Below are positions 1-64,000 of a DNA stretch of 64,000 nucleotides, in pieces. The first letter of the stretch is position 1; the number at the start of each line of letters is the position of its first letter. The notes below the pieces were generated by a model. The model was given only the letters and a program-made list of their open reading frames with translations, was not told the DNA's origin and did no database searches. The position numbers and the translations under genes are program-made. Source of the DNA: Gammaproteobacteria bacterium HGW-Gammaproteobacteria-1 (GTDB taxonomy: Bacteria; Pseudomonadota; Gammaproteobacteria; Thiohalomonadales; Thiohalomonadaceae); assembly GCA_002840095.1 (NCBI GenBank), contig PGZL01000004.1, positions 62,001 to 126,000 on the forward strand, read 5' to 3'.

Positions 1-2095
1 CGATTTCCCCCTTCCGCAACAGGGCGGTGGCATCCGCCGCCGGCATCGGCCGGCCGAAGTAGTAGCCCTGCATCTGGTCACACAGCGCGCGCCGCAGGTA
101 ATGGGCCTGGGCCTGGTGCTCGATACCCTCGGCGGTCACCTGCAAGCCGAGGGCGTGGGCCATGGCGATGATGGTGCGCGAAATGGTGGCACTTTCGGGG
201 TTGGTGGTGATGTCGCGCACGAAGGACTGATCGATCTTCAGGGTGTCGAAGGGATAGTGGCGCAGGTAATTGAGGCTCGAATAGCCGGTGCCGAAGTCGT
301 CCAGCGCCAGCTGGGCGCCGAGGGCCTTGAGCTCGTGCAGTTCGGTGCGCAGCTTGTCCGGTTCCTCCGCCAGCATGCTCTCCGTCAATTCCAGCTCCAG
401 CAGTTTCGGCTCCACGCCGCACTGGCTTACGCATTGCCGCACCGTGTCGATGAAGCGGCCGGAGCGGAACTGCTGCACCGACACGTTCACCGCCATGGTG
501 ATGGCCGGCAGGCCGGCATCCTGCCATTGCCGCATCTGTTCGCAGGCGGTGCGCAGGACCCAGGCGCCGATGGGCACGATCAGGTTGGTTTCCTCGGCGA
601 TGCTGATGAACTGTCCCGGCGCCACCAGTCCCAGGTCCGGATGATGCCAGCGCAGCAGGGCCTCCATGCCGGTGATGTAGCCGGTGGTGAGATCGACCTG
701 CGGCTGGTAGTAGAGCTCGAATTCGCCGCGATCGAGGGCGCGGCGCAGGGCGCCCTCCAGGGTCAGGCGTTCGAGCACGCGCGCATTGAGCTCGGCGGTG
801 AAGAACTGCAGGTTGTCGCGGCCCATGTCCTTGGCGCGATACATGGCGGTGTCGGCATTGCGCAGCAGGGTGCCGACGTCGGTACCGTCGCGCGGATAAA
901 TGCTGATGCCGATGCTGGTCGTGGTGTTCAGTTCGTGATCGGGATGGGGGATGGCGCGCGCCACCTCGTGCAGCAGGCGCTGGGCGATGGTGATGGCCTC
1001 GTCCTGATCGCCCAGGTCGGGCAGGATCACCACGAATTCGTCGCCGCCCAGGCGCCCGACGGTATCGCCCTCGCGGCTGCATCCGCGCAGCCGTGCGGCC
1101 ACTTCACACAGCACGACGTCGCCGACGCTGTGACCGAGGCTGTCGTTAATCAGCTTGAACCGATCCAGGTCGAGAAACAGCACGCCTATCAGCCGGTTGT
1201 GGCGGTGGGCCTGGGCGATGGCCAGTTCCAGGCGGTCGGAGATCAGTGCCCGGTTGGGCAGCCGGGTGAGCAGGTCATGGGTGCCCTGATAGCGCAGCTG
1301 CTCTTCCTGGTTTTTCCGTTCCGTGATGTCGCTGGCCACACCGGCAATGAGGATGACCTTGCCGGCGGCATCGACGATGGGAAAGCGCCGGTCCTGGATC
1401 CAGGCCGCTGTGCCGTCGGGGCGCAGCAGACGGTATTCGGCCTCGTCCGGTTCGGAGCGGCCGGCGGGAAAGGGGCGCGTGCAGTACGGGCGGTCATCCA
1501 CGTGCACGGCGTCGACAAAGGCATCGGGATAGGTGGTCAGGGTGCTGCGGGGAAATCCCCACATGTGATCGAAGGCGGGCGAGACGTAGTCGAAGCGGTT
1601 CAGGTCCGGTGTGCTGAGCCAGAACACGTCGTCGATGGCGCCGGTCACCAGCCGGAACTGCTCTTCGCTGCGGCGCAGCGATTCCTCCATGGCCACCTGC
1701 AGGCTGATGTCCTCCAGGATGTGGACGGAGACCCGGTGAGCGTGGCTGTGGTCGTACACGGCGAAGCCGCGTGAGCGGAAGATGCGGCCGTCGGGCAGGA
1801 TGAAATCGTCGTCGGAACCGTCCTGCCGCTCCGTCAGTGCCCGGCTGCAACTGGGCAGCGGTCCGTCGCCGATGGGAAAGCAGCGCCAGTAGGGCTGGCC
1901 GATGATTTCCTGATAGGGTATTCCGGCCTGTTTCACATAGGCCTGGTTGGCGCCCACCACGCGAAACTGCGCATCGTGGATGAAGATCGGATCGCGCACC
2001 ACATCGAACAGCGCGTGCCAGTGATCGCCGGAGGCCAGGGTCAGTTCTGTCGGCAGATCCTGCAAGCGGGTCTGCAAGTCGCCGCTATCAGCCAT
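1..2095 (-). CDS. PAS-PAS-GGDEF-EAL cyclic-di-GMP protein (3' end outside window)
   Basis: Minus-strand frame open from an ATG at 2095 to the window edge (698 codons, C-terminus missing). No signal peptide or membrane segment is evident, so it is probably cytoplasmic. Two PAS-like regions (about residues 20-130 and 145-265) precede a GGDEF domain with an intact RLGGDEF signature near residue 345 and an RxxD inhibition site (REGD) five residues before GGDEF. The EAL domain starts with an intact MEALLRW near residue 476 and keeps DDFGTGYSS. Both diguanylate cyclase and phosphodiesterase motifs therefore look competent; net activity cannot be read from sequence. The PAS ligand is unknown. It is the first gene of its own unit, separated from rlmJ by about 90 bp. 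Confidence 0.9.
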   Translation of the reverse strand, partial: MADSGDLQTRLQDLPTELTLASGDHWHALFDVVRDPIFIHDAQFRVVGANQAYVKQAGIPYQEIIGQPYWRCFPIGDGPLPSCSRALTERQDGSDDDFILPDGRIFRSRGFAVYDHSHAHRVSVHILEDISLQVAMEESLRRSEEQFRLVTGAIDDVFWLSTPDLNRFDYVSPAFDHMWGFPRSTLTTYPDAFVDAVHVDDRPYCTRPFPAGRSEPDEAEYRLLRPDGTAAWIQDRRFPIVDAAGKVILIAGVASDITERKNQEEQLRYQGTHDLLTRLPNRALISDRLELAIAQAHRHNRLIGVLFLDLDRFKLINDSLGHSVGDVVLCEVAARLRGCSREGDTVGRLGGDEFVVILPDLGDQDEAITIAQRLLHEVARAIPHPDHELNTTTSIGISIYPRDGTDVGTLLRNADTAMYRAKDMGRDNLQFFTAELNARVLERLTLEGALRRALDRGEFELYYQPQVDLTTGYITGMEALLRWHHPDLGLVAPGQFISIAEETNLIVPIGAWVLRTACEQMRQWQDAGLPAITMAVNVSVQQFRSGRFIDTVRQCVSQCGVEPKLLELELTESMLAEEPDKLRTELHELKALGAQLALDDFGTGYSSLNYLRHYPFDTLKIDQSFVRDITTNPESATISRTIIAMAHALGLQVTAEGIEHQAQAHYLRRALCDQMQGYYFGRPMPAADATALLRKGEI

Positions 2096-2185
2096 TTCCT
2101 TAGTTCATCCCGCTGCGTTCAATTCAGGGATAGAGACTAGCACGACCGTTGCGTGATTGCGGTGGCGTGCAGCACCACAACAGCC

Positions 2186-3028
2186 CTATTCGCCCACCAG
2201 CCACTCCACTTTCCAGCGTCCGCGTCCGCTGCCGTCCAGGCATTTATGCAGCCAGGGCAGCAGGGCCTTCAGGCCGATATCTATCTGCCAGGGCGGGTTG
2301 ATCAGCAGCATGCCGCTGCCGTGCATGCCGGTGGGGCCGTCGTCGGGCTCGATGCACAGCTCCGCCAGCAGCAGTTTGCGCATGCCGCTGTCGCGCAGGC
2401 GGCGTTGCAGGCGTTCGACGCTGGGACGGTTGAGGATGGGATACCACAGCGCATACGTGCCCGTGGGCCAGCGCGCGTGGGCCTGGGTCAGTGCGGTGGT
2501 GACATGATCGAATTCCGCCTTCACTTCATAGGACGGGTCGATCAGCACCAGGCCGCGTTTTTCCTTCGGCGGCAGAAAGGCCTTGAGTCCCTCGTAGCCG
2601 TCCTTGTGGTGCACGGCCACCTGGCGATCGCCGGCGAATTCCTGTTTCAGCAGCGGCAGGTCGGTGCTGTGCAGCTCGCACAGCACCATGCGGTCGTGTT
2701 CGCGCAGAAAGTGGCGCGCGATGCGCGGCGAGCCGGGGTAGTAGTGCAGTCGTCCGTCCGGATTGAGCGCACGCACCGCCTCGAGGTACGGCGCGACCTG
2801 CTCCTGCACCTTATGTTCATGCCACAGGCGCGAGATGCCGTCGCGCCATTCGTCGGTCTTCTGCGCCTCGGGGGCGCGCAGATCGTAGCGGCCGACGCCG
2901 GCGTGGGTTTCCAGGTAGCAGAACGGCGCGTCCTTGCGCGCCAGCGCCTGCATCAGCAGGGCCAGCACCGAATGCTTCAGGATGTCACCGTGATTTCCGG
3001 CGTGATAGGCGTGACGATAGCTCAACAT
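2186..3028 (-). CDS. rlmJ: 23S rRNA (adenine-2030-N6)-methyltransferase RlmJ
   Basis: 280 residues, the same length as the E. coli enzyme, which uses S-adenosylmethionine to methylate A2030 of 23S rRNA. The family's N-terminal signature HAGNHGDILKH is at residues 9-19, and the catalytic (D/N)PPY-type motif reads IDPSY at 163-167. Starts with MLSYRHAYHAG as in typical homologues, which supports the ATG at 3028. It sits downstream of purT on the same strand, but the ~100 bp between them hold an inverted microrepeat, so co-transcription is uncertain. Confidence 0.95.
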   Translation of the reverse strand: MLSYRHAYHAGNHGDILKHSVLALLMQALARKDAPFCYLETHAGVGRYDLRAPEAQKTDEWRDGISRLWHEHKVQEQVAPYLEAVRALNPDGRLHYYPGSPRIARHFLREHDRMVLCELHSTDLPLLKQEFAGDRQVAVHHKDGYEGLKAFLPPKEKRGLVLIDPSYEVKAEFDHVTTALTQAHARWPTGTYALWYPILNRPSVERLQRRLRDSGMRKLLLAELCIEPDDGPTGMHGSGMLLINPPWQIDIGLKALLPWLHKCLDGSGRGRWKVEWLVGE

Positions 3029-3127
3029 TTAGTTTCGAGTTTCAAGTTTCGAGTTTCGAGATGGGTTCGGTGCATGGCATCAGCAGAGCGCGCTGTTTCG
3101 AAACTCGAAACCCGCAACTCGAAACTG
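3029..3127. repeat. Inverted TTTCGAG microrepeat between purT and rlmJ
   Basis: Short-period TTTCGAG/TTTCAAG repeats at 3032-3060 face the complementary CGAAACTCGAAAC type at 3099-3126. The transcript could fold into a long imperfect stem across the purT-rlmJ junction. The same style of microrepeat occurs at other gene junctions in this window. Confidence 0.7.
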
Positions 3128-4327
3128 TTATCCCTTGACCGGCCTGACCTTCGACGCCGCCAGTTTCGCGCGGTCACGGCAGTCGTCGACGTCGTTGCCG
3201 AAGGCGAGGGCGACGCCCATGCGGCGGCGCGGGAAGGCTTCCGGCTTGCCGAACAGGCGCAGGTCGGTGTTGGGCACGGCGAGGGCTTCGGCGACACCCT
3301 CATAGGCGATGCCGGTTTCGTTCATGCCGCCGTAGATGACGGCGCTGGCGCCGGCGCTGCGCAGGGCGGTGGTCACCGGCAGGCCGAGGATGGCGCGGGC
3401 GTGCAGCTCGAATTCGGACAGCACCTGGGTGGCCAGGGTCACCAGGCCGGTGTCGTGGGGGCGCGGGCTGACCTCGGAGAACCAGACGCGGTCGCCCTTG
3501 ATGAACAGCTCGACACCGAAGATGCCGCGGCCACCCAGATTGGCGGTGACCTTCTGCGCGATGTCGCGCGAGCGCTCCAGGGCAACGGGGCTCATGGGCT
3601 GCGGCTGCCAGCTCTCCACGTAGTCGCCCTTTTCCTGGCGATGGCCGATGGGCTCGCAGAAAAAGGTTTCCACCTCGCCCGAGTCGCCGACGGCGCGCAC
3701 GGTGAGCTGGGTGATCTCGTAGTCGAAGTCGATCATCTCCTCGACGATGACGCGGCCCTGGTCGACCCGGCCGCCGCTTTTGGCGTAATCCCAGGCGGCC
3801 TGTACGTCCTCCGGCCCGTTGATGGTGGACTGGCCCTTGCCGGAGGAGGACATCACCGGCTTGACGATGCAGGGGTAGCCGATACCGCCGTCGATGGCCT
3901 GCTTCAGTTCGCCCAGGCTTTCGGCGAAGGCGTAGCGCGAGGTGGGCAGCTCCAGCTCTTCGGCGGCGAGGCGGCGGATGCCTTCGCGGTTCATGGTGAG
4001 GCGGGCGGCGCGGGCGGTGGGGATCACCTCGGCCAGGCCGTCGGCCTCGATGCGCACCAGCTCCTCGGTGGCGATGGCCTCGATCTCCGGCACGATGAGG
4101 TGCGGCCGTTCCAGTTCCACCAGGCTGCGCAGGGCGCGGGCGTCGGCCATGTTGATGACGTGGCCGCGGTGGGCCACCTGCTGGCCGGGGGCGTTGGCGT
4201 AGCGGTCGACGGCGATCACCTCCACACCGAGGCGTTGCAGGGCGATGATCACCTCCTTGCCCAGCTCGCCGGCACCGAGCAGCATCACGCGGGTGGCGGA
4301 GGGGGAGAGAGGGGTACCGAGTCGCAT
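3128..4327 (-). CDS. purT: Formate-dependent phosphoribosylglycinamide formyltransferase PurT
   Basis: 399 residues (E. coli 392). PurT uses formate and ATP to formylate glycinamide ribonucleotide in the third step of de novo purine synthesis, without folate. An N-terminal dinucleotide-like GAGELGKE lies at residues 18-25, and the ATP-grasp glycine loop ([10 protein letters not shown]) at 158-167. The C-terminal ATP-grasp segment with [10 protein letters not shown] is present. ATG at 4327 is chosen because the first residues align with the usual start. Upstream on the minus strand there is a TATAGT -10-like hexamer (plus 4361-4366) without a clear -35. Confidence 0.95.
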
Positions 4328-4488
4328 GGCGGAATGTCCTTGTGATTGTCAGGGGATGACACTATATAAGGCAGCGGATCGTAACACTCCACCGCCGCCG
4401 GTCCGTTAAAAACTTTGTGCCGCGTCAGGGCGGGCGGGCTTCAACGCAGGATGTGCCGGCAATAAATCCATACCGGCAACATGGGGCA

Positions 4489-4517
4489 TTGACCAGAGCG
4501 AAAAAACTGCATACCAT
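4489..4517 (+). promoter_or_regulatory. Sigma70-type promoter of the peroxiredoxin gene
   Basis: TTGACC at 4489-4494 and TACCAT at 4512-4517 are separated by exactly 17 bp, 52 bp before the peroxiredoxin ATG. The hexamers match the consensus at 5/6 and 4/6. No OxyR or other operator was recognised. Confidence 0.55.
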
Positions 4518-4569
4518 GCAGGCCAATTTTAGACTCAATCCAAATGCAACCTCAGATAAGGAGATAACA

Positions 4570-5175
4570 ATGGGCGTACTCGTAGGTCGTAAGGCTCCGG
4601 ATTTCACCGCTCCCGCCGTGCTGGGCGACGGCTCCATCGTGGACGAGTTCCACTTTGCCGGTGCCACCAAGAACAAGTATGCGGTGGTGTTCTTCTACCC
4701 GCTGGACTTCACTTTCGTCTGCCCCTCCGAGCTGATCGCCTTCGATCACCGCCTGGAAGAGTTCAAGAAGCGCAATTGCGAAGTGATCGGCGTCTCCATC
4801 GATTCCCACTTCACCCACAACGCCTGGCGCAACACCCCGGTCAACCAGGGCGGTATCGGCCAGGTGGGCTACACCCTGGTGGCCGACATGACCCACAACA
4901 TCTGCAAGGCCTTCGACGTCGAGACCCCGGACGGCGCCGTCGCCTTCCGCGGCTCCTTCCTCATCGACCGCCAGGGCATGGTGCGCCACCAGATCGTCAA
5001 CGACCTGCCGCTGGGCCGCGACATCGACGAAATGCTGCGCATGGTCGACGCCCTGCAGTTCTTCGAAGAGCACGGCGAGGTTTGCCCCGCCGGCTGGAAC
5101 AAGGGCAAGAAGGGCATGAAGGCCGACCCGAAGGGCGTGGCCGAGTACCTGGCCAGCGAAGCCGGCAAGCTGTAA
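4570..5175 (+). CDS. Typical 2-Cys peroxiredoxin (AhpC/Prx1 type)
   Basis: 201 residues from ATG 4570, preceded by AAGGAGATAAC. The frame is open further upstream, but that part has no homology-like content and would place the promoter inside the gene. It reduces hydrogen and organic peroxides. The peroxidatic cysteine is C51 in FTFVCPSE and the resolving cysteine C172 in EVCPAGW, giving the typical head-to-tail dimer chemistry. GGIG is present (94-97), but the C-terminal YF of over-oxidation-sensitive enzymes is absent (AEYLAS), so a robust type is likely. No ahpF lies beside it; the reductant may be thioredoxin. Its own promoter and terminator make it monocistronic. Confidence 0.95.
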   Translation: MGVLVGRKAPDFTAPAVLGDGSIVDEFHFAGATKNKYAVVFFYPLDFTFVCPSELIAFDHRLEEFKKRNCEVIGVSIDSHFTHNAWRNTPVNQGGIGQVGYTLVADMTHNICKAFDVETPDGAVAFRGSFLIDRQGMVRHQIVNDLPLGRDIDEMLRMVDALQFFEEHGEVCPAGWNKGKKGMKADPKGVAEYLASEAGKL

Positions 5176-5202
5176 GTATTCCGCTTCCGCAGTAAACAGA
5201 AA

Positions 5203-5234
5203 GGCCGACCGGGGCAACCCGGTCGGCCTTTTTC
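5203..5234 (+). terminator. Rho-independent terminator after the peroxiredoxin gene
   Basis: Perfect 11-bp stem GGCCGACCGGG (5203-5213) with GCAA loop and CCCGGTCGGCC (5218-5228), followed by TTTTTC. Confidence 0.93.
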
Positions 5235-5237
5235 TTT

Positions 5238-5525
5238 GTAGGGTGCGCACTGCGCACCAGCGGCATGTCGAATGGTTGCATGGTGCGCGATGCGCACCCT
5301 ACGGCTGGGCCTGTTCCTCCGCCGCGGTACCGCCGCAGTCAGCGTTTCTGTTTGTAGGGTGCGCACTGCACACCAGCGACGGGTATATGGTGCGCGATGC
5401 GCACCCTACGGCTTTGCCTGCTCCTCCGCCGCGGTACCGCCGCAGTCAGCGTTTCTGTGTGTAGGGTGCGCACTGCGCACCAGCGGCGGGTCGAACGGTT
5501 GCATGGTGCGCACTTCGCACCCTAC
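5238..5525. repeat. Three tandem units of GTAGGGTGCGCA palindrome plus a copied gene 3' end
   Basis: Units start at 5238, 5354 and 5461 (116 and 107 bp apart). Each holds an inverted pair, GTAGGGTGCGCAC(N)nGCGCACC and its complement ending in GCGCACCCTAC. The two outer units also carry a near copy of the last ~40 bp of the adjacent DUF502 gene, reading on the minus strand as a tail ending in GTAAEEQAxP-stop. The third unit abuts the real gene end, and the palindrome supplies the gene's TAG stop. Confidence 0.85.
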
Positions 5526-6205
5526 GGCTTGGCCTGCTCCTCCGCCGCAATGCCGCCGTAGTTGATCCCCCCCGGCGATACCGTGCCGCCGGAGATGATG
5601 AAGGTCATCGCCTCGTCCACGCTCCAGTCGGTGGACACCACCCGTTCCAGCGGCACGATCTCCAGATAGCCGGAGGTGGGGTTGGGGGTAGTGGGTACGT
5701 ATACCGCCGCCAGCTTGCGGCCGGTCTTTTCGTCGGTGAGCACCTGGGTAACGAAGCCGACGGCGCGCATCTCCGGGGTGGGAAACTCGATCAGCACCAC
5801 GCGCTGCACGTTGTCCGGCTTTTGCTGCAGGGCGGAGATGAGTTTCTTGGTGGCGCCGTACACCGTCTGCACCAAGGGGATGCGCTCGATGAGCGACTCG
5901 AACAGGGCCATCAGGCGCTTGCCCAGTACCCGGGTGGTGACCCAGCCCAGCACATAGAGCGACAGCACGGTAATCAGCGCCGCCAGCAGGGACTGGAACC
6001 AGGGCGCCAGCAGCCATTCGGCCGGGGCGGGCGTGGTCTGCTCCAGCCAGCGCGCCAGGGCGCGCACCCAGGGGCGGCCCAGGTTGGACAGCTGGTTGAA
6101 CAGAAAGCTGAACACCAGCCAGGTGATCCAGATGGGTATCATCACCAGCACGCCGGTGATCACATAACGCTGGAAGTGGGTGGAGGAGCCGGATTCCTTT
6201 TGCAT
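5522..6205 (-). CDS. DUF502 family membrane protein
   Basis: 227 residues from ATG 6205. Two membrane segments are visible at about residues 14-35 and 66-90, the second followed by a TRVLGKRLM-type cytoplasmic stretch, as in DUF502 proteins. The conserved EFPTPE and YVPTTPNPTSGYL motifs are present. The biochemical role of the family is unknown. The C-terminus AAEEQAKP and the stop codon lie at the edge of the palindromic repeat array and are duplicated in it. Monocistronic in appearance, convergent with the peroxiredoxin gene. Confidence 0.88.
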   Translation of the reverse strand: MQKESGSSTHFQRYVITGVLVMIPIWITWLVFSFLFNQLSNLGRPWVRALARWLEQTTPAPAEWLLAPWFQSLLAALITVLSLYVLGWVTTRVLGKRLMALFESLIERIPLVQTVYGATKKLISALQQKPDNVQRVVLIEFPTPEMRAVGFVTQVLTDEKTGRKLAAVYVPTTPNPTSGYLEIVPLERVVSTDWSVDEAMTFIISGGTVSPGGINYGGIAAEEQAKP

Positions 6206-6431
6206 GGGGTATCCCTGTGTGAACGTTGAAACCTATCTGTAACCCGATTGTATACGGGCGCCGTCATCGGTTAGTTCTTGATGGTTTGCCTCCTCTCCCT
6301 CCTGAAGAGGGGGAGGGGCTCCCTTGGTACGCAGCCTCTTTCAATATTAACGTCATTTGGCTATTGTCTAGAAGCCGCACATGGTTCGTGCGGGTTCAAC
6401 AGGAAGTATCACCTCAACAAAGGAGTGCAAC

Positions 6432-6902
6432 ATGGAACGTATTTGTTTTCGGACTTTTTCCCTCATCGCCTCATCCCTCTTCGCCCTTGGCCTTACCAAC
6501 ACCGCCCTTGCGGAGCACAAGACCGGTACTGAAACGGTCAAGCTTACGCAGGTCTACGCGGTTACGATGCCTGGCTCCCGGGATCCGTCCATGGACGGCG
6601 CGTGCAAGGAAAAGTACGGCAGTTACCTGGGACAGACGGTCACGTCGAAATACGACATCAACACCCAAACCCTGATCATGTTCGCGACTTCGAACGTGTT
6701 CGGAACCCCCGTCGAGCTGCATCCCCTGGGCCTGTCCACGTCCTACAGCTTCATGTCCGACGGCGTCCCCCAGGCCCTGGCCGACAAAGGTGTGTCGCGC
6801 GTCATCTTCTCGGTCAAGCTGGATTACTCGCAGCCCGAGAGTGACGTCATGGCAGACCTGAGTGACACCCACAACTGCGTGATGACCAACCTCAAGATGT
6901 AA
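6432..6902 (+). CDS. Secreted hypothetical protein
   Basis: 156 residues from ATG 6432, chosen over the earlier in-frame ATG at 6381 because AAAGGAGTGCAAC precedes it and a signal peptide starts there: MERICF, hydrophobic core to about residue 24, cleavage after TALA. The mature part is polar, with two cysteines (near residues 58 and 151) that could form a disulfide. No family was recognised. A decayed copy of its 3' end lies at 8288-8371, so it belongs to a duplicated islet. A hairpin terminator follows at 6923. Confidence 0.75.
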   Translation: MERICFRTFSLIASSLFALGLTNTALAEHKTGTETVKLTQVYAVTMPGSRDPSMDGACKEKYGSYLGQTVTSKYDINTQTLIMFATSNVFGTPVELHPLGLSTSYSFMSDGVPQALADKGVSRVIFSVKLDYSQPESDVMADLSDTHNCVMTNLKM

Positions 6903-6922
6903 GCATCGCGTAGGTCCCTGTG

Positions 6923-6955
6923 CGGCCGGAACATTTTTGTTCCGGCCGCAATTTC
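6923..6955 (+). terminator. Stem-loop after the secreted protein gene
   Basis: Perfect 12-bp stem GCGGCCGGAACA (6923-6934), TTTT loop, TGTTCCGGCCGC (6939-6950), then AATTT. The tail is weak, so termination may be partial. A degenerate copy of this hairpin follows the decayed gene copy near 8390-8412. Confidence 0.6.
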
Positions 6956-7002
6956 AAGAAGGAAAAGGAATGGGCAGGATTGCTGTATCAGGAGGTTGTG
7001 AC

Positions 7003-7224
7003 ATGGCGAAAATTTCACAGATCAAAGACAAGCAGGATGCAAAGCTGAAGGGTAAGTCCGATGAGCAAAAAGCCCTCGCTGCTGCTCGTCGCGCCATGGA
7101 AGAAATGCGTCAGAAACGCCACATCAAGGAGCCAGATCAATTGGCTTCGGGTAGGTCCGATGAAAACGGCAATATGGTAATTGAAGATGTGCCCCTCGAT
7201 GAAGAAAGATGTGCCCCTCGATGA
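7003..7224 (+). pseudogene. Small lysine/glutamate-rich protein, copy 1, frameshifted near its end
   Basis: Reads 73 residues from ATG 7003 (AGGAGGTTGTGAC upstream). It is a paralogue of the gene at 7455: both share the KIKEP/HIKEP(D/E)xLASGxxDENG segment and an acidic C-terminus. A 22-bp tandem duplication (GATGTGCCCCTCGATGAAGAAA twice, 7186-7229) shifts the frame, so the protein ends in the foreign tail ERCAPR. Removing one unit restores an acidic tail ending at TGA 7271-7273, which overlaps the next gene's start by 8 nt, just as in the intact pair. It may still be translated as a truncated protein. Function unknown. Confidence 0.7.
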
Positions 7225-7265
7225 AGAAATAGATATTGATGAGGAAGAATCCAGGGAGTCTAAAG

Positions 7266-7388
7266 ATGACTGAACCTCAAAAGCAAAAAATACTGTCGCC
7301 CGGAGAAAAATAGTATACGGTACTGCCCAACGAAGCCGGCCCTAAATTTTCGCCGTCTGCGATGACGGCGGTACTCAAGACAAATTGA
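7266..7388 (+). pseudogene. Copy 1 of the second small gene, interrupted by TAG
   Basis: ATG 7266 begins MTEPQKQK and would continue GEKxYTVLPNEAGPK, matching KEKQFTVLPNEADPK of the intact gene at 7663. An in-frame TAG at 7311-7313 stands where the intact copy has CAA (Q), a single C-to-T change from CAG. After about 25 more codons similarity fades and a TGA follows at 7386. Only a 15-residue peptide could be made without readthrough. Confidence 0.7.
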
Positions 7389-7454
7389 ATGGCAAAGAAG
7401 GTTAGAAAGCCAAGATAACTTCGGAATCAATAGCTGTATTCGGAGGATTATCTA

Positions 7455-7673
7455 ATGAGTAACGAAATTAAAGACTTTGATGCGGCGTACAATGAAAAGC
7501 TTAAGAAGCTTTCTAAAGAAGAGCGCGCTAAAGCCGGATTAAAGAAACTGTCCCAGGAGCTGGAAGCGGACAAAGATAAAATCAAAGAGCCTGAAGGGTT
7601 AGCCTCTGGTGCAACAGACGAAAATGGAAAAATGATCGTTGACTTAGATGAGGATTACGAAAATGACCGATAA
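7455..7673 (+). CDS. Small charged hypothetical protein, intact copy 2
   Basis: 72 residues, rich in Lys, Glu and Asp, with no cysteine and a predicted helical, coil-like N-terminal half (KLKKLSKEERAKAGLKKLSQ). GGAGGATTATCTA precedes ATG 7455. The segment KIKEPEGLASGATDENG is shared with the damaged copy at 7003. It overlaps the next gene by 11 nt, implying translational coupling. The region is clearly AT-richer than its neighbours, suggesting transfer. The pair resembles a two-gene module, but nothing in the sequence identifies a toxin or antitoxin fold. Confidence 0.65.
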   Translation: MSNEIKDFDAAYNEKLKKLSKEERAKAGLKKLSQELEADKDKIKEPEGLASGATDENGKMIVDLDEDYENDR

Positions 7674-7836
7674 GCCATTAACGGATAAGGAAAAGCAATT
7701 TACTGTTTTGCCAAATGAAGCGGACCCTAAAGCTGCGCGGGTAATAGCCTATCAGGCAGTACACAAAGCACTATCTCAAGTCAAAAAATACAAAGCGCGT
7801 CAAAATAAAGGGGGGCAATTAGCCAAGAATGCATAA
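7663..7836 (+). CDS. Small basic hypothetical protein, intact copy 2
   Basis: 57 residues from ATG 7663 (MTDKPLTDKEK). This start is preferred to the in-frame ATG at 7648 because the decayed paralogue also begins MT(D/E)... The sequence has a conserved core QFTVLPNEADPK followed by a helix AARVIAYQAVHKALSQVKKYKARQ and a strongly basic tail. Overlaps the preceding gene by 11 nt. No family recognised. Conservation of both the core and the overlap between the duplicate modules argues that the pair is a real unit. Confidence 0.65.
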   Translation: MTDKPLTDKEKQFTVLPNEADPKAARVIAYQAVHKALSQVKKYKARQNKGGQLAKNA

Positions 7837-7858
7837 CGTGTTTCAAGATGTCCTTCAC

Positions 7859-8260
7859 ATGAAGAGATTTCTGACTTTAATCGCCATATTGGCATTTGCT
7901 TCCGCCGTTTTTGCGGGCGGCGAAAGTCCGCATCTGTCAGAGAAAGATGTTCTGGGTGCATTGATGAAAAATCTCGATATTCAGTTAACTGATGCCGCTC
8001 ACTGCGAAGGCGTTGGAGTAGAGGTATCTGACCAGACTATCGGGGAATATCTCAGTGGTTTCTGGGCTTTTCATGCTAATGCCACAGGACGAAACTGGAT
8101 AGAAGTAACGGCAACAAAGATCGGCTCTGGCTGGTATCTGGCTAAGGTCATGATCTATCGTAAAGACGATGAGGAAAATTGGGGCTGGGGGGTGTCATTC
8201 GAGCTTGATGCTTCAAAACGTGTAAAAAGAGATAGCTTCACATGTCTTGGTGCCGGTTAG
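7859..8260 (+). CDS. Secreted hypothetical protein
   Basis: 133 residues from ATG 7859, with signal peptide MKRFLTLIAILAFASAVFA. An in-frame ATG at 7829 would put 10 residues before the signal and overlap the previous gene, so it is less likely. The mature protein is about 114 residues with cysteines near positions 52 and 130, a possible disulfide. AT-richer than the flanking genome, like the small genes before it. No family recognised; it ends the transferred-looking islet. Confidence 0.65.
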   Translation: MKRFLTLIAILAFASAVFAGGESPHLSEKDVLGALMKNLDIQLTDAAHCEGVGVEVSDQTIGEYLSGFWAFHANATGRNWIEVTATKIGSGWYLAKVMIYRKDDEENWGWGVSFELDASKRVKRDSFTCLGAG

Positions 8261-8287
8261 CCCCAGTATCATAAACAAATCGATCAG

Positions 8288-8400
8288 GCCGGATTGCTCG
8301 CATCCCGAGAATGACGTCATGGCGAACCTGAGCGAGCCCCATCACTGCGTGAGTCCAACTTCAAGATGTAAGCATCGCGTATGTCCTAGTGCGGCAGGGA
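8288..8400 (+). pseudogene. 3' remnant of a second copy of the 6432 secreted protein gene
   Basis: 8288-8371 matches the last ~84 bp of the gene at 6432-6902 (PENDVMANL against PESDVMADL), with a one-base deletion before the end, and the same ATGTAAGCATCGCGTA runs across the stop. Similarity continues about 30 bp past the stop. The 5' part of the gene is absent. Confidence 0.7.
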
Positions 8401-8477
8401 CGCTTCGTTCCGGCCGCGATTTCATCAGGAGCACGCATTGATAAGCAAATTATTGCGAAATAGGGAGATCCTCCGGA

Positions 8478-8629
8478 AGTCGTCGCGACGCTCTCGCCCG
8501 AGGGCGGGGAAGCTTCGCATTGATGCCTCAACGGTGTGTTATTACGCCCTCGCCCGGATTCGACCTCACCGGGCGCATCGGCCGCCTGAAACGGGCCGAT
8601 GGTAGCGCAGGGGCGGCGGGGGAGGGAAG
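8478..8629. repeat. ~155-bp direct repeat, left copy
   Basis: Nearly identical to 8983-9138; from CGCATTGA(T/C)GCCTCAACGG onward only a few mismatches are seen over ~120 bp. Together the copies flank a small minus-strand gene. No transposase and no long terminal inverted repeats were seen. The rest of 8401-8477 holds no recognisable feature. Confidence 0.85.
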
Positions 8630-8706
8630 TTCCGCAGGCCGGACATGGCGACAGCGGTGTCCGGCGGCATTGCCCGATACCGCTGCGCTGAATCGGGCCT
8701 GCGGTA

Positions 8707-8886
8707 CTACGAGGTGCTTTCCTGCGTCATTTCGTCGAGCCAGTCGGCGAGGTCGTGCAGCAATTCGCCCAGGGCGCTGCGATCGGTTTCTTTGGCTTTG
8801 CCGGGGGCGCGCAGCAGGTGTGCATAGAGGCGGACATAGCTGGCGGCGAGGCGGATGCGTTCGATGGGGTTGTTCGGGCAGTCCAT
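8707..8886 (-). CDS. Small hypothetical protein between direct repeats
   Basis: 59 residues from ATG 8886, preceded on the minus strand by GGAGAATTGGT. MDCPNNPIERIRLAAS begins a mostly helical, soluble protein with an acidic C-terminal half (LLHDLADWLDEMTQ). No domain recognised. The good ribosome-binding site and codon pattern support translation. It lies about 80 bp from the left and 100 bp from the right copy of a 155-bp direct repeat, so the unit may have moved or been duplicated as a cassette. Confidence 0.6.
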   Translation of the reverse strand: MDCPNNPIERIRLAASYVRLYAHLLRAPGKAKETDRSALGELLHDLADWLDEMTQESTS

Positions 8887-8982
8887 ACCAATTCTCCTGA
8901 CAGTTCGATATACGGCCGCGCGCCGCTGGGCGGTGCACGGGTTTCGTCCTATCAGGTACGGCGGGTTTGTTTCCGTTAAGAA

Positions 8983-9138
8983 ATCGTCGCGACTCTTGGC
9001 CTCTCGCCCGAAGGCGGGGGCGTTTCGCATTGACGCCTCAACGGTGTGTTATTACGCCCTCGCCCGGATTCGACCTCACCGGGCGCATCGGCCGCCTGAA
9101 ACGGGTCGATGGTAGCGCAGGGGCGGCGGGGGAAGGAA
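8983..9138. repeat. ~155-bp direct repeat, right copy
   Basis: See the left copy at 8478. In the orientation of the 59-residue gene this copy lies upstream and could contribute its promoter; the left copy lies downstream. Confidence 0.85.
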
Positions 9139-9204
9139 GGGCAAGGGTCGCCGGTGGGGAAGGGCGGTGCGGGAAGGCGGCAGGGGCCATGGGCCGTTTC
9201 CGGG

Positions 9205-9262
9205 CTTGGTAGGAGCCCAGTCCCCTGGGCGATTGTTCGCCGAGAGGACTCGGTTCCTACAG
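9205..9262. repeat. TAGGAGCCC...GGTTCCTACA palindromic element
   Basis: GGTAGGAGCCCAGTCCCCTGG and, after GTTCGCCGAGAGG, ACTCGGTTCCTACA form an imperfect inverted repeat. A second member lies at 62988-63060. The rest of 9139-9455 is non-coding with a GCCCGATAAATCGGGC hairpin near 9354. Confidence 0.65.
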
Positions 9263-9455
9263 ATATCGCCTGACTGGTACTAGGCCATCGGCTGCGGCTT
9301 GTTGTGGGGGCCGGGCTATGCCGGGCGATGGCGGCATCAGGAAAGGCCCCATCGCCCGATAAATCGGGCTCCCACTGGTGGCCCCGCCGGCCGTTGTAAC
9401 GCGGCTGTAATCCTGGCGTTACCTTGCCGCAACATTCGCTCCGTAGCCTGTGCCG

Positions 9456-10697
9456 ATGCCGATCCCATCCGTAGAGCCGGCGGAGGCCGAAACCTTGCGC
9501 ATCCTGATGATCTCCGATGTCTATTTCCCCCGTGTGAACGGGGTGTCCACCTCGATCCAGACCTTCCGCCGCGAACTGCACGCGCTGGGCCACGAAGTCA
9601 CCCTGATTGTGCCCGACTACGGCGTGGACCACGGCGACGACGACGACGGCATCATCCGCATTCCTTCCCGCCAGGTGCTGTTCGATCCGGAAGACCGCCT
9701 GATGCGGCGCGGCGCCATCATCGACCTGCTGCCGCGACTGAAGGCGGAGCAGTACGATCTGGTGCACATCCAGACGCCGTTCGTCGCCCATTACCTGGGC
9801 CTGCGCCTGGCGCAGGAGCTGAACGCGCCGGTGGTGGAGAGCTATCACACCTTCTTCGAGGAGTATCTGTTCCACTACATTCCCTTCCTGCCCCGGCCCT
9901 GGCTGCGCGCCGCGGCGCGGCGCTTCTCGCGCTGGCAGTGCAACAGCGTGGACAGCGTGGTGGTCCCGTCCAGCGCCATGCTGGAGGTGCTGCGCGCCTA
10001 CGGCGTGCGCAGCGAGGCGGCCATCATTCCCACCGGCATCGAACTGGCCGAGTTCAGCCACGGCGACGGCGCCGCGTTCCGGCAGCAGCACGGCATCCCT
10101 GCGGGGCGGCCCCTGCTGGTGTTCGTCGGCCGCGTTGCCTTTGAAAAGAACATCGACTTTCTGTTGCGCATGCTGGTGCGCGTGCGCCAGGACGTGCCAG
10201 AGGTGCTGCTGGTGATCGCCGGCCAGGGGCCGGCGGTGGCGCACCTGCGCACGCTGACCGAGCGCCTGGGCCTGCAGGAGCACGTGCGGTTCATAGGCTA
10301 CCTGGCACGCGGCGGCGAACTGCAGGGCTGTTATGCCGCCGGCGACATCTTCGTCTTCGCCTCGCGCACCGAGACCCAGGGACTGGTGCTGCTGGAGGCC
10401 ATGGCCCTGGGCGTGCCGGTGGTGTCCACCGCGGTGATGGGCACGCGTGACGTGCTCCATGCGGGCGAGGGCGCCATCATCGCGCCGGAGGACGAAGGCG
10501 GCTTCGCCGGCGCGGTCACCACCCTGCTGCGCAACCGTGAACGGCGCGAGGCGCTGGGCGTCGCGGCCCGGCACTACGCCGCCGGCTGGGCCGCGCCGCG
10601 CCTGGCGCAGAAGCTGGCCGACCACTACGCGGACACCGTGGCCGCCTGCCTGGAGCGCAGGGAAACGGCAACGGCGCCGGCCCAGCTCGAGTATTGA
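9456..10697 (+). CDS. GT4-family glycosyltransferase
   Basis: 413 residues from ATG 9456 (a GTG six bases earlier is also possible). N-terminal acceptor domain with FPRVNGVSTSIQTF, as in lipid glucosyl/mannosyltransferases of the PimB/MgtA type. The C-terminal nucleotide-sugar domain contains the E-x7-E motif in ETQGLVLLEAMALGVP. It is cytoplasmic or membrane-associated and transfers a sugar from an activated donor; acceptor and sugar cannot be read from the sequence. Followed 220 bp later by a second GT4 gene and a PAP2 phosphatase, which suggests glycolipid synthesis. Confidence 0.88.
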   Translation: MPIPSVEPAEAETLRILMISDVYFPRVNGVSTSIQTFRRELHALGHEVTLIVPDYGVDHGDDDDGIIRIPSRQVLFDPEDRLMRRGAIIDLLPRLKAEQYDLVHIQTPFVAHYLGLRLAQELNAPVVESYHTFFEEYLFHYIPFLPRPWLRAAARRFSRWQCNSVDSVVVPSSAMLEVLRAYGVRSEAAIIPTGIELAEFSHGDGAAFRQQHGIPAGRPLLVFVGRVAFEKNIDFLLRMLVRVRQDVPEVLLVIAGQGPAVAHLRTLTERLGLQEHVRFIGYLARGGELQGCYAAGDIFVFASRTETQGLVLLEAMALGVPVVSTAVMGTRDVLHAGEGAIIAPEDEGGFAGAVTTLLRNRERREALGVAARHYAAGWAAPRLAQKLADHYADTVAACLERRETATAPAQLEY

Positions 10698-10721
10698 CCC
10701 AGGAACGGAAGATTAAATCTC

Positions 10722-10838
10722 GCCAAGGCGCCAGGCACGCCAAGGAAAGACGGTCCATACCTCTGCAACATTACCCGCCCGCAGGGACGCGTCGGCATCA
10801 GCGTCTCCGTGTCCTTTGCGTGCTTGGCGAGAGCAACT
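10722..10838. repeat. CTCGCCAAG / CTTGGCGAGA inverted element
   Basis: ATCTCGCCAAGGCGCCAGG near 10722 and TCCTTTGCGTGCTTGGCGAG ending near 10832 form an inverted pair of the same family as 18135-18372. It fills most of the gap between the two glycosyltransferase genes. Confidence 0.6.
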
Positions 10839-10917
10839 TCAGTTATTGGGGGTGTTCATCACCAAAGAGTCATCGAACTGTCATTGCCTCTTCACACGGC
10901 AGGAAGATAGTGGCGCC

Positions 10918-12123
10918 ATGCATACCAGTGAAACTGCCATGAATGCCTTTCCCTCGGCGCAGCGTCATTTGCATTTGGGGGTGGTGACCGAAACCTACCC
11001 GCCGGAGATCAACGGCGTGGCGATGACGGTCGGCCGCTTGGTGGACGAAATGACGCGGCGCGGCCATCGCATCCAACTGGTGCGCCCGCGCCAGGGCGAC
11101 GGCGATGCCGCCGCCGACACTCTGGACGATGCCTTCGAGCCGCCGCTGACCACCACCCTGGTGTCCGGCGTCACCATGCCCTGGTACCGTGAATTGCGCC
11201 TCGGCCTGCCCGCGGGCCAGCGCCTGCGCCAGTTGTGGCGGCGCGAGCGTCCCGACGTCCTGTACGTGGCCACCGAGGGCCTGCTGGGCTGGTCGGCCAT
11301 ACGCGAGGCGGCGCGGCAGAACATCCCGGTAATCAGCGGCTTTCACACCAATTTCCACAGCTACAGCCAGCACTACCAAATCGGTTTTTTGCAGCGCCCC
11401 ATCTACGACTACCTGCGCCGGCTGCACAACCGCACCGCCTGCACCCTGGTGCCGACGGAGGCGCAGCGCAAGACCCTGCTGGCGGACGAGTTCCGCAACG
11501 TGGAGGTGTTGGGCCGCGGCGTCGACAGTCGCCTGTTCTCACCGGCGCACCGCAGCGACGAACTGCGCCGCGCCTGGGGACTGGGGCGCAACGATCAGGC
11601 CGTGATCTACGTCGGCCGCCTGGCGGCGGAAAAAAACCTGCCGCTGGCAGTGCACGCCTTCCGCGCCATGCGCGAACGCAATCCGAACCTGCGCCTGATC
11701 ATCGTCGGCGACGGTCCGTTCTACCAGGAGCTGTACGCCAACGAGCGCGACGTGATCTTCTGCGGCGTGCAGACCGGCGCGCAACTCGCCGAGCACTACG
11801 CCTCGGCCGACATCTTCCTGTTTCCCAGCGAAACGGAAACCTTCGGCAACGTCACCCTGGAGGCCATGGCTTCGGGACTGGCGGTGGTGGCCTTCGACTA
11901 TGCCGCCGCCCAGATGCACATCGATCCGGGCCAGGAAGGCCAGCTGGTGCCGCTGGGCGAGCACGATGCCTATATCGCCGCGGCCGCGGCGCTGGCCGAG
12001 CAGCCGGATCGCGTCGCACAGTTGCGGGTGGCCGCGCGGCGCAAGGCACAACGACTGGACTGGCAGGGTGTGGCCGATCGCTTTGAGTGGCTGTTGCGCG
12101 CCTACGGCGCGGGGAGGTCGTGA
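10918..12123 (+). CDS. GT4-family glycosyltransferase (second of pair)
   Basis: 401 residues from ATG 10918; ATG 10939 is an alternative. N-terminal TETYPPEINGVAMTVGRLV is typical of the GDP-mannose- or UDP-glucose-dependent lipid glycosyltransferase group. The C-terminal donor site has the E-x7-E motif in SETETFGNVTLEAMASG. It is paralogous to the gene at 9456 in architecture but not closely similar. The stop overlaps the next ATG (TGATG), so it is translationally coupled to the PAP2 phosphatase. Donor and acceptor are unknown. Confidence 0.88.
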   Translation: MHTSETAMNAFPSAQRHLHLGVVTETYPPEINGVAMTVGRLVDEMTRRGHRIQLVRPRQGDGDAAADTLDDAFEPPLTTTLVSGVTMPWYRELRLGLPAGQRLRQLWRRERPDVLYVATEGLLGWSAIREAARQNIPVISGFHTNFHSYSQHYQIGFLQRPIYDYLRRLHNRTACTLVPTEAQRKTLLADEFRNVEVLGRGVDSRLFSPAHRSDELRRAWGLGRNDQAVIYVGRLAAEKNLPLAVHAFRAMRERNPNLRLIIVGDGPFYQELYANERDVIFCGVQTGAQLAEHYASADIFLFPSETETFGNVTLEAMASGLAVVAFDYAAAQMHIDPGQEGQLVPLGEHDAYIAAAAALAEQPDRVAQLRVAARRKAQRLDWQGVADRFEWLLRAYGAGRS

Positions 12124-12662
12124 TGTCCATCATGCGTAGCGAACGTTTGTGGCGCCGTGCCGGCGAAATCGATTTGTCTCTCTGCGTCCTGTTCAACCGC
12201 GGCGTGCGGCGGCGTGCAGTGCAGCGCCTGTTCGCCGTGATCAGCCGGCTCGGCAACGGCGTGTTCTGGTATGCGCTGATGGCGGTATTGCCCTTTACCT
12301 ACGGCGATGCCGGTGTGGTGAGCGCGCTGCACATGGCTCTGGTCGGTCTGGGCGGCGTGGTGCTGTATCGCATGATGAAGGGGTATATCAACCGCGAGCG
12401 GCCCTTCGTCAACCACCCGCAAATCAGGCTCGGCGCCATGCCGCTGGATCGGTTCAGTTTTCCCTCGGGCCATACCCTGCATGCGGTGGCCTTCACCCTG
12501 GTGGCGGTACACCATCACCCGAGTCTGGCGTTCGTGCTGGTGCCCTTCGCCCTGCTGGTGGCCGCATCGCGCATGGTGCTCGGGCTGCATTACCCGTCGG
12601 ATGTGGCGATGGGGACGATGGTGGGGGCGGGGTTGGCGGTGGGGAGTTTTCTGCTGATCTAG
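12123..12662 (+). CDS. PAP2-family membrane phosphatase
   Basis: 179 residues. The three PAP2 motifs are complete: K86 with RP at 93-94 (KGYINRERP), PSGH at 114-117, and SRMVLGLHYPSD at 149-160, carrying the catalytic histidines. Hydrophobic segments around 35-60, 65-85 and 120-178 make it an inner-membrane protein with a probable periplasm-facing active site. It would dephosphorylate a lipid phosphate such as phosphatidate or undecaprenyl diphosphate. Start overlaps the upstream glycosyltransferase stop; the context suggests supplying a diacylglycerol-type acceptor for the two transferases, which is inference. Confidence 0.9.
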   Translation: MSIMRSERLWRRAGEIDLSLCVLFNRGVRRRAVQRLFAVISRLGNGVFWYALMAVLPFTYGDAGVVSALHMALVGLGGVVLYRMMKGYINRERPFVNHPQIRLGAMPLDRFSFPSGHTLHAVAFTLVAVHHHPSLAFVLVPFALLVAASRMVLGLHYPSDVAMGTMVGAGLAVGSFLLI

Positions 12663-12744
12663 TTGGGGATTTCTGGCGCCCTACTCCGGTGATGCGCGCT
12701 ATCGCGCGGTTTTATTGGGTCGGGGTTCCGCCCCCGAACGACGT

Positions 12745-13162
12745 GTTACTTTCTTTGCTCCGCCAAAGAAAGTAACCAAAGAAAGGCGGGCCCGACTCCC
12801 GCGCCCTTCGGGGCGCTCGCCTACGCGCCGTCCTGGCGCGAAGGCGAGGACATGCCATCCCTGGCATGTCCCCTTCGGGCTTATCCCGATTCGGGCTGCG
12901 ATGCTCGGCGCGGCAGACGGGGGGGGAAGGCGGAAAGTCAAAAGACAAACCCAAAATCAAAACCGCTCCGTTTCCCGTAGGGTGCGCATCGCGCACCGTA
13001 TTCTTCGGCTGGCACGGAATTGGTGCGCAGTGCGCACCCTACATTTTTGTGTGCGCGCAGCGCACACCATCCAGCGCGATGCCGCAGGGGACCCGCAGGG
13101 CGAGACATCGGGGCGGCTTTTCTTTTGGTTACTTTTCTTTGGCCGTTCAAAGAAAAGTAACC
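12745..13162. repeat. Composite repeat block bounded by GTTACTTTC hairpins
   Basis: Left hairpin: GTTACTTTCTTTG (12745-12757) / CAAAGAAAGTAAC (12764-12776), 13 bp perfect. Right hairpin: 15 bp perfect, 13127-13141 / 13148-13162. Between them lie a GGACATGCCA/TGGCATGTCC hairpin (12848-12871) and a GTAGGGTGCGCA palindrome pair (12977-13043). The 568 bp from 12663 to 13230 hold no convincing gene. Confidence 0.8.
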
Positions 13163-13230
13163 CGCGCGCGGGGCGGCTCCCCGCATCAAAATCAATCCGC
13201 GCGACAGCGCAACCAACCCGGAGTAGGCGG

Positions 13231-15234
13231 ATGGAATCCCCCGCCGAAACACCGCACAACGCCATCGCCTTGATAAACCACACCCCCATGAGTAACCACC
13301 CCATTGCCCCGGCCAACCCCCTGCACCATGATGACGCCATGGACATCCACGACACAGGGGAAACCAATGCCGAACTGTGCGCCTTGCTGGACGAGGTGAC
13401 GTCCCTGCGCGGGCGCATCGTGTCCGGTGCGCTGAAACGGCTGGAACATCTGCGTGACTGCTATGCCGACGGCCGCTATACGCCCAGTGCACTCAATCTG
13501 GCCCATTACCTGGAATTGCGCCGCAGCGATCTGCGACCGTTGCAGGAGCGGCTGGCGGCGGTGGGCCTGTCGTCGCTGGGGCGCGGCGAGGCGCATGTGG
13601 AGGCCACTTTGTCCGGCATCATGAGCCTGCTGTCGCGCGCGACCGGCCAGGCGCCGGAGATGCGGCAGAACTGCGGTCCCCGCTTCGGCGAGGGCGGCCG
13701 TCTGCTGGCGCAGCACACGGACGACCTGTTCGGCCCCGCCGGTCGCGCCCGTCAGGCGCGGGTGATGGTGACGCTGCCCAGCGAGGCGGCGGTCGACTAC
13801 GATTTGCTCCACAGCCTGTTGCAGGCGGGCATGGATGTGGCGCGCATCAATTGCGCCCATGACGATGCGGCGGGCTGGGAGGCGATGCTGTGCAACCTGC
13901 GCCGCGCCGAGGCGGACAGCGGCCGGCGCTGCCGCGTCCTGATGGATCTCGCCGGGCACAAGCTGCGCACCGGGCCGACGGCGCCCGCGCCGGCGGTGGT
14001 GCACATCCGGCCGCAACGCGATCCCTTCGGCGTGGTGGTGACACCGGCGCAAATCCTGCTGGAGCCGGCGGAGCATTGCGCGCTGGAGGCGGACGGCTAC
14101 ACCCACGGCGCGTACCTGCACCTGAAAATCCCGCAGGAACTGCACGAGCGCCTACGCCCCGGCGATCGGCTGTTCTTCAGCGACGGCCGCGGCAAGCGGC
14201 GTTATCTCGACGTGGTGGCGCGCACGCCGGCCGAACGCTGGCTGGTGCACAGTTCGCGCTCGGCCTACCTGGCGGCCGACAGCGTGTTCGAGCTGCGGCG
14301 CCGCGACAGCCGCAAGCGCTGGCGGGGACTCGGCCGTTATGCCCTGTGTCCTTTTGCGGGGCAGCCGCAGGCGCTGCGCCTGTACTGGGGCGATCCGCTG
14401 CTGCTGCGGCGCGACGGCCTGCCGGGTGAACCGGCGCAACGGGACGAGGCCGGCAATGTGGTGTCGCCGGTCAGCATCGGCTGCACCCTGCCGGAAGTGA
14501 TCGACCTGCTGCAGGTGGGCGACCCGGTGTGGTTCGACGACGGCAAGCTGGGCACCGAAGTGGACGCCCTGCTGCCGGAAGGCGCGCTGCTCAAGGTCAC
14601 CCACGCGGCGCCCGCCGGCATGAATCTGCGTAGCGACAAGGGCATCAACTTTCCCAATACGCGCCTCGACCTGCCACCGCTGTCGGCCAAGGACCTGCAG
14701 GATCTGGATTTCGTCTGCCGCCATGCCGACATGGTGGGCTTTTCCTTCGTGGAGACCCTGGACGACATGGACTTCATGATGCGGGAGCTGGTGAAGCGCG
14801 GCCGTGCCGATCTGCCCATCATCGCCAAGATCGAAACCGCGCGGGCGGTGAACAACCTGGGGGAGCTGATCCTGGGCACCATCGGCCGTCATACCCTGGG
14901 CATCATGATCGCCCGCGGCGATCTCGCGGTGGAACTGGGCGGGGTGCGCCTGGCGGAAATCCAGGAGGAGATATTGTGGCTGTGCGAGGCGGCCCACGTG
15001 CCGGTGATCTGGGCCACCCAGGTGCTGGAGACCCTGGCGCAGAAGGGCATGCGTTCGCGTCCGGAACTGACCGACGCGGCCATGGGCGTGCGCGCCGAAT
15101 GCGTGATGCTGAACAAGGGGCCCTACGTGCTCGATGCGGTGCGCCTGCTCGACGACATCATGCAGCGCATGGAGGCGCATCAGCGCAAGAAGATGTCGCG
15201 CCTGCGCGCCCTCGGCCTGGCCGGGAAGGCATAG
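13231..15234 (+). CDS. Pyruvate-kinase-like protein with N-terminal extension and no C-domain
   Basis: 667 residues from ATG 13231, preceded by GGAGTAGGCGG; the frame runs further upstream but only through repeat DNA. Residues ~40-170 form a helical extension outside classical pyruvate kinase. The barrel follows, keeping ARINCAHDD (for RLNFSHG), the lysine and glutamate of IIAKIETA, the metal aspartate of IARGDLA and the threonine of WATQVLE. GPEIRT is altered to GHKLRT. Two B-domain-like segments are seen (LFFSDGRGKRR and VWFDDGKLGTEV). The allosteric C-terminal domain is missing; the protein ends shortly after LNKGPYVLDAV. Active-site residues suggest phosphoenolpyruvate chemistry, but ADP phosphorylation is unproven. 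Confidence 0.8.
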   Translation: MESPAETPHNAIALINHTPMSNHPIAPANPLHHDDAMDIHDTGETNAELCALLDEVTSLRGRIVSGALKRLEHLRDCYADGRYTPSALNLAHYLELRRSDLRPLQERLAAVGLSSLGRGEAHVEATLSGIMSLLSRATGQAPEMRQNCGPRFGEGGRLLAQHTDDLFGPAGRARQARVMVTLPSEAAVDYDLLHSLLQAGMDVARINCAHDDAAGWEAMLCNLRRAEADSGRRCRVLMDLAGHKLRTGPTAPAPAVVHIRPQRDPFGVVVTPAQILLEPAEHCALEADGYTHGAYLHLKIPQELHERLRPGDRLFFSDGRGKRRYLDVVARTPAERWLVHSSRSAYLAADSVFELRRRDSRKRWRGLGRYALCPFAGQPQALRLYWGDPLLLRRDGLPGEPAQRDEAGNVVSPVSIGCTLPEVIDLLQVGDPVWFDDGKLGTEVDALLPEGALLKVTHAAPAGMNLRSDKGINFPNTRLDLPPLSAKDLQDLDFVCRHADMVGFSFVETLDDMDFMMRELVKRGRADLPIIAKIETARAVNNLGELILGTIGRHTLGIMIARGDLAVELGGVRLAEIQEEILWLCEAAHVPVIWATQVLETLAQKGMRSRPELTDAAMGVRAECVMLNKGPYVLDAVRLLDDIMQRMEAHQRKKMSRLRALGLAGKA

Positions 15235-15239
15235 TGGCG

Positions 15240-15284
15240 GTTGCCTTTACTTGTAACTTGTCACTTGAAACTTGTAACTGATTT
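15240..15284. repeat. ACTTGTAACTTG microrepeat
   Basis: ACTTGTAACTTGTCACTTGAAACTTG-type heptad repeats between the converging pyruvate-kinase-like and DUF465 genes; same style as the microrepeats at 3029, 16411 and 45721. Confidence 0.55.
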
Positions 15285-15491
15285 TCAGGCATTCAGATCG
15301 GGGATCAGCTCGCTTTCCAGCTTGGCGATGACGTCCTTGAGGGCGAGCTTGCGTTTCTTGAGGCGGCGGACCTGCAGCTGGTCGGCGGTCGGGTCGAGGG
15401 CCAGGCGATCGATGATTTCATCAAGGTCGCGGTGTTCCAGCCGCAACTCCTCCAGACGGCGTCGGGTGGCCTCAATGTCCTGAGAGTACAT
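15285..15491 (-). CDS. DUF465 (YdcH-type) small helical protein
   Basis: 68 residues from ATG 15491, preceded by a GGCGGAG-type site on the minus strand. A helical hairpin: residues 5-35 (EATRRRLEELRLEHRDLDEI) and 45-63 with the family's RLKKRKLALKD motif. Proteins of this family are small, soluble and abundant; their role is not established. The upstream in-frame extension lacks similarity and was not used. Confidence 0.85.
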   Translation of the reverse strand: MYSQDIEATRRRLEELRLEHRDLDEIIDRLALDPTADQLQVRRLKKRKLALKDVIAKLESELIPDLNA

Positions 15492-15878
15492 GCTTTTTTC
15501 TCCGCCTCGGCATGTGATATGCGCAGGCATATTACCCTGAATATCGCGCCTTGTGCATATCTGCACGAAGAGTGCGGGTTTGGGATTCCCGCCGCGATGT
15601 GTTAGGGTAAAAAGCGTTCGTGGCGGCAGAGTGCCGCGAACACCCGAGTTTTCCCCCTGACAGGACGATGTGCTTCCCATAGCGGAGCACGTAAGTCAGT
15701 TAACGTGCACCGCTCCGGTGCACACCCCGATGGCGCCACGGCGTCATACCGCGCGGCACAGCCGCTTCGATGAACCGACGGTGACAGGACGCAACGGCGT
15801 CCGGATGCGGGTCTGCATCCACGTTCGCCCGCTCGACGAACCATGGCGATACGGCAACGCGCCGTACTCGACAGGCCT
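15492..15878. other. Intergenic region upstream of ectABC
   Basis: 387 bp between the divergent DUF465 and ectA genes, so it should hold promoters for both. Visible: a perfect 8-bp hairpin GTGCACCG/CGGTGCAC at 15705-15723 without a U-tract. No clear sigma70 or sigmaS hexamer pair, no EctR-type operator and no open frame with coding character was recognised. Confidence 0.5.
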
Positions 15879-16412
15879 ATGACACAAACACACTCCGCGG
15901 CCCCTGCCGCTGACGCGGGCATCGTCTTGCGCCGACCACAGCTGACCGACGGGCAGCCGGTGCACGCGCTGGTCCGCCGCTGCCCGCCCCTCGACCTCAA
16001 CTCCAGCTACAGCTATTTCCTGCTTTGCAGCCACCACGCCGACACCTGCGTGGTGGCGCGGCGGGGCGAAGACACGGTGGGTTTTCTTTCCGCCTACCGC
16101 CTGCCCGCGGCACCGCACACCCTGTTCGTATGGCAGGTGGCGGTGGATGCCTCGACGCGCGGCCAGGGCCTGGCCGGACGCATGCTGGAGGAGTTGCTGG
16201 CGCGTCCGTCCTGCGCCGGCGTGCAATTCGTCGAGACCACGGTATCCCCCTCCAATCTGGCCTCGCGCCGGGTGTTCATCCGTTTTGCCGCGCAGCGGCA
16301 GGCGGCCTGGCAGGAGGAGGTGTTTCTCAGCCGGGCGCACTTCGGTGCCGAGGCCCATGAAGAGGAAGTGCTGCTGCGCATCGGGCCGCTCACGCCCGTG
16401 CCGGCAACCTGA
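15879..16412 (+). CDS. ectA: L-2,4-diaminobutyrate N-gamma-acetyltransferase EctA
   Basis: 177 residues from ATG 15879 (MTQTHS); an in-frame ATG at 15843 adds 12 residues of unlikely coding character. GNAT fold with VWQVAVDASTRGQGLAGRML containing the acetyl-CoA loop (RGQGLA) near residues 95-100, and the EctA-typical LDLNSSYSYFLLC near residue 40. It acetylates diaminobutyrate in the second step of ectoine synthesis in the cytoplasm. First gene of ectABC; ectB starts 48 bp downstream, after a TCTTGAA microrepeat. Confidence 0.95.
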   Translation: MTQTHSAAPAADAGIVLRRPQLTDGQPVHALVRRCPPLDLNSSYSYFLLCSHHADTCVVARRGEDTVGFLSAYRLPAAPHTLFVWQVAVDASTRGQGLAGRMLEELLARPSCAGVQFVETTVSPSNLASRRVFIRFAAQRQAAWQEEVFLSRAHFGAEAHEEEVLLRIGPLTPVPAT

Positions 16413-16438
16413 ATCTTGAATCTTGAATTTTGAATTAT
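16411..16438. repeat. TCTTGAA microrepeat between ectA and ectB
   Basis: GAATCTTGAATCTTGAATTTTGAATT, three to four heptad-like units directly after the ectA stop and before the ectB ribosome-binding site. Confidence 0.6.
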
Positions 16439-16460
16439 TTTTCCCGCAGGAGGGTATCCC

Positions 16461-17741
16461 ATGCGCATCATCGAACAGATGGAATCCGAAGTCCGCAGCT
16501 ATGTCCGCGCCTTTCCGGCCGTATTCGACAAGGCCGAAGGCGCCCTGCTGTATGACGAACACGGCAACCGCTACATCGACTTCTTCGCCGGCGCCGGCAC
16601 GCTCAATTACGGCCACAACAATCCGCGCATCACCCAGGCGATGATCGACTATCTCAGTCGCGGCGGCATCGTCCACGGCCTGGACAAGGCGACGGTGGCG
16701 AAGAAAAACTTTTTGCAGAAATTCCACGACACCATCCTCAAGCCGCGCAACCTGGACTACAAGGTGCAGTTCACCGGCCCCACCGGCACCAATGCGGTGG
16801 AGACGGCGCTCAAGCTGGCGCGCATGGTGAAGCGCCGCTCCAACATCATCGCCTTCACCAACGGCTATCACGGCCTGACCATGGGTTCGCTGGCGGTGAC
16901 CGGCAACGACTTCTATCGCGACGAGCACTATGGCGCGCGCGCCAACGCCGACAGCATGCCCTATGACGGCTACTTCGGCCCCGACGTCAACACCATCGAA
17001 TATCTGCGCCGCTTCATCTCCGACAAGTCCAGCGGCGTCGACCTGCCGGCGGCGATCATCGTCGAGACGGTGCAGGGCGAGGGCGGCATCAACGTCGCCG
17101 GTATCGAGTGGCTGCAGCAGCTGGAGGCGCTGTGCCGCGAGTTCGACATCCTGCTCATCATCGACGACATCCAGATGGGCAACGGCCGCACCGGTTCCTT
17201 CTTCAGCTTCGAGCGAGCCGGCATCAGGCCGGACATGGTGACCCTGTCCAAGTCCATCGGCGGCGGCCTGCCCATGGCCCTGGTGCTGATGCGGCCGGAG
17301 CTGGATCAGTGGAAGCCGGGCGAGCATACCGGCACCTTCCGCGGCAACAACCTGGCCTTCGTCGCCGCGGCCGAGGCGCTGTCCTACTGGGACAACGGCG
17401 ATTTTTCCGAAGGCGTGGCCTACAAGGGCCGCATCATGGAGGAGCTGCTGCGGGGCATCGTCGACAAATATCCCGACCTCGACATCAAGCTGCGCGGCAT
17501 CGGCATGGTGTGGGGCCTGGACTTCGGCGCCAACACCGGCTTTCCCGCCGCCATCTCGCGCGAGGCCTTCGCCAACAACCTGGTAATCGAGCTGGCCGGT
17601 TCGGAGGATCACGTGCTGAAGTTCCTGCCCTCGCTGACCATCGACGAGGAAACGCTGCGCGAAGGCATGGCCATCATTGATCAGGCCATCGGCACCTTGC
17701 AGGTTAAAGGCGAGGCGCTGCGCCGGGGCGTGGCATCATGA
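16461..17741 (+). CDS. ectB: Diaminobutyrate--2-oxoglutarate transaminase EctB
   Basis: 426 residues, the usual EctB length. A class-III PLP aminotransferase that makes L-2,4-diaminobutyrate from aspartate semialdehyde with glutamate as donor. The PLP lysine is in [13 protein letters not shown] near residue 265; [13 protein letters not shown] carries the ring-stacking aspartate near residue 237; GPTGTNAVE is near residue 110. ATG 16461 follows GGAGGGTATCCC. Its last four bases overlap ectC (ATGA). Confidence 0.96.
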
Positions 17742-18127
17742 TCGTACGCACCCTGGATGAGATCATCGGCGGCGAGCGCGACGTGCGCGCCGAAAACGGC
17801 AACTGGGTCAGTCGCCGCTTCCTGCTCAAGGACGACGGTCTGGGTTTCTCTTTTCACGAGACCATCATCTTTGCAGGCACCGAGACACCCATCTGGTACA
17901 AGCACCACCTCGAAGCCGTCTATTGTGTCGGCGGCGAGGGCGAGATCGAGGATCTGGAAACGGGCATCACCCATCCGATCCGCGACGGCACCCTGTACGC
18001 CCTCAACGGCCACGAGCGCCACAAGCTGCGCGCGTTCAAGGACATGCGCCTGGTCTGTGCCTTCAACCCGCCGGTCACCGGGCGCGAGGTACACGACGCC
18101 GACGGCGCCTATCCGCGGGCGGAGTAG
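17738..18127 (+). CDS. ectC: L-ectoine synthase EctC
   Basis: 129 residues, cupin fold, typical length. It cyclises N-gamma-acetyldiaminobutyrate to ectoine. The iron-binding and substrate residues of the family are represented in [12 protein letters not shown] (near 51-62) and the C-terminal [10 protein letters not shown]. Overlaps ectB by ATGA. No ectoine hydroxylase (ectD), no ectoine-type aspartokinase and no EctR regulator follow; the operon ends here, so the product should be ectoine rather than hydroxyectoine unless ectD is elsewhere. Confidence 0.96.
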
Positions 18128-18400
18128 ATCTTTTTAAACGCAAAGACGCAAAGGCCGCAAAGAGCGCAAAGGTTTATTGCCGTCAGTTCTGGCGCGTCGG
18201 AAAAATTTGGGGGCGCAGAGAGGAAATGTTCTCTCGCCAAGACGCCAAGTACGCAAAGAAAATCAGGGATAACAGCACTTGCGGCCTCGCTCCGTTCGGT
18301 GAACGGTGGAAACCCGTCAACGATATTGTTTTTCCTTGGCGATCTTGGCGTCTTGGCGAGAGAAAAGGTTCTTTGCGGCCTTTGCGTCTTGGCGTTGAAG
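18128..18400. repeat. Inverted AAGACGCCAAG / GCGCAAAGGCCGC repeat block
   Basis: Two nested inverted pairs: AAACGCAAAGACGCAAAGGCCGCAA near 18135 pairs with TTGCGGCCTTTGCGTCTTGGCG near 18372, and TCTCGCCAAGACGCCAAG near 18232 pairs with CTTGGCGTCTTGGCGAGA near 18343. The interior has no gene. Relatives lie at 10722-10838 and 62950-62975. Confidence 0.75.
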
Positions 18401-18480
18401 GCTGTTGACTGGCCGTGACTTTCACCGACCTGCCTGCGTGGGGTATATGCTTGTAGCATTGCCCCCGCCTGGAACCACCC

Positions 18481-19728
18481 ATGCTCAAGGTCATCGTCTC
18501 GCTGTTCTCCCTGCTGCTCGGCATCGCCTCCCTGCTGGTGGGCATGGGGGCGCTGGGCACCCTGCTCGGCGTGCGCGCCGGCATCGAGCAGTTCGGTCCG
18601 CCGGTGACCGGCGTGGTGATGGCGGCGTATTTCCTCGGCTTCATCGTCGGCAACTACCTCTGTCCGCCGCTGATCCACCGCGTCGGCCATATCCGCGCCT
18701 ACGCCGCCATGGCGGCCATCGTCACCGCGGTGGCCCTGTCCCACGCACTGGTGGTGCATCCCCTCGCCTGGTTCGTGCTGCGCGTGGTGAACGGCGCCTG
18801 CATGATGGGCCTGTACATGGTGGTGGAGAGCTGGCTCAACGCCATCACGCCCAACGAGCGGCGCGGCCAGGTGTTTGCGGTCTATATGGCCACCACCCTG
18901 GTGGCCATGGCCGCCGGCCAGTACCTGATCCTGGTGGGCGAAATCACCAGCATGATGCCCTTCGCCTTGGCGGCGATTTTCCTTTCCCTCGGCCTGGTGC
19001 CGGTGGCCCTGACCCGCATCGGCCAGCCGGTGCCGGTGGAGGTGCCGCGCCTGTCGCTGCACACCCTCTTCGCCGTGGCGCCGCTGGGTGCCGTCGGCGC
19101 CCTGTTTGCCGGCCTGGCCACCGGTGCGTTCTGGGGCATGGGGCCGCTGTTTGCGCACCGCATCGGCCTGCCGCCGACGGGGGTGGCCCTGTTCATGAGC
19201 GCCGCCATCCTCGGCGGTGCTCTGTTGCAGTGGCCCATCGGCCGCCTGTCCGACAACAGCGACCGGCGCCGCGTGCTGGCCGTGGTCTGCCTGGGCGCGG
19301 TGGTGGCGGCCCTGGCCACCTACGGCTTCATCCTCGCCATTCCCGACGTGCTCTACGTCAGCGCCTTCATCTACGGCGGTTTCGCCTTTACCGTGTATTC
19401 CCTCAGCGTTGCCCATACCAATGACCACCTGGACAGGGAGCAGGCCCTGGAGGCGACCCGCAGCCTGCTGCTGCTGCACGGTATCGGTGCGGTGATCGGC
19501 CCGGCGCTGGCCGGCGTGCTGATGGAGTGGCTGGGCGCCGGCAGCCTGCTGCTGTACTTTGCAACCGTACTCGCCCTGCTGGGGCTGTATGCGGTGTTCC
19601 GCATGCGCAGCCGCCTGCCGATCATTCCGGCCGAACCGTTCAAACCCATGACCGGCGACACCTCGCGCGTGGTGCTGGAAATGGACCCGCGCGTGGACGA
19701 GTCCCAGGCAGAGGCTCCCGCCGCCTGA
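18481..19728 (+). CDS. MFS transporter
   Basis: 415 residues with about 12 hydrophobic segments. Residues 1-180 hold the first six, with GIEQFGPPVTGVVMAAYFLGF and a loop NERRGQVFAVYM resembling the YcaD-type major facilitator group. A central hydrophilic loop is near residue 190, and the cytoplasmic motif GRLSDNSDRR is near residue 255. The substrate cannot be inferred. Monocistronic; flanked by repeat DNA upstream and a 270-bp non-coding stretch downstream containing a GTCGGGCT/AGCCCGAC hairpin (19800-19817). Confidence 0.85.
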   Translation: MLKVIVSLFSLLLGIASLLVGMGALGTLLGVRAGIEQFGPPVTGVVMAAYFLGFIVGNYLCPPLIHRVGHIRAYAAMAAIVTAVALSHALVVHPLAWFVLRVVNGACMMGLYMVVESWLNAITPNERRGQVFAVYMATTLVAMAAGQYLILVGEITSMMPFALAAIFLSLGLVPVALTRIGQPVPVEVPRLSLHTLFAVAPLGAVGALFAGLATGAFWGMGPLFAHRIGLPPTGVALFMSAAILGGALLQWPIGRLSDNSDRRRVLAVVCLGAVVAALATYGFILAIPDVLYVSAFIYGGFAFTVYSLSVAHTNDHLDREQALEATRSLLLLHGIGAVIGPALAGVLMEWLGAGSLLLYFATVLALLGLYAVFRMRSRLPIIPAEPFKPMTGDTSRVVLEMDPRVDESQAEAPAA

Positions 19729-19999
19729 ACCGCCGTTCTGAAATATTGACCATGACACTGTGCACGAAAACCATGTGTCGGGCTGGTCAGGCACCAGCGT
19801 CGGGCTAAAGCCCGACCCACGGAAAAGCGGCCGGCAGTTCAGCACAGCCATCTGGACGGCTGGGGTAAAAAACCGCTTTCCCACATATTTAGTGGCGTTA
19901 TACGCGACTGGGTCCAGTTCGTAAGATGGCGGCGTGTCATGGAGCGGGGTTATAGTGGTAGTCGTATTTATATAATCGGCGACGACCGAGAATACAGGG

Positions 20000-20983
20000 A
20001 TGATCATGATGTACGGCTGGAAATGGTGGGGGAGTTTCACGTTGCTGCTGGCGCTGGCCGGTTGCGCCGTGCGGCCGCCCGCGCCTCCTGCGCCCGAGCC
20101 GGAACCGGCGCCGCCGCCCCGGCGCCAGCCCCAAGCCCCCATATCGGTTCCCGCCCCCGTCACCCTGCCGCGGGTAGCCGTCGTCGTGAGCATGGATATT
20201 CCCGCCTATAACGACGTCGCCGAACGTCTGCAGCAGATCCTCGGTCCCCGCGCCACGCGCTACGCGCTCGGCGCCGGGACACGCGCCGAACTGGAGCGCA
20301 GCGCGCCGGAGCAGATCGTCGCCATCGGGCTGGAGGCCGCACTGCTGGCCAGACCGCTGGCGGGGGAGCACCGCACGGTGGTGTTCTGCCAGGTGTTCAA
20401 CCACATGGAGCACGACCTGATATCGCCCCGATCCCACGGTGTGGGACTGCTGCCGTCCTATCGCGAAACCTTCGCCGTGTGGAAAGGGCTGGCACCCACG
20501 CTGCACCGGGTGGCGGTGTTCACCGGCGCCGGCCTCGACGACATGTTGCGGCCGGCGATCGCCGAGGCCGAACGCCAGGGCATCAGCCTGGAGCACCACA
20601 GCGTCAGCTCCGACAAGGAGTTTCTCTATCAGTACAAGCGGCTGGGTGCGCAGGTCGACGGACTCTGGCTGCTGCCCGACAACAGAATACTGAGCCGCAA
20701 CGCCATCCAGGACGCGATGTCCTTCAGCTTGCGCAACGGCAAGCAGGTGGCGGTGTTCAGCGAGCAGCTGCTCAGTATCGGCGGGCTGTTCAGTGTGACC
20801 AGCAATCCCGATGAAATCGCCGCCAAGGTGGCGAGCCGCCTGGCGGAGGCCACAGCGCCGGGCGCCGCCGACGCGCCTGGACTAGTCTTTCTGGAACAAG
20901 CCGTGGTGCGCATCAACCCGGTGATCGCCCAGCGCTTCCATCTTCCCGTGCCGGAGTCCCTGCGCGCCCATGTCTCAGAGTAG
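20000..20983 (+). CDS. Putative substrate-binding lipoprotein (ABC_sub_bind-like)
   Basis: 327 residues. Lipoprotein signal peptide with lipobox LALAGC (acylated C22), then a Pro/Glu-rich linker (residues 25-50). The rest resembles TrpX-type periplasmic binding proteins: VFTGAGLDDMLRPAI and QVDGLWLLPDNRILS. No permease or ATPase is adjacent. Instead its end overlaps the GGDEF/EAL gene by 14 nt, suggesting it senses a ligand and passes the signal to the membrane cyclase. ATG codons at 20006 and 20009 are alternative starts. Ligand unknown. Confidence 0.8.
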   Translation: MIMMYGWKWWGSFTLLLALAGCAVRPPAPPAPEPEPAPPPRRQPQAPISVPAPVTLPRVAVVVSMDIPAYNDVAERLQQILGPRATRYALGAGTRAELERSAPEQIVAIGLEAALLARPLAGEHRTVVFCQVFNHMEHDLISPRSHGVGLLPSYRETFAVWKGLAPTLHRVAVFTGAGLDDMLRPAIAEAERQGISLEHHSVSSDKEFLYQYKRLGAQVDGLWLLPDNRILSRNAIQDAMSFSLRNGKQVAVFSEQLLSIGGLFSVTSNPDEIAAKVASRLAEATAPGAADAPGLVFLEQAVVRINPVIAQRFHLPVPESLRAHVSE

Positions 20984-23192
20984 CGCTCATCGCCGCCTGC
21001 TTGCCGCTGCGGATCGGCTGCGCGCCGTGGCCGCCGCCACCCGCGTCCGCGTTTTCGCGTGGGTCAACCGTATGGTGCAGGGCCGTGCCTTCAGCCGTCC
21101 GCCGCGCAGCCTGGCCAGCCGCATCCTGCTGCTGCAGGTGGGCTGGGCGGTTACCGTCTACCTGATGGTGACCGTGGGCCTGTGGTGGGGCACGGCGCAC
21201 ATCATCGAACAGAGCCTGCAGCGGCAGGCCGCCGGCTGGCTGGCCAAGGCGGATGAGTTGGGCACGCCGCTGTACGCCTCGGAGGATCGCTCGGCGATAC
21301 AGATGCATCTCGACTATCTGGGCAACGTTCCCGAGATCCTCAGCGTGCACTACTTCGATGCCAGCGGACGTGAACTGGTACATCAATACTTGCGCGACGG
21401 CGCCGAGGATACCGGTGTGCCCTGGCTGGGTGAAGAGGAGATGGCGCGGCTGCGCGCCAACAGTGCCGAGAAGCCCATTGCCTTCGGCGAGGACGGTGAT
21501 GCCGCCACCTTCCGCGTCAGTGCGCCCATCTGGATCAAGTCGATGCGCAGCGACGGCCTGCTCGATTTCAATCTCACCGCTACGGCGCCGGAACTGGTGC
21601 AGACCATCGGCTTCATCACCATGCGGCTGGACTACGGCCGCTTCAATGCGGATTTCGCCCACAACGCCCTGCTGGCCAGCGGCGCCATCGCCCTGCTGCT
21701 GGTGTTGTTCATGCTGATGGGGCGCGTGGTGATCCGCTGGGCATTGCGCCCGCTCACCAGCCTGGAGGGGCCGCTGGCGCGCCTGGCCAACGGCGAGACC
21801 GACGTGGAAGTGGAAAGCGGCGGCGATCGCGAGATCGAGCAAATCGGCCGCGCCCTGAATACCACCATCAGCGCGCTGCGCGAGCGCGACGAAACACTGC
21901 GGCGCATGGCGAGCCAGGACCCGCTCACCGGCCTGGCCAATCGCGGTTTTTTCGATGCGGTGTTGCAGGATGAGCTGGCCGTGATCGCCCGCCAGGGCGG
22001 CAGCAGCGCGCTGCTGTTCATCGACCTGGACCGCTTCAAGCTGATCAACGACAGCTACGGCCATGCCGCCGGCGACCGGCTGCTGGTGCAGGTGGCGGAA
22101 CTGCTGCGCGGCCGCATGCGCGAGTGCGATCTGATAGCACGTTTCGGCGGCGATGAATTCACCGTGCTGGTGCGCGGCGTCAACCGTCATGGCGCGACGG
22201 AAATCGCCGCCTCGTTGATCAACCTGATGCAGGGATTCCAGTTTCACGAGGCGGGGGAAAGCCTGCGCATCTACTTCAGCATCGGCGTGGCGCTGATCGA
22301 CGATCCGGTGCGCACCGCCCACGAAATCCTGCTGCGCGCCGATGCCGCGGCGAGCGAGGCCAAGCGGCGGGGCCGCAACCGGTTCCAGGTGTACGACCGC
22401 GATGTGGTGGTGCTGGGCGAGGAGCCGGGCTGGCGCCAGCGTCTGCAGGATTGTCTCGACTCCGACTGCCTGATCCTCAACTTCCAGCCCGTGTTCGAGC
22501 TGGCCAGCGGCGCCGTGGTCAGCCAGGAGGTGCTGGTGCGCCTGCCCGATCGCGAAGGCGGCACCATCGCCCCCGGCGCTTTCCTGGCCGATGCCGAACG
22601 TTACGGCATGATGGGCGAGATCGATCGCCAGGTGATCCGCAAGACGGTGGCGGTGATGGCCGGTGCACAAAGCGGGCAGATGGTGTTTTCCGTCAACCTG
22701 TCGCAGCAGACGCTGGAGGACGACAGCTTTGCGCCCTTTGTCAGGCACTTGCTGGAACAGTTTGGCGTGGCGCCGCAGCGGCTGATGTTCGAAGTGGCGG
22801 AGCAGGTGCTGAACCGGCATTTCGAACGGGTGCGCGATCAGCTGGAGGCGCTGGCCGCCTTCGGCGTGGCGGTGGTCATCGACGACTTCGGCGCCGGCTT
22901 CGCTTCCCTCGGCTATCTCAAGCGCTGCGCTGCCTCATGCATCAAAATCGACGGCCAGATGATGGCGGCGCTGAAGGACGACAGGCTGGATCAGATCGCC
23001 ATACGCGCCATCGCCGAAACGGCCGCGGCACGCGGTATCCGCACGGTCGCCAAGTTTGCGCCGGACCAGCAGACCCTGGCCCTGTTGGGCAAGCTCGGAA
23101 TCGAATCGGTGCAGGGGAATTTCGTCGCACCGCCCGGCTCCTTGGGCCAGTCCGCCACCATCGTCGCGCTGGAACGCAAGGTCGCCCACTGA
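20970..23192 (+). CDS. Membrane GGDEF protein with degenerate EAL domain
   Basis: 740 residues. Membrane segments near 48-72 and 228-250 enclose a ~155-residue periplasmic sensor region, followed by a HAMP linker, GGDEF (RFGGDEF near 390, with RxxD inhibition site RECD just before it) and EAL. In the EAL domain the signature is EVL rather than EAL. The usual AEGVE loop is replaced by AKFAPDQQ, losing two catalytic glutamates, although the double aspartate (IDDFGAGFAS, near 637) remains. Expected: active cyclase, inactive phosphodiesterase. Overlaps the binding lipoprotein gene. Confidence 0.87.
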   Translation: MSQSSAHRRLLAAADRLRAVAAATRVRVFAWVNRMVQGRAFSRPPRSLASRILLLQVGWAVTVYLMVTVGLWWGTAHIIEQSLQRQAAGWLAKADELGTPLYASEDRSAIQMHLDYLGNVPEILSVHYFDASGRELVHQYLRDGAEDTGVPWLGEEEMARLRANSAEKPIAFGEDGDAATFRVSAPIWIKSMRSDGLLDFNLTATAPELVQTIGFITMRLDYGRFNADFAHNALLASGAIALLLVLFMLMGRVVIRWALRPLTSLEGPLARLANGETDVEVESGGDREIEQIGRALNTTISALRERDETLRRMASQDPLTGLANRGFFDAVLQDELAVIARQGGSSALLFIDLDRFKLINDSYGHAAGDRLLVQVAELLRGRMRECDLIARFGGDEFTVLVRGVNRHGATEIAASLINLMQGFQFHEAGESLRIYFSIGVALIDDPVRTAHEILLRADAAASEAKRRGRNRFQVYDRDVVVLGEEPGWRQRLQDCLDSDCLILNFQPVFELASGAVVSQEVLVRLPDREGGTIAPGAFLADAERYGMMGEIDRQVIRKTVAVMAGAQSGQMVFSVNLSQQTLEDDSFAPFVRHLLEQFGVAPQRLMFEVAEQVLNRHFERVRDQLEALAAFGVAVVIDDFGAGFASLGYLKRCAASCIKIDGQMMAALKDDRLDQIAIRAIAETAAARGIRTVAKFAPDQQTLALLGKLGIESVQGNFVAPPGSLGQSATIVALERKVAH

Positions 23193-23313
23193 GTCCTGCC
23201 GCCGTTGCGGCTTCCGTCTATTCCCGCCGTTCGCTGTGCCTATTGCGCGGTGGCGCCGTCCGCGCCGCACGTCTAGCCTTAGATGACCTTCCTCCAACGA
23301 TGAGTCGTGTCCG

Positions 23314-25308
23314 ATGCCTCGTGACCTTCCCATCGGTAACGGCACCGTGCTCGCCGCCTTCGATCTGGACTACCAGATTAGGGATTTCTACTATCCGCGC
23401 GTAGGCAAGGAGAACCACGCCCTGGGATATCCGTGGCGCTGCGGCATATGGCTGGACGGCGAGTTTTCCTGGCTGACGCGCGCGCAATGGGAATTGCAGC
23501 GCAATTACGTGGCCGACACCCTGGTCACGGAGGTCACCGCCCGCCACGCCCGCCTGCCCTTGCGCCTGGTGTTCAATGACGTCGTCGATTACGAGCGCAA
23601 TGTCCTGCTGCGACGGGTCGAGGTCACCAACCTGTCCGAGCGGCCGCTGGCGCCGCGCCTGTTTTTCCACACCGATCTCAATGTGCTGGAAAACGAGATC
23701 GGGGATACCGTGTTCTTCGATCCCAAAAACACCTGTCTGGTGCACTACAAGGGACCGCGCTATTTCCTGATGAGCTGCGCCACCGCCGAGGCCCTCGGCG
23801 TCATGCAGTTCGCCACCGGCAACAAGCGTCATCACGGCCTGGAAGGAACCTGGCGTGACGCGGAAAACGGCGTGCTGGGCGGCAATGCCATCTCGCAGGG
23901 GGCGGTGGATTCGGTAATCGGTTTGACGCTGGAGCTGGCGCCGGGCGGCCGCGCCGTCGGCCACTATTGGCTGACCGTGGGCGAGAACTACCGCCAGGTG
24001 GAGGAGCTGCACAACTTCGTCACCCAGTTGGGACCGGACCGCATCATCGAGCGCAACATCGACTATTGGCGCCACTGGATCGGTGCCGCCGAGCGTGACT
24101 TCCACGATCTGCCGCCGCCGCTGATCGAGCAGTATCGCCGCAGCCTGCTGATCCTGCGCACACAGGTCGACCGGGGCGGCGCGATTATCGCCGCCAACGA
24201 CACCGACATTCGCCAGTTCAACCAGGATACCTACAGCTATATGTGGCCCCGCGACGGCGCGGTGGTGGCCCAGGCGCTGGATCGCGCCGGCTATGGCCGC
24301 ATGGCGCGACGCTTTCTCGAGTTCTGCACACAGAAGGCGGTCAAGTTCAATTACTCCGCCAGCATCCTCGCCGACAGCGGCTTTCTCATGCACAAATACA
24401 ACCCCGACGGTTCCGTCGGCAGTTCCTGGCAGCCATGGCTGGAGGACGGGGAAATGGTGTTCCCGATCCAGGAGGATGAAACGGCGCTGGTGATCTGGGC
24501 GTTGTGGGAACATTACATGGTGCACCGGGACATCGAGGGCTTGCAGCCGTTCTACAGCCCCTTCGTCGAACAGGCGGCGGATTTTATGCTCAGCTTCCGC
24601 GACGACAAAACCGGCCTGCCGTTGCCGTCCTGGGATCTGTGGGAGGAGCGGCGCGGCATGTTCACCTATACCGCTGCCACGGTGATCGGCGGCCTCAACG
24701 CCGCCGCCAGGCTGGCGGACCTGTTTCAGGACCAGGCGCGTGCCGCCGCCTATCAGGCCGGCGCCGCCGAAATGCGCGATGCCATCGAGCATCATCTGTA
24801 TGCGCCGCTCGAGCGGCGTTACGCGCGCGGCATCGTGTTCGGGAATGGCGTGTCGCGTCTCGATACCACGGTGGACGCCAGCCTGCTTGCCCTGGTGCAG
24901 TTCGGCGGGTACGACCCTCACGACGAACGCATCGTCAACACGGTGCGCGCGGTGGAGGAGCGCCTGTGGTTGCGTGAAGGCAACGGCGGCCTGGCGCGCT
25001 ACGAGGGCGATGCCTACCAGCGTGCGGTGCACAGTGCCGGCATTCCCGGCAATCCCTGGCCGGTATGCACCTTGTGGCTGGCGCAATACCGTATCGCCGC
25101 GGCGCGCACCCACGCCGAACTGGCGCAGGCGCTGCCGCTGTTGCAGTGGGCGGCGGAACGGGCGTTACCGTCCGGCGTGCTGCCGGAGCAGGTCCATCCG
25201 GAAAGCGGCGAGTTCGTGTCGGTGTCGCCGCTGACATGGAGTCATGGCGTGCTGGTGGCCACGGTGCTCGACTATGTGGACCGGGCGGCCGGCCTGGCCG
25301 GGAGGTAA
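23314..25308 (+). CDS. Glycoside hydrolase family 15 protein (glucoamylase-like)
   Basis: 664 residues, no signal peptide, so cytoplasmic. An N-terminal beta-sandwich (about 1-270, starting LPIGNGTVLAAFDLDY) precedes the (alpha/alpha)6 barrel with YSYMWPRDGA near 305-315. The proposed acid glutamate is in DLWEERRGMF near 445, and the second glutamate and WSHG are near the C-terminus. The group acts on alpha-glucosides (glucoamylase, dextranase or trehalase); substrate is not determinable here. The next gene starts 4 nt after the stop, so it is co-transcribed with the sensor kinase cluster. Confidence 0.88.
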   Translation: MPRDLPIGNGTVLAAFDLDYQIRDFYYPRVGKENHALGYPWRCGIWLDGEFSWLTRAQWELQRNYVADTLVTEVTARHARLPLRLVFNDVVDYERNVLLRRVEVTNLSERPLAPRLFFHTDLNVLENEIGDTVFFDPKNTCLVHYKGPRYFLMSCATAEALGVMQFATGNKRHHGLEGTWRDAENGVLGGNAISQGAVDSVIGLTLELAPGGRAVGHYWLTVGENYRQVEELHNFVTQLGPDRIIERNIDYWRHWIGAAERDFHDLPPPLIEQYRRSLLILRTQVDRGGAIIAANDTDIRQFNQDTYSYMWPRDGAVVAQALDRAGYGRMARRFLEFCTQKAVKFNYSASILADSGFLMHKYNPDGSVGSSWQPWLEDGEMVFPIQEDETALVIWALWEHYMVHRDIEGLQPFYSPFVEQAADFMLSFRDDKTGLPLPSWDLWEERRGMFTYTAATVIGGLNAAARLADLFQDQARAAAYQAGAAEMRDAIEHHLYAPLERRYARGIVFGNGVSRLDTTVDASLLALVQFGGYDPHDERIVNTVRAVEERLWLREGNGGLARYEGDAYQRAVHSAGIPGNPWPVCTLWLAQYRIAAARTHAELAQALPLLQWAAERALPSGVLPEQVHPESGEFVSVSPLTWSHGVLVATVLDYVDRAAGLAGR

Positions 25309-25312
25309 AACC

Positions 25313-26581
25313 ATGGCACAGGACTACGGCAAGGTGATCCCGCCGGTATTCGATCCGGAGGCGCGCAAGCTGCGGCTGGCCTACCTGGCCTTCGATGAGC
25401 GCGACGCAACGCTGCTGCATGAATTGCAGGAGTTGTTCCATGACAATCTGCACGACATCACCGAGCGCTTCTATCAGCACCTGCTCGGTTTCGAGGGGAC
25501 CCGGCGGGTGTTTCGCGATGAGGCCATGGTGGAGCGCCTGAAGCAGGCACAGGCCCACTACCTGATGGAGTCGGTGCGCGGCCCCTACGATGCGGAGTAT
25601 TTCGAGAAGCGCTGGCGCATCGGCTGGATACACAATGCCATCCGCGTCGAACCGCATTGGTTCATCGGCGCCTTCCAGCTCTATCACCGCATACTCTATC
25701 CGATGATCCTGGAACGCTGGCGCGATGATGCCAGGGCGGTGATGGAACACATTCTGGCGCTGGACAAGGTCATGAACCTGGACATGCAGCTGGGCATCCA
25801 GAGCTATTACGTGCACTACGAGGAAACGATGGAGACGCTGCGCGATCTGAACCTGCAGATCGAGGCGGCCAGTGTCGCCAAGAGCCAGTTCCTGGCCAAT
25901 ATGTCGCACGAGTTTCGCACGCCGCTCAATGCCATCATCGGTTTTACCGAGGTGCTGCAGGATCAGATCGCCGGTCCGCTCAATGCCGATCAGAGTGAAT
26001 ACCTGGGCGACATCCACAATGCCGGTCAGCTGTTGCTGCGCCTGATTAACGATGTGCTGGATCTGGCCAAGGTGGAATCCGGGCGGCTGGAACTGTTTTA
26101 CGAAACCTTTCCCATTGCCCAGGTGGTGCGGGAGGCCCTCACCACCATGCGCCCGGCTGCGGACAAGAAGGGGCTGGCCATCGAGGCGCAGTTGCCACCA
26201 GAGTTGGGCGCCATCAGCGCCGACCAGATCCGTTTCAAGCAAATCGTCTTCAACCTGCTGTCCAATGCGGTGAAGTTCACCGACCAGGGCTCCATCACCC
26301 TGACTGCCGCGGTGGAGGACGGCGGCCTGCACCTGGCCGTGGCCGACAGCGGCATCGGCATCCGTGCCGAGGACATGGAGCGCATTTTCGTCGAGTTCAG
26401 CCAGGTGGATGAGTCCCATACCCGGCGGCACGAAGGCACCGGCCTGGGGCTGGCGCTGTCGCAGCGCCTGGCCGCCGCCCATGGCGGGCGCATCTGGGCG
26501 GAGAGTGAATATGGCCGGGGCAGCACCTTCCATGTCTGGTTGCCGCTGCAGAAACCTGTGGGAGGCGAAGGACATGAGTGA
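25313..26581 (+). CDS. Protoglobin-coupled histidine kinase
   Basis: 422 residues from ATG 25313 with GGAGGTAAAACC before it. Residues ~12-165 form a protoglobin sensor domain, with a likely proximal haem histidine at H107 in WRIGWIHNAIRVEPHW. Then comes a HisKA domain with phosphoacceptor H199 (NMSHEFRTPLN), and HATPase_c with N, G1 and G2 boxes (NLLSNAVKF, DSGIGI, GTGLGLAL). Soluble: no membrane segment. Probably senses O2 or another haem ligand. Overlaps the next receiver gene by 8 nt; three receiver proteins follow, forming a multi-step relay. Confidence 0.9.
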   Translation: MAQDYGKVIPPVFDPEARKLRLAYLAFDERDATLLHELQELFHDNLHDITERFYQHLLGFEGTRRVFRDEAMVERLKQAQAHYLMESVRGPYDAEYFEKRWRIGWIHNAIRVEPHWFIGAFQLYHRILYPMILERWRDDARAVMEHILALDKVMNLDMQLGIQSYYVHYEETMETLRDLNLQIEAASVAKSQFLANMSHEFRTPLNAIIGFTEVLQDQIAGPLNADQSEYLGDIHNAGQLLLRLINDVLDLAKVESGRLELFYETFPIAQVVREALTTMRPAADKKGLAIEAQLPPELGAISADQIRFKQIVFNLLSNAVKFTDQGSITLTAAVEDGGLHLAVADSGIGIRAEDMERIFVEFSQVDESHTRRHEGTGLGLALSQRLAAAHGGRIWAESEYGRGSTFHVWLPLQKPVGGEGHE

Positions 26582-27347
26582 AGGGCGCAAGGCCAATGCG
26601 CCCGCTGCCGGGCGCACCGTGCTGGTGGTGGAGGACAATCCCCAGGCCGCCAAACTGTTGTCGTTGCACCTGAGTCGCGCCGGGTATCGCGTGGCGGTGG
26701 CCGGCGGCGGCGCAGAGGCGTTGCGCCTGGCGCTGGAGCAGCGACCTATCGCCATCACCCTGGACCTGATGCTGCCCGATCAGGACGGCTGGGAAGTGTT
26801 GGAACGCCTGAAGGCGTCGCCGCTGACGCGCGATATCCCGGTGGTGATCATTTCGGTGCTGGATCGCCAGCCGCTGGGCTTCCGTCTCGGCGCCGCCGAG
26901 TTCCTGGTCAAGCCCATCGACCGTGCCGCGCTGCTGCACGCGCTGCGCTGCGCCCTGGCGCGCGATGCGGAGCCGCCGCGCCGCATCCTGCTGGTGCACA
27001 CCAATCCGGCTGAACTGCGTGCGTTGGCACTGAGCATGATGGAACACAACTACGAAGTGAACGAGGCGCTGGGCAGCGAGGAGGCCGCCTGTCTGGCGCG
27101 GCGTCTGCACCCCGACCTGGTGGTGGTCGATCTGCTGACCGGCGGCATCGATACCGCTGCGCTGGTCAGCGCGCTCAAGGCGGACGTGGAAACGGCGCGT
27201 ATCCCCATCCTTGCCCTCACCGTGCGCCTGCCCCCCGGCCAAAGCGACAACGGCGCGGTGCACTTCATCCTGATCCGTGATGAGGACATCGAGCAGCCGC
27301 TGTTGGCCGCCATCACCCTGTTGTTGTCCGGACCACCGAAGGAGTGA
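26574..27347 (+). CDS. Tandem-receiver response regulator
   Basis: 257 residues. REC1 (about 14-130) is complete: acidic pair E20-D21, phosphoacceptor D64 in LDLMLP, K113 in LVKPID. The second REC-like domain (about 138-257) lacks the acidic pair (LVHTN) and the conserved lysine, so it is probably a pseudo-receiver for protein contact. There is no output domain. Start ATG 26574 lies inside the end of the kinase gene. Confidence 0.85.
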   Translation: MSEGRKANAPAAGRTVLVVEDNPQAAKLLSLHLSRAGYRVAVAGGGAEALRLALEQRPIAITLDLMLPDQDGWEVLERLKASPLTRDIPVVIISVLDRQPLGFRLGAAEFLVKPIDRAALLHALRCALARDAEPPRRILLVHTNPAELRALALSMMEHNYEVNEALGSEEAACLARRLHPDLVVVDLLTGGIDTAALVSALKADVETARIPILALTVRLPPGQSDNGAVHFILIRDEDIEQPLLAAITLLLSGPPKE

Positions 27348-27350
27348 GCC

Positions 27351-27752
27351 ATGGAGCAAATCGACGGCAAGACCATCCTGGTGGTGGAAGACGACGAGGT
27401 AAACCGCAAGTTGATGCGGGTGGTGCTCACCGGACGCAACTACCAGGTCAGGGAGGCTGAGAGCGTGAGCGCCGCGCTGGCTGCGCTGCACGACGGCAAG
27501 CCGGATTTGCTGTTGTTGGACATACGCCTCGGGGACGGCACCGGCTTCGATGTGGTGCGCGAGCTGCGCGCGGATCACCGCTTCGACGACGTGCCGGCAG
27601 TGGCGATCACGGCGCAGGCGATGAAGGGTGACGAGGGACGCATACTCGCCGCCGGCTTCGACGGCTACCTGCCCAAGCCCATCGACACGCGCGCCCTGCC
27701 TGCGGTGGTGGAGCATTACCTGCGTGCAGGCCGCGGGGTGGGACATGAATGA
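27351..27752 (+). CDS. Single-domain response regulator
   Basis: 133 residues, a stand-alone CheY-like receiver: acidic residues in VVEDDE (12-16), phosphoacceptor D57 in LLLLDIRLGDG, lysine in GYLPKPID. No output domain. Three bases separate it from the tandem-receiver gene, and it overlaps the next gene by 8 nt. The form resembles DivK/CheY-type relay partners; its target is not visible. Confidence 0.88.
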   Translation: MEQIDGKTILVVEDDEVNRKLMRVVLTGRNYQVREAESVSAALAALHDGKPDLLLLDIRLGDGTGFDVVRELRADHRFDDVPAVAITAQAMKGDEGRILAAGFDGYLPKPIDTRALPAVVEHYLRAGRGVGHE

Positions 27753-28425
27753 CCTTGCCGCCGGGGCCAGCGTACTGGTGGTGGACGACGCCCCCGCCAA
27801 CGTCAAGCTGCTGCGGCTGATCCTCAACGATGCGGGCTATCGCGTACTGGAGGCCAGCAACGGACCACAGGCCCTGGAAGTTCTGCACCGCGATCGGCCC
27901 GACGCCATGGTGCTCGACGTGCGCATGCCGGGCATGACCGGCTACGAAGTCTGCCAGGCGGTGCGCCGCGATGCCCAGTTCGCCACCCTGCCGGTCATCA
28001 TGGTGACCGCGTTGTCCATGGCCGAGGAACGCATCCGCGGCATCGAGGCCGGCGCCACCGACTTCATCACCAAGCCGTTCAACAAGAAGGAACTGCTGGC
28101 GCGGCTGCGCGCCAGCCTGGAGATGGCGGGGGCCGGCAACGGCGCGTTGCTGGCCCAACTTCCGGGGGCCGTGGTGTTGACCGACCCGCAATGGAAGATA
28201 CGGGGACTCACGCCCGCCGCCGCCGCGCTGCTCGATCTCGGCGATGTCCCGGCCGGCGTTCACGACTTCGCCGCACTGCTGGACGGCGCCGCGCTGGCCG
28301 CCGCCGGGGCCGGTGCCGAGTTTGGCTTCGACGTGGCCGGGCGCAGGTTGCGCGGGCTGGCGGTGACGGTGCACGAGCCGGGGGGCGTGCCGCTGCTGCA
28401 TGTGATTGCGTTGAGCGTGAATTAG
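27745..28425 (+). CDS. Response regulator with C-terminal PAS-like domain
   Basis: 226 residues from ATG 27745. The N-terminal receiver (1-125) has DD at 14-15, phosphoacceptor D58 (VLDVRMPGM) and the lysine of ITKPFNKKE. The C-terminal ~90 residues (AQLPGAVVLTDPQWKIRGLTP...) look like a small PAS domain with no catalytic output. Last gene of the glycosidase-kinase-receiver operon; a terminator follows at 28451. Confidence 0.82.
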   Translation: MNDLAAGASVLVVDDAPANVKLLRLILNDAGYRVLEASNGPQALEVLHRDRPDAMVLDVRMPGMTGYEVCQAVRRDAQFATLPVIMVTALSMAEERIRGIEAGATDFITKPFNKKELLARLRASLEMAGAGNGALLAQLPGAVVLTDPQWKIRGLTPAAAALLDLGDVPAGVHDFAALLDGAALAAAGAGAEFGFDVAGRRLRGLAVTVHEPGGVPLLHVIALSVN

Positions 28426-28450
28426 CGCCCGTGGATGCGGGCAAAAAAAA

Positions 28451-28476
28451 GGGCCGACTTGCGTCGGCCCTTTTCT
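28451..28476. terminator. Terminator between the receiver operon and rhlE
   Basis: GGGCCGAC (28451-28458), TTGC, GTCGGCCC (28463-28470), then TTTTCT. A run of eight A lies on the other side, so it can serve both converging transcripts. Confidence 0.9.
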
Positions 28477-28496
28477 GTTCGCGCTACGCGGACGGC

Positions 28497-29810
28497 TTAG
28501 CCGTGGCGCGTACCGCTGTGACGCGGCTGCTGCGGGCCCTTCTTCTTGTTCTGGTCCCACTTGTGCTTGTCGCCGAAGCGGCTGCTGCCGCCGGGCTTGC
28601 CGTTGCGCGGCGCGCTGTTGGGACGGCGGCCGTCCTTCTTGAAGGCGCCTTCCGGACGCGGACGGGTCTCCGCACGGGTCGGCTCCAGGCCGGCGATGAC
28701 GTGACGCTCCAGGGCCTGGCCGGTGAGCTTCTCGATGCGGCCGAGCAGGAAACGCTCCTGCGGACCGACGATGGACACGGCAATGCCGGAGGCGCCGCCG
28801 CGGCCGGTGCGGCCGATGCGGTGCACGTAATCCTCGGCCTGCATCGGCAGGTCGAAGTTGATGACGTGGGACAGGCCCTTGATGTCGAGGCCGCGGGCGG
28901 CAACGTCGGTGGCGACGAGGACGCGGACGTGGCCGCGCTTCATGCGCTCGATGGTGCGCTGGCGCTGCTTCTGGTGCATGTCGCCGTGCAGGGCGGCGCT
29001 GGAGTGACCTTCGTCTTCCAGCTGCATGGCCAGCTCGTCGGCGCCGCGCTTGGTGGCGGTGAACACCACGCACTGCGACAGCTCGGCGTCGTTCAGCAGG
29101 TGCTTGAGCAGGGCGCGCTTGTGCTTGAAGTCATCGGCCAGGTGGATGCGCTGCTCGATGGACTCGTGCTTGACCTTGACGCCGGCGACCTGGACCGAGG
29201 CCGGATCGCGCAGCAGGCGCTGGGCGACACGCTGGATGTTGCCTTCCAGGGTGGCGGAGAACAGCAGGGTCTGGCGGTCGGCCGGGGCGGCGGCGGCGAT
29301 CTGGTCGACGTCGTCGATGAAGCCCATGTCCAGCATGCGGTCGGCCTCGTCCAGCACCAGCAGTTCCAGGCGGCTGAAGTCGATGCGGCCACGGTTCATG
29401 TGGTCGATGAGGCGGCCGGGGGTGGCGATGAGGAAGTCCACCGGGCGCTCCAGCAGCTTGAGCTGCGGGCCGTAGGGTTCGCCGCCGACGATGGAGCCGG
29501 CGCGCACGCGCTGCTGGCGGCCGAAGTCGTTGATGGCGCCGGTGACCTGCTGGGCCAGCTCGCGGGTCGGGGTCAGCACCAGCACGCGGGGACCGCGGCC
29601 GTGGACCTTGGAGGGCTCCAGCAGGCGCTGCAGGGCGGGCAGCACGAAGGCGGCGGTCTTGCCGGTGCCGGTCTGGGCCGAGGCCATCAGGTCGCGGCCG
29701 GCCAGGGCGACGGGGATCGCCTGGCGCTGGATTTCGGTGGGTTCGGTGAAACCGCAGGCCTGGACGGCTTGCAGCAGGGAAGCATCAAGATTCAGGGACG
29801 AAAATGACAA
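28497..29810 (-). CDS. rhlE: DEAD-box RNA helicase RhlE
   Basis: 437 residues if started at TTG 29810, which gives MSFSSLNLD and aligns with the MSF start of RhlE proteins; GGAAGAGGA precedes it. An ATG at 29891 would add 27 unrelated residues. Q motif (PTEIQRQAIP), Walker A (AQTGTGKT), DEAD (LVLDEADRMLDMGF), SAT (LFSATL) and HRIGRTGRGG are all present. The C-terminal ~60 residues are basic and low-complexity, typical of RNA-binding tails. Acts in ribosome assembly and RNA turnover. Confidence 0.93.
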   Translation of the reverse strand: MSFSSLNLDASLLQAVQACGFTEPTEIQRQAIPVALAGRDLMASAQTGTGKTAAFVLPALQRLLEPSKVHGRGPRVLVLTPTRELAQQVTGAINDFGRQQRVRAGSIVGGEPYGPQLKLLERPVDFLIATPGRLIDHMNRGRIDFSRLELLVLDEADRMLDMGFIDDVDQIAAAAPADRQTLLFSATLEGNIQRVAQRLLRDPASVQVAGVKVKHESIEQRIHLADDFKHKRALLKHLLNDAELSQCVVFTATKRGADELAMQLEDEGHSSAALHGDMHQKQRQRTIERMKRGHVRVLVATDVAARGLDIKGLSHVINFDLPMQAEDYVHRIGRTGRGGASGIAVSIVGPQERFLLGRIEKLTGQALERHVIAGLEPTRAETRPRPEGAFKKDGRRPNSAPRNGKPGGSSRFGDKHKWDQNKKKGPQQPRHSGTRHG

Positions 29811-30121
29811 AATAGTATCCTCTTCCGCCTGCCACAGGCGAAATTTTGCATGGTGAACCAATGGATTAAGGAATCCGCGGCCCGATTCCAAAGAATCGAC
29901 CGTTAAGTTTCCTAGGGGAGTGTTAGCGCTGTGGCAGCGTACACGCCGGGTTCCAGGGTTAGGGGCAGTCAGACTACCTGCCCAAACGTCGCCAACCGGA
30001 AGAACCTGCGCTTACTGCCAGGGGGAAGGTCAGAGACGGGCCTCATCCATATCGAGGCTGGCGCGGACTATACACGCCTCGGGGGCTTGGCGCCAGCACC
30101 AATTATCATTGCCCGGAGAAA
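29811..30121. other. Leader/intergenic region of rhlE
   Basis: No gene seen. On the rhlE strand a TATAGT -10-like hexamer lies near 30068-30073, which would imply a ~260-nt leader. No convincing -35 was found. Long leaders are common for cold-induced helicase genes, but no cold-box was recognised. Confidence 0.35.
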
Positions 30122-30280
30122 AACACCTGCCGCAGAGACGCGGAGGCGCAGAGGGGATAGGTCAGTTCGAGGTCCCCCGGTGACGTGGCGGACGCGGCTT
30201 ATCCACAAGGAATTCAATGCACCTGCCTTCGTATCTCTGCGTCTCCGCGCCTCTGCGCCACTGTTAGGTTTTGCTTTACG
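30122..30280. repeat. ~160-bp MITE-like element, copy 1
   Basis: Imperfect terminal inverted repeats of about 24 bp: CGCAGAGACGCGGAGGCGCAG at the left and CTCTGCGTCTCCGCGCCTCTG at the right. They enclose ~105 bp including GGATAGGTCAGTTCGAGGTC and GGAATTCAATGCACCTGCC. It is ~95% identical to copy 2 and encodes no protein. Confidence 0.75.
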
Positions 30281-30318
30281 CACGCGTCCCAAACCGAAAT
30301 TAAACTTTATCCAAAACA

Positions 30319-30475
30319 CCTGCCGCAGAGACGCGGAGGCGCAGAGGGGATAGGTCAGTTCGAGGTCACCCGGTGACGTGGTGGACGCGGCTTATCCGCA
30401 AGGAATTCAATGCACCTGCCTTTGTACCTCTGCGTCTCCGCGCCTCTGCGCCACTCCTAGGTTTTGCTCAACGCC
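30319..30475. repeat. ~160-bp MITE-like element, copy 2
   Basis: Direct repeat of 30122-30280, separated by ~40 bp that end in AATTAAACTTTATCCAAA. Only scattered single-base differences (for example GACGTGGCGG/GACGTGGTGG). The right end touches the narL stop. Confidence 0.75.
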
Positions 30476-31115
30476 CCCGTCCGGTCACCGCCCACACCGC
30501 GGCCTCGACGCGGGAACGGAGGTTGAGCTTCTTCAGCAGGTGCTTGACGTGCACCTTGACCGTGCCTTCGGTGATGTCGAGCTGGCGGGCGATGTGCTTG
30601 TTGCTGAGTCCCTGGGCAACCAGTTCCAGGATTTGCCGCTCCCGGTCGGTGAGCCCGGCGGCATCCTCGTCGCGGGGGTGGGGTTCCTCGCACAGGGCAC
30701 GGGCCAGCAACTCGGTCAGGTTGTCGCTGATCACCAGGCGACCGGCGGCGGCCTGGCCCAGGCGTTCGAGGATATGCTCCGGCTCCATGTCCTTGAGCAG
30801 GTAGCCGTCGGCGCCGGCGCGCAGGGCGGCCACCACGTTTTCCTCGTTGTCGGACACCGTGAGCATGATGACGCGGGAATCGAGGTCGGCCTCCTTCAGG
30901 GCCTTCAGCGTTTCGATGCCGTCCATGCCCTTCATGTTGAGGTCGAGCAGGATCAGGTCCGGCCGCAGTTCCTGCGCCTTGACAAAGCCCTCCTCGCCGG
31001 AGGCCGCTTCGCCGATCAGCGTCAGGGTGGCGTCCATGGCGATGAGGTCGGCGACGCCCTTGCGGAACAGCGGGTGGTCGTCGATCACCAGCAGCGTGTT
31101 GGTGTTGTCTTTCAT
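30468..31115 (-). CDS. narL: Nitrate/nitrite response regulator NarL
   Basis: 215 residues. Receiver domain with DD at 12-13, phosphoacceptor D58 (LILLDLNMKG) and LLKDM; C-terminal LuxR-type helix-turn-helix (about 150-197, LTDRERQILELV...GTVKVHVKHLLKKL). Phosphorylated NarL binds TACYNMT heptamers. ATGA overlap with narX upstream shows a two-gene operon divergent from narK1. Likely controls the nar cluster to the right. Confidence 0.93.
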   Translation of the reverse strand: MKDNTNTLLVIDDHPLFRKGVADLIAMDATLTLIGEAASGEEGFVKAQELRPDLILLDLNMKGMDGIETLKALKEADLDSRVIMLTVSDNEENVVAALRAGADGYLLKDMEPEHILERLGQAAAGRLVISDNLTELLARALCEEPHPRDEDAAGLTDRERQILELVAQGLSNKHIARQLDITEGTVKVHVKHLLKKLNLRSRVEAAVWAVTGRGR

Positions 31116-33079
31116 AGGGGGCTTCCTCCGTTCTGCGCGATGGACTGCGGCATGGTGCGGTGTATGGGGGTGAACACGGTTCTGACGCAGGTGCCGCCCC
31201 CGGCCCGTCGGGTGACGGCAATGTTGCCGCCCAGGCTGTGGGTGCGTTCGTTCATGATGGCGAGGCCGTAGTGGTGACGGCGTTCCGCCTCGTCGGGAAT
31301 GCCGATGCCGTCGTCCTCGATGGTGACCACCACGTCGCCGTTGGCCTCGTAGTCCAGGGTGACGCAGGCCTGGCTGGCCTGGGCGTGGCGCACCACGTTG
31401 GACAGCGCCTCGCGCACCACCTGCAACACGTGGATTTCCTCGTTGGGCGTGAGCTGGGTGGAGTGCAGCCGGTTGACCAGGGCGACGGTGAGCGCGCTGC
31501 GTTCGCGCAGCTCGCGCACCGTCTCCTCCAACGCCGAGCTGAGGCCGCGGCCGTCCATCTTGAGGCGGAAGGTGGTGAGCAGTTCGCGCAGTTCGCGGTA
31601 GGCGCTGTTAATGCCGTCGCGCAATTCCTGCAGGATGGCGTGGGCCTGCGCCTCGTCCTCGGTGCGGGGCAGCGCCGCCGCCAGCCGGCTGACCTGAATC
31701 TTCATATAGGACAGGGACTGGGCCAGGGAGTCGTGCAGTTCGCGGGCAATGACGCTGCGTTCCTCCAGCAGGGCCAGGCGCCGGCTCTGGGTGGTGCGCT
31801 GCGCGATGTTGATGGCGATGCCGATGTGGTCGGCCACCGCTTCCAGCAGGCGGGTCTGCCAGTCCTGCAACTCGGCGTCGTGGGGGATCTCCATCAGCAG
31901 GACGCCATACTGTTGCTCCTGATCGGTGATGGGGATGGAGATGACGTGCAGCGCAGGCTGTGCCCCGCGGGTGATTTCGACGACGTGGGTGCGGCCGTCG
32001 TCGAAGCAGGCGTTGCAGTTGGCCGGATGGCACAGGTCGGTATCGCCGGGCGGCGGCGTGCGGGTGCTGGCCAGCTTGATCGCATGGTTCTTGTTGTAGC
32101 CGGCCAGGCAGATGGTGCCGGGGCCGACGCCGATGACGTTTTCCATCTTGCCCAGCAGCTGGGTATAGGTGGCGTCCACCAGCGGCGCTTCGTTGAGCCA
32201 GCGGGTGGTGTTGTAGAGCAGTTCGAGGGAGCGGTTGCTGCGTGCCAGATCGGCGGTCTTCTGCTGCACCCGCGCCTCCAGATCGGCGTATATCTTGGAC
32301 AGATCTTCCGCCATCACGTTGAAGGCGTGGCTCAGGTTGCCCAGTTCGTCGTCGTTGACCGGATGGGTGCGCACAGAGAAGTCGCCGCCGCGGGCGGCCT
32401 CGGCGCAGGCCAGCAGGTTGCGCAGCGGCACCACCACGTCGGTGTGCATCAGGTACATGGTCACGAACACCACGCCGACGGTGAGGAACAGCGACGATAC
32501 CTGGATCAGGCGCAGCAGCTGGATATTGGATTCGGCCTCGATCTCCAGCAGATGCACCAGGTGATCGATGTCGGCCACAAAGGCGTCGACGATGTTGAGG
32601 TAGCGCTGCTTGAGCGCCAGGTGCGCCGTTTCGAGCTGCTCCGCATAGTGGCTGTCGCTGCCTTGAATGGCCGATTGATCGTTGACGACGGTGTTGATGT
32701 AGGCGAACAGCACCGGGCGGATGCTGCGTTTCCATTGCCCATATATGTGGTCGTAAACCTGGCGCGATTCCTTGCTGCCGCTGAGTGGAATCATGCTGGT
32801 GAGGCGCGGACTGAGGATGCGCTCCTCGAACTCCTCCATCAGGTCGGTGGTGATGCGGGTGGCGTCGAGATTGTCGAGGTTCTGGCGCCGCGCCAGGCTG
32901 GAGGCGATGCGGTAGGACTGCATGCGCAGCGAGCCGGCCTGGTTGATGGCGGCAGCTGCGCCCTGCGTGGTCTCGGCGATGATCACGGAGCTGAGCATGC
33001 CCATGAAGGCGAGCGCCGTGATGGTCGCCATCGCCAGCCCCATGCGCAACAACAGCGATTTCTCAAAAACCTGCTTCAT
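31112..33079 (-). CDS. narX: Nitrate/nitrite sensor histidine kinase NarX
   Basis: 655 residues. TM1 (about 11-35) is followed by the periplasmic nitrate-binding P-box INQAGSLRMQSYRIAS at 45-60, TM2 (about 190-212), a HAMP domain, and a GAF-like central region with a cysteine cluster (CHPANCNACFDDG) as in NarX. The HisKA_3 domain has ELHDSLAQSLSYMKIQ, and an HPK7-type ATPase domain ends the protein. Signals nitrate to NarL. Start ATG 33079 lies ~300 bp from narK1, sharing a control region. Confidence 0.94.
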   Translation of the reverse strand: MKQVFEKSLLLRMGLAMATITALAFMGMLSSVIIAETTQGAAAAINQAGSLRMQSYRIASSLARRQNLDNLDATRITTDLMEEFEERILSPRLTSMIPLSGSKESRQVYDHIYGQWKRSIRPVLFAYINTVVNDQSAIQGSDSHYAEQLETAHLALKQRYLNIVDAFVADIDHLVHLLEIEAESNIQLLRLIQVSSLFLTVGVVFVTMYLMHTDVVVPLRNLLACAEAARGGDFSVRTHPVNDDELGNLSHAFNVMAEDLSKIYADLEARVQQKTADLARSNRSLELLYNTTRWLNEAPLVDATYTQLLGKMENVIGVGPGTICLAGYNKNHAIKLASTRTPPPGDTDLCHPANCNACFDDGRTHVVEITRGAQPALHVISIPITDQEQQYGVLLMEIPHDAELQDWQTRLLEAVADHIGIAINIAQRTTQSRRLALLEERSVIARELHDSLAQSLSYMKIQVSRLAAALPRTEDEAQAHAILQELRDGINSAYRELRELLTTFRLKMDGRGLSSALEETVRELRERSALTVALVNRLHSTQLTPNEEIHVLQVVREALSNVVRHAQASQACVTLDYEANGDVVVTIEDDGIGIPDEAERRHHYGLAIMNERTHSLGGNIAVTRRAGGGTCVRTVFTPIHRTMPQSIAQNGGSPL

Positions 33080-33375
33080 GGTTCAAGTCTAACCGGTTCC
33101 ACGCTCCGGCCACAGGGGCGCGAGGCGGAAAATAGTGGTGATACCACCAAAATCATGGGCACGTGTTTCGGTGCATTCCGACAGCACATTAGCGCGATGC
33201 AACACTTCGATCAATCAACGAGATAGCGTTGCTACCACTGTTACTCCGTTGGTGGTAGCCGGTGCGTTGATGCCTCCTCGGCGCCGTCTTGCGGCGATCT
33301 CTCCACTGCATACACTCGACTTCGCCGGTAAAACCGGGCGCCGAAAACAAGGCTCAACGAAGCGGGGGTGTGGCG
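33080..33375. promoter_or_regulatory. Divergent narX-narK1 control region with NarL-like palindromes
   Basis: Two inverted repeats are visible: GTGGT-GAT-ACCAC (13 bp perfect, about 33135-33147) and GCTACCAC-N13-GTGGTAGC (33231-33259). The second includes one full NarL heptamer TACCACT at 33233-33239; the other arms match TACYNMT at 6/7. GATCAATCAA near 33209 holds only one FNR half-site (TTGAT on the minus strand), so a full FNR box is not supported. Confidence 0.5.
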
Positions 33376-34635
33376 ATGACGAAAAAGATCACAGGGGAGC
33401 AGATACGCGCAGTGGCGCTGAACACGATTGCCTTCACCGTGTGTTTCGCGGTGTGGACCATGTTCTCGGTCATCGGCGTGCCGCTCAAGCAGCAACTGGG
33501 GCTTAACGACGCGGAGTTCGGTCTCCTCGTCGCCATGCCGATCCTGACCGGCTCCCTGATGCGCCTGCCGCTGGGGATGCTCACCGACAAGGTGGGCGGG
33601 CGCATCGTCTTCTTCGCCCTGATGGCCTTCACCATCGTACCCATCTGGCTGGTTTCCGAACTGGACCATTACTGGTCCCTGCTGCTGTGCGGTTTCGTGG
33701 TCGGCGTGGCCGGATCGTCCTTCTCGGTGGGCATCGCCGCGACGGCGCGCTGGTTCAGCAAGAAGAACCAGGGCTTCGCCATGGGCATCTTCGGCGCCGG
33801 CAACGCCGGTGCGGCGGTGACCAAGTTCGTGGCGCCGAGCCTGGTGGTCGGCTTCGGCTGGACCATGGTGCCCAAGGTATATGCCGTGGCGATGCTGGTG
33901 ATGGTGGTCGCCTACTGGGTGCTGATGCCGCGCGAGCCGCACCACCACAAGGTCGGCAAGCACGTGACCTTTGCCGATCAGGTCAAGGCCCTCAAGGACC
34001 CGCGGGTGTGGAAGTACTGCCAGTACTACTCGCTGGTGTTCGGCGGTTACGTCGGCGTGTCCCTGTGGATGACCAAGTACTACGTCAGCGAGTACGGCCT
34101 CGGCCTGCAGTACGCCGCGCTGATGGCGGCAATCTTCGTGCTGCCCTCGGGCGTGATCCGCGCCGCCGGCGGCTGGCTGGCGGACCGGTTCGGCGCGCAC
34201 ACCGTGACCTGGTGGGTGATGTGGACCACGCTGATCTGCCTGTTCTACATGGCCTACCCGCCGACCACCATTTCCATCAAGACCATCGCCGGCGACCCGC
34301 TGGTGTTCACCGTCGGCGGCAACATGTGGATGTTTACCATCGCACTGTTCGTGATGGGCATCGCCTGGGGCTTCGGCAAGGCCTCGGTCTTCAAATACAT
34401 CTCCGACGAGTATCCGGACAACATCGGCGTGGTCTCGGGCATCGTCGGTCTCATCGGCGGCATGGGCGGATTCCTGCTGCCGATCATGTTCGGCGTCCTG
34501 GTCGACATTTTCCATTTCAACAGCGTCATCTGGATGCTCGTGTTCGGCGTCACCGGCGTGTCCCTGATCTGGATGTGGTGGACCGAGCGCAAACCGATGG
34601 CCGCCGGCCTGCGCACGGCCGAGGTCATGGAATAA
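33376..34635 (+). CDS. narK1: NarK1-type nitrate transporter (MFS)
   Basis: 419 residues from ATG 33376; upstream frame ignored because homologues start near MTKKITGEQ. Twelve membrane segments; the nitrate-signature regions are represented by GVAGSSFSVGIAATARWFS and GIVGLIGGMGGFLLP. The short N-terminus and length fit NarK1, considered a nitrate/proton symporter, in contrast to the NarK2-type protein next to it. First gene of the nitrate cluster. Confidence 0.9.
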   Translation: MTKKITGEQIRAVALNTIAFTVCFAVWTMFSVIGVPLKQQLGLNDAEFGLLVAMPILTGSLMRLPLGMLTDKVGGRIVFFALMAFTIVPIWLVSELDHYWSLLLCGFVVGVAGSSFSVGIAATARWFSKKNQGFAMGIFGAGNAGAAVTKFVAPSLVVGFGWTMVPKVYAVAMLVMVVAYWVLMPREPHHHKVGKHVTFADQVKALKDPRVWKYCQYYSLVFGGYVGVSLWMTKYYVSEYGLGLQYAALMAAIFVLPSGVIRAAGGWLADRFGAHTVTWWVMWTTLICLFYMAYPPTTISIKTIAGDPLVFTVGGNMWMFTIALFVMGIAWGFGKASVFKYISDEYPDNIGVVSGIVGLIGGMGGFLLPIMFGVLVDIFHFNSVIWMLVFGVTGVSLIWMWWTERKPMAAGLRTAEVME

Positions 34636-34683
34636 GTACGGAACACTCCATCAACTGCAGTATCACTGAAGAGGAGACGGCAT

Positions 34684-36291
34684 ATGGCCGCTGATATCAA
34701 AGAATGGGACGTTGAAGACAAGACGTTCTGGGACAAGACCGGAAAGCGCGTAGCCAACCGTAACCTGTGGATTTCCGTGCCGAGCCTGCTGTGCGGCTTC
34801 GCGGTGTGGCTGTACTGGGGCATCATCACGGTGCAGATGCTCAACCTCGGCTTTCCCTTCAAGCCGGCCGAGCTGTTCACCCTGGCAGCCATCGCCGGCC
34901 TGACCGGCGCCACCCTGCGCATACCGTCGAGCTTCTTCATCCGCATTGCCGGCGGCCGCAACACCATCTTCTTCACCACCGCGCTGTTGATGATTCCGGC
35001 CATCGGTACCGGCATCGCCCTGCAGGACAAGAACACGCCGCTGATCGTGTTCCAGCTGCTGGCCTTTCTGTCCGGCTTCGGCGGCGGCAACTTCGCCTCC
35101 TCCATGTCCAACATCAGCTTCTTCTTTCCGAAGCGGATGCAGGGACTGGCGCTGGGCCTGAACGCAGGCCTGGGCAACGCCGGCGTCACCACCATGCAGA
35201 TCCTCATTCCGCTGGCCATGACCTCCGCCATCTTCGGCGGCGACCCGATGATCCTGGCCAACACCTCGGGCACGCTGATCGGCAAGATCCCGGCCGGTTC
35301 CGAGACCTGGATCCACAACGCCGGCTACGTGTGGCTGCTGTTCCTGGTACCGCTGGCCTTCGCCGGCTGGTTCGGCATGAGCAACATCCGCACCGAGGAC
35401 GTGTCGCCCAACATCGGCTCGCCCGTGGGCGCCATGGGCAAAATCGCCGGCATGCTGCTGATCGGCTTCATCACCGCCGCCGCCGGTCTCTACATCATCC
35501 TGCCGCAGCCCACCGGGCTGGGCGCGCCGGGCTGGGCCAAGTGGCCGGTCATCGTCGGCATCCTCTTCGCCACCGTGATGCTGATGAAGATGATTCCGGG
35601 CGACATCAAGCCCAACCTTCAGCGTCAGTTCAAGATCTTCGGCAACAAGCACACCTGGGTGATGAGCGTCATCTACACCATGACCTTCGGCAGCTTCATC
35701 GGTTATTCCGCCGCCTTCGCCCTGGCCATCAAGATCATCTTCGGCTTCAGCCACATCGAGGTGGATGGCGTGTTGACGCACACCACCGTCAATCCCAATG
35801 GCCCGTCGGCCCTGATGTACGCCTGGATGGGCCCCTTCATCGGCGCCTTCATCCGTCCGGTGGGCGGCTGGATTGCCGACAAGATCGGCGGCGCCAAGGT
35901 GACCCAGATCATCACCGTCATCATGGTCGGCAGCGCGCTGGGCGTGGCCTATTTCATGAAGGCCGCCTATGCCTCCGCCACGCCGGAAACCTACTTCGTG
36001 CCCTTCTTCATCCTGTTCCTGGTGCTGTTCGCCGGTACCGGCATCGGCAACGGCTCCACCTTCCGCACCATCGCCATGGTGTTCCCCAAGGAACAGGCCG
36101 GCCCGGTGCTGGGCTGGACCTCGGCGGTGGCGGCCTACGGCGCGTTCATCATCCCGCAGGTATTCGGCGAGCAGATCAAGGCCACCACGCCCGAGTATGC
36201 GCTGTACGGCTTCGCCGTGTTCTACGGCATCTGCCTGGTGCTCAACTGGTGGTACTACCTCGGCCCCAAGGCGGAGTTCAAGAATCCGTAA
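34684..36291 (+). CDS. narK2: NarK2-type nitrate/nitrite antiporter (MFS)
   Basis: 535 residues with signature GFGGGNFASSMSNISFFFP near 136-154 and a second nitrate signature region in GTGIGNGSTFRTIAMVFP near 455. Longer central loops than the NarK1 type, as in nitrate/nitrite exchangers. It exchanges incoming nitrate for outgoing nitrite formed by NarGHI. Lies 48 bp after narK1 with GAGGAGACGGC before ATG. The narK1-narK2 tandem is a known arrangement in denitrifiers. Confidence 0.93.
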   Translation: MAADIKEWDVEDKTFWDKTGKRVANRNLWISVPSLLCGFAVWLYWGIITVQMLNLGFPFKPAELFTLAAIAGLTGATLRIPSSFFIRIAGGRNTIFFTTALLMIPAIGTGIALQDKNTPLIVFQLLAFLSGFGGGNFASSMSNISFFFPKRMQGLALGLNAGLGNAGVTTMQILIPLAMTSAIFGGDPMILANTSGTLIGKIPAGSETWIHNAGYVWLLFLVPLAFAGWFGMSNIRTEDVSPNIGSPVGAMGKIAGMLLIGFITAAAGLYIILPQPTGLGAPGWAKWPVIVGILFATVMLMKMIPGDIKPNLQRQFKIFGNKHTWVMSVIYTMTFGSFIGYSAAFALAIKIIFGFSHIEVDGVLTHTTVNPNGPSALMYAWMGPFIGAFIRPVGGWIADKIGGAKVTQIITVIMVGSALGVAYFMKAAYASATPETYFVPFFILFLVLFAGTGIGNGSTFRTIAMVFPKEQAGPVLGWTSAVAAYGAFIIPQVFGEQIKATTPEYALYGFAVFYGICLVLNWWYYLGPKAEFKNP

Positions 36292-36428
36292 GGCGAGTTG
36301 CCGAGTACAGAGTTACGAACAGGCCCGTGCCGCACCTTCTCTCCCCTTACGCATGACCAACGTGAGCGCGGGGCGGGTCTGTTCACCCACATCGACAGAA
36401 TATCGTGTGAACGTTTAGGAGAATCGCG

Positions 36429-39400
36429 ATGAGCCATTTTTTGGACCGCTTGAAGTTCTTTACCAAGGTGCAGGCCGACTTTTCCGACGGTCACGGCATC
36501 GTCACCAATGAAGACCGCCACTGGGAAGATGCCTACCGCAACCGCTGGCGCCACGACAAGGTGGTGCGTTCCACCCATGGCGTGAACTGCACCGGCGGCT
36601 GCTCCTGGAAGATCTTCGTCAAGAACGGCCTGGTCGCCTATGAGATGCAGCAGACCGACTATCCCGAGACGCGCCCCGATCTGCCCAATCACGAGCCGCG
36701 CGGCTGCCAGCGCGGCGCCAGCTTCTCCTGGTATCTGTACAGCCCGCACCGCATCCGCCACCCGCTGGTGCGCGGCCGCCTGGTCGAGCTGTACCGCGCC
36801 GAGCGCAAGTCCGGCAAGGACCCGGTGGAGGCGTGGGCGGCGATCCAGCAGGATCCCGACAAGCGCAAGAAATACACCGCGGTGCGCGGCCTGGGCGGCT
36901 TCGTGCGCACCAGCTGGGACGAGGTGACGGAGATCGTCGCCGCGGCCAACGTCTACACCATCAAGAAATACGGCCCGGATCGCATCTTCGGCTTCTCGCC
37001 CATCCCGGCGATGTCGATGATCTCCTACGCCGCCGGTTCCCGTTACCTGTCCCTCATCGGCGGCGCCTGCGGTTCCTTCTACGACTGGTACTGCGATCTG
37101 CCGGTATCCAGCCCGCAGGTGTGGGGCGAGCAGACCGACGTGCCGGAATCGGCCGACTGGTACAACTCCACCTACATCATCGTCTGCGGCTCCTCCATTC
37201 CCACCACCCGCACCCCCGACGCCCACTTCTACAGCGAGGTGCGCTACAAGGGCGCCAAGGTGGTGGCGATGTCGCCGGACTACGCCGAGCAGGTGAAGTT
37301 CGCCGACCTGTGGATGCAGGTGAAGCAGGGCACCGACGCCGCGGCCTTCATGGCCATGGGCCACGTGGCGATCAAGGAATTCTATCTGCAGAAGCAGGAC
37401 CCGTACTTCGACGAGTACGCGCGCAAGTACACCGACCTGCCGATGCTGGTGATCCTCGACGAGTACGAGGACGGCTACACCCCGGGCCGCTATCTGCGCG
37501 CCTCCGACTTCAACGGCAACATGGGCGAGGCCAACAACCCGGAATGGAAGACCGTCGTCTATGACGAAGCCTCCCAGGCCTACGTGGTGCCCAACGGTTC
37601 CGTCGGTTTCCGCTGGGGCGAAGAGGGCAAGTGGAACCTGCTGCAGAAGAACGCCGCCACCCAGGCCGACATCAAGGCCGAGCTGAGCTGTCTCGAAGGC
37701 GGCGACGGTGTGGTGTCGGTGGCCTTCGCGCACTACGCCGAAGGCGAGGACGGCATGCTGTCCCGCAACGTGCCCATGCGCAAGCTGACCCTGGCCGACG
37801 GCCGCCAGGTCCACGTCGCTTCGGTGTTCGATCTGATGGTGGCGCAATACGGCATCGACCGCGGTCTCGGCGGCGGCAACGTGGCCACCTCCTACGACGA
37901 TGAGGCGGTGGCCTACACCCCGGCGTGGCAGGAAAAGATCACCGGCGTGAAGCGTGCCGACATCATCCGTACCGGCCGCGAGTTCGCCGACAACGCCTCC
38001 AAGACCCGTGGCAAGTCCATGGTGATCCTGGGCGCGGCGATCAATCACTGGTACCACAACGACATGAATTACCGCTCGATCATGAACCTGCTGCACCTGT
38101 GCGGCTGCGTAGGTCAGTCGGGCGGCGGCTGGGCGCACTACGTCGGCCAGGAGAAGCTGCGGCCACAGGCCGGCTGGGCGCCCATCGCCTTCGCCACCGA
38201 CTGGAACCGTCCGCCGCGCCACATGACCAGCACCACCTACTGGTACTTCCACACCGGCCAGTGGCGCTACGAAACCATCAAGGCCGACGAGCTGATGGCG
38301 CCCAACGCCAAGGCCAAGTACCGCGGCTACACCTGCGCCGACTACAACGTGGTGGCGCAGCGCCTGGGCTGGCTGCCCTCGGCGCCGCACTTCAACAAGA
38401 ACCCTCTCGACATCGTCGCCGAGGCTACCCAGGCCGGCGCCACCGACGAGGCCGGCATCGCCAAACACATGGTGGACCAGCTCAAGAGCGGCGAGTTGTC
38501 CTTCGCCTACGAGGACATCGACAATCCCAACAACTGGGTGCGCAACCTCATCGTCTGGCGCGGCAACCTCATCGGCTGCTCCTCCAAGGGCCATGAGTAT
38601 TTCCTCAAGCACCTGTTCGGCGCGCAGAACGGCGTCATGCAGGAAGGCACCGCCGGCAAGGACTCGCAGGAGATCAAGTGGGTGGAGCAGGGGCCGACGG
38701 CCAAGCTGGACCTGATGGTGGACATCAATTTCCGCCTCAACTCCACCGGTGCCTACTCCGACATCGTCCTGCCCACCGCCACCTGGTACGAAAAGAACGA
38801 CATCAACACCACGGACATGCACCCGTTCATCCACCCGCTGTCCGAGGCGGTGAAGCCGGGCTGGGAGTCCAAGTCCGACTGGAAGATCTTCCAGACCATC
38901 GCCAAGCGCTTCTCCGAGCTGGCCGCGACCCACCTGGGCACGCGCAAGGACGTGGTCGCCCTGCCCATGCAGCACGACTCGCCCTTCGCCCTGGCCCAGC
39001 CCATGGGCGAGGTGAAGGACTGGAAGCGCGGCGAGTGCGAGCCGGTGCCGGGCAAGACCCTGCCCCTGCTCAAGGTGGTGGAGCGCGACTACCACAACAC
39101 CTGGAACAAGTTCATCGCCCTCGGTCCCCTGATGCAGAAGCTGGGCAACAACATCAAGGGCGTGGACTGGAACACCGACGACGAGTACGAGCATCTCAAG
39201 CACCACAACGGCACGGTGCGCGCCGAAGGCATCAGCTTCGGCATGCCCTCGCTGGAAGACGATATCCATGCTTGCGACGCGGTGATGCGCATGGCGCCGG
39301 AAACCTGCGGCGAGGTGGCGCACAAGGCCTGGAAGGCGATGGGCAGGAAGACCGGCATCGACCACAACCATCTGTGCGACTCGCGCCGCGACGAAATCAT

Positions 39401-40184
39401 CACCTTCAAGGACATCGTGGCCCAGCCGCGCAAGATCATCACTGCGCCCACCTGGTCCGGCATCGAGTCCCACGAGGTGAGCTACAACGCCGGCTACACC
39501 AACATCCACGAGCACATCCCGTTCCGCACCCTGACCGGACGTGCCCACTTCTATCTCGACCATGAGTGGATCCGTGACTTCGGCGAAAGCTTCTGTGTCT
39601 ACAAGCCGCCATTGGACATGAAGTCGCACTACAACATGCCGGCCAAGGTGACCGGCAAGCCGCACCTGGTGCTGAACTGGATCACGCCGCACTCCAAGTG
39701 GGGCATCCACTCCACCTACCAGGACAACCTGCGCATGCTGACGCTGTTCCGCGGCGGCCCCTATGTGTGGATCGCCGAAGACGACGCCAAGTCAGTGGGC
39801 CTGAGGGACAACGACTGGGTCGAGGCCCTCAACGCCAATGGCGCCACGGTGGCGCGTGCGGTGGTGAGCCAGCGCGTGCCGCGCGGCATGGCCATCATGT
39901 ACCACGCCCAGGAGAAGAACGTGAACGTGCCCGGCAGCCCGACCACCGGCAAGCGCGGCGGCATCCTCAACAGCGTGACGCGTACGGTGATCAAGCCAAC
40001 CCACATGATCGGCGGCTACGCCCAGCTGTCCTACGCCTTCAACTACATGGGTCCGGTGGGCAGCAACCGCGACGAGTACGTGGTGCTGCACAAGATCGAG
40101 GATCGCGACGTCGACTGGCTGGAGCGTCCGCTCACGCCGGAGCGCGAGGCCAACATCAATCCCCCGGGCGTAGGCCCGCGCTAA
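36429..40184 (+). CDS. narG: Respiratory nitrate reductase alpha subunit NarG
   Basis: 1251 residues (E. coli 1247). The catalytic molybdo-bis-MGD subunit, cytoplasmic face. The FS0 [4Fe-4S] ligands H50, C54, C58 and C93 align residue for residue with E. coli. The Mo-coordinating aspartate is D223 in YCDLPVSSPQVWGEQTDVPE. No twin-arginine leader, so cytoplasmic orientation. ATG 36429 follows TTTAGGAGAATCGCG. Reduces nitrate to nitrite with electrons from NarI via NarH. Confidence 0.97.
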   Translation: MSHFLDRLKFFTKVQADFSDGHGIVTNEDRHWEDAYRNRWRHDKVVRSTHGVNCTGGCSWKIFVKNGLVAYEMQQTDYPETRPDLPNHEPRGCQRGASFSWYLYSPHRIRHPLVRGRLVELYRAERKSGKDPVEAWAAIQQDPDKRKKYTAVRGLGGFVRTSWDEVTEIVAAANVYTIKKYGPDRIFGFSPIPAMSMISYAAGSRYLSLIGGACGSFYDWYCDLPVSSPQVWGEQTDVPESADWYNSTYIIVCGSSIPTTRTPDAHFYSEVRYKGAKVVAMSPDYAEQVKFADLWMQVKQGTDAAAFMAMGHVAIKEFYLQKQDPYFDEYARKYTDLPMLVILDEYEDGYTPGRYLRASDFNGNMGEANNPEWKTVVYDEASQAYVVPNGSVGFRWGEEGKWNLLQKNAATQADIKAELSCLEGGDGVVSVAFAHYAEGEDGMLSRNVPMRKLTLADGRQVHVASVFDLMVAQYGIDRGLGGGNVATSYDDEAVAYTPAWQEKITGVKRADIIRTGREFADNASKTRGKSMVILGAAINHWYHNDMNYRSIMNLLHLCGCVGQSGGGWAHYVGQEKLRPQAGWAPIAFATDWNRPPRHMTSTTYWYFHTGQWRYETIKADELMAPNAKAKYRGYTCADYNVVAQRLGWLPSAPHFNKNPLDIVAEATQAGATDEAGIAKHMVDQLKSGELSFAYEDIDNPNNWVRNLIVWRGNLIGCSSKGHEYFLKHLFGAQNGVMQEGTAGKDSQEIKWVEQGPTAKLDLMVDINFRLNSTGAYSDIVLPTATWYEKNDINTTDMHPFIHPLSEAVKPGWESKSDWKIFQTIAKRFSELAATHLGTRKDVVALPMQHDSPFALAQPMGEVKDWKRGECEPVPGKTLPLLKVVERDYHNTWNKFIALGPLMQKLGNNIKGVDWNTDDEYEHLKHHNGTVRAEGISFGMPSLEDDIHACDAVMRMAPETCGEVAHKAWKAMGRKTGIDHNHLCDSRRDEIITFKDIVAQPRKIITAPTWSGIESHEVSYNAGYTNIHEHIPFRTLTGRAHFYLDHEWIRDFGESFCVYKPPLDMKSHYNMPAKVTGKPHLVLNWITPHSKWGIHSTYQDNLRMLTLFRGGPYVWIAEDDAKSVGLRDNDWVEALNANGATVARAVVSQRVPRGMAIMYHAQEKNVNVPGSPTTGKRGGILNSVTRTVIKPTHMIGGYAQLSYAFNYMGPVGSNRDEYVVLHKIEDRDVDWLERPLTPEREANINPPGVGPR

Positions 40185-40220
40185 GCGTCGCTGCACCTAT
40201 ACAGAGATCGGGAGACAAAC

Positions 40221-41774
40221 ATGAAAGTACGCGCACAATTCGCCCTGGTGTTCAATCTGGACAAGTGCATCGGCTGCCACACCTGCTCGGTGACCTGCAA
40301 GAACGTGTGGACCAACCGCAAGGGCATGGAATACGCCTGGTGGAACAACGTCGAGAGCAAGCCCGGCATCGGCTTTCCCAAGCAGTGGGAGAACCAGGAC
40401 AAGTGGAAGGGCGGCTGGAAGGTCGAGAACGGCAAGCTGGAGCTGAAGGGAGGCGGCCGCGCCTCCAAGCTGCTCAACATCTTCGCCAACCCGGACATGC
40501 CGGAGATCGACGACTACTACGAGCCGTTCACCTACAACTACGCCCATCTGCAAAGCGCCAAGCTGTCCGAGGCGGCGCCCACCGCCCGGCCGCTGTCGCA
40601 GATCACCGGCGAGACCATGGACAAGATCACCTGGGGCCCCAACTGGGAGGATCACCTGGCCGGTGAGTTCGCGGCGCGCGCCGTGGACAAGAACTTCGAT
40701 GGCATCCAGAAGCAGATGTATTCGGAGTTCAAGAACACCTTCCAGACCTACCTGCCGCGCATGTGCAACCACTGCCTCAACCCGGCCTGCGTGGCGGCCT
40801 GCCCGTCGGGCTCGCTGTACAAGCGCGAGGAAGACGGCATCGTGCTGGTGGACCAGGACAAGTGCCGCAGCTGGCGCATGTGCGTGTCGGCCTGCCCGTA
40901 CAAGAAGATCTTCTACAACTGGGAGTCGGGCAAGGCGGAGAAGTGCATCGGCTGCTACCCGCGCGTGGAGTCGGGCATGCCGACGCTGTGTTCCGAGTCC
41001 TGTGTCGGCCGCATCCGCTACAACGGCGTGATGCTGTACGACGCCGACAGGATCGCCGAGTACGCCGCCACCCCCAACGACAAGGACATGTACCAGGCGC
41101 AGATGAACATCTTCCTCGATCCCAACGATCCGGAAGTCGTCGCCGCCGCCCGCGAGGAAGGCATCCCCGAGAGCTGGATCGAGGCGGCGCAGAAGTCGCC
41201 CATCTGGAAGATGGCCATGGAGTGGAAGATCGCCCTGCCCATGCATCCGGAGTTCCGCACCCTGCCCATGGTCTGGTACGTGCCGCCGCTGTCGCCGGTG
41301 CAGTCGCAGATCGATCAGGGCAACCTGCCCACCGGGCCGGACGGCGCCATTCCGCTGCGTGAGGCCATGCGTACCCCGGTGCGTTATCTCGCCAACCTGC
41401 TCACCGCAGGCGACGAGCAGCCGGTGATCGAGGCGCTCAACAAGCTCATCGCCATGCGCAGCTACCAGCGCTCGGTGCACGTGGAAGGCAAGGCCGAAAT
41501 GGCCGCGCTGGACGCCGTCGGTCTCAGCGAGGAGCAGGCCAAGGACATGTACAAGCTGCTGGCCATCGCCGACTACGCCGACCGCTTCGTCATTCCCACC
41601 AACCACGGCGAAACGCGCATGGAAGACCCCTACGGCTTCCAGGGGCAGAACGGCTTCACCTTCGGCAACGACAGCTCCACCGGCATCAGCCTGGTGTCGC
41701 TGTTCCCCGAACGCCGCAAGGAAACCGCCGAGCCCAAGACGCAGCCGGAAACGGCCGACAAGCCCTACTTCTAG
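40221..41774 (+). CDS. narH: Respiratory nitrate reductase beta subunit NarH
   Basis: 517 residues. Ferredoxin-type Cys clusters: CIGCHTCSVTCKN near 15-27, CNHCLNPACVAACPSG near 184-199, CRSWRMCVSACPYKK near 215-230 (Trp in place of one Cys, the expected [3Fe-4S] site) and CIGCYPRVESG near 243. Passes electrons from NarI haems to NarG. 36 bp from narG, with GAGATCGGGAGACAAAC before ATG. Confidence 0.97.
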   Translation: MKVRAQFALVFNLDKCIGCHTCSVTCKNVWTNRKGMEYAWWNNVESKPGIGFPKQWENQDKWKGGWKVENGKLELKGGGRASKLLNIFANPDMPEIDDYYEPFTYNYAHLQSAKLSEAAPTARPLSQITGETMDKITWGPNWEDHLAGEFAARAVDKNFDGIQKQMYSEFKNTFQTYLPRMCNHCLNPACVAACPSGSLYKREEDGIVLVDQDKCRSWRMCVSACPYKKIFYNWESGKAEKCIGCYPRVESGMPTLCSESCVGRIRYNGVMLYDADRIAEYAATPNDKDMYQAQMNIFLDPNDPEVVAAAREEGIPESWIEAAQKSPIWKMAMEWKIALPMHPEFRTLPMVWYVPPLSPVQSQIDQGNLPTGPDGAIPLREAMRTPVRYLANLLTAGDEQPVIEALNKLIAMRSYQRSVHVEGKAEMAALDAVGLSEEQAKDMYKLLAIADYADRFVIPTNHGETRMEDPYGFQGQNGFTFGNDSSTGISLVSLFPERRKETAEPKTQPETADKPYF

Positions 41775-41784
41775 GAGATACGCC

Positions 41785-42300
41785 ATGCGAGTCTACAAAC
41801 TGCTGTCTTATCTGCTCGACTATCCGGGCGAGGAGCTGCACGACAACATGGCCGCCCTGCGCGCCCTGGCTGCCGAAGCGGCCGGCGACGGGGAGGAGCG
41901 GGCGGCGCTGGACGGCTTTCTCGACTACGTCGCCGGCGTCGACGCCCTGGAGCTGCAACGCCAGTACGTCGAAACCTTCGACCTCAAGGCCCAGCACAGC
42001 CTGCACCTCACCCATCACCTGCTCGGCGACGACAAGAACCGCGGCCCGGCGCTCATCGATCTCGGTGAGTACTACAAGGCTTGGGGCATGGAGACCATCG
42101 ACGGCGAACTGCCGGACTATCTGCCCCTGATGTTCGAGTTCGCCGCCACGCTGGAAGAGGAGGAGGCGCGCATGTTCCTGTCGCAGATCGGCAAGGTGCT
42201 GACCATTCTCGCCGGCAATCTGGAGCAGGGCGCGAGCCCGTGGGCGCCGCTGGTGCGCGTCGGCGAACGGCGCGCGCTGCTGGTGCGCGAGGCCGCCTGA
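41785..42300 (+). CDS. narJ: Nitrate reductase assembly chaperone NarJ
   Basis: 171 residues, noticeably shorter than E. coli NarJ (236). The chaperone core is present: YKLLSYLLDYPGEEL at 4-18, FDLKAQHSLHLTHHLLGD near 69-86 and LPDYLPLMFEFAA near 109-121. The truncation is at the C-terminus, after an ordinary stop codon, with narI 47 bp on. It binds apo-NarG during molybdenum cofactor insertion and is not part of the final enzyme. Start 10 bp after narH, with TAGGAGATACGCC. Confidence 0.93.
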   Translation: MRVYKLLSYLLDYPGEELHDNMAALRALAAEAAGDGEERAALDGFLDYVAGVDALELQRQYVETFDLKAQHSLHLTHHLLGDDKNRGPALIDLGEYYKAWGMETIDGELPDYLPLMFEFAATLEEEEARMFLSQIGKVLTILAGNLEQGASPWAPLVRVGERRALLVREAA

Positions 42301-42347
42301 ATCCAACGTACTAAGGGCCGCCCGTGCGGCGGCCAGAGGAGAACAAC

Positions 42348-43049
42348 ATGGATTACCTGAATACCCTGGCGTTCGCCGTGTACCCCTACCTGGCGGGGGC
42401 GGTGTTTCTCATCGGCAGCTGGGCCCGCTTCGACAGCGAGCAGTACACCTGGAAGGCGGACTCCAGCCAGCTCATGTCCAACAGGAACATGCGCCTGGCC
42501 AGCAACCTGTTCCACATCGGCATCATCGGCATCTTCCTCGGTCACCTGGTCGGCCTGCTGATGCCGTTCGCGTTCTGGCACATGATCGAACTGAGCAGCC
42601 TGGGCAAGCAGTACATCGCCATGTACGGCGGCGGCTTCCTCGGCATCCTGTGCCTGATCGGCGGCGTGATGCTGTGGTGGCGCCGCGTCACCCATCCGCG
42701 CGTGCGCGCGGCGGGGCGCAGCTCGGACCTGTTCATCCTCAGCTGGATCCTGGTCACCCTGCTGTTCGGCCTGGCCACCACCTTCACCACCGCGCACCAC
42801 GCTTCCCAGGGCAGCGCCGACACCATGATGACCCTGGCGCAGTGGGCCAAGAGCATCGTGCTGTTCCATCCGCAGCCGGAGCTGGTGGCCAAGACCGAGC
42901 TGGTGTTCCGCCTGCACCTGTTCTTCGGCATGTCGCTGTTCCTGCTGTTCCCCTTCACCCGTCTGGTACACATCTGGAGCCTGCCGCTGGGATACCTCGG
43001 CCGCGCCTACCAAATCGTGCGCACCAAGCGCCGGGTGATGGTGCGCTGA
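42348..43049 (+). CDS. narI: Respiratory nitrate reductase gamma subunit NarI
   Basis: 233 residues from ATG 42348 (AGAGGAGAACAAC before it). Five membrane helices. Haem-ligand histidines are expected in NLFHIGIIGIFLGHLVG (near 54-68) and RLHLFFGMSLFLLFPFTRLVHIWS (near 188-211). Oxidises quinol at the periplasmic side and anchors NarGH. An in-frame ATG at 42324 would lie within the intergenic ribosome-binding region and is not preferred. Confidence 0.96.
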   Translation: MDYLNTLAFAVYPYLAGAVFLIGSWARFDSEQYTWKADSSQLMSNRNMRLASNLFHIGIIGIFLGHLVGLLMPFAFWHMIELSSLGKQYIAMYGGGFLGILCLIGGVMLWWRRVTHPRVRAAGRSSDLFILSWILVTLLFGLATTFTTAHHASQGSADTMMTLAQWAKSIVLFHPQPELVAKTELVFRLHLFFGMSLFLLFPFTRLVHIWSLPLGYLGRAYQIVRTKRRVMVR

Positions 43050-43092
43050 GGAAATGTTCACCATCGAGGTGTAGAGACAGAACGATGACGAT

Positions 43093-43165
43093 CCGCAAAT
43101 GAACGCTAATGCACGCCAATACACACTACTGGGAATATTTGCGTGTATTTCGCGTTCATTTGCGG
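43093..43165. repeat. 14-bp inverted repeat after narI
   Basis: CCGCAAATGAACGC (43093-43106) and GCGTTCATTTGCGG (43152-43165) are perfect complements around 45 bp that contain a second inner pair (ACGCCAATACAC / GCGTGTATT). It could form a long hairpin in the nar transcript; it has no U-tract, so attenuation or mRNA stabilisation is more likely than termination. Confidence 0.7.
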
Positions 43166-43221
43166 ACTGATTCTTTCCTCTGCGTTCCCGGCGTCTCGGC
43201 GGTGAATTGAAATTTTGGCAG

Positions 43222-43677
43222 ATGAACGACTCCACACACACCCATGCATTGCCGCGGCCTTCCGGCCGCGGCCTGGTGCGCAAGCTGGGCTGGCTCGTGC
43301 TGGTGACGGCGGTAGGTATCGGCGTGCACTTTTCCCTGCAGGGGATCATCCAGAGCGGCGATGCGGAGAAGCGTGCGGGGCCGGACCTGCACAAGCTGGA
43401 GCAGCTGGAGGCCGTCGACCCCGCACGCGCGGCGAAGGTGCGCGCCGGCATGCTCAAGTACGAGTCCATCTGCCGTCTGTGCCACCACCGCAGCGGTATC
43501 GGCGGCAAGTTCACGCCGCCCATCGCCGGCAAGACCGAAGAGGGTGTGCAAACCCTGCTCAAGCTGTACCGCAGCGGCGTGCAGATGGGACCGCTGACCA
43601 ACCTGATGGCGCCCTGGGCGGCGGAACTGTCCGACGAGGACATCGGCAACCTGGCCGCCTATGTCGCGACCCTGTGA
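43222..43677 (+). CDS. Membrane-anchored monohaem cytochrome c
   Basis: 151 residues from ATG 43222; a TTG at 43207 is possible but lacks support. One N-terminal membrane anchor (about 24-45, KLGWLVLVTAVGIGVHFSL) is followed by a periplasmic domain with a single CxxCH (CRLCHH, near 91-96). A C-terminal methionine (NLMAPWAAELSDED) is a plausible sixth ligand, and the LSDEDIGNLAAYVATL ending is typical of class I cytochromes c. Placed between narI and the DsrC-like gene; an electron-transfer role with nitrate respiration is inference. Confidence 0.83.
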   Translation: MNDSTHTHALPRPSGRGLVRKLGWLVLVTAVGIGVHFSLQGIIQSGDAEKRAGPDLHKLEQLEAVDPARAAKVRAGMLKYESICRLCHHRSGIGGKFTPPIAGKTEEGVQTLLKLYRSGVQMGPLTNLMAPWAAELSDEDIGNLAAYVATL

Positions 43678-43702
43678 TCCTCAACCGAATTCAAGGTTCG
43701 AA

Positions 43703-44077
43703 ATGACGACGATGCAGACCAATCCCTTTGCAATCCGTACCGAATACGTCGACGTGGACGGCAAGCCCGTCGCCACCGATCAGGAAGGCTACATCCAGGA
43801 CATGAGCCAATGGTCGGAGGGCTTCGCCCGCGCCCAGGCCGCCAAGGAAGGGCTGGAGCTGACCTCCGAACACTGGGACGTCATCCACTACATCCGCGCC
43901 CACTACGAAAAGCACAGCGTCCAGGCCCAGGTGCGCGACATGATCAAGCACTTCGCCAAGACCTGGGGCCCGGAGCACGGCAACAACCGTCATCTGCACG
44001 ACATCTTTCCCAAGGGCGGCCCGCAAAAACAGGGCAACCGCCTGGCCGGCGTCCGCCGTACCAAGGGGGAGCACTGA
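43703..44077 (+). CDS. DsrC/TusE-fold protein without the signature cysteines
   Basis: 124 residues from ATG 43703. The fold signature is clear: WSEGFARAQAAKEGLELTSEHWDVI, then HYEKHSVQAQVRDMIKHF and the C-terminal arm GPEHGNNRHLHDIFPKGGPQKQGNRLAGVRR. In DsrC the arm has two reactive cysteines (QGC and the penultimate C) and TusE keeps the last one. Here the first is Asn and the end reads TKGEH; the protein has no cysteine at all. It cannot carry sulfur by the known mechanism. Members lacking cysteines are classed as regulatory-type DsrC relatives. Last gene of the nar cluster, 25 bp after the cytochrome gene. Confidence 0.87.
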   Translation: MTTMQTNPFAIRTEYVDVDGKPVATDQEGYIQDMSQWSEGFARAQAAKEGLELTSEHWDVIHYIRAHYEKHSVQAQVRDMIKHFAKTWGPEHGNNRHLHDIFPKGGPQKQGNRLAGVRRTKGEH

Positions 44078-44262
44078 AGCAAGAGGCAGATACAAGAGCA
44101 AAGATGCAAGATGCAAGGGAGGAGTGCGCTACGCGCACGGTTGTTTGCATTTCAGGCGGCAAGAGCGCAGCGAGTCCCTGCCTTGCATCTTTTCTCTGCC
44201 TCTCATTCCCGCATGTTTTTCGTATAGACTCCTGTACGGGCAATCCGTAGAGGAGCGACACC

Positions 44263-44766
44263 ATGGACGTATTGCTGGTACGGCACGGCAAGGCCGAGGA
44301 GCGCGAAGTCTTCGCCCTCACCGGCGCGGAGGATGCCCTGCGCCCTTTGACCAAGGCCGGGGCGAAGGAGATGCGGGTGCTGGCGCGGGCGCTGCATATC
44401 GTGTTGCCGCAGATCGACGTGTTTGCCAGCAGCCCGCTGCTGCGCGCGGTACAGACCGCCGACATCCTCGCGGCGCGCTACGGCGGCAGGGCGCAGCAGC
44501 TGCCGCAGCTGGCGCCCGGTCATGAACCGGCCCAGTTGCTGAGCTGGCTGCACAGCCAGGGCGACAGCCAGTGCGTGGCCCTGGTCGGCCACGAGCCGGA
44601 TCTGGGCCAGCTGGCCTCCTGGCTGCTGGCCGGCGGCAAGCGCGGTTTCCTGCCGCTGAAGAAGGGTGGCACCTGCCTGCTGCGTTTCGCCGACGGCATC
44701 AAGAGCGGCCGGGCCGAGCTGGTGTGGGCCCTGCCGCCCCGCGTGTTGCGCGCCCTGGAGGCCTGA
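44263..44766 (+). CDS. sixA: Phosphohistidine phosphatase SixA
   Basis: 167 residues (E. coli 161). Histidine phosphatase fold with the catalytic RHG in LVRHGKAEE (H8) and second histidine in LVGHEPDLGQ near 110. SixA removes phosphate from histidine of phosphorelay proteins; in E. coli the nitrogen PTS protein NPr is a demonstrated target. ATG 44263 with GAGGAGCGACACC upstream. The next gene (CHAD) begins 2 nt after the stop, so the two are co-transcribed. Confidence 0.92.
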   Translation: MDVLLVRHGKAEEREVFALTGAEDALRPLTKAGAKEMRVLARALHIVLPQIDVFASSPLLRAVQTADILAARYGGRAQQLPQLAPGHEPAQLLSWLHSQGDSQCVALVGHEPDLGQLASWLLAGGKRGFLPLKKGGTCLLRFADGIKSGRAELVWALPPRVLRALEA

Positions 44767-44768
44767 TT

Positions 44769-45716
44769 GTGACGCTGCTGACCCAGTTGCCCCTGCCCCA
44801 GGCCCTTGCCCTGCTGGCCAACGGCTATCTGGACGAGGCGACGGCGGCGGTGGCGCGGTTGGACGATGCCGCCGACGAGGAGGCGCTGCACGACACGCGC
44901 GTGGCCCTGCGCCGGTTGCACAGCCTGATGCGCGCGTACCGGGACGAATTCGCGACGCAGGTGCCGCGCAAGTGGATGAAGCGGGTGCGGCGCCTGGCGC
45001 GCAGCAGCAACCCGGCGCGCGACGCCGAGGTGCAGCAGGCCTGGTTGCTGCGCCAGGCGCCGGGCCTGACCGCGGCGCAGGAGGAGGGGTATCGCTGGCT
45101 GCTTGCCCGCACCCAGCCCGCCGAGCTGCTGGACCTGGAGGATGCCCTGCAACACGGCGTGGCCCGCCTGGCGCGCAAGCTGCGCCCCTACCTGAAACGG
45201 CTGGCGGCCACGAACGGTGCCGCGCCCCTGTATGCCGCCGCCAGCGCCGGCCATGCCGAACCGTTGTGTGAGTCGGTCATGGCGGCACTGGCCGCCGTCG
45301 GCGGGGTGGACGACGCGGGCGGTGCCCACGCCGCGCGCATCCAGGTCAAGCGCCTGCGCTACCTGCTCACCCCCCTGCGCAACGACGGCCCCGTCTGTGA
45401 ACATGCCGTCGCGGTGCTGCGCCTGCTACAGGACACCCTCGGTGAGCTGCACGACCGTCACGTCATGGCGGAGCTGCTGCGCGACAGCGCGGCCGACGCC
45501 GCGGCGGCCCACGTCCGCACCGTGTTCGCCACCGCCCCGACCCGGCCCGGCGCTTGGCGCCCGCCGCAAATGCCAGGCCTGCTGGCCCTGGCCGCGCGCA
45601 ACCGGGCCGTCATTCTCGAATGCCACGAGGAGCTGCGGCAGAACTACCTCGACCAGCTGGAACAGGCCGTCCACCGGCCGCTGCAGAACGCCCTGGCGGA
45701 GCTGCGCGGCGGGTAA
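44769..45716 (+). CDS. CHAD domain protein
   Basis: 315 residues if started at GTG 44769; no ATG is suitably placed. The helical CHAD domain is recognised by conserved histidines and basic residues: EEALHDTRVALRRLHSLMR near 37-56 and IQVKRLRYLLTPLRND near 188-205. CHAD domains bind polyphosphate. Coupled to sixA and followed by the exopolyphosphatase gene, which fits a polyphosphate-linked role. Confidence 0.87.
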   Translation: MTLLTQLPLPQALALLANGYLDEATAAVARLDDAADEEALHDTRVALRRLHSLMRAYRDEFATQVPRKWMKRVRRLARSSNPARDAEVQQAWLLRQAPGLTAAQEEGYRWLLARTQPAELLDLEDALQHGVARLARKLRPYLKRLAATNGAAPLYAAASAGHAEPLCESVMAALAAVGGVDDAGGAHAARIQVKRLRYLLTPLRNDGPVCEHAVAVLRLLQDTLGELHDRHVMAELLRDSAADAAAAHVRTVFATAPTRPGAWRPPQMPGLLALAARNRAVILECHEELRQNYLDQLEQAVHRPLQNALAELRGG

Positions 45717-45720
45717 GGCT

Positions 45721-45818
45721 GGGTTCAGGGTTCAGGGTTCAGGGTTCAGGGTTCAGGGTTCAAGGTTCAAGGTTCAAGGTTCAAGGTTCAAGGTTCAAGG
45801 TTCAAGGTTCAAGGTTCA
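45721..45818. repeat. 14-unit heptamer tandem repeat
   Basis: Six GGGTTCA units (45721-45762) followed by eight AGGTTCA units (45763-45818), uninterrupted, starting 4 bp after the CHAD gene stop. Copy number should be prone to slippage. Confidence 0.93.
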
Positions 45819-45827
45819 AGGGCGGTT

Positions 45828-45935
45828 CGGTGCGCGGTGCGCACCCTACCAATTCCCGGCACGAAGTAGGGTGCGCACCGCGCACCAATCCGCCCATATC
45901 GGCCCGGCACGAAGCGGGGCGCGCACTGCGCACCG
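45828..45935. repeat. GGTGCGCA palindrome cluster
   Basis: GGTGCGCGGTGCGCACCCTAC, GTAGGGTGCGCACCGCGCACC and a diverged GCGCGCACTGCGCACC, separated by short GGCACGAAG spacers. Same family as 5238, 12977, 62906 and 63071. Confidence 0.8.
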
Positions 45936-46019
45936 AGCTCCCCGCCGCGATAATGCCGCCGCCTCCCCCCGCTTTCGATTATCATAGGCAGCCCTGACAA
46001 CGACCCACCGCCGACACGT

Positions 46020-47537
46020 ATGAGTGAGCACCCGACAGCGGAAGGCACGGCCAGCACCATCGCGGCGGTAGACCTCGGCTCCAACAGTTTTCACATGGTG
46101 GTGGCGCGCCCCGTCAATGGCCACCTCAACGTCCTCGACCGCCTGCGCGAACCGGTACGCCTCGCCTCCGGGCTCGATGCCGCCGGCAATCTCGACGCAG
46201 CAGCGCAGCAGCGCGCCATCACCTGCCTGGAGCGCTTCGGCCAGCGCCTGCGCGACATGCCGCCGGGCAGCGTGCGCGCCGTCGGCACCAACACCCTGCG
46301 CAAGGCGCGCAACAGCGACGACTTTCTCGACGCCGCCGCCGCCGCCCTCGGCCACCCCATCGAAATCATCTCCGGCCTGGAAGAGGCGCGCCTGATTTAC
46401 CTGGGCGTCTCCCACAGCCTGCCCGCCAGTCCCGGCCACCGCCTGGTGATGGACATCGGCGGCGGCAGCACCGAACTCATCATCGGCGAGGGCTTCGAGC
46501 CCATCTACATGGAAAGCCTGTACATGGGCTGCGTCAGCCTGAGCCAGGCCTGGTTCTCCGACGGCGACATCAGCGCCAAGGCCTTCCGCCGCGCCGAAAT
46601 CGCCGCCGGCCAGGAATTGCAGGCCATCGAACAGGACTACCGCCGCCTCGGCTGGGCCGAGGCCGTCGGCTCCTCCGGCACCATCCGCGCCGTGGGCGAC
46701 GTGGTGCAGGCCATGGGCTGGAGCGACACCGGCATCACGCTGCCGGCCCTGCAACGCCTGCGCGAGGCGATGATCGCCGCCGGCCACGTCGGCCGTGTCG
46801 CCGCCGCGCTGCAAGGTCTGCCGCCGGAACGGGCGGCGGTGTTCCCCGGTGGCGTGGCGATCCTCATCGCCACCTTCGCCGCCCTCGGCATCGAGCGCAT
46901 GCAGGTCTCCGACGGTGCCCTGCGCGAGGGCCTGCTCTACGACCTGATGGGCCGCATCCGCCACGAAGACGTGCGCAGCCGCACCATCAACGTGCTGAAG
47001 GAGCGCTACAACGTCGACAAGGAACAGGCGCAACGGGTCAACGACACCGCCACCTATTGCCTGCACCAGGTGATGCAGGCCTGGAAGCTGGAGGAGGAGT
47101 GCGCCGCCAACCTGCTGGACTGGGCCGCGCGATTGCATGAAATCGGCCTGGCCGTGGCCCACAGCGGCTACCACAAGCACGGCGCCTACCTGCTGGAATT
47201 CTCCGACATGCCCGGCTTCTCGCGCCAGGAACAAAAGGCCCTCTCCGCCCTGGTGCGCAGTCACCGCCGCAAGTTCTCCCCCGCGGTATTCCGCGTCCTG
47301 CCGGAGGTGCAGCGCGAGCGCCTCATGCGCCTCGCCGTCCTGTTGCGCCTCGCCGTGCTGCTGCACCGCAGCCGCGCCGATGTCGCCCTGCCGCCGTTCC
47401 ACATGGAGGCCGACGGCAAGGCCCTCACCCTGCGTTTCCCCGCCGGCTGGCTGGAACTGCATCCGCTGACCCAGGCCGATCTGGCGCAGGAAGCGGAAGT
47501 GGTGAAGGAAGGGAAGTTCAAGCTGGTGTTCGAGTAG
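46020..47537 (+). CDS. ppx: Exopolyphosphatase, Ppx/GppA family
   Basis: 505 residues. N-terminal ASKHA phosphatase domains with DLGSNSFHMVV (18-28) and DIGGGSTELIIG (near 142-153); C-terminal HD-like region (about 320-505) with LHEIG and HRRKFSP. Length fits Ppx (E. coli 513) rather than the slightly shorter GppA, but the two cannot be fully separated by eye. Removes terminal phosphates from polyphosphate. The phosphite operon follows ~350 bp downstream and ppk1 lies convergently further on. Confidence 0.9.
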   Translation: MSEHPTAEGTASTIAAVDLGSNSFHMVVARPVNGHLNVLDRLREPVRLASGLDAAGNLDAAAQQRAITCLERFGQRLRDMPPGSVRAVGTNTLRKARNSDDFLDAAAAALGHPIEIISGLEEARLIYLGVSHSLPASPGHRLVMDIGGGSTELIIGEGFEPIYMESLYMGCVSLSQAWFSDGDISAKAFRRAEIAAGQELQAIEQDYRRLGWAEAVGSSGTIRAVGDVVQAMGWSDTGITLPALQRLREAMIAAGHVGRVAAALQGLPPERAAVFPGGVAILIATFAALGIERMQVSDGALREGLLYDLMGRIRHEDVRSRTINVLKERYNVDKEQAQRVNDTATYCLHQVMQAWKLEEECAANLLDWAARLHEIGLAVAHSGYHKHGAYLLEFSDMPGFSRQEQKALSALVRSHRRKFSPAVFRVLPEVQRERLMRLAVLLRLAVLLHRSRADVALPPFHMEADGKALTLRFPAGWLELHPLTQADLAQEAEVVKEGKFKLVFE

Positions 47538-47766
47538 ACCTCGGGGCATGGCGGCCCGGCCGCCCCTGTAACATCCTCCCATCCAAATAGCGTTCCCGGG
47601 CATAAGCCCCGGCGGGCGGCTCCCCTTGTGCCCACCTGCCTCACCACTCCTGCCCCGTAAGCCGATCCGGCAGCGCACCCCTGCGAACTTCCCCTGTGCC
47701 TGCGCGTCGCAGCGAAGGACACACGACCCTCGTGTGATCGCATACGTCGCTGTTGCATACACAAAA
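47538..47766. other. Non-coding stretch between ppx and the ptx promoter
   Basis: Contains a GGCGGC/GCCGCC hairpin near 47551-47565 without U-tract. Searched by eye for 6S RNA, SRP RNA, RNase P and tRNA features; none was convincing. No coding frame with a ribosome-binding site. Confidence 0.4.
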
Positions 47767-47811
47767 CCTTCATCTTCGCTTCAACGCAGTGTCATCCGTT
47801 CCGCCTAGGCT
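47767..47811 (+). promoter_or_regulatory. Pho-box-like triple repeat upstream of ptxA
   Basis: CCTTCAT (47767-47773), GCTTCAA (47778-47784) and GTGTCAT (47789-47795) are spaced at exactly 11 bp, the PhoB half-site period. They match CTGTCAT at 5/7, 3/7 and 6/7. TAGGCT at 47806-47811 is 10 bp after the last half-site, the spacing of PhoB-dependent promoters, but is a poor -10. Weak site, but right place and geometry for a phosphorus-scavenging operon. Confidence 0.5.
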
Positions 47812-47883
47812 GTGCCTCGATTCGATTTCATTAATAAACAGCGGTTCCGATAAGCAGTTCGACGGGCGGACGCGGAGACAACG

Positions 47884-48681
47884 ATGATCGACCTCAATGA
47901 TGTCGCGATTACATACCGCGGCGGTGCAGTGGGTCTGCACCCCACCAGCATCCGCTTCGAGCAAGGCCAGTTCACGATCCTGCTGGGTTCTTCCGGTGCA
48001 GGAAAGTCGACGCTGCTGCGCAGCCTGAACTTCCTGAATCGTCCATCGGCGGGAACTATCGAGGTCGAGGGTATAGGCCGTCTCGGCGATCGCCGTTCGC
48101 TCCAACGTCACCGCCGTCAGACCGGCATGATTTTCCAGGGTCACCAGCTCATCGAACGCCTGAGCGCATTGCAGAACGTACTGGTGGGACGCCTCGGATA
48201 CCACTCCGCGCTGCGCACCTTGTTTCCCTTGCCTCTTGATGAGCAGTGCATCGCCCTCGAATGCCTGGAACGCGTCGGCCTCGCGCACAAGGCGCTGGAA
48301 CGGGTGGACCGCCTGAGCGGCGGGCAGCAACAGCGCGTCGGCATTGCGCGTGCCCTGGCGCAAAAACCGAAGCTGATGCTGGCCGACGAGCCGGTGGCCA
48401 GCCTGGATCCGGCGACCTCGCAGCGCGTCCTGTCGCTGCTGAAAACCATCGGCCGCGAGGATGGCCTGGCCACGGTCGTAAGCCTGCACCAGGTGGAGCT
48501 GGCCCAGGCATTCGCCGATCGGGTGGTGGCACTGGCCCATGGCCGGGTGATTTTCGACGGCCGGCCCGAGCAGCTTACACCGCAACTGCTGGATGAGATT
48601 TATAACCACGCCGGCCCTGCACCGGCACATACCACCGCCGTACCCATTCCGACGTTCAACCTTGATTCCGTGGGAGAGTAA
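47884..48681 (+). CDS. ptxA: Phosphite/phosphonate ABC transporter ATPase PtxA
   Basis: 265 residues, PhnC family. Walker A GSSGAGKST near 36-44, signature LSGGQQQRVGIARAL near 142-156, Walker B LMLADEP, and the D-loop SLDP. Energises uptake together with the binding protein and permease that follow. The phosphite rather than phosphonate assignment rests on ptxD in the same operon. ATG 47884 after GCGGAGACAACG. ptxB begins 3 nt after the stop. Confidence 0.93.
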   Translation: MIDLNDVAITYRGGAVGLHPTSIRFEQGQFTILLGSSGAGKSTLLRSLNFLNRPSAGTIEVEGIGRLGDRRSLQRHRRQTGMIFQGHQLIERLSALQNVLVGRLGYHSALRTLFPLPLDEQCIALECLERVGLAHKALERVDRLSGGQQQRVGIARALAQKPKLMLADEPVASLDPATSQRVLSLLKTIGREDGLATVVSLHQVELAQAFADRVVALAHGRVIFDGRPEQLTPQLLDEIYNHAGPAPAHTTAVPIPTFNLDSVGE

Positions 48682-49542
<861 letters not shown>

Positions 49543-49549
49543 TGAGGAC

Positions 49550-49580
49550 GGGCGGGACGCGATTGCATCGCGTCCTGCCC
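49550..49580 (+). promoter_or_regulatory. Intercistronic stem-loop between ptxB and ptxC
   Basis: GGGCGGGACGCGAT (49550-49563) pairs with ATCGCGTCCTGCCC (49567-49580): 14 bp with one G-U pair and a 3-nt loop, 8 nt after the ptxB stop. No U-tract. It probably stabilises the 3' end of the ptxAB message, as intergenic stem-loops do after other binding-protein genes. Confidence 0.7.
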
Positions 49581-49602
49581 ATATTGAACAGGTGGAATTC
49601 AC

Positions 49603-50424
49603 ATGAAAGCCACACACCATAACGCCACGCCGGACAAATACATCGAGATTCTGGATGTGTTCAATCGCGGCTGGTTGCGGGGCATGGTTCAGCTGGGCGG
49701 CGTGTTGGTGGTTGTCCTGATCGCGTCCCACTACGTAGGCCTGCTCAACTATGCCGTCTTGGCCGACGGCCTGCCCGCGATACAGACCTTGTTTGGGGAA
49801 GCGTTTCCACCGGACTTTACCCACTGGCAGCAATGGGTCAAGCCCCTGCTCGATACCCTGGCGATGAGTATTGTCGGAACCGCTCTTGCCGTGATTTTCT
49901 CGCTGCTGATCGCCTTCCTGGCGGCACGCAACACCAGTCCGCATCCTTTGGTGTTTCAGGTCGCGCGTGTGACGCTGAACGCATTGCGTGCAATTCCGGA
50001 ACTGATACTGGGCATCCTGTTCGTCGCCGCAGTCGGTTTTGGAGCGCTGCCGGGCGTCCTCGCTCTGGGACTGCACTCGATTGGCATGGTAGGGAAGTTC
50101 TTTGCCGAAGCAATCGAGCACGTCGACGAGGCACCGGTGGAGGCCGCCCGTGCGGCCGGCGCGAGCCCGTTGCAGGTCATCCTGCACGGTGTCCTGCCGC
50201 AGGTTCTGCCGCAGTTTGCCGACGTGTCCATCTATCGCTGGGAATACAACTTCCGCGCGTCTACCGTGATGGGCATGGTGGGGGCCGGCGGAATCGGATT
50301 CGAATTGATGGGGTCGCTGCGCATAATGCTGTACCAGGAAGTGCTTGCCATTCTCCTTGTCATTCTGGTGATGGTCACTCTGGTTGACGGTCTGTCCGGC
50401 GTGTTGCGCAAGCGGTTCAAGTAG
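49603..50424 (+). CDS. ptxC: Phosphite ABC transporter permease PtxC
   Basis: 273 residues, PhnE family, about six membrane segments. The ATPase-contact EAA loop reads [20 protein letters not shown] near residues 178-197. One permease gene is present, as in ptx operons, and it should act as a homodimer. ATG 49603 with ACAGGTGGAATTCAC upstream. ptxD follows after 56 bp. Confidence 0.92.
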
Positions 50425-50480
50425 ACGTTTGCCCGCGCTCGAGCACGTCACCAATTACCAACAGAAAGGTTAGGCATCAT

Positions 50481-51485
50481 ATGAAACCGAAAGTTGTATT
50501 GACCCATTGGGTGCACCCCGAGGTAATCCGGCACCTTGCCCCGCATTGTGAAGTCATCGCCAACGAGACGCGGGATACGCTGCCGCGCGATGAGATTGTC
50601 GCGCGTGCGCGGGATGCACAGGCGGTCATGACCTTCATGCCCGACAGCGTGGATGATGAATTTCTTGCCGCGTGCCCGCACCTGAAAGTCATAGGCTGTG
50701 CGCTCAAGGGATACGACAATTACGACATCGACGCCTGCACGCGCCGCGGTGTATGGATCACCAATGTACCGGACCTGCTCACGATTCCGACAGCTGAACT
50801 CACTATCGGCCTGTTGATCGGGCTCACCCGCCATGTGCTGGCCGGTGACGCCCTGGTCCGGAGCGGCGGCTTTTCCGGCTGGCGCCCTCAGCTGTATGGC
50901 GCCGGGCTGACCGGTCGTACGCTCGGCATTATCGGCATGGGCGCCGTGGGTCGTGCCATCGCACAGCGCCTGTCCGGGTACGAGATGAACCTGATTTACT
51001 GTGACCCGGTGCCGCTCGAACAGGCGGAGGAACTGAGGTTCGGCCTGACGCGAACCACGTTCGAGAACCTGATATCCGATAGCGATTTCGTCCTGCCCAT
51101 GGTTCCGCTCAAGACCGGCACACGGCACCTCATCGACGCTCCCACCCTGGCGCGCATGAAGCCGGGTTCCTTCCTGGTCAACGGCTGTCGTGGTTCGGTG
51201 GTGGACGAGGCGGCGGTAGTGGCCGCGCTTCAGGGCGGATCCCTGGCCGGTTACGCCGCCGACGTGTACGAATTCGAGGACTGGGCGCGCGATGACCGTC
51301 CGCGCACGATACCTCCCGCGTTGCTGGCGATGCGGGAGCGTACGCTGTTTACCCCGCATATCGGCTCGGCGGTGGACGAGGTGCGCCTGGCGATCGCGAT
51401 GGAAGCCGCAGACAACATTATCGACGTCCTGCGGGGAGTCTCGCCGCGTGGTGCGATAAATCAGCCGCTGAATGGCGCGGCATAA
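50481..51485 (+). CDS. ptxD: NAD-dependent phosphite dehydrogenase PtxD
   Basis: 334 residues (336 in Pseudomonas stutzeri). Oxidises phosphite to phosphate while reducing NAD+. The four catalytic residues known from that enzyme are all present: K76 (CALKGYDN), R237 (NGCRGSV), E266 (VYEFEDWAR) and H293 (TPHIGSAV, shifted by a one-residue insertion). Rossmann motif GMGAVG at 152-157. An acidic residue, D175 (IYCDPV), stands at the position of E175, which sets NAD preference. The DWAR-DRPR segment specific to PtxD, rather than other D-2-hydroxyacid dehydrogenases, is kept. Operon context is decisive. Confidence 0.96.
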
Positions 51486-51574
51486 ACAGGCGGGCATGTC
51501 TCGTGCAGTGACGAGACGACCGGGCCGCTACGGCCGGTGGCGAGCAATGCAATAGGATCAACGGACGACTTTCG

Positions 51575-52462
51575 ATGCTCAATCCACAGCATGTGGCGAC
51601 ATTTCTCGCGCTCGTCGACGCGAAGAGCTTTCACGAAGCGGCGCGGCGGCGCAACATCTCCCAGGCCGCGGTGTCGCAGCATATCCGCAAGCTGGAGGAA
51701 CGGCTTGCGGTCCGTGTTGTACGCCGTGACGCTCCCGGTTGTGAGCTCACGCCGGAGGGCGTTGCCTTTTTGCCCTTTGCCGAAAGCCTGATTCGCATTA
51801 ATGAGCGGGCGCTGGCGGCGATACGCGAGCGGGAACTGACGGTGGGTGCCAGTTCCAATATTGGGACGTATTATCTGCAGTCCTACATGCAATCGTTTAT
51901 CCAGCAGACCGGACAGCGGGTCGATGTCGTCATCGGCGCCAACCCGGGCATTGCCGAGCGCCTGACCAGCGGCGAAATCGACATGGCGTTGCTGGAGTGG
52001 TGGGACGACCGTCCCGGTTGCGAGGCCCGCCCCTGGCGGAGCGAAGAGCTGGTCGTAATTGCGCCGATCGATCACGCGTGGCGGGAACGTGGCAGCGTTA
52101 CGCGGGAGTTGTTGTGCGGGGCAACGCTGTTGGGCGGTGAGCCGGGTACCGGTACCGGCCGTCTTATCGAGCATTATTTCGGCGAGGATGCACATCGCCT
52201 CCATGTGGCGCGCCGGCTCGGCAGTACCGAGGCCGTCAAACGCTGGGTGAAGTCCGGGCTCGGTGTGTCGCTGGTGCTGGCCGGAACGGTCGAGCAGGAG
52301 CGGGTTGACGGCAGTTTGCTGGTTTTGCCATTTGAAGGAGAACCGCCGCGCAAGCAACTGCATATGGCGTGGCGCAAAGGTCTGTTGGCGGAGAGCAATG
52401 CCCTGCACCTGATGCGGCACCTGACGGAAACCGACGGCAACGGCGCCTTGCAGCCGTGTTGA
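51575..52462 (+). CDS. ptxE: LysR-family regulator PtxE
   Basis: 295 residues. N-terminal winged helix (1-60) starting MLNPQHVATFLALVDAKSF with NISQAAVSQHIRKLEERL as recognition region; C-terminal periplasmic-binding-like effector domain from about residue 88 (LTVGASSNIGTYYL). Same strand as ptxABCD and 89 bp after ptxD, the position of ptxE in the P. stutzeri operon, where its role is not clear. The ligand may be phosphite or phosphate; this is inference. Confidence 0.87.
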   Translation: MLNPQHVATFLALVDAKSFHEAARRRNISQAAVSQHIRKLEERLAVRVVRRDAPGCELTPEGVAFLPFAESLIRINERALAAIRERELTVGASSNIGTYYLQSYMQSFIQQTGQRVDVVIGANPGIAERLTSGEIDMALLEWWDDRPGCEARPWRSEELVVIAPIDHAWRERGSVTRELLCGATLLGGEPGTGTGRLIEHYFGEDAHRLHVARRLGSTEAVKRWVKSGLGVSLVLAGTVEQERVDGSLLVLPFEGEPPRKQLHMAWRKGLLAESNALHLMRHLTETDGNGALQPC

Positions 52463-52514
52463 TCGCGGTGGGCTTGGTACGAGGCAACCATGTCTTTCGA
52501 CTGCGATAGTCGAA

Positions 52515-52802
52515 TTAACCCGACCTGCCATACAACCGCCGCAGCTCATCCTTGGCCTGCTCCAGGATATCGCGCTGTTCCGCCGGCAGGCCCTTCCCAG
52601 CGCGATTGATGTAGAAGTTGAGCATGGACATGGCGGAACGGAAGGGGGAGGTCTTGCGGCGCGTGCTCGCCTCGGCGGAGCGTTGCAGGGACAGGGCGAT
52701 GGCGCGTGGATCATCCAGCGCAAACACGCCTTCTTCAAGGTCGAGGGCGTTGCTGGTCTGGGTGACGTGCTGGGACCAGCTTTTGTCTGCTGCCTTGGCC
52801 AT
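52515..52802 (-). CDS. DUF3175 family protein
   Basis: 95 residues from ATG 52802. Recognisable family pattern: WSQHVTQTSNALDLEEGVF near 8-27, DDPRAIALSLQRSAE near 30-44, SAMSMLNFYINRAGKGL near 56-72 and LEQAKDELRRLYGR at the end. Charged, soluble, function unknown. An earlier in-frame ATG at 52910 adds 36 residues without family similarity. Stop is about 50 bp from the ptxE stop, converging. Confidence 0.8.
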   Translation of the reverse strand: MAKAADKSWSQHVTQTSNALDLEEGVFALDDPRAIALSLQRSAEASTRRKTSPFRSAMSMLNFYINRAGKGLPAEQRDILEQAKDELRRLYGRSG

Positions 52803-52971
52803 TTGACGTGTGCTCCGCACAGGCGGTGGATGCACTGCGCCTATGTCATGCGCGGACGGCATTTGGCGGGATTGCTCCTGCGCATCCTGCACCCGCGACA
52901 TACCGTTCATCCATGAACATAAGGCAGGATGCCGATGGCCATGTCCACCCTACATGTGCGTCGGCAGTGAC

Positions 52972-55044
52972 TTAAGTCGTTCCTACCAATTCCTGGAACA
53001 GGCGCAACTGGGCCGAGCGCGCTTCTTCGCCTTCGGCGGGGATGACGTGGCGGTAGCTGCCGTCGGCGGCCAGTTCCCAGGCCTGGGTGTTGTCTTCCAG
53101 GTAGTAGCCCACTTCACGCAGGACGCGCTTGCGCAGGTCCTTGTGGTCCACCGGGAAGCAGGTTTCCACGCGTTGCAGCAGGTTGCGGTCCATCCAGTCG
53201 GCGCTGGAGAGGAACAGTTCTTCCTTGCCGTCGTTCTGGAAGAAGAACACGCGGGTGTGTTCGAGGAAGCGGCCGACGATGGAGCGCACGCGGATGTTGT
53301 CGGACACGCCGGGAACGCCGGGACGCAGGCAGCAGATGCCGCGCACGACGAGGTCGATCTCCACGCCGGCCTGGGAGGCGGTGTACAGCGCCTGGATCAC
53401 CTGACGTTCCACCAGCGCATTCATCTTGGCGATGATCCGCGCCGGCCGGCCGGCGCGAGCCAGTTCGGCCTCGCGCTCGATGCGATCCAGCAGTCCCTTG
53501 TGCAGGGTGAAGGGTGCCTGCAACAGTTTCCGCTGCTTGCCGAAGCGGCCCAGGCTGGTGAGCTGGAGGAACAGCTGGTGCACGTCCTCGCCCAGTTCCG
53601 GATCGGAGGTGAGCAGGCCGTAGTCGGTATAGATGCGCGCGGTGCGCACGTGGTAGTTGCCGGTGCCGAGATGGACGTAGTGGCGCAGGTGGCCGTTCTC
53701 GCGCCGCACCACCAGCAGCATCTTGGCGTGGGTCTTGTAGCCGACCACGCCGTATACCACGTGGGCACCGGCCTCCTGCAGGCGGTTGGCCAGGGCGATG
53801 TTGGCTTCCTCGTCGAAACGGGCGCGCAGTTCCACCACCACGGTGACTTCCTTGCCGCGCCGCGCGGCATCCACCAGCGCGTCCACCACCAGCGACTGCG
53901 GGCCGGTGCGATACAGGGTCTGCTTGATGGCGAGCACGTAGGGATCGGCAGCGGCCTGGCGCAGCAGGTCGAGCACCGGCACGAAGGATTCGAACGGATG
54001 GTGCAGCAGCAGGTCGCCGTCGTTGATGGCCTGGAAGATGTTGGTGCCGGTGCCGAGCCGTGCCGGCAGGGTGGAGGTGAACGGCGTGTATTTCATTTCC
54101 GGCCGGTCCACCATGTCGGGCAGGGCCATCAGGCGGTTGAGGTTCACCGGGCCGTTGACCGAATACAGGTCCGCTTCCTTCAGGCCGAAATGGGTGAGCA
54201 GGAAGTTGGCCAGGTCGGCGGGACAGTTGTCGGCCACCTCCATGCGCACCGCGTCGCCGTAGCGCCGCGCCGGCAGCTCGCCTTCCATCGCACGCAGCAG
54301 GTCGTCCACTTCCTCCTCGTCGACGAACAGGTCGGAGTTGCGCGTGATGCGGAACTGGTAGCAGCCCAGCACCTTCATGCCGGGGAACAGGTCGTCGACG
54401 TGGGCGTGGATCACCGAGGAGAGGAACACGTAGTCGTGCGGCCCGCTGCCGGCACTTTCCGGCAGCTGGATCAGGCGCGGCAGCGCACGCGGCGCCTGCA
54501 CCACGGCCATGCCGCTGGAACGGCCGAAGGCATCCTTGCCCTTGAGCGAGATGATGAAGTTGAGGCTCTTGTTGAGGATGCGCGGGAAGGGATGGGCCGG
54601 GTCGAGACCGAGGGGCGACAGCACCGGCAGCAGCTCATGCTCGAAGTAGTCCTTGACCCAGGCGGTCTGCTGATCGTTCCAGTCGGTGCGGCGCACGAAG
54701 CGGATGCTGTTCTGCTCCAGCGCCGGGATCAGCACGTCGTTGAGGACGCGGTACTGCTCCGCCACCAGTTCGTGGGCGCGCAGGCTGATGTGGTTCAGCA
54801 CTTCCTGCGGCGTCATGTTTTCCGGGCCGGTGAGGGCGGTGCGCGACACCTCTTTCTGTTTCAGGCCGGCGACGCGGATCTCGAAGAACTCGTCCAGGTT
54901 GCTGCTGGAGATGCAGAGGAAGCGCAGGCGCTCCAGCAGGGGGACGGTTTCGTCCTTGGCCTGTTCCAGCACGCGGCGGTTGAATTCCAGCAGGGACAGT
55001 TCGCGATTGATGTAAAACTCGGGTTGGGAAAGGTCGATGCTCAT
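52972..55044 (-). CDS. ppk1: Polyphosphate kinase Ppk1
   Basis: 690 residues (E. coli 688). Makes polyphosphate from ATP. N-terminal FINRELSLLEFN-type start (YINRELSLLEFNRRVL at 12-27). The catalytic histidine motif is in LGTGNYHVRTARIYTDYGLL near 430-450, and the second HKD-like region RGICCLRPGVPG..IRVRSIVGRFLEH near 560-590. Transcribed from a Pho-regulated promoter (see 55123-55156). Monocistronic. Confidence 0.96.
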   Translation of the reverse strand: MSIDLSQPEFYINRELSLLEFNRRVLEQAKDETVPLLERLRFLCISSSNLDEFFEIRVAGLKQKEVSRTALTGPENMTPQEVLNHISLRAHELVAEQYRVLNDVLIPALEQNSIRFVRRTDWNDQQTAWVKDYFEHELLPVLSPLGLDPAHPFPRILNKSLNFIISLKGKDAFGRSSGMAVVQAPRALPRLIQLPESAGSGPHDYVFLSSVIHAHVDDLFPGMKVLGCYQFRITRNSDLFVDEEEVDDLLRAMEGELPARRYGDAVRMEVADNCPADLANFLLTHFGLKEADLYSVNGPVNLNRLMALPDMVDRPEMKYTPFTSTLPARLGTGTNIFQAINDGDLLLHHPFESFVPVLDLLRQAAADPYVLAIKQTLYRTGPQSLVVDALVDAARRGKEVTVVVELRARFDEEANIALANRLQEAGAHVVYGVVGYKTHAKMLLVVRRENGHLRHYVHLGTGNYHVRTARIYTDYGLLTSDPELGEDVHQLFLQLTSLGRFGKQRKLLQAPFTLHKGLLDRIEREAELARAGRPARIIAKMNALVERQVIQALYTASQAGVEIDLVVRGICCLRPGVPGVSDNIRVRSIVGRFLEHTRVFFFQNDGKEELFLSSADWMDRNLLQRVETCFPVDHKDLRKRVLREVGYYLEDNTQAWELAADGSYRHVIPAEGEEARSAQLRLFQELVGTT

Positions 55045-55122
55045 AATTGTCCGTGGATGGACGGAATGCTGCGGCGCAGGGTGCGCGGGAGCCTGTCCGT
55101 CGGCGTTAATCCAAATGTTGCC

Positions 55123-55156
55123 ATTACACTAACAGAATGTGACAGGGCGGTGACAG
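55123..55156 (-). promoter_or_regulatory. PhoB-dependent promoter of ppk1
   Basis: On the minus strand CTGTCAC-CGCC-CTGTCAC (55156-55139) is a Pho box whose two half-sites each match CTGTCAT at 6/7 with the 4-bp spacer. Exactly 10 bp downstream is TGTAAT (55128-55123), a 5/6 match to the -10 hexamer. This is the canonical layout in which PhoB replaces a -35. Confidence 0.88.
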
Positions 55157-55186
55157 GGTGGTTCCGGAAAATGCGCCGGGAAGTCA

Positions 55187-57121
55187 TCAGGCGGGGATGG
55201 CCTGCAACAGAGCCTCGACCTCGGCGGCGGGCATGGGGCGATGGAACAGGAAGCCCTGGGCCTGGCGGCAGCGGTGGCTGATCAGTACGGCACGCTGTGC
55301 CTCGGTTTCCACACCTTCGGCCACCAGGGTCAATCCCAGTTCGTCGCACAGGCCGACGGTGGCGCGCAGGATGGCGCGGCTGACCGGCGCCTGCACCACG
55401 TCGGTGATGAAGGAGCGATCCAGCTTGAGGGTGTCGACGGGCAGGCGGCGCAGGTAGTTGAAGGAGGAATAGCCGGTGCCGAAGTCGTCCAGCGCGATGG
55501 GAAAGCCGGCGCGGCGCAGCTCCTCCAGGCGGGCGGCGGCGGCTTCGATGTCGCCGAGAAACACCTGCTCCGTGATTTCCAGTTCCAGCAGTGCCGCCGG
55601 GCAGCCGCTGTCATCGATGCCGCTGCGCAGCCGCTGCCAGAAGTCGAGGTCGGTGAACTGGCGCGGCGAGATGTTGATGGCCACCGGCACGGCGCAGCCG
55701 AGCAGGCGCCAGCGGGCGAGGTCGTTCAGCACATGCTCCAGTATCTGCCGCCCCAGCTCGGCGATCTGCCCGGTCTCCTCGGCGATGGGGATGAACTGTC
55801 CGGGCGGTACCAGTCCCTGCTGCGGGTGCTGCCAGCGGGCCAGGGCTTCGAGGGCGACGATGTGTCCGCTCTCCAGGTCGACCTTGGGCTGGTAATGGGG
55901 CAGGAACTCGGCGTGTTGCAGGGCGCGGTGGATGTCGCTCTCGATGTTGATGAAGTGCGCCGCCTCGCGGCTGTAATCGGCGTGGTAGGCGGCGATCTTC
56001 GCTTGTCCCGAACGCTTGGCGCGGTACATGGCGGTGTCGGCATTGCGGATCAGGGCGGCGCTGTCTTGACCATCTTCCGGGTGGCAGGCCACGCCGACGG
56101 TGCCGCTGATGTGCAGTTCGTTGCTGTTTAGGATGAGCGGGCGCTCGATCTCGCCGAGCAGGGTGCGGGCGAAGTCCAGCGCAGCGCTGCGGTCCTGTGC
56201 CTGCGGCAGCAGGATGACGAATTCGTCGCCGCCGAAGCGGCACAGCAGTGCATCCGGCGGGCAGATCGCCTGGAGACGGCGGCCGACCAGCCGCAGCAGT
56301 TCGTCGCCGAAGGCATGGCCCAGGCTGTCGTTGATGTTCTTGAAGCGGCTCAGGTCGAGAAACAGGACGGCGAAACGCTCCTGTGCCACGATACGTTCGT
56401 TGATCCGTAGCTCCAGCAGCCGGCGGTTGGGCAGGTCGGTGAGCGGGTCATAGTGGGCCATGCGCTGGATGTGCGCCTGATCCGCCTTGTTTTGGGTGAT
56501 GTCGATATTGGTGGAGCGTACGCCGATCTGCTGGCCCTGGTCGTCATACACCGGCGCGCAGATGTGGGTGAACCAGCGGGTTGCGCCGCTCCTGGTGAGC
56601 AGGCGCAGGTCGAAGCTTTCCGGATCGCCGCGGTCGTTGATGTGATGGACGTGGCTGGTCCAGCGCGGTCGATCGTCAGGATGGATCAGCCTGTCCATCA
56701 GGTTGGGCTGGTTCAGAAAATCGTCCTGGCTGTAGCCGGTGAAGGCGGTGCAGGACGGTGAGACGTATTCGTAGTGGCCATCGACCCGGCGCAGGTAGGT
56801 GAATTCCTGGGCGATGTCGACGATGGCGCGGAACTCAAGCGACTTCTGCCGCAGGCGCCGACGCAGCACGGCGACCCGGCCGAGCAGCGAGCCGACGATC
56901 AGGGTGACGAAAGCGGGAACGATGACGAAGCGGGGATGGAATTCCTCATAGATGAAGATGATCTGCACGGTTACTGCGCTGGTGAGCACTGCCGCCACCA
57001 GCAGCAGGCTGCGGGCGTAGATCGGCCAGTCCGGCCGCTGCCTGGCTTGCATCCTTTGTTTCCCCCCTCTTTTGTGCCGCTTTTTGTCCGCGTCTTGTCG
57101 CGCGTTGTTTTGCCGCAGCAT
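55187..57121 (-). CDS. Membrane PAS-GGDEF-EAL cyclic-di-GMP protein
   Basis: Up to 644 residues from ATG 57121; an alternative ATG at 57052 (MQARQRPDW) removes 23 charged residues and is equally plausible. Two membrane segments (about 35-56 and 63-82), a PAS domain (about 95-215, [15 protein letters not shown]), GGDEF (RFGGDEF near 305) and EAL (VALEALARW near 425, with DDFGTGYSS intact). The inhibitory RxxD is missing (CPPD precedes). EAL catalytic residues including AEGVET are present, so it may be bifunctional. Second such protein beside phosphorus genes, possibly by chance. Confidence 0.88.
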
Positions 57122-57154
57122 ATACCCGCCCGGCGGCGCCGGGCAAACGGCGGT

Positions 57155-58024
57155 TCAGGGAGCCGCCGGTTCGCGGTAATACTCGGCGGGCGTCTTGTCC
57201 ACCAGCGTCTGCACCGCGGCATCGATCATGTTGCCCAGTGCTTTCTCCACCGGCGTGTTCTCGAACACGCTGAGCAGGCCGGGCAGGCGCACGTAACCGT
57301 GACGGGACGAGAGCACGCCGGCCCAGGCGGCGCCGAACTTGCGCGCCTTGCCTTCCACCGCCACGGCGGCGACGATGCGGCCGGTGGCCACGTCGATGAC
57401 GCGCAGGTCCATCATGGCCGAGGCGGTGCGTATCTCCACGTCCACCACGCCCCAGTTCCTGCGGTCGTTGCCCAGCGGCACCGGGATGGGAAAGGCGATG
57501 CCGCCGTTTTCCCCGGCATCGAAGCCGGTGAGCGCACCCACCAGCAGCAGGTCCACCCCTTCCAGCTGATCCAGCGGCAACACGGTTTCGTCACCGGCGC
57601 GGTGCGAGGCGGCGAATTCCTGTTCCACCATGACGTCGTTGAGGTGCTCGCGCTCCAGCACGATGTAGCGGCCGCTCTGGAATACGGCGGTGGTGAGCAG
57701 GTCGCGCACGCCGCCGAGGAAGTCCTGGGCCGACATGGCGCTGTCGTCGCCGAGCAGCAGGCCGAGGCGGCTGGCGAGGGAGTTCTGGCCGCTGGTGTTG
57801 TCGGCGATGCGGCCCACGGCGATGCGCGCCTTGGGGCCGTCGTAGCGTTCCGCCTGCGCCTCGCCGATGCCGAGGCCGCCGCCGCGGGTCACGTCGGCGC
57901 TGGAACTGCACCCGGCGAGCAGCAGAACACATACACATGCGAGCGCCGGGAGTTGCGGCGAAACTAAACTGCGGACAGCCCAACGCAGAGGCGCGGAGAC
58001 GCGGAGGGCACAGAGAAGATTCAT
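57155..58024 (-). CDS. CsgG-like lipoprotein, larger copy
   Basis: 289 residues. Lipobox VCVLLLAGC with acylated cysteine near residue 39. Mature domain resembles the CsgG family: ARIAVGRIADNT, a region after FLGGVRDLLTTAVFQSGRYIVLEREHL, and LLLVGALTGF. CsgG itself is the curli export pore, but many relatives have other roles. The first 18 residues (LLCALRVSAPLRW) are encoded by a dispersed CTCTGCG repeat and no other start codon lies before the signal core, so the repeat provides the start. Paralogue of the next gene. Confidence 0.78.
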   Translation of the reverse strand: MNLLCALRVSAPLRWAVRSLVSPQLPALACVCVLLLAGCSSSADVTRGGGLGIGEAQAERYDGPKARIAVGRIADNTSGQNSLASRLGLLLGDDSAMSAQDFLGGVRDLLTTAVFQSGRYIVLEREHLNDVMVEQEFAASHRAGDETVLPLDQLEGVDLLLVGALTGFDAGENGGIAFPIPVPLGNDRRNWGVVDVEIRTASAMMDLRVIDVATGRIVAAVAVEGKARKFGAAWAGVLSSRHGYVRLPGLLSVFENTPVEKALGNMIDAAVQTLVDKTPAEYYREPAAP

Positions 58025-58062
58025 GGAAACGTTCCTCTGCGCCTCTGTGTCTCTGCGTCGAA
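57981..58062. repeat. Short CAGAGGCGCGGAGACGC inverted element
   Basis: CGCAGAGGCGCGGAGACGCGG near 57981-58002 and TCCTCTGCGCCTCTGTGTCTCTGCG near 58033-58058 form an inverted pair around ~30 bp that hold the ATG of the CsgG-like gene. Same terminal sequence as the elements at 30122 and 30319 but with a much shorter interior. Confidence 0.75.
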
Positions 58063-58091
58063 ATGGTTTTGCCGTGTTATGGCTGTGGTGC

Positions 58092-58763
58092 TCAGAGTTT
58101 GGTGGCGACGATGTGCTTTACCGCCGCCTCGATGCACTGGCGCATGGCCTTTTCCATCGGCGACTTGGCCCAGGCGCCGAGGCCGATGGGCAGCGGGCTG
58201 GTGGTGAACACGAAGCCGACGCCGGCGGTGCCGGAGGTGCCTTCGACGGTGGTGGCGTTGACCACGCGGCCGGTGGCGGCGTCGACGATGCGGATGTTGA
58301 TGGCGACGCAGGCTTCCTTGGCGCCGATGAGCAACAGCGAGCCGCCGCGGCAGTTGGGCTCGAATTCGGTGACCGCGCCGTAGATCAGCAGTTCGGCGCC
58401 TTCCAGTTCGCCCTTGGGCGCCACGGTCTGCTGCTTGAAGCGGCCGGTGTCGCCCAGGTTCTGCTCCTGCATCACCTCCTCCAGGCGCTCGCGCTCCAGC
58501 ACGATGACGGCGTTGGAGTTGAACAGCGAGTCGGTGAGCATCTGCGACATGCCGCGGCCCACGTCGCCGTAGCCGCCCTTGGCCGCCTTGTACTCGAAGG
58601 CCTTCACCGCCACGCGCTTCTTCGGTCCCATGGCGGGCTCCGCCCGCGCCTGGCTGATGGTGGGACCGCCGCTGCTGCTGCTCACCACGGTGGCGGAACT
58701 GCAGCCGACCAGCAGGGCGGCGATGAGGGACAACAGGGAAAAGGCATACAGACGGCTGGACAT
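58092..58763 (-). CDS. CsgG-like lipoprotein, smaller copy
   Basis: 223 residues. Lipobox AALLVGC (cysteine near 21), followed by a serine-rich linker and a CsgG-type domain: KKRVAVKAFEYKA, MSQMLTDSLFNSNAVIVLERERL, ELLIYGAVTEFEP and INIRIVDAATGRVV. Similar to the protein at 57155, so the pair arose by tandem duplication; an inverted repeat now separates them. No csgA, csgB, csgE or csgF is nearby, so a curli role is unsupported. Outer-membrane-directed lipoprotein of unknown function. Confidence 0.8.
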   Translation of the reverse strand: MSSRLYAFSLLSLIAALLVGCSSATVVSSSSGGPTISQARAEPAMGPKKRVAVKAFEYKAAKGGYGDVGRGMSQMLTDSLFNSNAVIVLERERLEEVMQEQNLGDTGRFKQQTVAPKGELEGAELLIYGAVTEFEPNCRGGSLLLIGAKEACVAINIRIVDAATGRVVNATTVEGTSGTAGVGFVFTTSPLPIGLGAWAKSPMEKAMRQCIEAAVKHIVATKL

Positions 58764-58805
58764 GACGGACTCCTTGGCAACGGATGCGTGGGGGTTACCT
58801 TCGCT

Positions 58806-58817
58806 AACTATATAGTT
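58806..58817. promoter_or_regulatory. AACTATATAGTT palindrome
   Basis: Perfect 12-bp palindrome 43 bp upstream of the smaller CsgG-like gene. It could contain a TATAGT -10 or be an operator; nothing else supports either. Confidence 0.3.
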
Positions 58818-58865
58818 GGGGCGGGGCGGCGGCCAGAGAAGAAGGGCGTCCCGCTTGGGAGGTTC

Positions 58866-58943
58866 GATGGGTTTCGCTTCGCTCTACCCATCCTACACCC
58901 GGGATGCGACAGGTAGGATGGGTAGAGCGGAGCGAAACTCATC
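58866..58943. repeat. 31-bp inverted repeat (GATGGGTTTCGC...)
   Basis: 58866-58896 and 58913-58943 are near-perfect complements (GATGGGTTTCGCTTCGCTCT... against ...AGCGGAGCGAAACTCATC) with a 16-bp centre. A REP-like element between divergent genes. Confidence 0.8.
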
Positions 58944-59015
58944 AGTCGGTCTCTTTTCCCGGCCCCCCTCCCGACGCTGCTAGAATACCCGCCCCTGTTT
59001 CCACCGACTGTTGCC

Positions 59016-62000
59016 GTGTCCACAACTCTTGAACAACTCCAGGCCGCCATCGGTGAGTGCATGCTCACCGACCGGGCGGAACTGCTGCGCCGTTGGCACG
59101 GCCTGCGCCGCCGTGCGCGCGAGGGCAAGCCCTACGACCGCGGCCTGGCGGAGCTGGAGACGGCTCTGGCCGCGGCGCGGACGCGGGTCGAGCAGCGCGC
59201 GGCGCAGCGGCCGGCCGTCTCTTACCCGGAGGAGTTGCCGGTCAGTGCCCGGCGCGCGGACATCGCCGCCGCCATCGCGGCCCATCAGGTGGTGGTGATC
59301 GCCGGCGAAACCGGCTCGGGCAAGACCACCCAGCTGCCCAAGATCTGCCTGGAGCTGGGCCGTGGCGTCAGTGGGCTCATCGGCCATACCCAGCCGCGGC
59401 GCATCGCCGCCCGCTCCGTCGCCACACGCATCGCCCAGGAGCTGAACACGCCCCTGGGCCAGGCGGTGGGCTACAAGGTGCGGTTCACCGACCGCACTTC
59501 GCCGCAGAGTTACGTCAAGCTGATGACCGACGGCATCCTGCTGGCCGAGGTGCAGGGCGACCGCGACCTGCTGGCCTACGATACCCTCATCATCGACGAG
59601 GCCCACGAGCGCAGCCTCAACATCGATTTCCTGCTCGGCTACCTGAAGCAGCTGCTGCCGCGCCGCCCCGATCTCAAGCTGATCATCACCTCGGCCACCA
59701 TCAACACCGAGCGCTTCTCGCAATTCTTCGACGGCGCGCCGGTGCTGGAGGTGTCGGGCCGCACCTACCCGGTGGAGGTGCGCTACCGGCCGCTGGCGGG
59801 CGAGGACGAGGACAGCCGCGACCGCGATCTGCCGCAGGCCATCGTCGAGGCCCTGGACGAGGTGGCGCAGTTGCATCCCCTGGGCGACGTGCTGGTGTTC
59901 CTGCCCGGCGAGCGCGAGATACGCGAAATGGCCGAGGTGCTGCGCAAGCACCGCCTGCCCCACGCCGAGGTGGTGCCGCTGTTCGGCCGCCTCTCCGCCG
60001 CCGAGCAGGACAAGGTGTTCCAGCCCCACGGCGGCCGCCGCATCGTGCTGGCCACCAACGTGGCGGAAACCTCGCTCACCGTGCCGGGCATCCGCTTCGT
60101 CATCGACTCGGGCCTGGCGCGCATCAGCCGCTACAGCCCGCGCACCAAGGTACAGCGCCTGCCCATCGAGGCCGTGTCGCAGGCGGCGGCCAACCAGCGC
60201 GCCGGCCGCTGCGGCCGTGTCGCCTCCGGCGTGTGCATCCGCCTCTACAGCGAGGAGGATTTCACCGGCCGCCCGCTCTACACCGACCCGGAGATCTGGC
60301 GCACCAACCTCGCCTCGGTGATCCTGCAGATGGGCGCCCTGGCCCTGGGCGAGGTGGAGGACTTTCCCTTTCCCGATCCGCCCGACAGCCGCGCCATCGG
60401 CGACGGCTTCCAGCTGCTGCACGAATTGGGCGCGGTGGACAAGCAGCGCCGCGTCAGCGACATCGGCCGCAAGCTGGCGCGGCTGCCGCTGGACCCGCGC
60501 CTCGGCCGCATGCTGCTCGCCGCCGAGCGCGAGGGCAGCCTGCACGAGGTGATGATCATCGCCAGCGCACTCACCGTGCAGGACCCGCGCGAGCGGCCGC
60601 TGGAGGCGCAGCAGCAGGCCGACCAGAAACACGCCCGCTTCAACGACGCCGAACCGAAATCGGATTTTCTCGCCTGGCTCAAGCTGTGGGCCTATTACCA
60701 CGAGCAGGCGCGCCACCTGTCGCAGAGCAAGCTGCGCGCCCTGTGCCGTGCGGAGTTTCTCTCCTACGTGCGCCTGCGCGAGTGGCACGACATCCACGGC
60801 CAGCTGATGGCGCTGGTGAACGAGCTCAAGCTGCGCATCAACCAGGAGCCGGCCGACTACGGCGCCATCCACCGCGCCCTGCTCACCGGCCTGCTCGGCA
60901 ACGTGGCGCTGAAGGGCGAGGACAAGCAATTTCTCGGCACGCGCAACATCAAGCTCAACATCTTCCCCGGCTCCAGCCAGTTCAAAAAGCCGCCCAAGTG
61001 GATCATGGCCGCCGAGCTGGTGGAGACCGCCAAGCTGTATGCGCGCAGCGTGGCCGCCATCGATCCGGAGTGGCTGGAGCCGCTGGCGCGCCATCTGGTC
61101 AAGCACAACTACTTCGAGCCCCACTGGGAGAAGAAGAGCGCCCAGGTGTCCGCCTACGAACGGGTGACGCTGTACGGCCTGCCCGTCGTCGAAAGGCGCC
61201 GTGTCAACTACGGACCCATCGATCCTGCGCTGTCGCGCGAGCTGTTCATCCGCCACGCCCTGGTGGAAGGGGAGTTCCACACCCGCGCGCCGTTCTTCGC
61301 CCACAACCGCCAGCTGGTGGCCGAGGTGGAGGAACTGGAGGCCAAGGCGCGCAAGCGCGACATCCTGGTGGATGAGCAGGTGCTGTTCGAGTTCTACGAC
61401 GCGCGTTTGCCGCAGGGCATCTACAGCGGCAAGAGCTTCGAGCAGTGGCGCGGGCAGGCCGAGCGCGACGAGCCGCAGCTGCTGTTCCTCACCCGCGAGG
61501 TGTTGATGCAACACGCCGCCGGGGCGGTGACGGCCAACCAGTTTCCCGATGCCCTGCACTGCGGCGGACTGGTGGTGAAGCTGGATTATCACTTCGAGCC
61601 GGGCCACCCGGCCGACGGCGTCAGCGCCGTGATCCCGCTGGCGGCACTGACCCAGGTGGGTGCGCAATGCTTCGATTGGCTGGTGCCGGGCCTGCTCAAG
61701 GACAAGCTCATCGCCCTGATCAAGACCCTGCCCAAGCAGCTGCGGCGCAATTTCGTGCCGGCGGTGAATTTCGCCGAGGCGCTGCTCGGTGTGTTGACCC
61801 CAGGCGCGGAGCCGCTGCTCGATGCCCTGGGCCATCAGCTCAAGCGCATGAGCGGCATCGAGATCCCCGCCGATGCCTGGCAGGTGCAGGAACTGCCGCC
61901 GCACCTGCGCATGAACTTCCGGGTGGTGGACGAGCGCGGCAAGGTGCTGGGCGAGGGGCGCGACCTGGCGGTATTGCAGGACGATCTGTCGGGCAAGGTA

Positions 62001-62900
62001 CGTCACACCCTGACCCAGGCGGTGCCGAAGAAACAGGAAACACCCCTCGAACGCGACGGCCTCACCGATTGGGACTTCGATGCGTTGCCGGCGAACATCG
62101 AGGTGCAGCGCCACGGCCTCACCCTGCGGGCTTGGCCGGCGCTGGTGGATCAGGGCGAGTCCGTGGCGATCCGCCTGTACGAATCGGAAGAGGCGGCCCA
62201 GCGCGCGCAGCGTGACGGCCTGCTGCGGCTGTTCCTGTTGCGCGCGCGGGAAAAGGTGAAGTACCTGCGCAGGAACCTGCCCGGCATCCAGGCCATGTGC
62301 CTGCATTATGCCGGTGTCGGTGGCTGCGAGGAGCTGAAGGACGATCTGGTCACCGTCATTTGCCGCGAGGCCTTTCTCGGCCCGCAGCCGTGGCCGCGCA
62401 CGCGCGAGGAATTCGCCCAACGCCAGGCCCAGGGCGAGGCGCGCCTGCTGGAAACAGGCCAGCGCCTGTGCGCCGCGCTGGGCGAGGCCCTGGCTGCATT
62501 CCATGCCGTGAGCAAGAAGTTCAAGGGCAGCATCGCCCCGGCGCTGTTGCCGGAGATGAACGACATCAGGGGGCAGTTGCAGCACCTCATTTATCGCCAC
62601 TTCGCGCTGCACACGCCCTATGACTGGCTGCTGCAATACCCGCGCTATCTCAAGGCGGCGCAGGCGCGGCTGGACAAGTGCGGTCGCAACCCGGCGCGCG
62701 AGCGGGAAAACCGCCTGGCGCTGGAACAGCTGTGGCAGCCGTTGCAGGCCCGCAGCGAGCGCGGCGCGCTCAGCCCGGCGCAGGAAGAGTTCCGCTGGCT
62801 GCTGGAGGAGCTGCGCGTGTCGCTCTACGCGCAGGAGCTCAAGACTGTGCAACCGGTATCGGTGGTGCGGCTGGAGAAGCTGTGGAAGGAACTGCGCTGA
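59016..62900 (+). CDS. hrpA: ATP-dependent RNA helicase HrpA
   Basis: 1294 residues (E. coli 1300) from GTG 59016. DEAH helicase core: GETGSGKTTQLPK near 97-109, DEAH in LIIDEAHERS near 190-199, SATINTERF near 228, QRAGRCGR near 392. Then the helicase-associated domains and a long C-terminal region typical of HrpA. The E. coli enzyme acts on mRNA processing and rescue of stalled translation. Monocistronic; a GTAGGGTGCGCA palindrome lies 5 bp after its stop. Confidence 0.95.
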   Translation: MSTTLEQLQAAIGECMLTDRAELLRRWHGLRRRAREGKPYDRGLAELETALAAARTRVEQRAAQRPAVSYPEELPVSARRADIAAAIAAHQVVVIAGETGSGKTTQLPKICLELGRGVSGLIGHTQPRRIAARSVATRIAQELNTPLGQAVGYKVRFTDRTSPQSYVKLMTDGILLAEVQGDRDLLAYDTLIIDEAHERSLNIDFLLGYLKQLLPRRPDLKLIITSATINTERFSQFFDGAPVLEVSGRTYPVEVRYRPLAGEDEDSRDRDLPQAIVEALDEVAQLHPLGDVLVFLPGEREIREMAEVLRKHRLPHAEVVPLFGRLSAAEQDKVFQPHGGRRIVLATNVAETSLTVPGIRFVIDSGLARISRYSPRTKVQRLPIEAVSQAAANQRAGRCGRVASGVCIRLYSEEDFTGRPLYTDPEIWRTNLASVILQMGALALGEVEDFPFPDPPDSRAIGDGFQLLHELGAVDKQRRVSDIGRKLARLPLDPRLGRMLLAAEREGSLHEVMIIASALTVQDPRERPLEAQQQADQKHARFNDAEPKSDFLAWLKLWAYYHEQARHLSQSKLRALCRAEFLSYVRLREWHDIHGQLMALVNELKLRINQEPADYGAIHRALLTGLLGNVALKGEDKQFLGTRNIKLNIFPGSSQFKKPPKWIMAAELVETAKLYARSVAAIDPEWLEPLARHLVKHNYFEPHWEKKSAQVSAYERVTLYGLPVVERRRVNYGPIDPALSRELFIRHALVEGEFHTRAPFFAHNRQLVAEVEELEAKARKRDILVDEQVLFEFYDARLPQGIYSGKSFEQWRGQAERDEPQLLFLTREVLMQHAAGAVTANQFPDALHCGGLVVKLDYHFEPGHPADGVSAVIPLAALTQVGAQCFDWLVPGLLKDKLIALIKTLPKQLRRNFVPAVNFAEALLGVLTPGAEPLLDALGHQLKRMSGIEIPADAWQVQELPPHLRMNFRVVDERGKVLGEGRDLAVLQDDLSGKVRHTLTQAVPKKQETPLERDGLTDWDFDALPANIEVQRHGLTLRAWPALVDQGESVAIRLYESEEAAQRAQRDGLLRLFLLRAREKVKYLRRNLPGIQAMCLHYAGVGGCEELKDDLVTVICREAFLGPQPWPRTREEFAQRQAQGEARLLETGQRLCAALGEALAAFHAVSKKFKGSIAPALLPEMNDIRGQLQHLIYRHFALHTPYDWLLQYPRYLKAAQARLDKCGRNPARERENRLALEQLWQPLQARSERGALSPAQEEFRWLLEELRVSLYAQELKTVQPVSVVRLEKLWKELR

Positions 62901-62905
62901 TCAAT

Positions 62906-63135
62906 GTAGGGTGCGCACTGCGCACCCTACTTTGAAGTGACTTGCTTGGCGCCCTTTGCATCTTGGCGAGAATATAACGCTGTGTTGTAGGAGCCCACTC
63001 CGTGGGCGAAGGCCGCGCCGGGTCCAGGCACTGTTCGCCGAGAGGACTCGGCTCCTACAATAGACTCTGCGTAGGGTGCGCACCGCGCACCATCGGCAAG
63101 CCCATGGTCTGGTTGGTGCGCGGTGCGCACCCTAC
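62906..63135. repeat. Repeat cluster between hrpA and the DUF1810 gene
   Basis: GTAGGGTGCGCACTGCGCACCCTAC (62906-62930) is a compact palindrome. TTGCATCTTGGCGAGAA lies near 62957. TGTAGGAGCCCACTCCGTGG...ACTCGGCTCCTACA spans 62987-63059. A GTAGGGTGCGCA inverted pair fills 63071-63135 and overlaps the stop of the next gene. Four dispersed families in 230 bp; no gene. Confidence 0.8.
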
Positions 63136-63569
63136 ATCTGATGTTCTCCTGCCAGGCGCAGCGTCGCCCCATCGCGCTCACCGCCGTAATACTTGTTCAG
63201 GGCGCGGACAAAGATGTCGTCACCGTCGCTGACCTGATCGAACAGCGTCAGCGACGAATGCAGCTTGAGCACGTCGGGATAACCGAAGATGTCTTCCGCC
63301 GAACGCCCTTCCAGCCCCAGCAGGATAGCCACGCATTCCCGCAGCCTTTCCCCCAGCAGCGGATGCGCCAGATAGGCGCGCGCCTCGTCCAGAGACTTGA
63401 TGGCGTAGTGCTGCGCCGTTGCGCTGCGGCCCAGCCCTTCCAGTTGCGGAAAGATGAACCACATCCAGTGGCTGCGTTTCTTTCCTGCGCGCAGTTCGAT
63501 GAGAGCTTCTTCGTATGTCCATTCCTGCGCGCGAATGAACCTGTCCAGCCGATAGCGATCCTCGATCAT
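63132..63569 (-). CDS. DUF1810 family protein
   Basis: 145 residues from ATG 63569 (MIEDRYRLDRFIRAQE); an ATG at 63620 adds 17 unsupported residues. Family pattern: YEEALIELRAGKKRSHWMWFIFPQ near 19-42, YLAHPLLGERLRECV near 66-80, and KLHSSLTLFDQV near 101-112. Soluble, function unknown. The last codons and stop lie at the edge of the palindromic repeat. Confidence 0.87.
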   Translation of the reverse strand: MIEDRYRLDRFIRAQEWTYEEALIELRAGKKRSHWMWFIFPQLEGLGRSATAQHYAIKSLDEARAYLAHPLLGERLRECVAILLGLEGRSAEDIFGYPDVLKLHSSLTLFDQVSDGDDIFVRALNKYYGGERDGATLRLAGEHQM

Positions 63570-63635
63570 CTTTGTGATCCTGCTGCCGTGTCCTGAAGGT
63601 GCAGGGTAAGAGTAGAGCAAGGCTCAATCGTGCGC

Positions 63636-64000
63636 TTACCAACCCCACATACTTACGCCCAGCCATACGGCCAGGGCTGCGCATGCGAGACACAGTGCGG
63701 CCAGCCACAGCGGGCGCATCGCGGCAGCGGCATCGGGCGGCACGCGGTCGGCGGGTTTGCGGCCGCTGATCATGGCGCGCACCAGGTCGTCACCGTGAAC
63801 GAGGCGGTGAAAGGCCAGGGCGGCGAGGTGCAGGACCACCAGGCCGAGGAGAACGTAAAAGCCGAGACGGTGGATGCTGGACAGCAGGGCGGCGGTATCG
63901 GACGACACCAGGAAGTTGAGCGGGCCGGAGACGATGATGTCGTCGGTGGCGAACAGGCCGGCCACGGCCTGGGTCAGCAGTACGATCAGCAGGGCCAGCA
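63636..64000 (-). CDS. Cytochrome b561-type protein (5' end outside window)
   Basis: C-terminal ~121 residues only. VAGLFATDDIIVSGPL and SSIHRLGFYVLLGLVVLHLAALAFHRLVHGDDLV carry the conserved histidines of the third and fourth helices of bacterial cytochrome b561 domains (PF01292). A final helix near the end (LWLAALCLACAALAVWLG) is followed by a short tail. Haem-b inner-membrane electron carrier; partner unknown because the upstream sequence is cut off. Confidence 0.85.
   Translation of the reverse strand, partial: LALLIVLLTQAVAGLFATDDIIVSGPLNFLVSSDTAALLSSIHRLGFYVLLGLVVLHLAALAFHRLVHGDDLVRAMISGRKPADRVPPDAAAAMRPLWLAALCLACAALAVWLGVSMWGW

Follow-up and report, generated by a model that had tools for sequence, protein, structure and literature searches.

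DsrC has been understood entirely through its cysteines. A functional DsrC carries a penultimate cysteine (CysA) and a second one 11 residues before it (CysB), and in A. vinosum the working pair is Cys100 and the penultimate Cys111 (PMC3397948). TusE, which acts in the tRNA 2-thiouridine sulfur relay, uses a penultimate cysteine as sulfur acceptor. Cysteine-free DsrC members may have been named in earlier literature; no description of a nar-linked one was found in the open-access literature searched, a set outside which the 2014 DsrC review falls, so prior naming is possible. The protein described here belongs to a branch, termed GEH after its C-terminal tail, which keeps the DsrC arm without these cysteines. 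The window analyzed is a stretch of 64,000 nucleotides from Gammaproteobacteria bacterium HGW-Gammaproteobacteria-1, and the GEH gene is the last of a one-strand series of narK1, narK2, narG, narH, narJ, narI, a cytochrome c gene and the GEH gene. The features of the locus are as follows.

33376..34635, + strand: narK-type nitrate/nitrite transporter 1 (profile match)
34684..36291, + strand: narK-type nitrate/nitrite transporter 2 (profile match)
36429..40184, + strand: narG (open reading frame; NarG 75-81% identical in related nar loci)
40221..41774, + strand: narH (profile matches)
41785..42300, + strand: narJ (profile matches)
42324..43049, + strand: narI (profile matches; true start probably slightly downstream)
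43207..43677, + strand: mono-haem c-type cytochrome (CRLCH) with a membrane anchor, lying after narI and before the GEH gene; its start codon is uncertain
43703..44077, + strand: GEH-type DsrC paralogue, 124 aa, no cysteine (translated frame and family profiles)
44006..44074, + strand: C-terminal arm FPKGGPQKQGNRLAGVRRTKGEH, residues 102-124, conserved (an alignment of 42 homologues shows no variation at 15 of its 23 positions)
44036-44038, + strand: Asn112, which aligns with CysB of DsrC (A. vinosum Cys100)
44069..44074, + strand: Glu123-His124; Glu123 (44069-44071) at the position of DsrC CysA (Cys111), His124 C-terminal

The same cytochrome c was also found at L009, L010, L029, L031 and L050. 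A putative NarL-like response regulator and NarX-like sensor kinase are encoded 5' of the nar operon on the minus strand (30468-33079).

By profile cut-offs and fold, the GEH protein belongs to the DsrC/TusE structural family. It matched PF04358 (DsrC) at 3.9e-32 and 111.3 bits (curated cut-off 24.9) and TIGR03342 at 96.2 bits (cut-off 53.5), while its 93.1 bits against the TusE equivalog NF008562 lie far below the cut-off of 191. The AlphaFold model was confident (pLDDT 90.6) with the final residues disordered, and a Foldseek search with this model returned A. vinosum DsrC at 3.5e-10, the top matches all being DsrC. Key positions were set by alignment with A. vinosum DsrC (PDB 1YX3): the DsrC cysteine pair is absent, with N112 and E123 in its place at an unchanged spacing of 11 residues, and the TusE acceptor cysteine is likewise absent, E123 occupying that position. 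Translation from the alternative in-frame ATG at 43661 would bring in one cysteine (MSRPCDPQ..) outside the DsrC domain; initiation at 43703 or slightly downstream is favoured, as homologues begin at or just before MxTNPxA, and AAGG was found 5' of 43703. An earlier note on this DNA had described a cysteine-free DsrC-like protein in a nitrate reductase operon, with Asn and Glu/His replacing the cysteines and with fold and arm length conserved, and the reading frame, neighbouring genes, alignment and model all agree with that description.

In order to establish the distribution of this protein, GTDB genomes were scanned, yielding 43 GEH-type loci (L009-L051) after other DsrC proteins (L052-L058) and a fragment (L059) were left out. 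Together with a second survey, which shares some genomes with the first (L082/L039, L100/L030), 60 distinct GEH sequences were obtained. The arm GGPQKQGNR.AG.....GEH was essentially invariant among them, the invariance of GGPQKQGNR being partly conditioned by its use in searching; the GEH tail was part of no search pattern and was found in 59 of the 60, the exception being GEV (L089). None of the 60 has an arm cysteine. In the 42-sequence alignment the arm was the most conserved region of the protein, and H99 and N112 are invariant in GEH proteins. A sequencing error or frameshift hiding cysteines, which the earlier note had named as a way its claim could fail, is ruled out, since the 93% identical protein of L009 and 58 further distinct homologues also lack arm cysteines and the same substitutions recur in dozens of genomes. 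The earlier observation is correct and stronger than first stated. Pairwise dN/dS was 0.04-0.11 (only seven pairs had finite dS), and selection on the gene, which the earlier note had supposed, is strongly purifying as judged from these comparisons.

According to the tree, GEH sequences form one clade (support 99/95) separate from other DsrC paralogues, and most nar-linked members group together within it (89/95). The window protein carries the signature of this clade, namely the GEH-type arm without an arm cysteine. A profile search of 21 genomes gave a bimodal distribution, with GEH proteins at 206 bits and all others at 118 or below, and intermediates with an arm cysteine were not found among genomes with both nar and dsr. 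The GEH pattern was absent from IMG/VR contigs, and a viral auxiliary gene was rejected on this ground. Seven GEH proteins encoded away from nar (L044, L046, L085, L086, L089, L093, L098) share a conserved N-terminal extension, about 95 residues long (..MKxTxEPLKRTPV..TDRxG..), for which a weak model predicts beta strands and a Pfam scan gave no match.

Gene contexts of the 43 loci fell into several groups. At 27, narGHJI adjoins the GEH gene, with narI or narG directly adjacent and GEH mostly the last gene; at four, the neighbours are assimilatory clusters (NasA-like, NirB or nitrate-transport genes); at one (L025), a PP2C/kinase gene, similar to a gene in a nitrate-assimilation cluster (compare L044); at one (L035), the dsr cluster itself; and ten lie elsewhere. 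Among the 21 carriers of the second sample, narGHJI was beside the GEH gene in eight and nirB/nasA-type genes in six. In L035 dsrN and the GEH gene share one uninterrupted reading frame, which is flanked by a dsrP-like and a dsrR-like gene; genes for siroheme synthase and NarL follow. In the complete genome G596 the GEH gene starts 3 bases after dsrN, with dsrA about 11 kb away. Both dsr clusters with a GEH gene are of betaproteobacterial type, and the two dsrN-GEH junctions, in frame or 3 bases apart, are found at L035:6549-8336 and L107 (reverse complement 6636-8584). Several assimilatory-type clusters with NirB and NasA-like proteins (L030, L039/L082, L084, L096, L097, L100) also encode a fused iron-sulfur/DmsC-like membrane protein, which suggests that NasA may be quinol-linked there.

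To examine co-occurrence, 369 genomes of the class of the window were analyzed, 21 of which contained the GEH arm pattern. dsrA was present in 20 of these carriers, compared to 118 of the 369 genomes overall. The remaining carrier, G186, gave no dsrA match; its genome is 81% complete and contains nirB, and its congener G045 is dsrA-positive. For narH the corresponding values were 10/21 and 61/369. Among narH-positive genomes the GEH gene was present in 10 of the 29 that also have dsrA and in none of the 32 that lack it (Fisher 2e-4, the real significance being lower owing to kinship). Among dsrA-positive genomes, 20 of the 84 that have narH or nirB carried it, compared to none of the 34 that have neither (Fisher 8e-4, likewise overstated by kinship), so that narH or nirB was present in all 20 dsrA-positive carriers. 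Twelve of those 34 have only the periplasmic NapA, and the absence of the GEH gene from all 12 is not significant alone compared to 20/84. Siroheme NirB as a universal partner was rejected, as four narH-positive carriers lack nirB (G014, G084, G208, G334). Nineteen of the 29 genomes with both dsrA and narH have no GEH gene, so neither pathway requires the protein. Outside the class, a search of about 260 further genomes from the phylum did not reveal the arm pattern; apart from the window, this phylum-wide sample had just two carriers, each dsrA-positive and belonging to the class of the window.

The GEH gene thus tracks dsrA more tightly than nar, and its role extends beyond nitrate respiration. 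The earlier note had tied the protein to nitrate respiration and looked to nar genes in related genomes for confirmation; co-occurrence and recurrent linkage with nar were indeed found, and this picture is partly right but too narrow, given that the gene is also located in nirB-nasA and dsr clusters and follows dsrA more closely.

The Thiothrix loci provide a further constraint on the partner. Here the GEH gene sits between narK2 and narG, with only a few bases separating it from narG in L019 (8369/8375). In the Thiothrix-type loci (L019-L024, L049), two types of narGHJI occupy one place, 3' of narK1-narK2-GEH. The GEH proteins are 92-98% identical in most pairs, whereas the NarGs that follow fall into two types with just 58-59% identity between them; narGHJI appears, from these sequences, to have been swapped in place behind a retained GEH gene. 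A tie to one NarG type was rejected on this basis. Because two narGHJI sets follow near-identical GEH copies, a particular NarG is probably not the partner, and the NarGHI-specific docking considered for the protein becomes less likely.

Taken together, the dependence on dsrA, the dsr-cluster cases and Thiothrix make a sulfur-pathway partner, or a regulator shared between the two pathways, more likely than a fixed Nar subunit. The protein probably connects or adjusts sulfur oxidation and nitrate reduction rather than carrying sulfur. Our preferred reading, offered tentatively, is that it is a non-redox mimic of DsrC that docks at DsrC sites and adjusts sulfur oxidation during cytoplasmic nitrate reduction. 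It would have lost the sulfur chemistry of DsrC, keeping the body and mobile arm with a new tip (N112 ... G-E-H), and would be made together with the cytoplasmic nitrate reductase in reverse-Dsr sulfur oxidisers. Its arm may then enter a putative DsrC-docking site, candidates being DsrAB, DsrEFH and DsrMK, and the docked protein might slow, shield or redirect sulfur oxidation, with cytoplasmic nitrate, together with its reduction product nitrite, as the presumed trigger. The observed basis of this reading comprises the lost cysteines, fold, arm conservation, purifying selection, clade, contexts and co-occurrence; the existence of orphan GEH locations counts against it. NarG and NasA both put nitrite into the cytoplasm, which under this hypothesis would account for NapA-only genomes without the GEH gene. 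Direct inhibition of DsrAB by nitrite is general knowledge from sulfate reducers. One study bearing on this point describes nitrite toxicity only and no direct DsrAB inhibition (PMC5701242). The Riftia symbiont expresses several copies of DsrC, not necessarily of GEH type, and their levels peak in the same cell fraction as those of NarGHI (PMC7787665).

A somewhat unlikely alternative is a small transcription factor for nar, nas or dsr, which would act through the helical, winged-helix-like part of the DsrC fold, with the arm serving as a sensor or contacting a partner. The gene lies beside or inside candidate target operons in three contexts, Foldseek gave faint matches to the winged helix of LexA (E values of 2 or worse), and a putative DsrC role in transcription regulation has been proposed earlier (cited in PMC7787665); however, the LexA matches are not significant, the flexible arm rather than a recognition helix is most conserved, and the proteins have almost no net charge or a negative one (pI 5.0-8.2).

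Direct adjacency to narI or narG at the 27 loci, the few bases before narG in Thiothrix L019 and the NasA-type enzymes adjacent elsewhere would also fit an accessory, assembly or electron-transfer partner of Nar/Nas, the arm reaching into the molybdenum or iron-sulfur subunit. This is unlikely in view of the nearly identical Thiothrix proteins preceding divergent NarG types, the dsr clusters away from nar, and the absence of the gene from all 32 narH-positive genomes without dsrA, which is unlike a general nitrate-reductase factor.

It is improbable that the Glu-His tip has its own chemistry, such as metal, haem, siroheme or nitrite/NO binding: disordered tips make poor isolated ligand sites and one member ends in GEV, against which stand the invariance of G122 and E123 and near-invariance of H124 in a tail not used for searching, the invariant H99 and N112, and the proximity of dsrN, dsrR-like and siroheme-synthase genes in L035. 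A decaying or hitch-hiking functionless dsrC copy is hardly credible despite the loss of both catalytic cysteines, since the low dN/dS of the seven computable pairs rules out a pseudogene, the arm is invariant, and the gene recurs in gamma- and betaproteobacterial lineages in several operon contexts.

The genome of the window has eight DsrC-family genes, including a true two-cysteine DsrC near dsrA (L001), so the GEH protein is no replacement for DsrC. KGGY-type paralogues are cysteine-free like GEH but differ in tip and occupy their own tree branch; that of the same genome (L003) lies about 2.3 kb from dsrA. Members of this type, with an RRKGGY tail, are located at L101:8508-8846 (own genome), L129, L132, L133, L136 and L137, recurring a few kb from dsrA. 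The WSTG type, on a separate branch from GEH, has an altered tip and keeps only the CysB-position cysteine; it occurs in the nar slot at G247 and G226 (nar-slot loci including L140 and L141) and beside nirB at G057 and G194. Non-GEH DsrC paralogues take the nar slot in G247, G226 and G062. LysR-type regulator genes were observed beside DsrC paralogues of various types (L102:5603-6937; L086; L089). With KGGY near dsrA and WSTG near nar or nirB, altered-tip DsrC paralogues recur beside particular operons. It is conceivable, if doubtful, that redox-dead paralogues form a set of dedicated adaptors in sulfur oxidisers, each with an invariant tip and operon, of which GEH would gate or couple siroheme sulfur oxidation against cytoplasmic nitrate reduction.

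A conserved GEH branch that retains the arm without its cysteines, and that tracks dsr as well as nitrate reduction in the cytoplasm, suggests that the arm serves in protein-protein contacts or in regulation, and the gene offers a concrete handle on the coupling of sulfur oxidation to nitrate in sulfur-driven denitrifiers (Thiothrix, Thiobacillus, animal symbionts). Compared to TusE, the GEH type shares family and fold, but has Glu at the penultimate cysteine that TusE needs and scores 93 bits where the equivalog requires 191; the database name 'sulfur relay protein' is likely wrong for this branch. The closest likeness is to DsrC of the reverse-Dsr pathway, in fold (1YX3, TM 0.78-0.86), family HMM, arm length, the 11-residue spacing, the disordered arm tip and presence in Dsr sulfur oxidisers. 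In contrast to DsrC, the GEH type has N and E for the arm cysteines, the GGPQKQGNR and GEH signatures and one extra Gly before the arm, and it is encoded in nar/nas loci, with the true DsrC elsewhere in the same genome.
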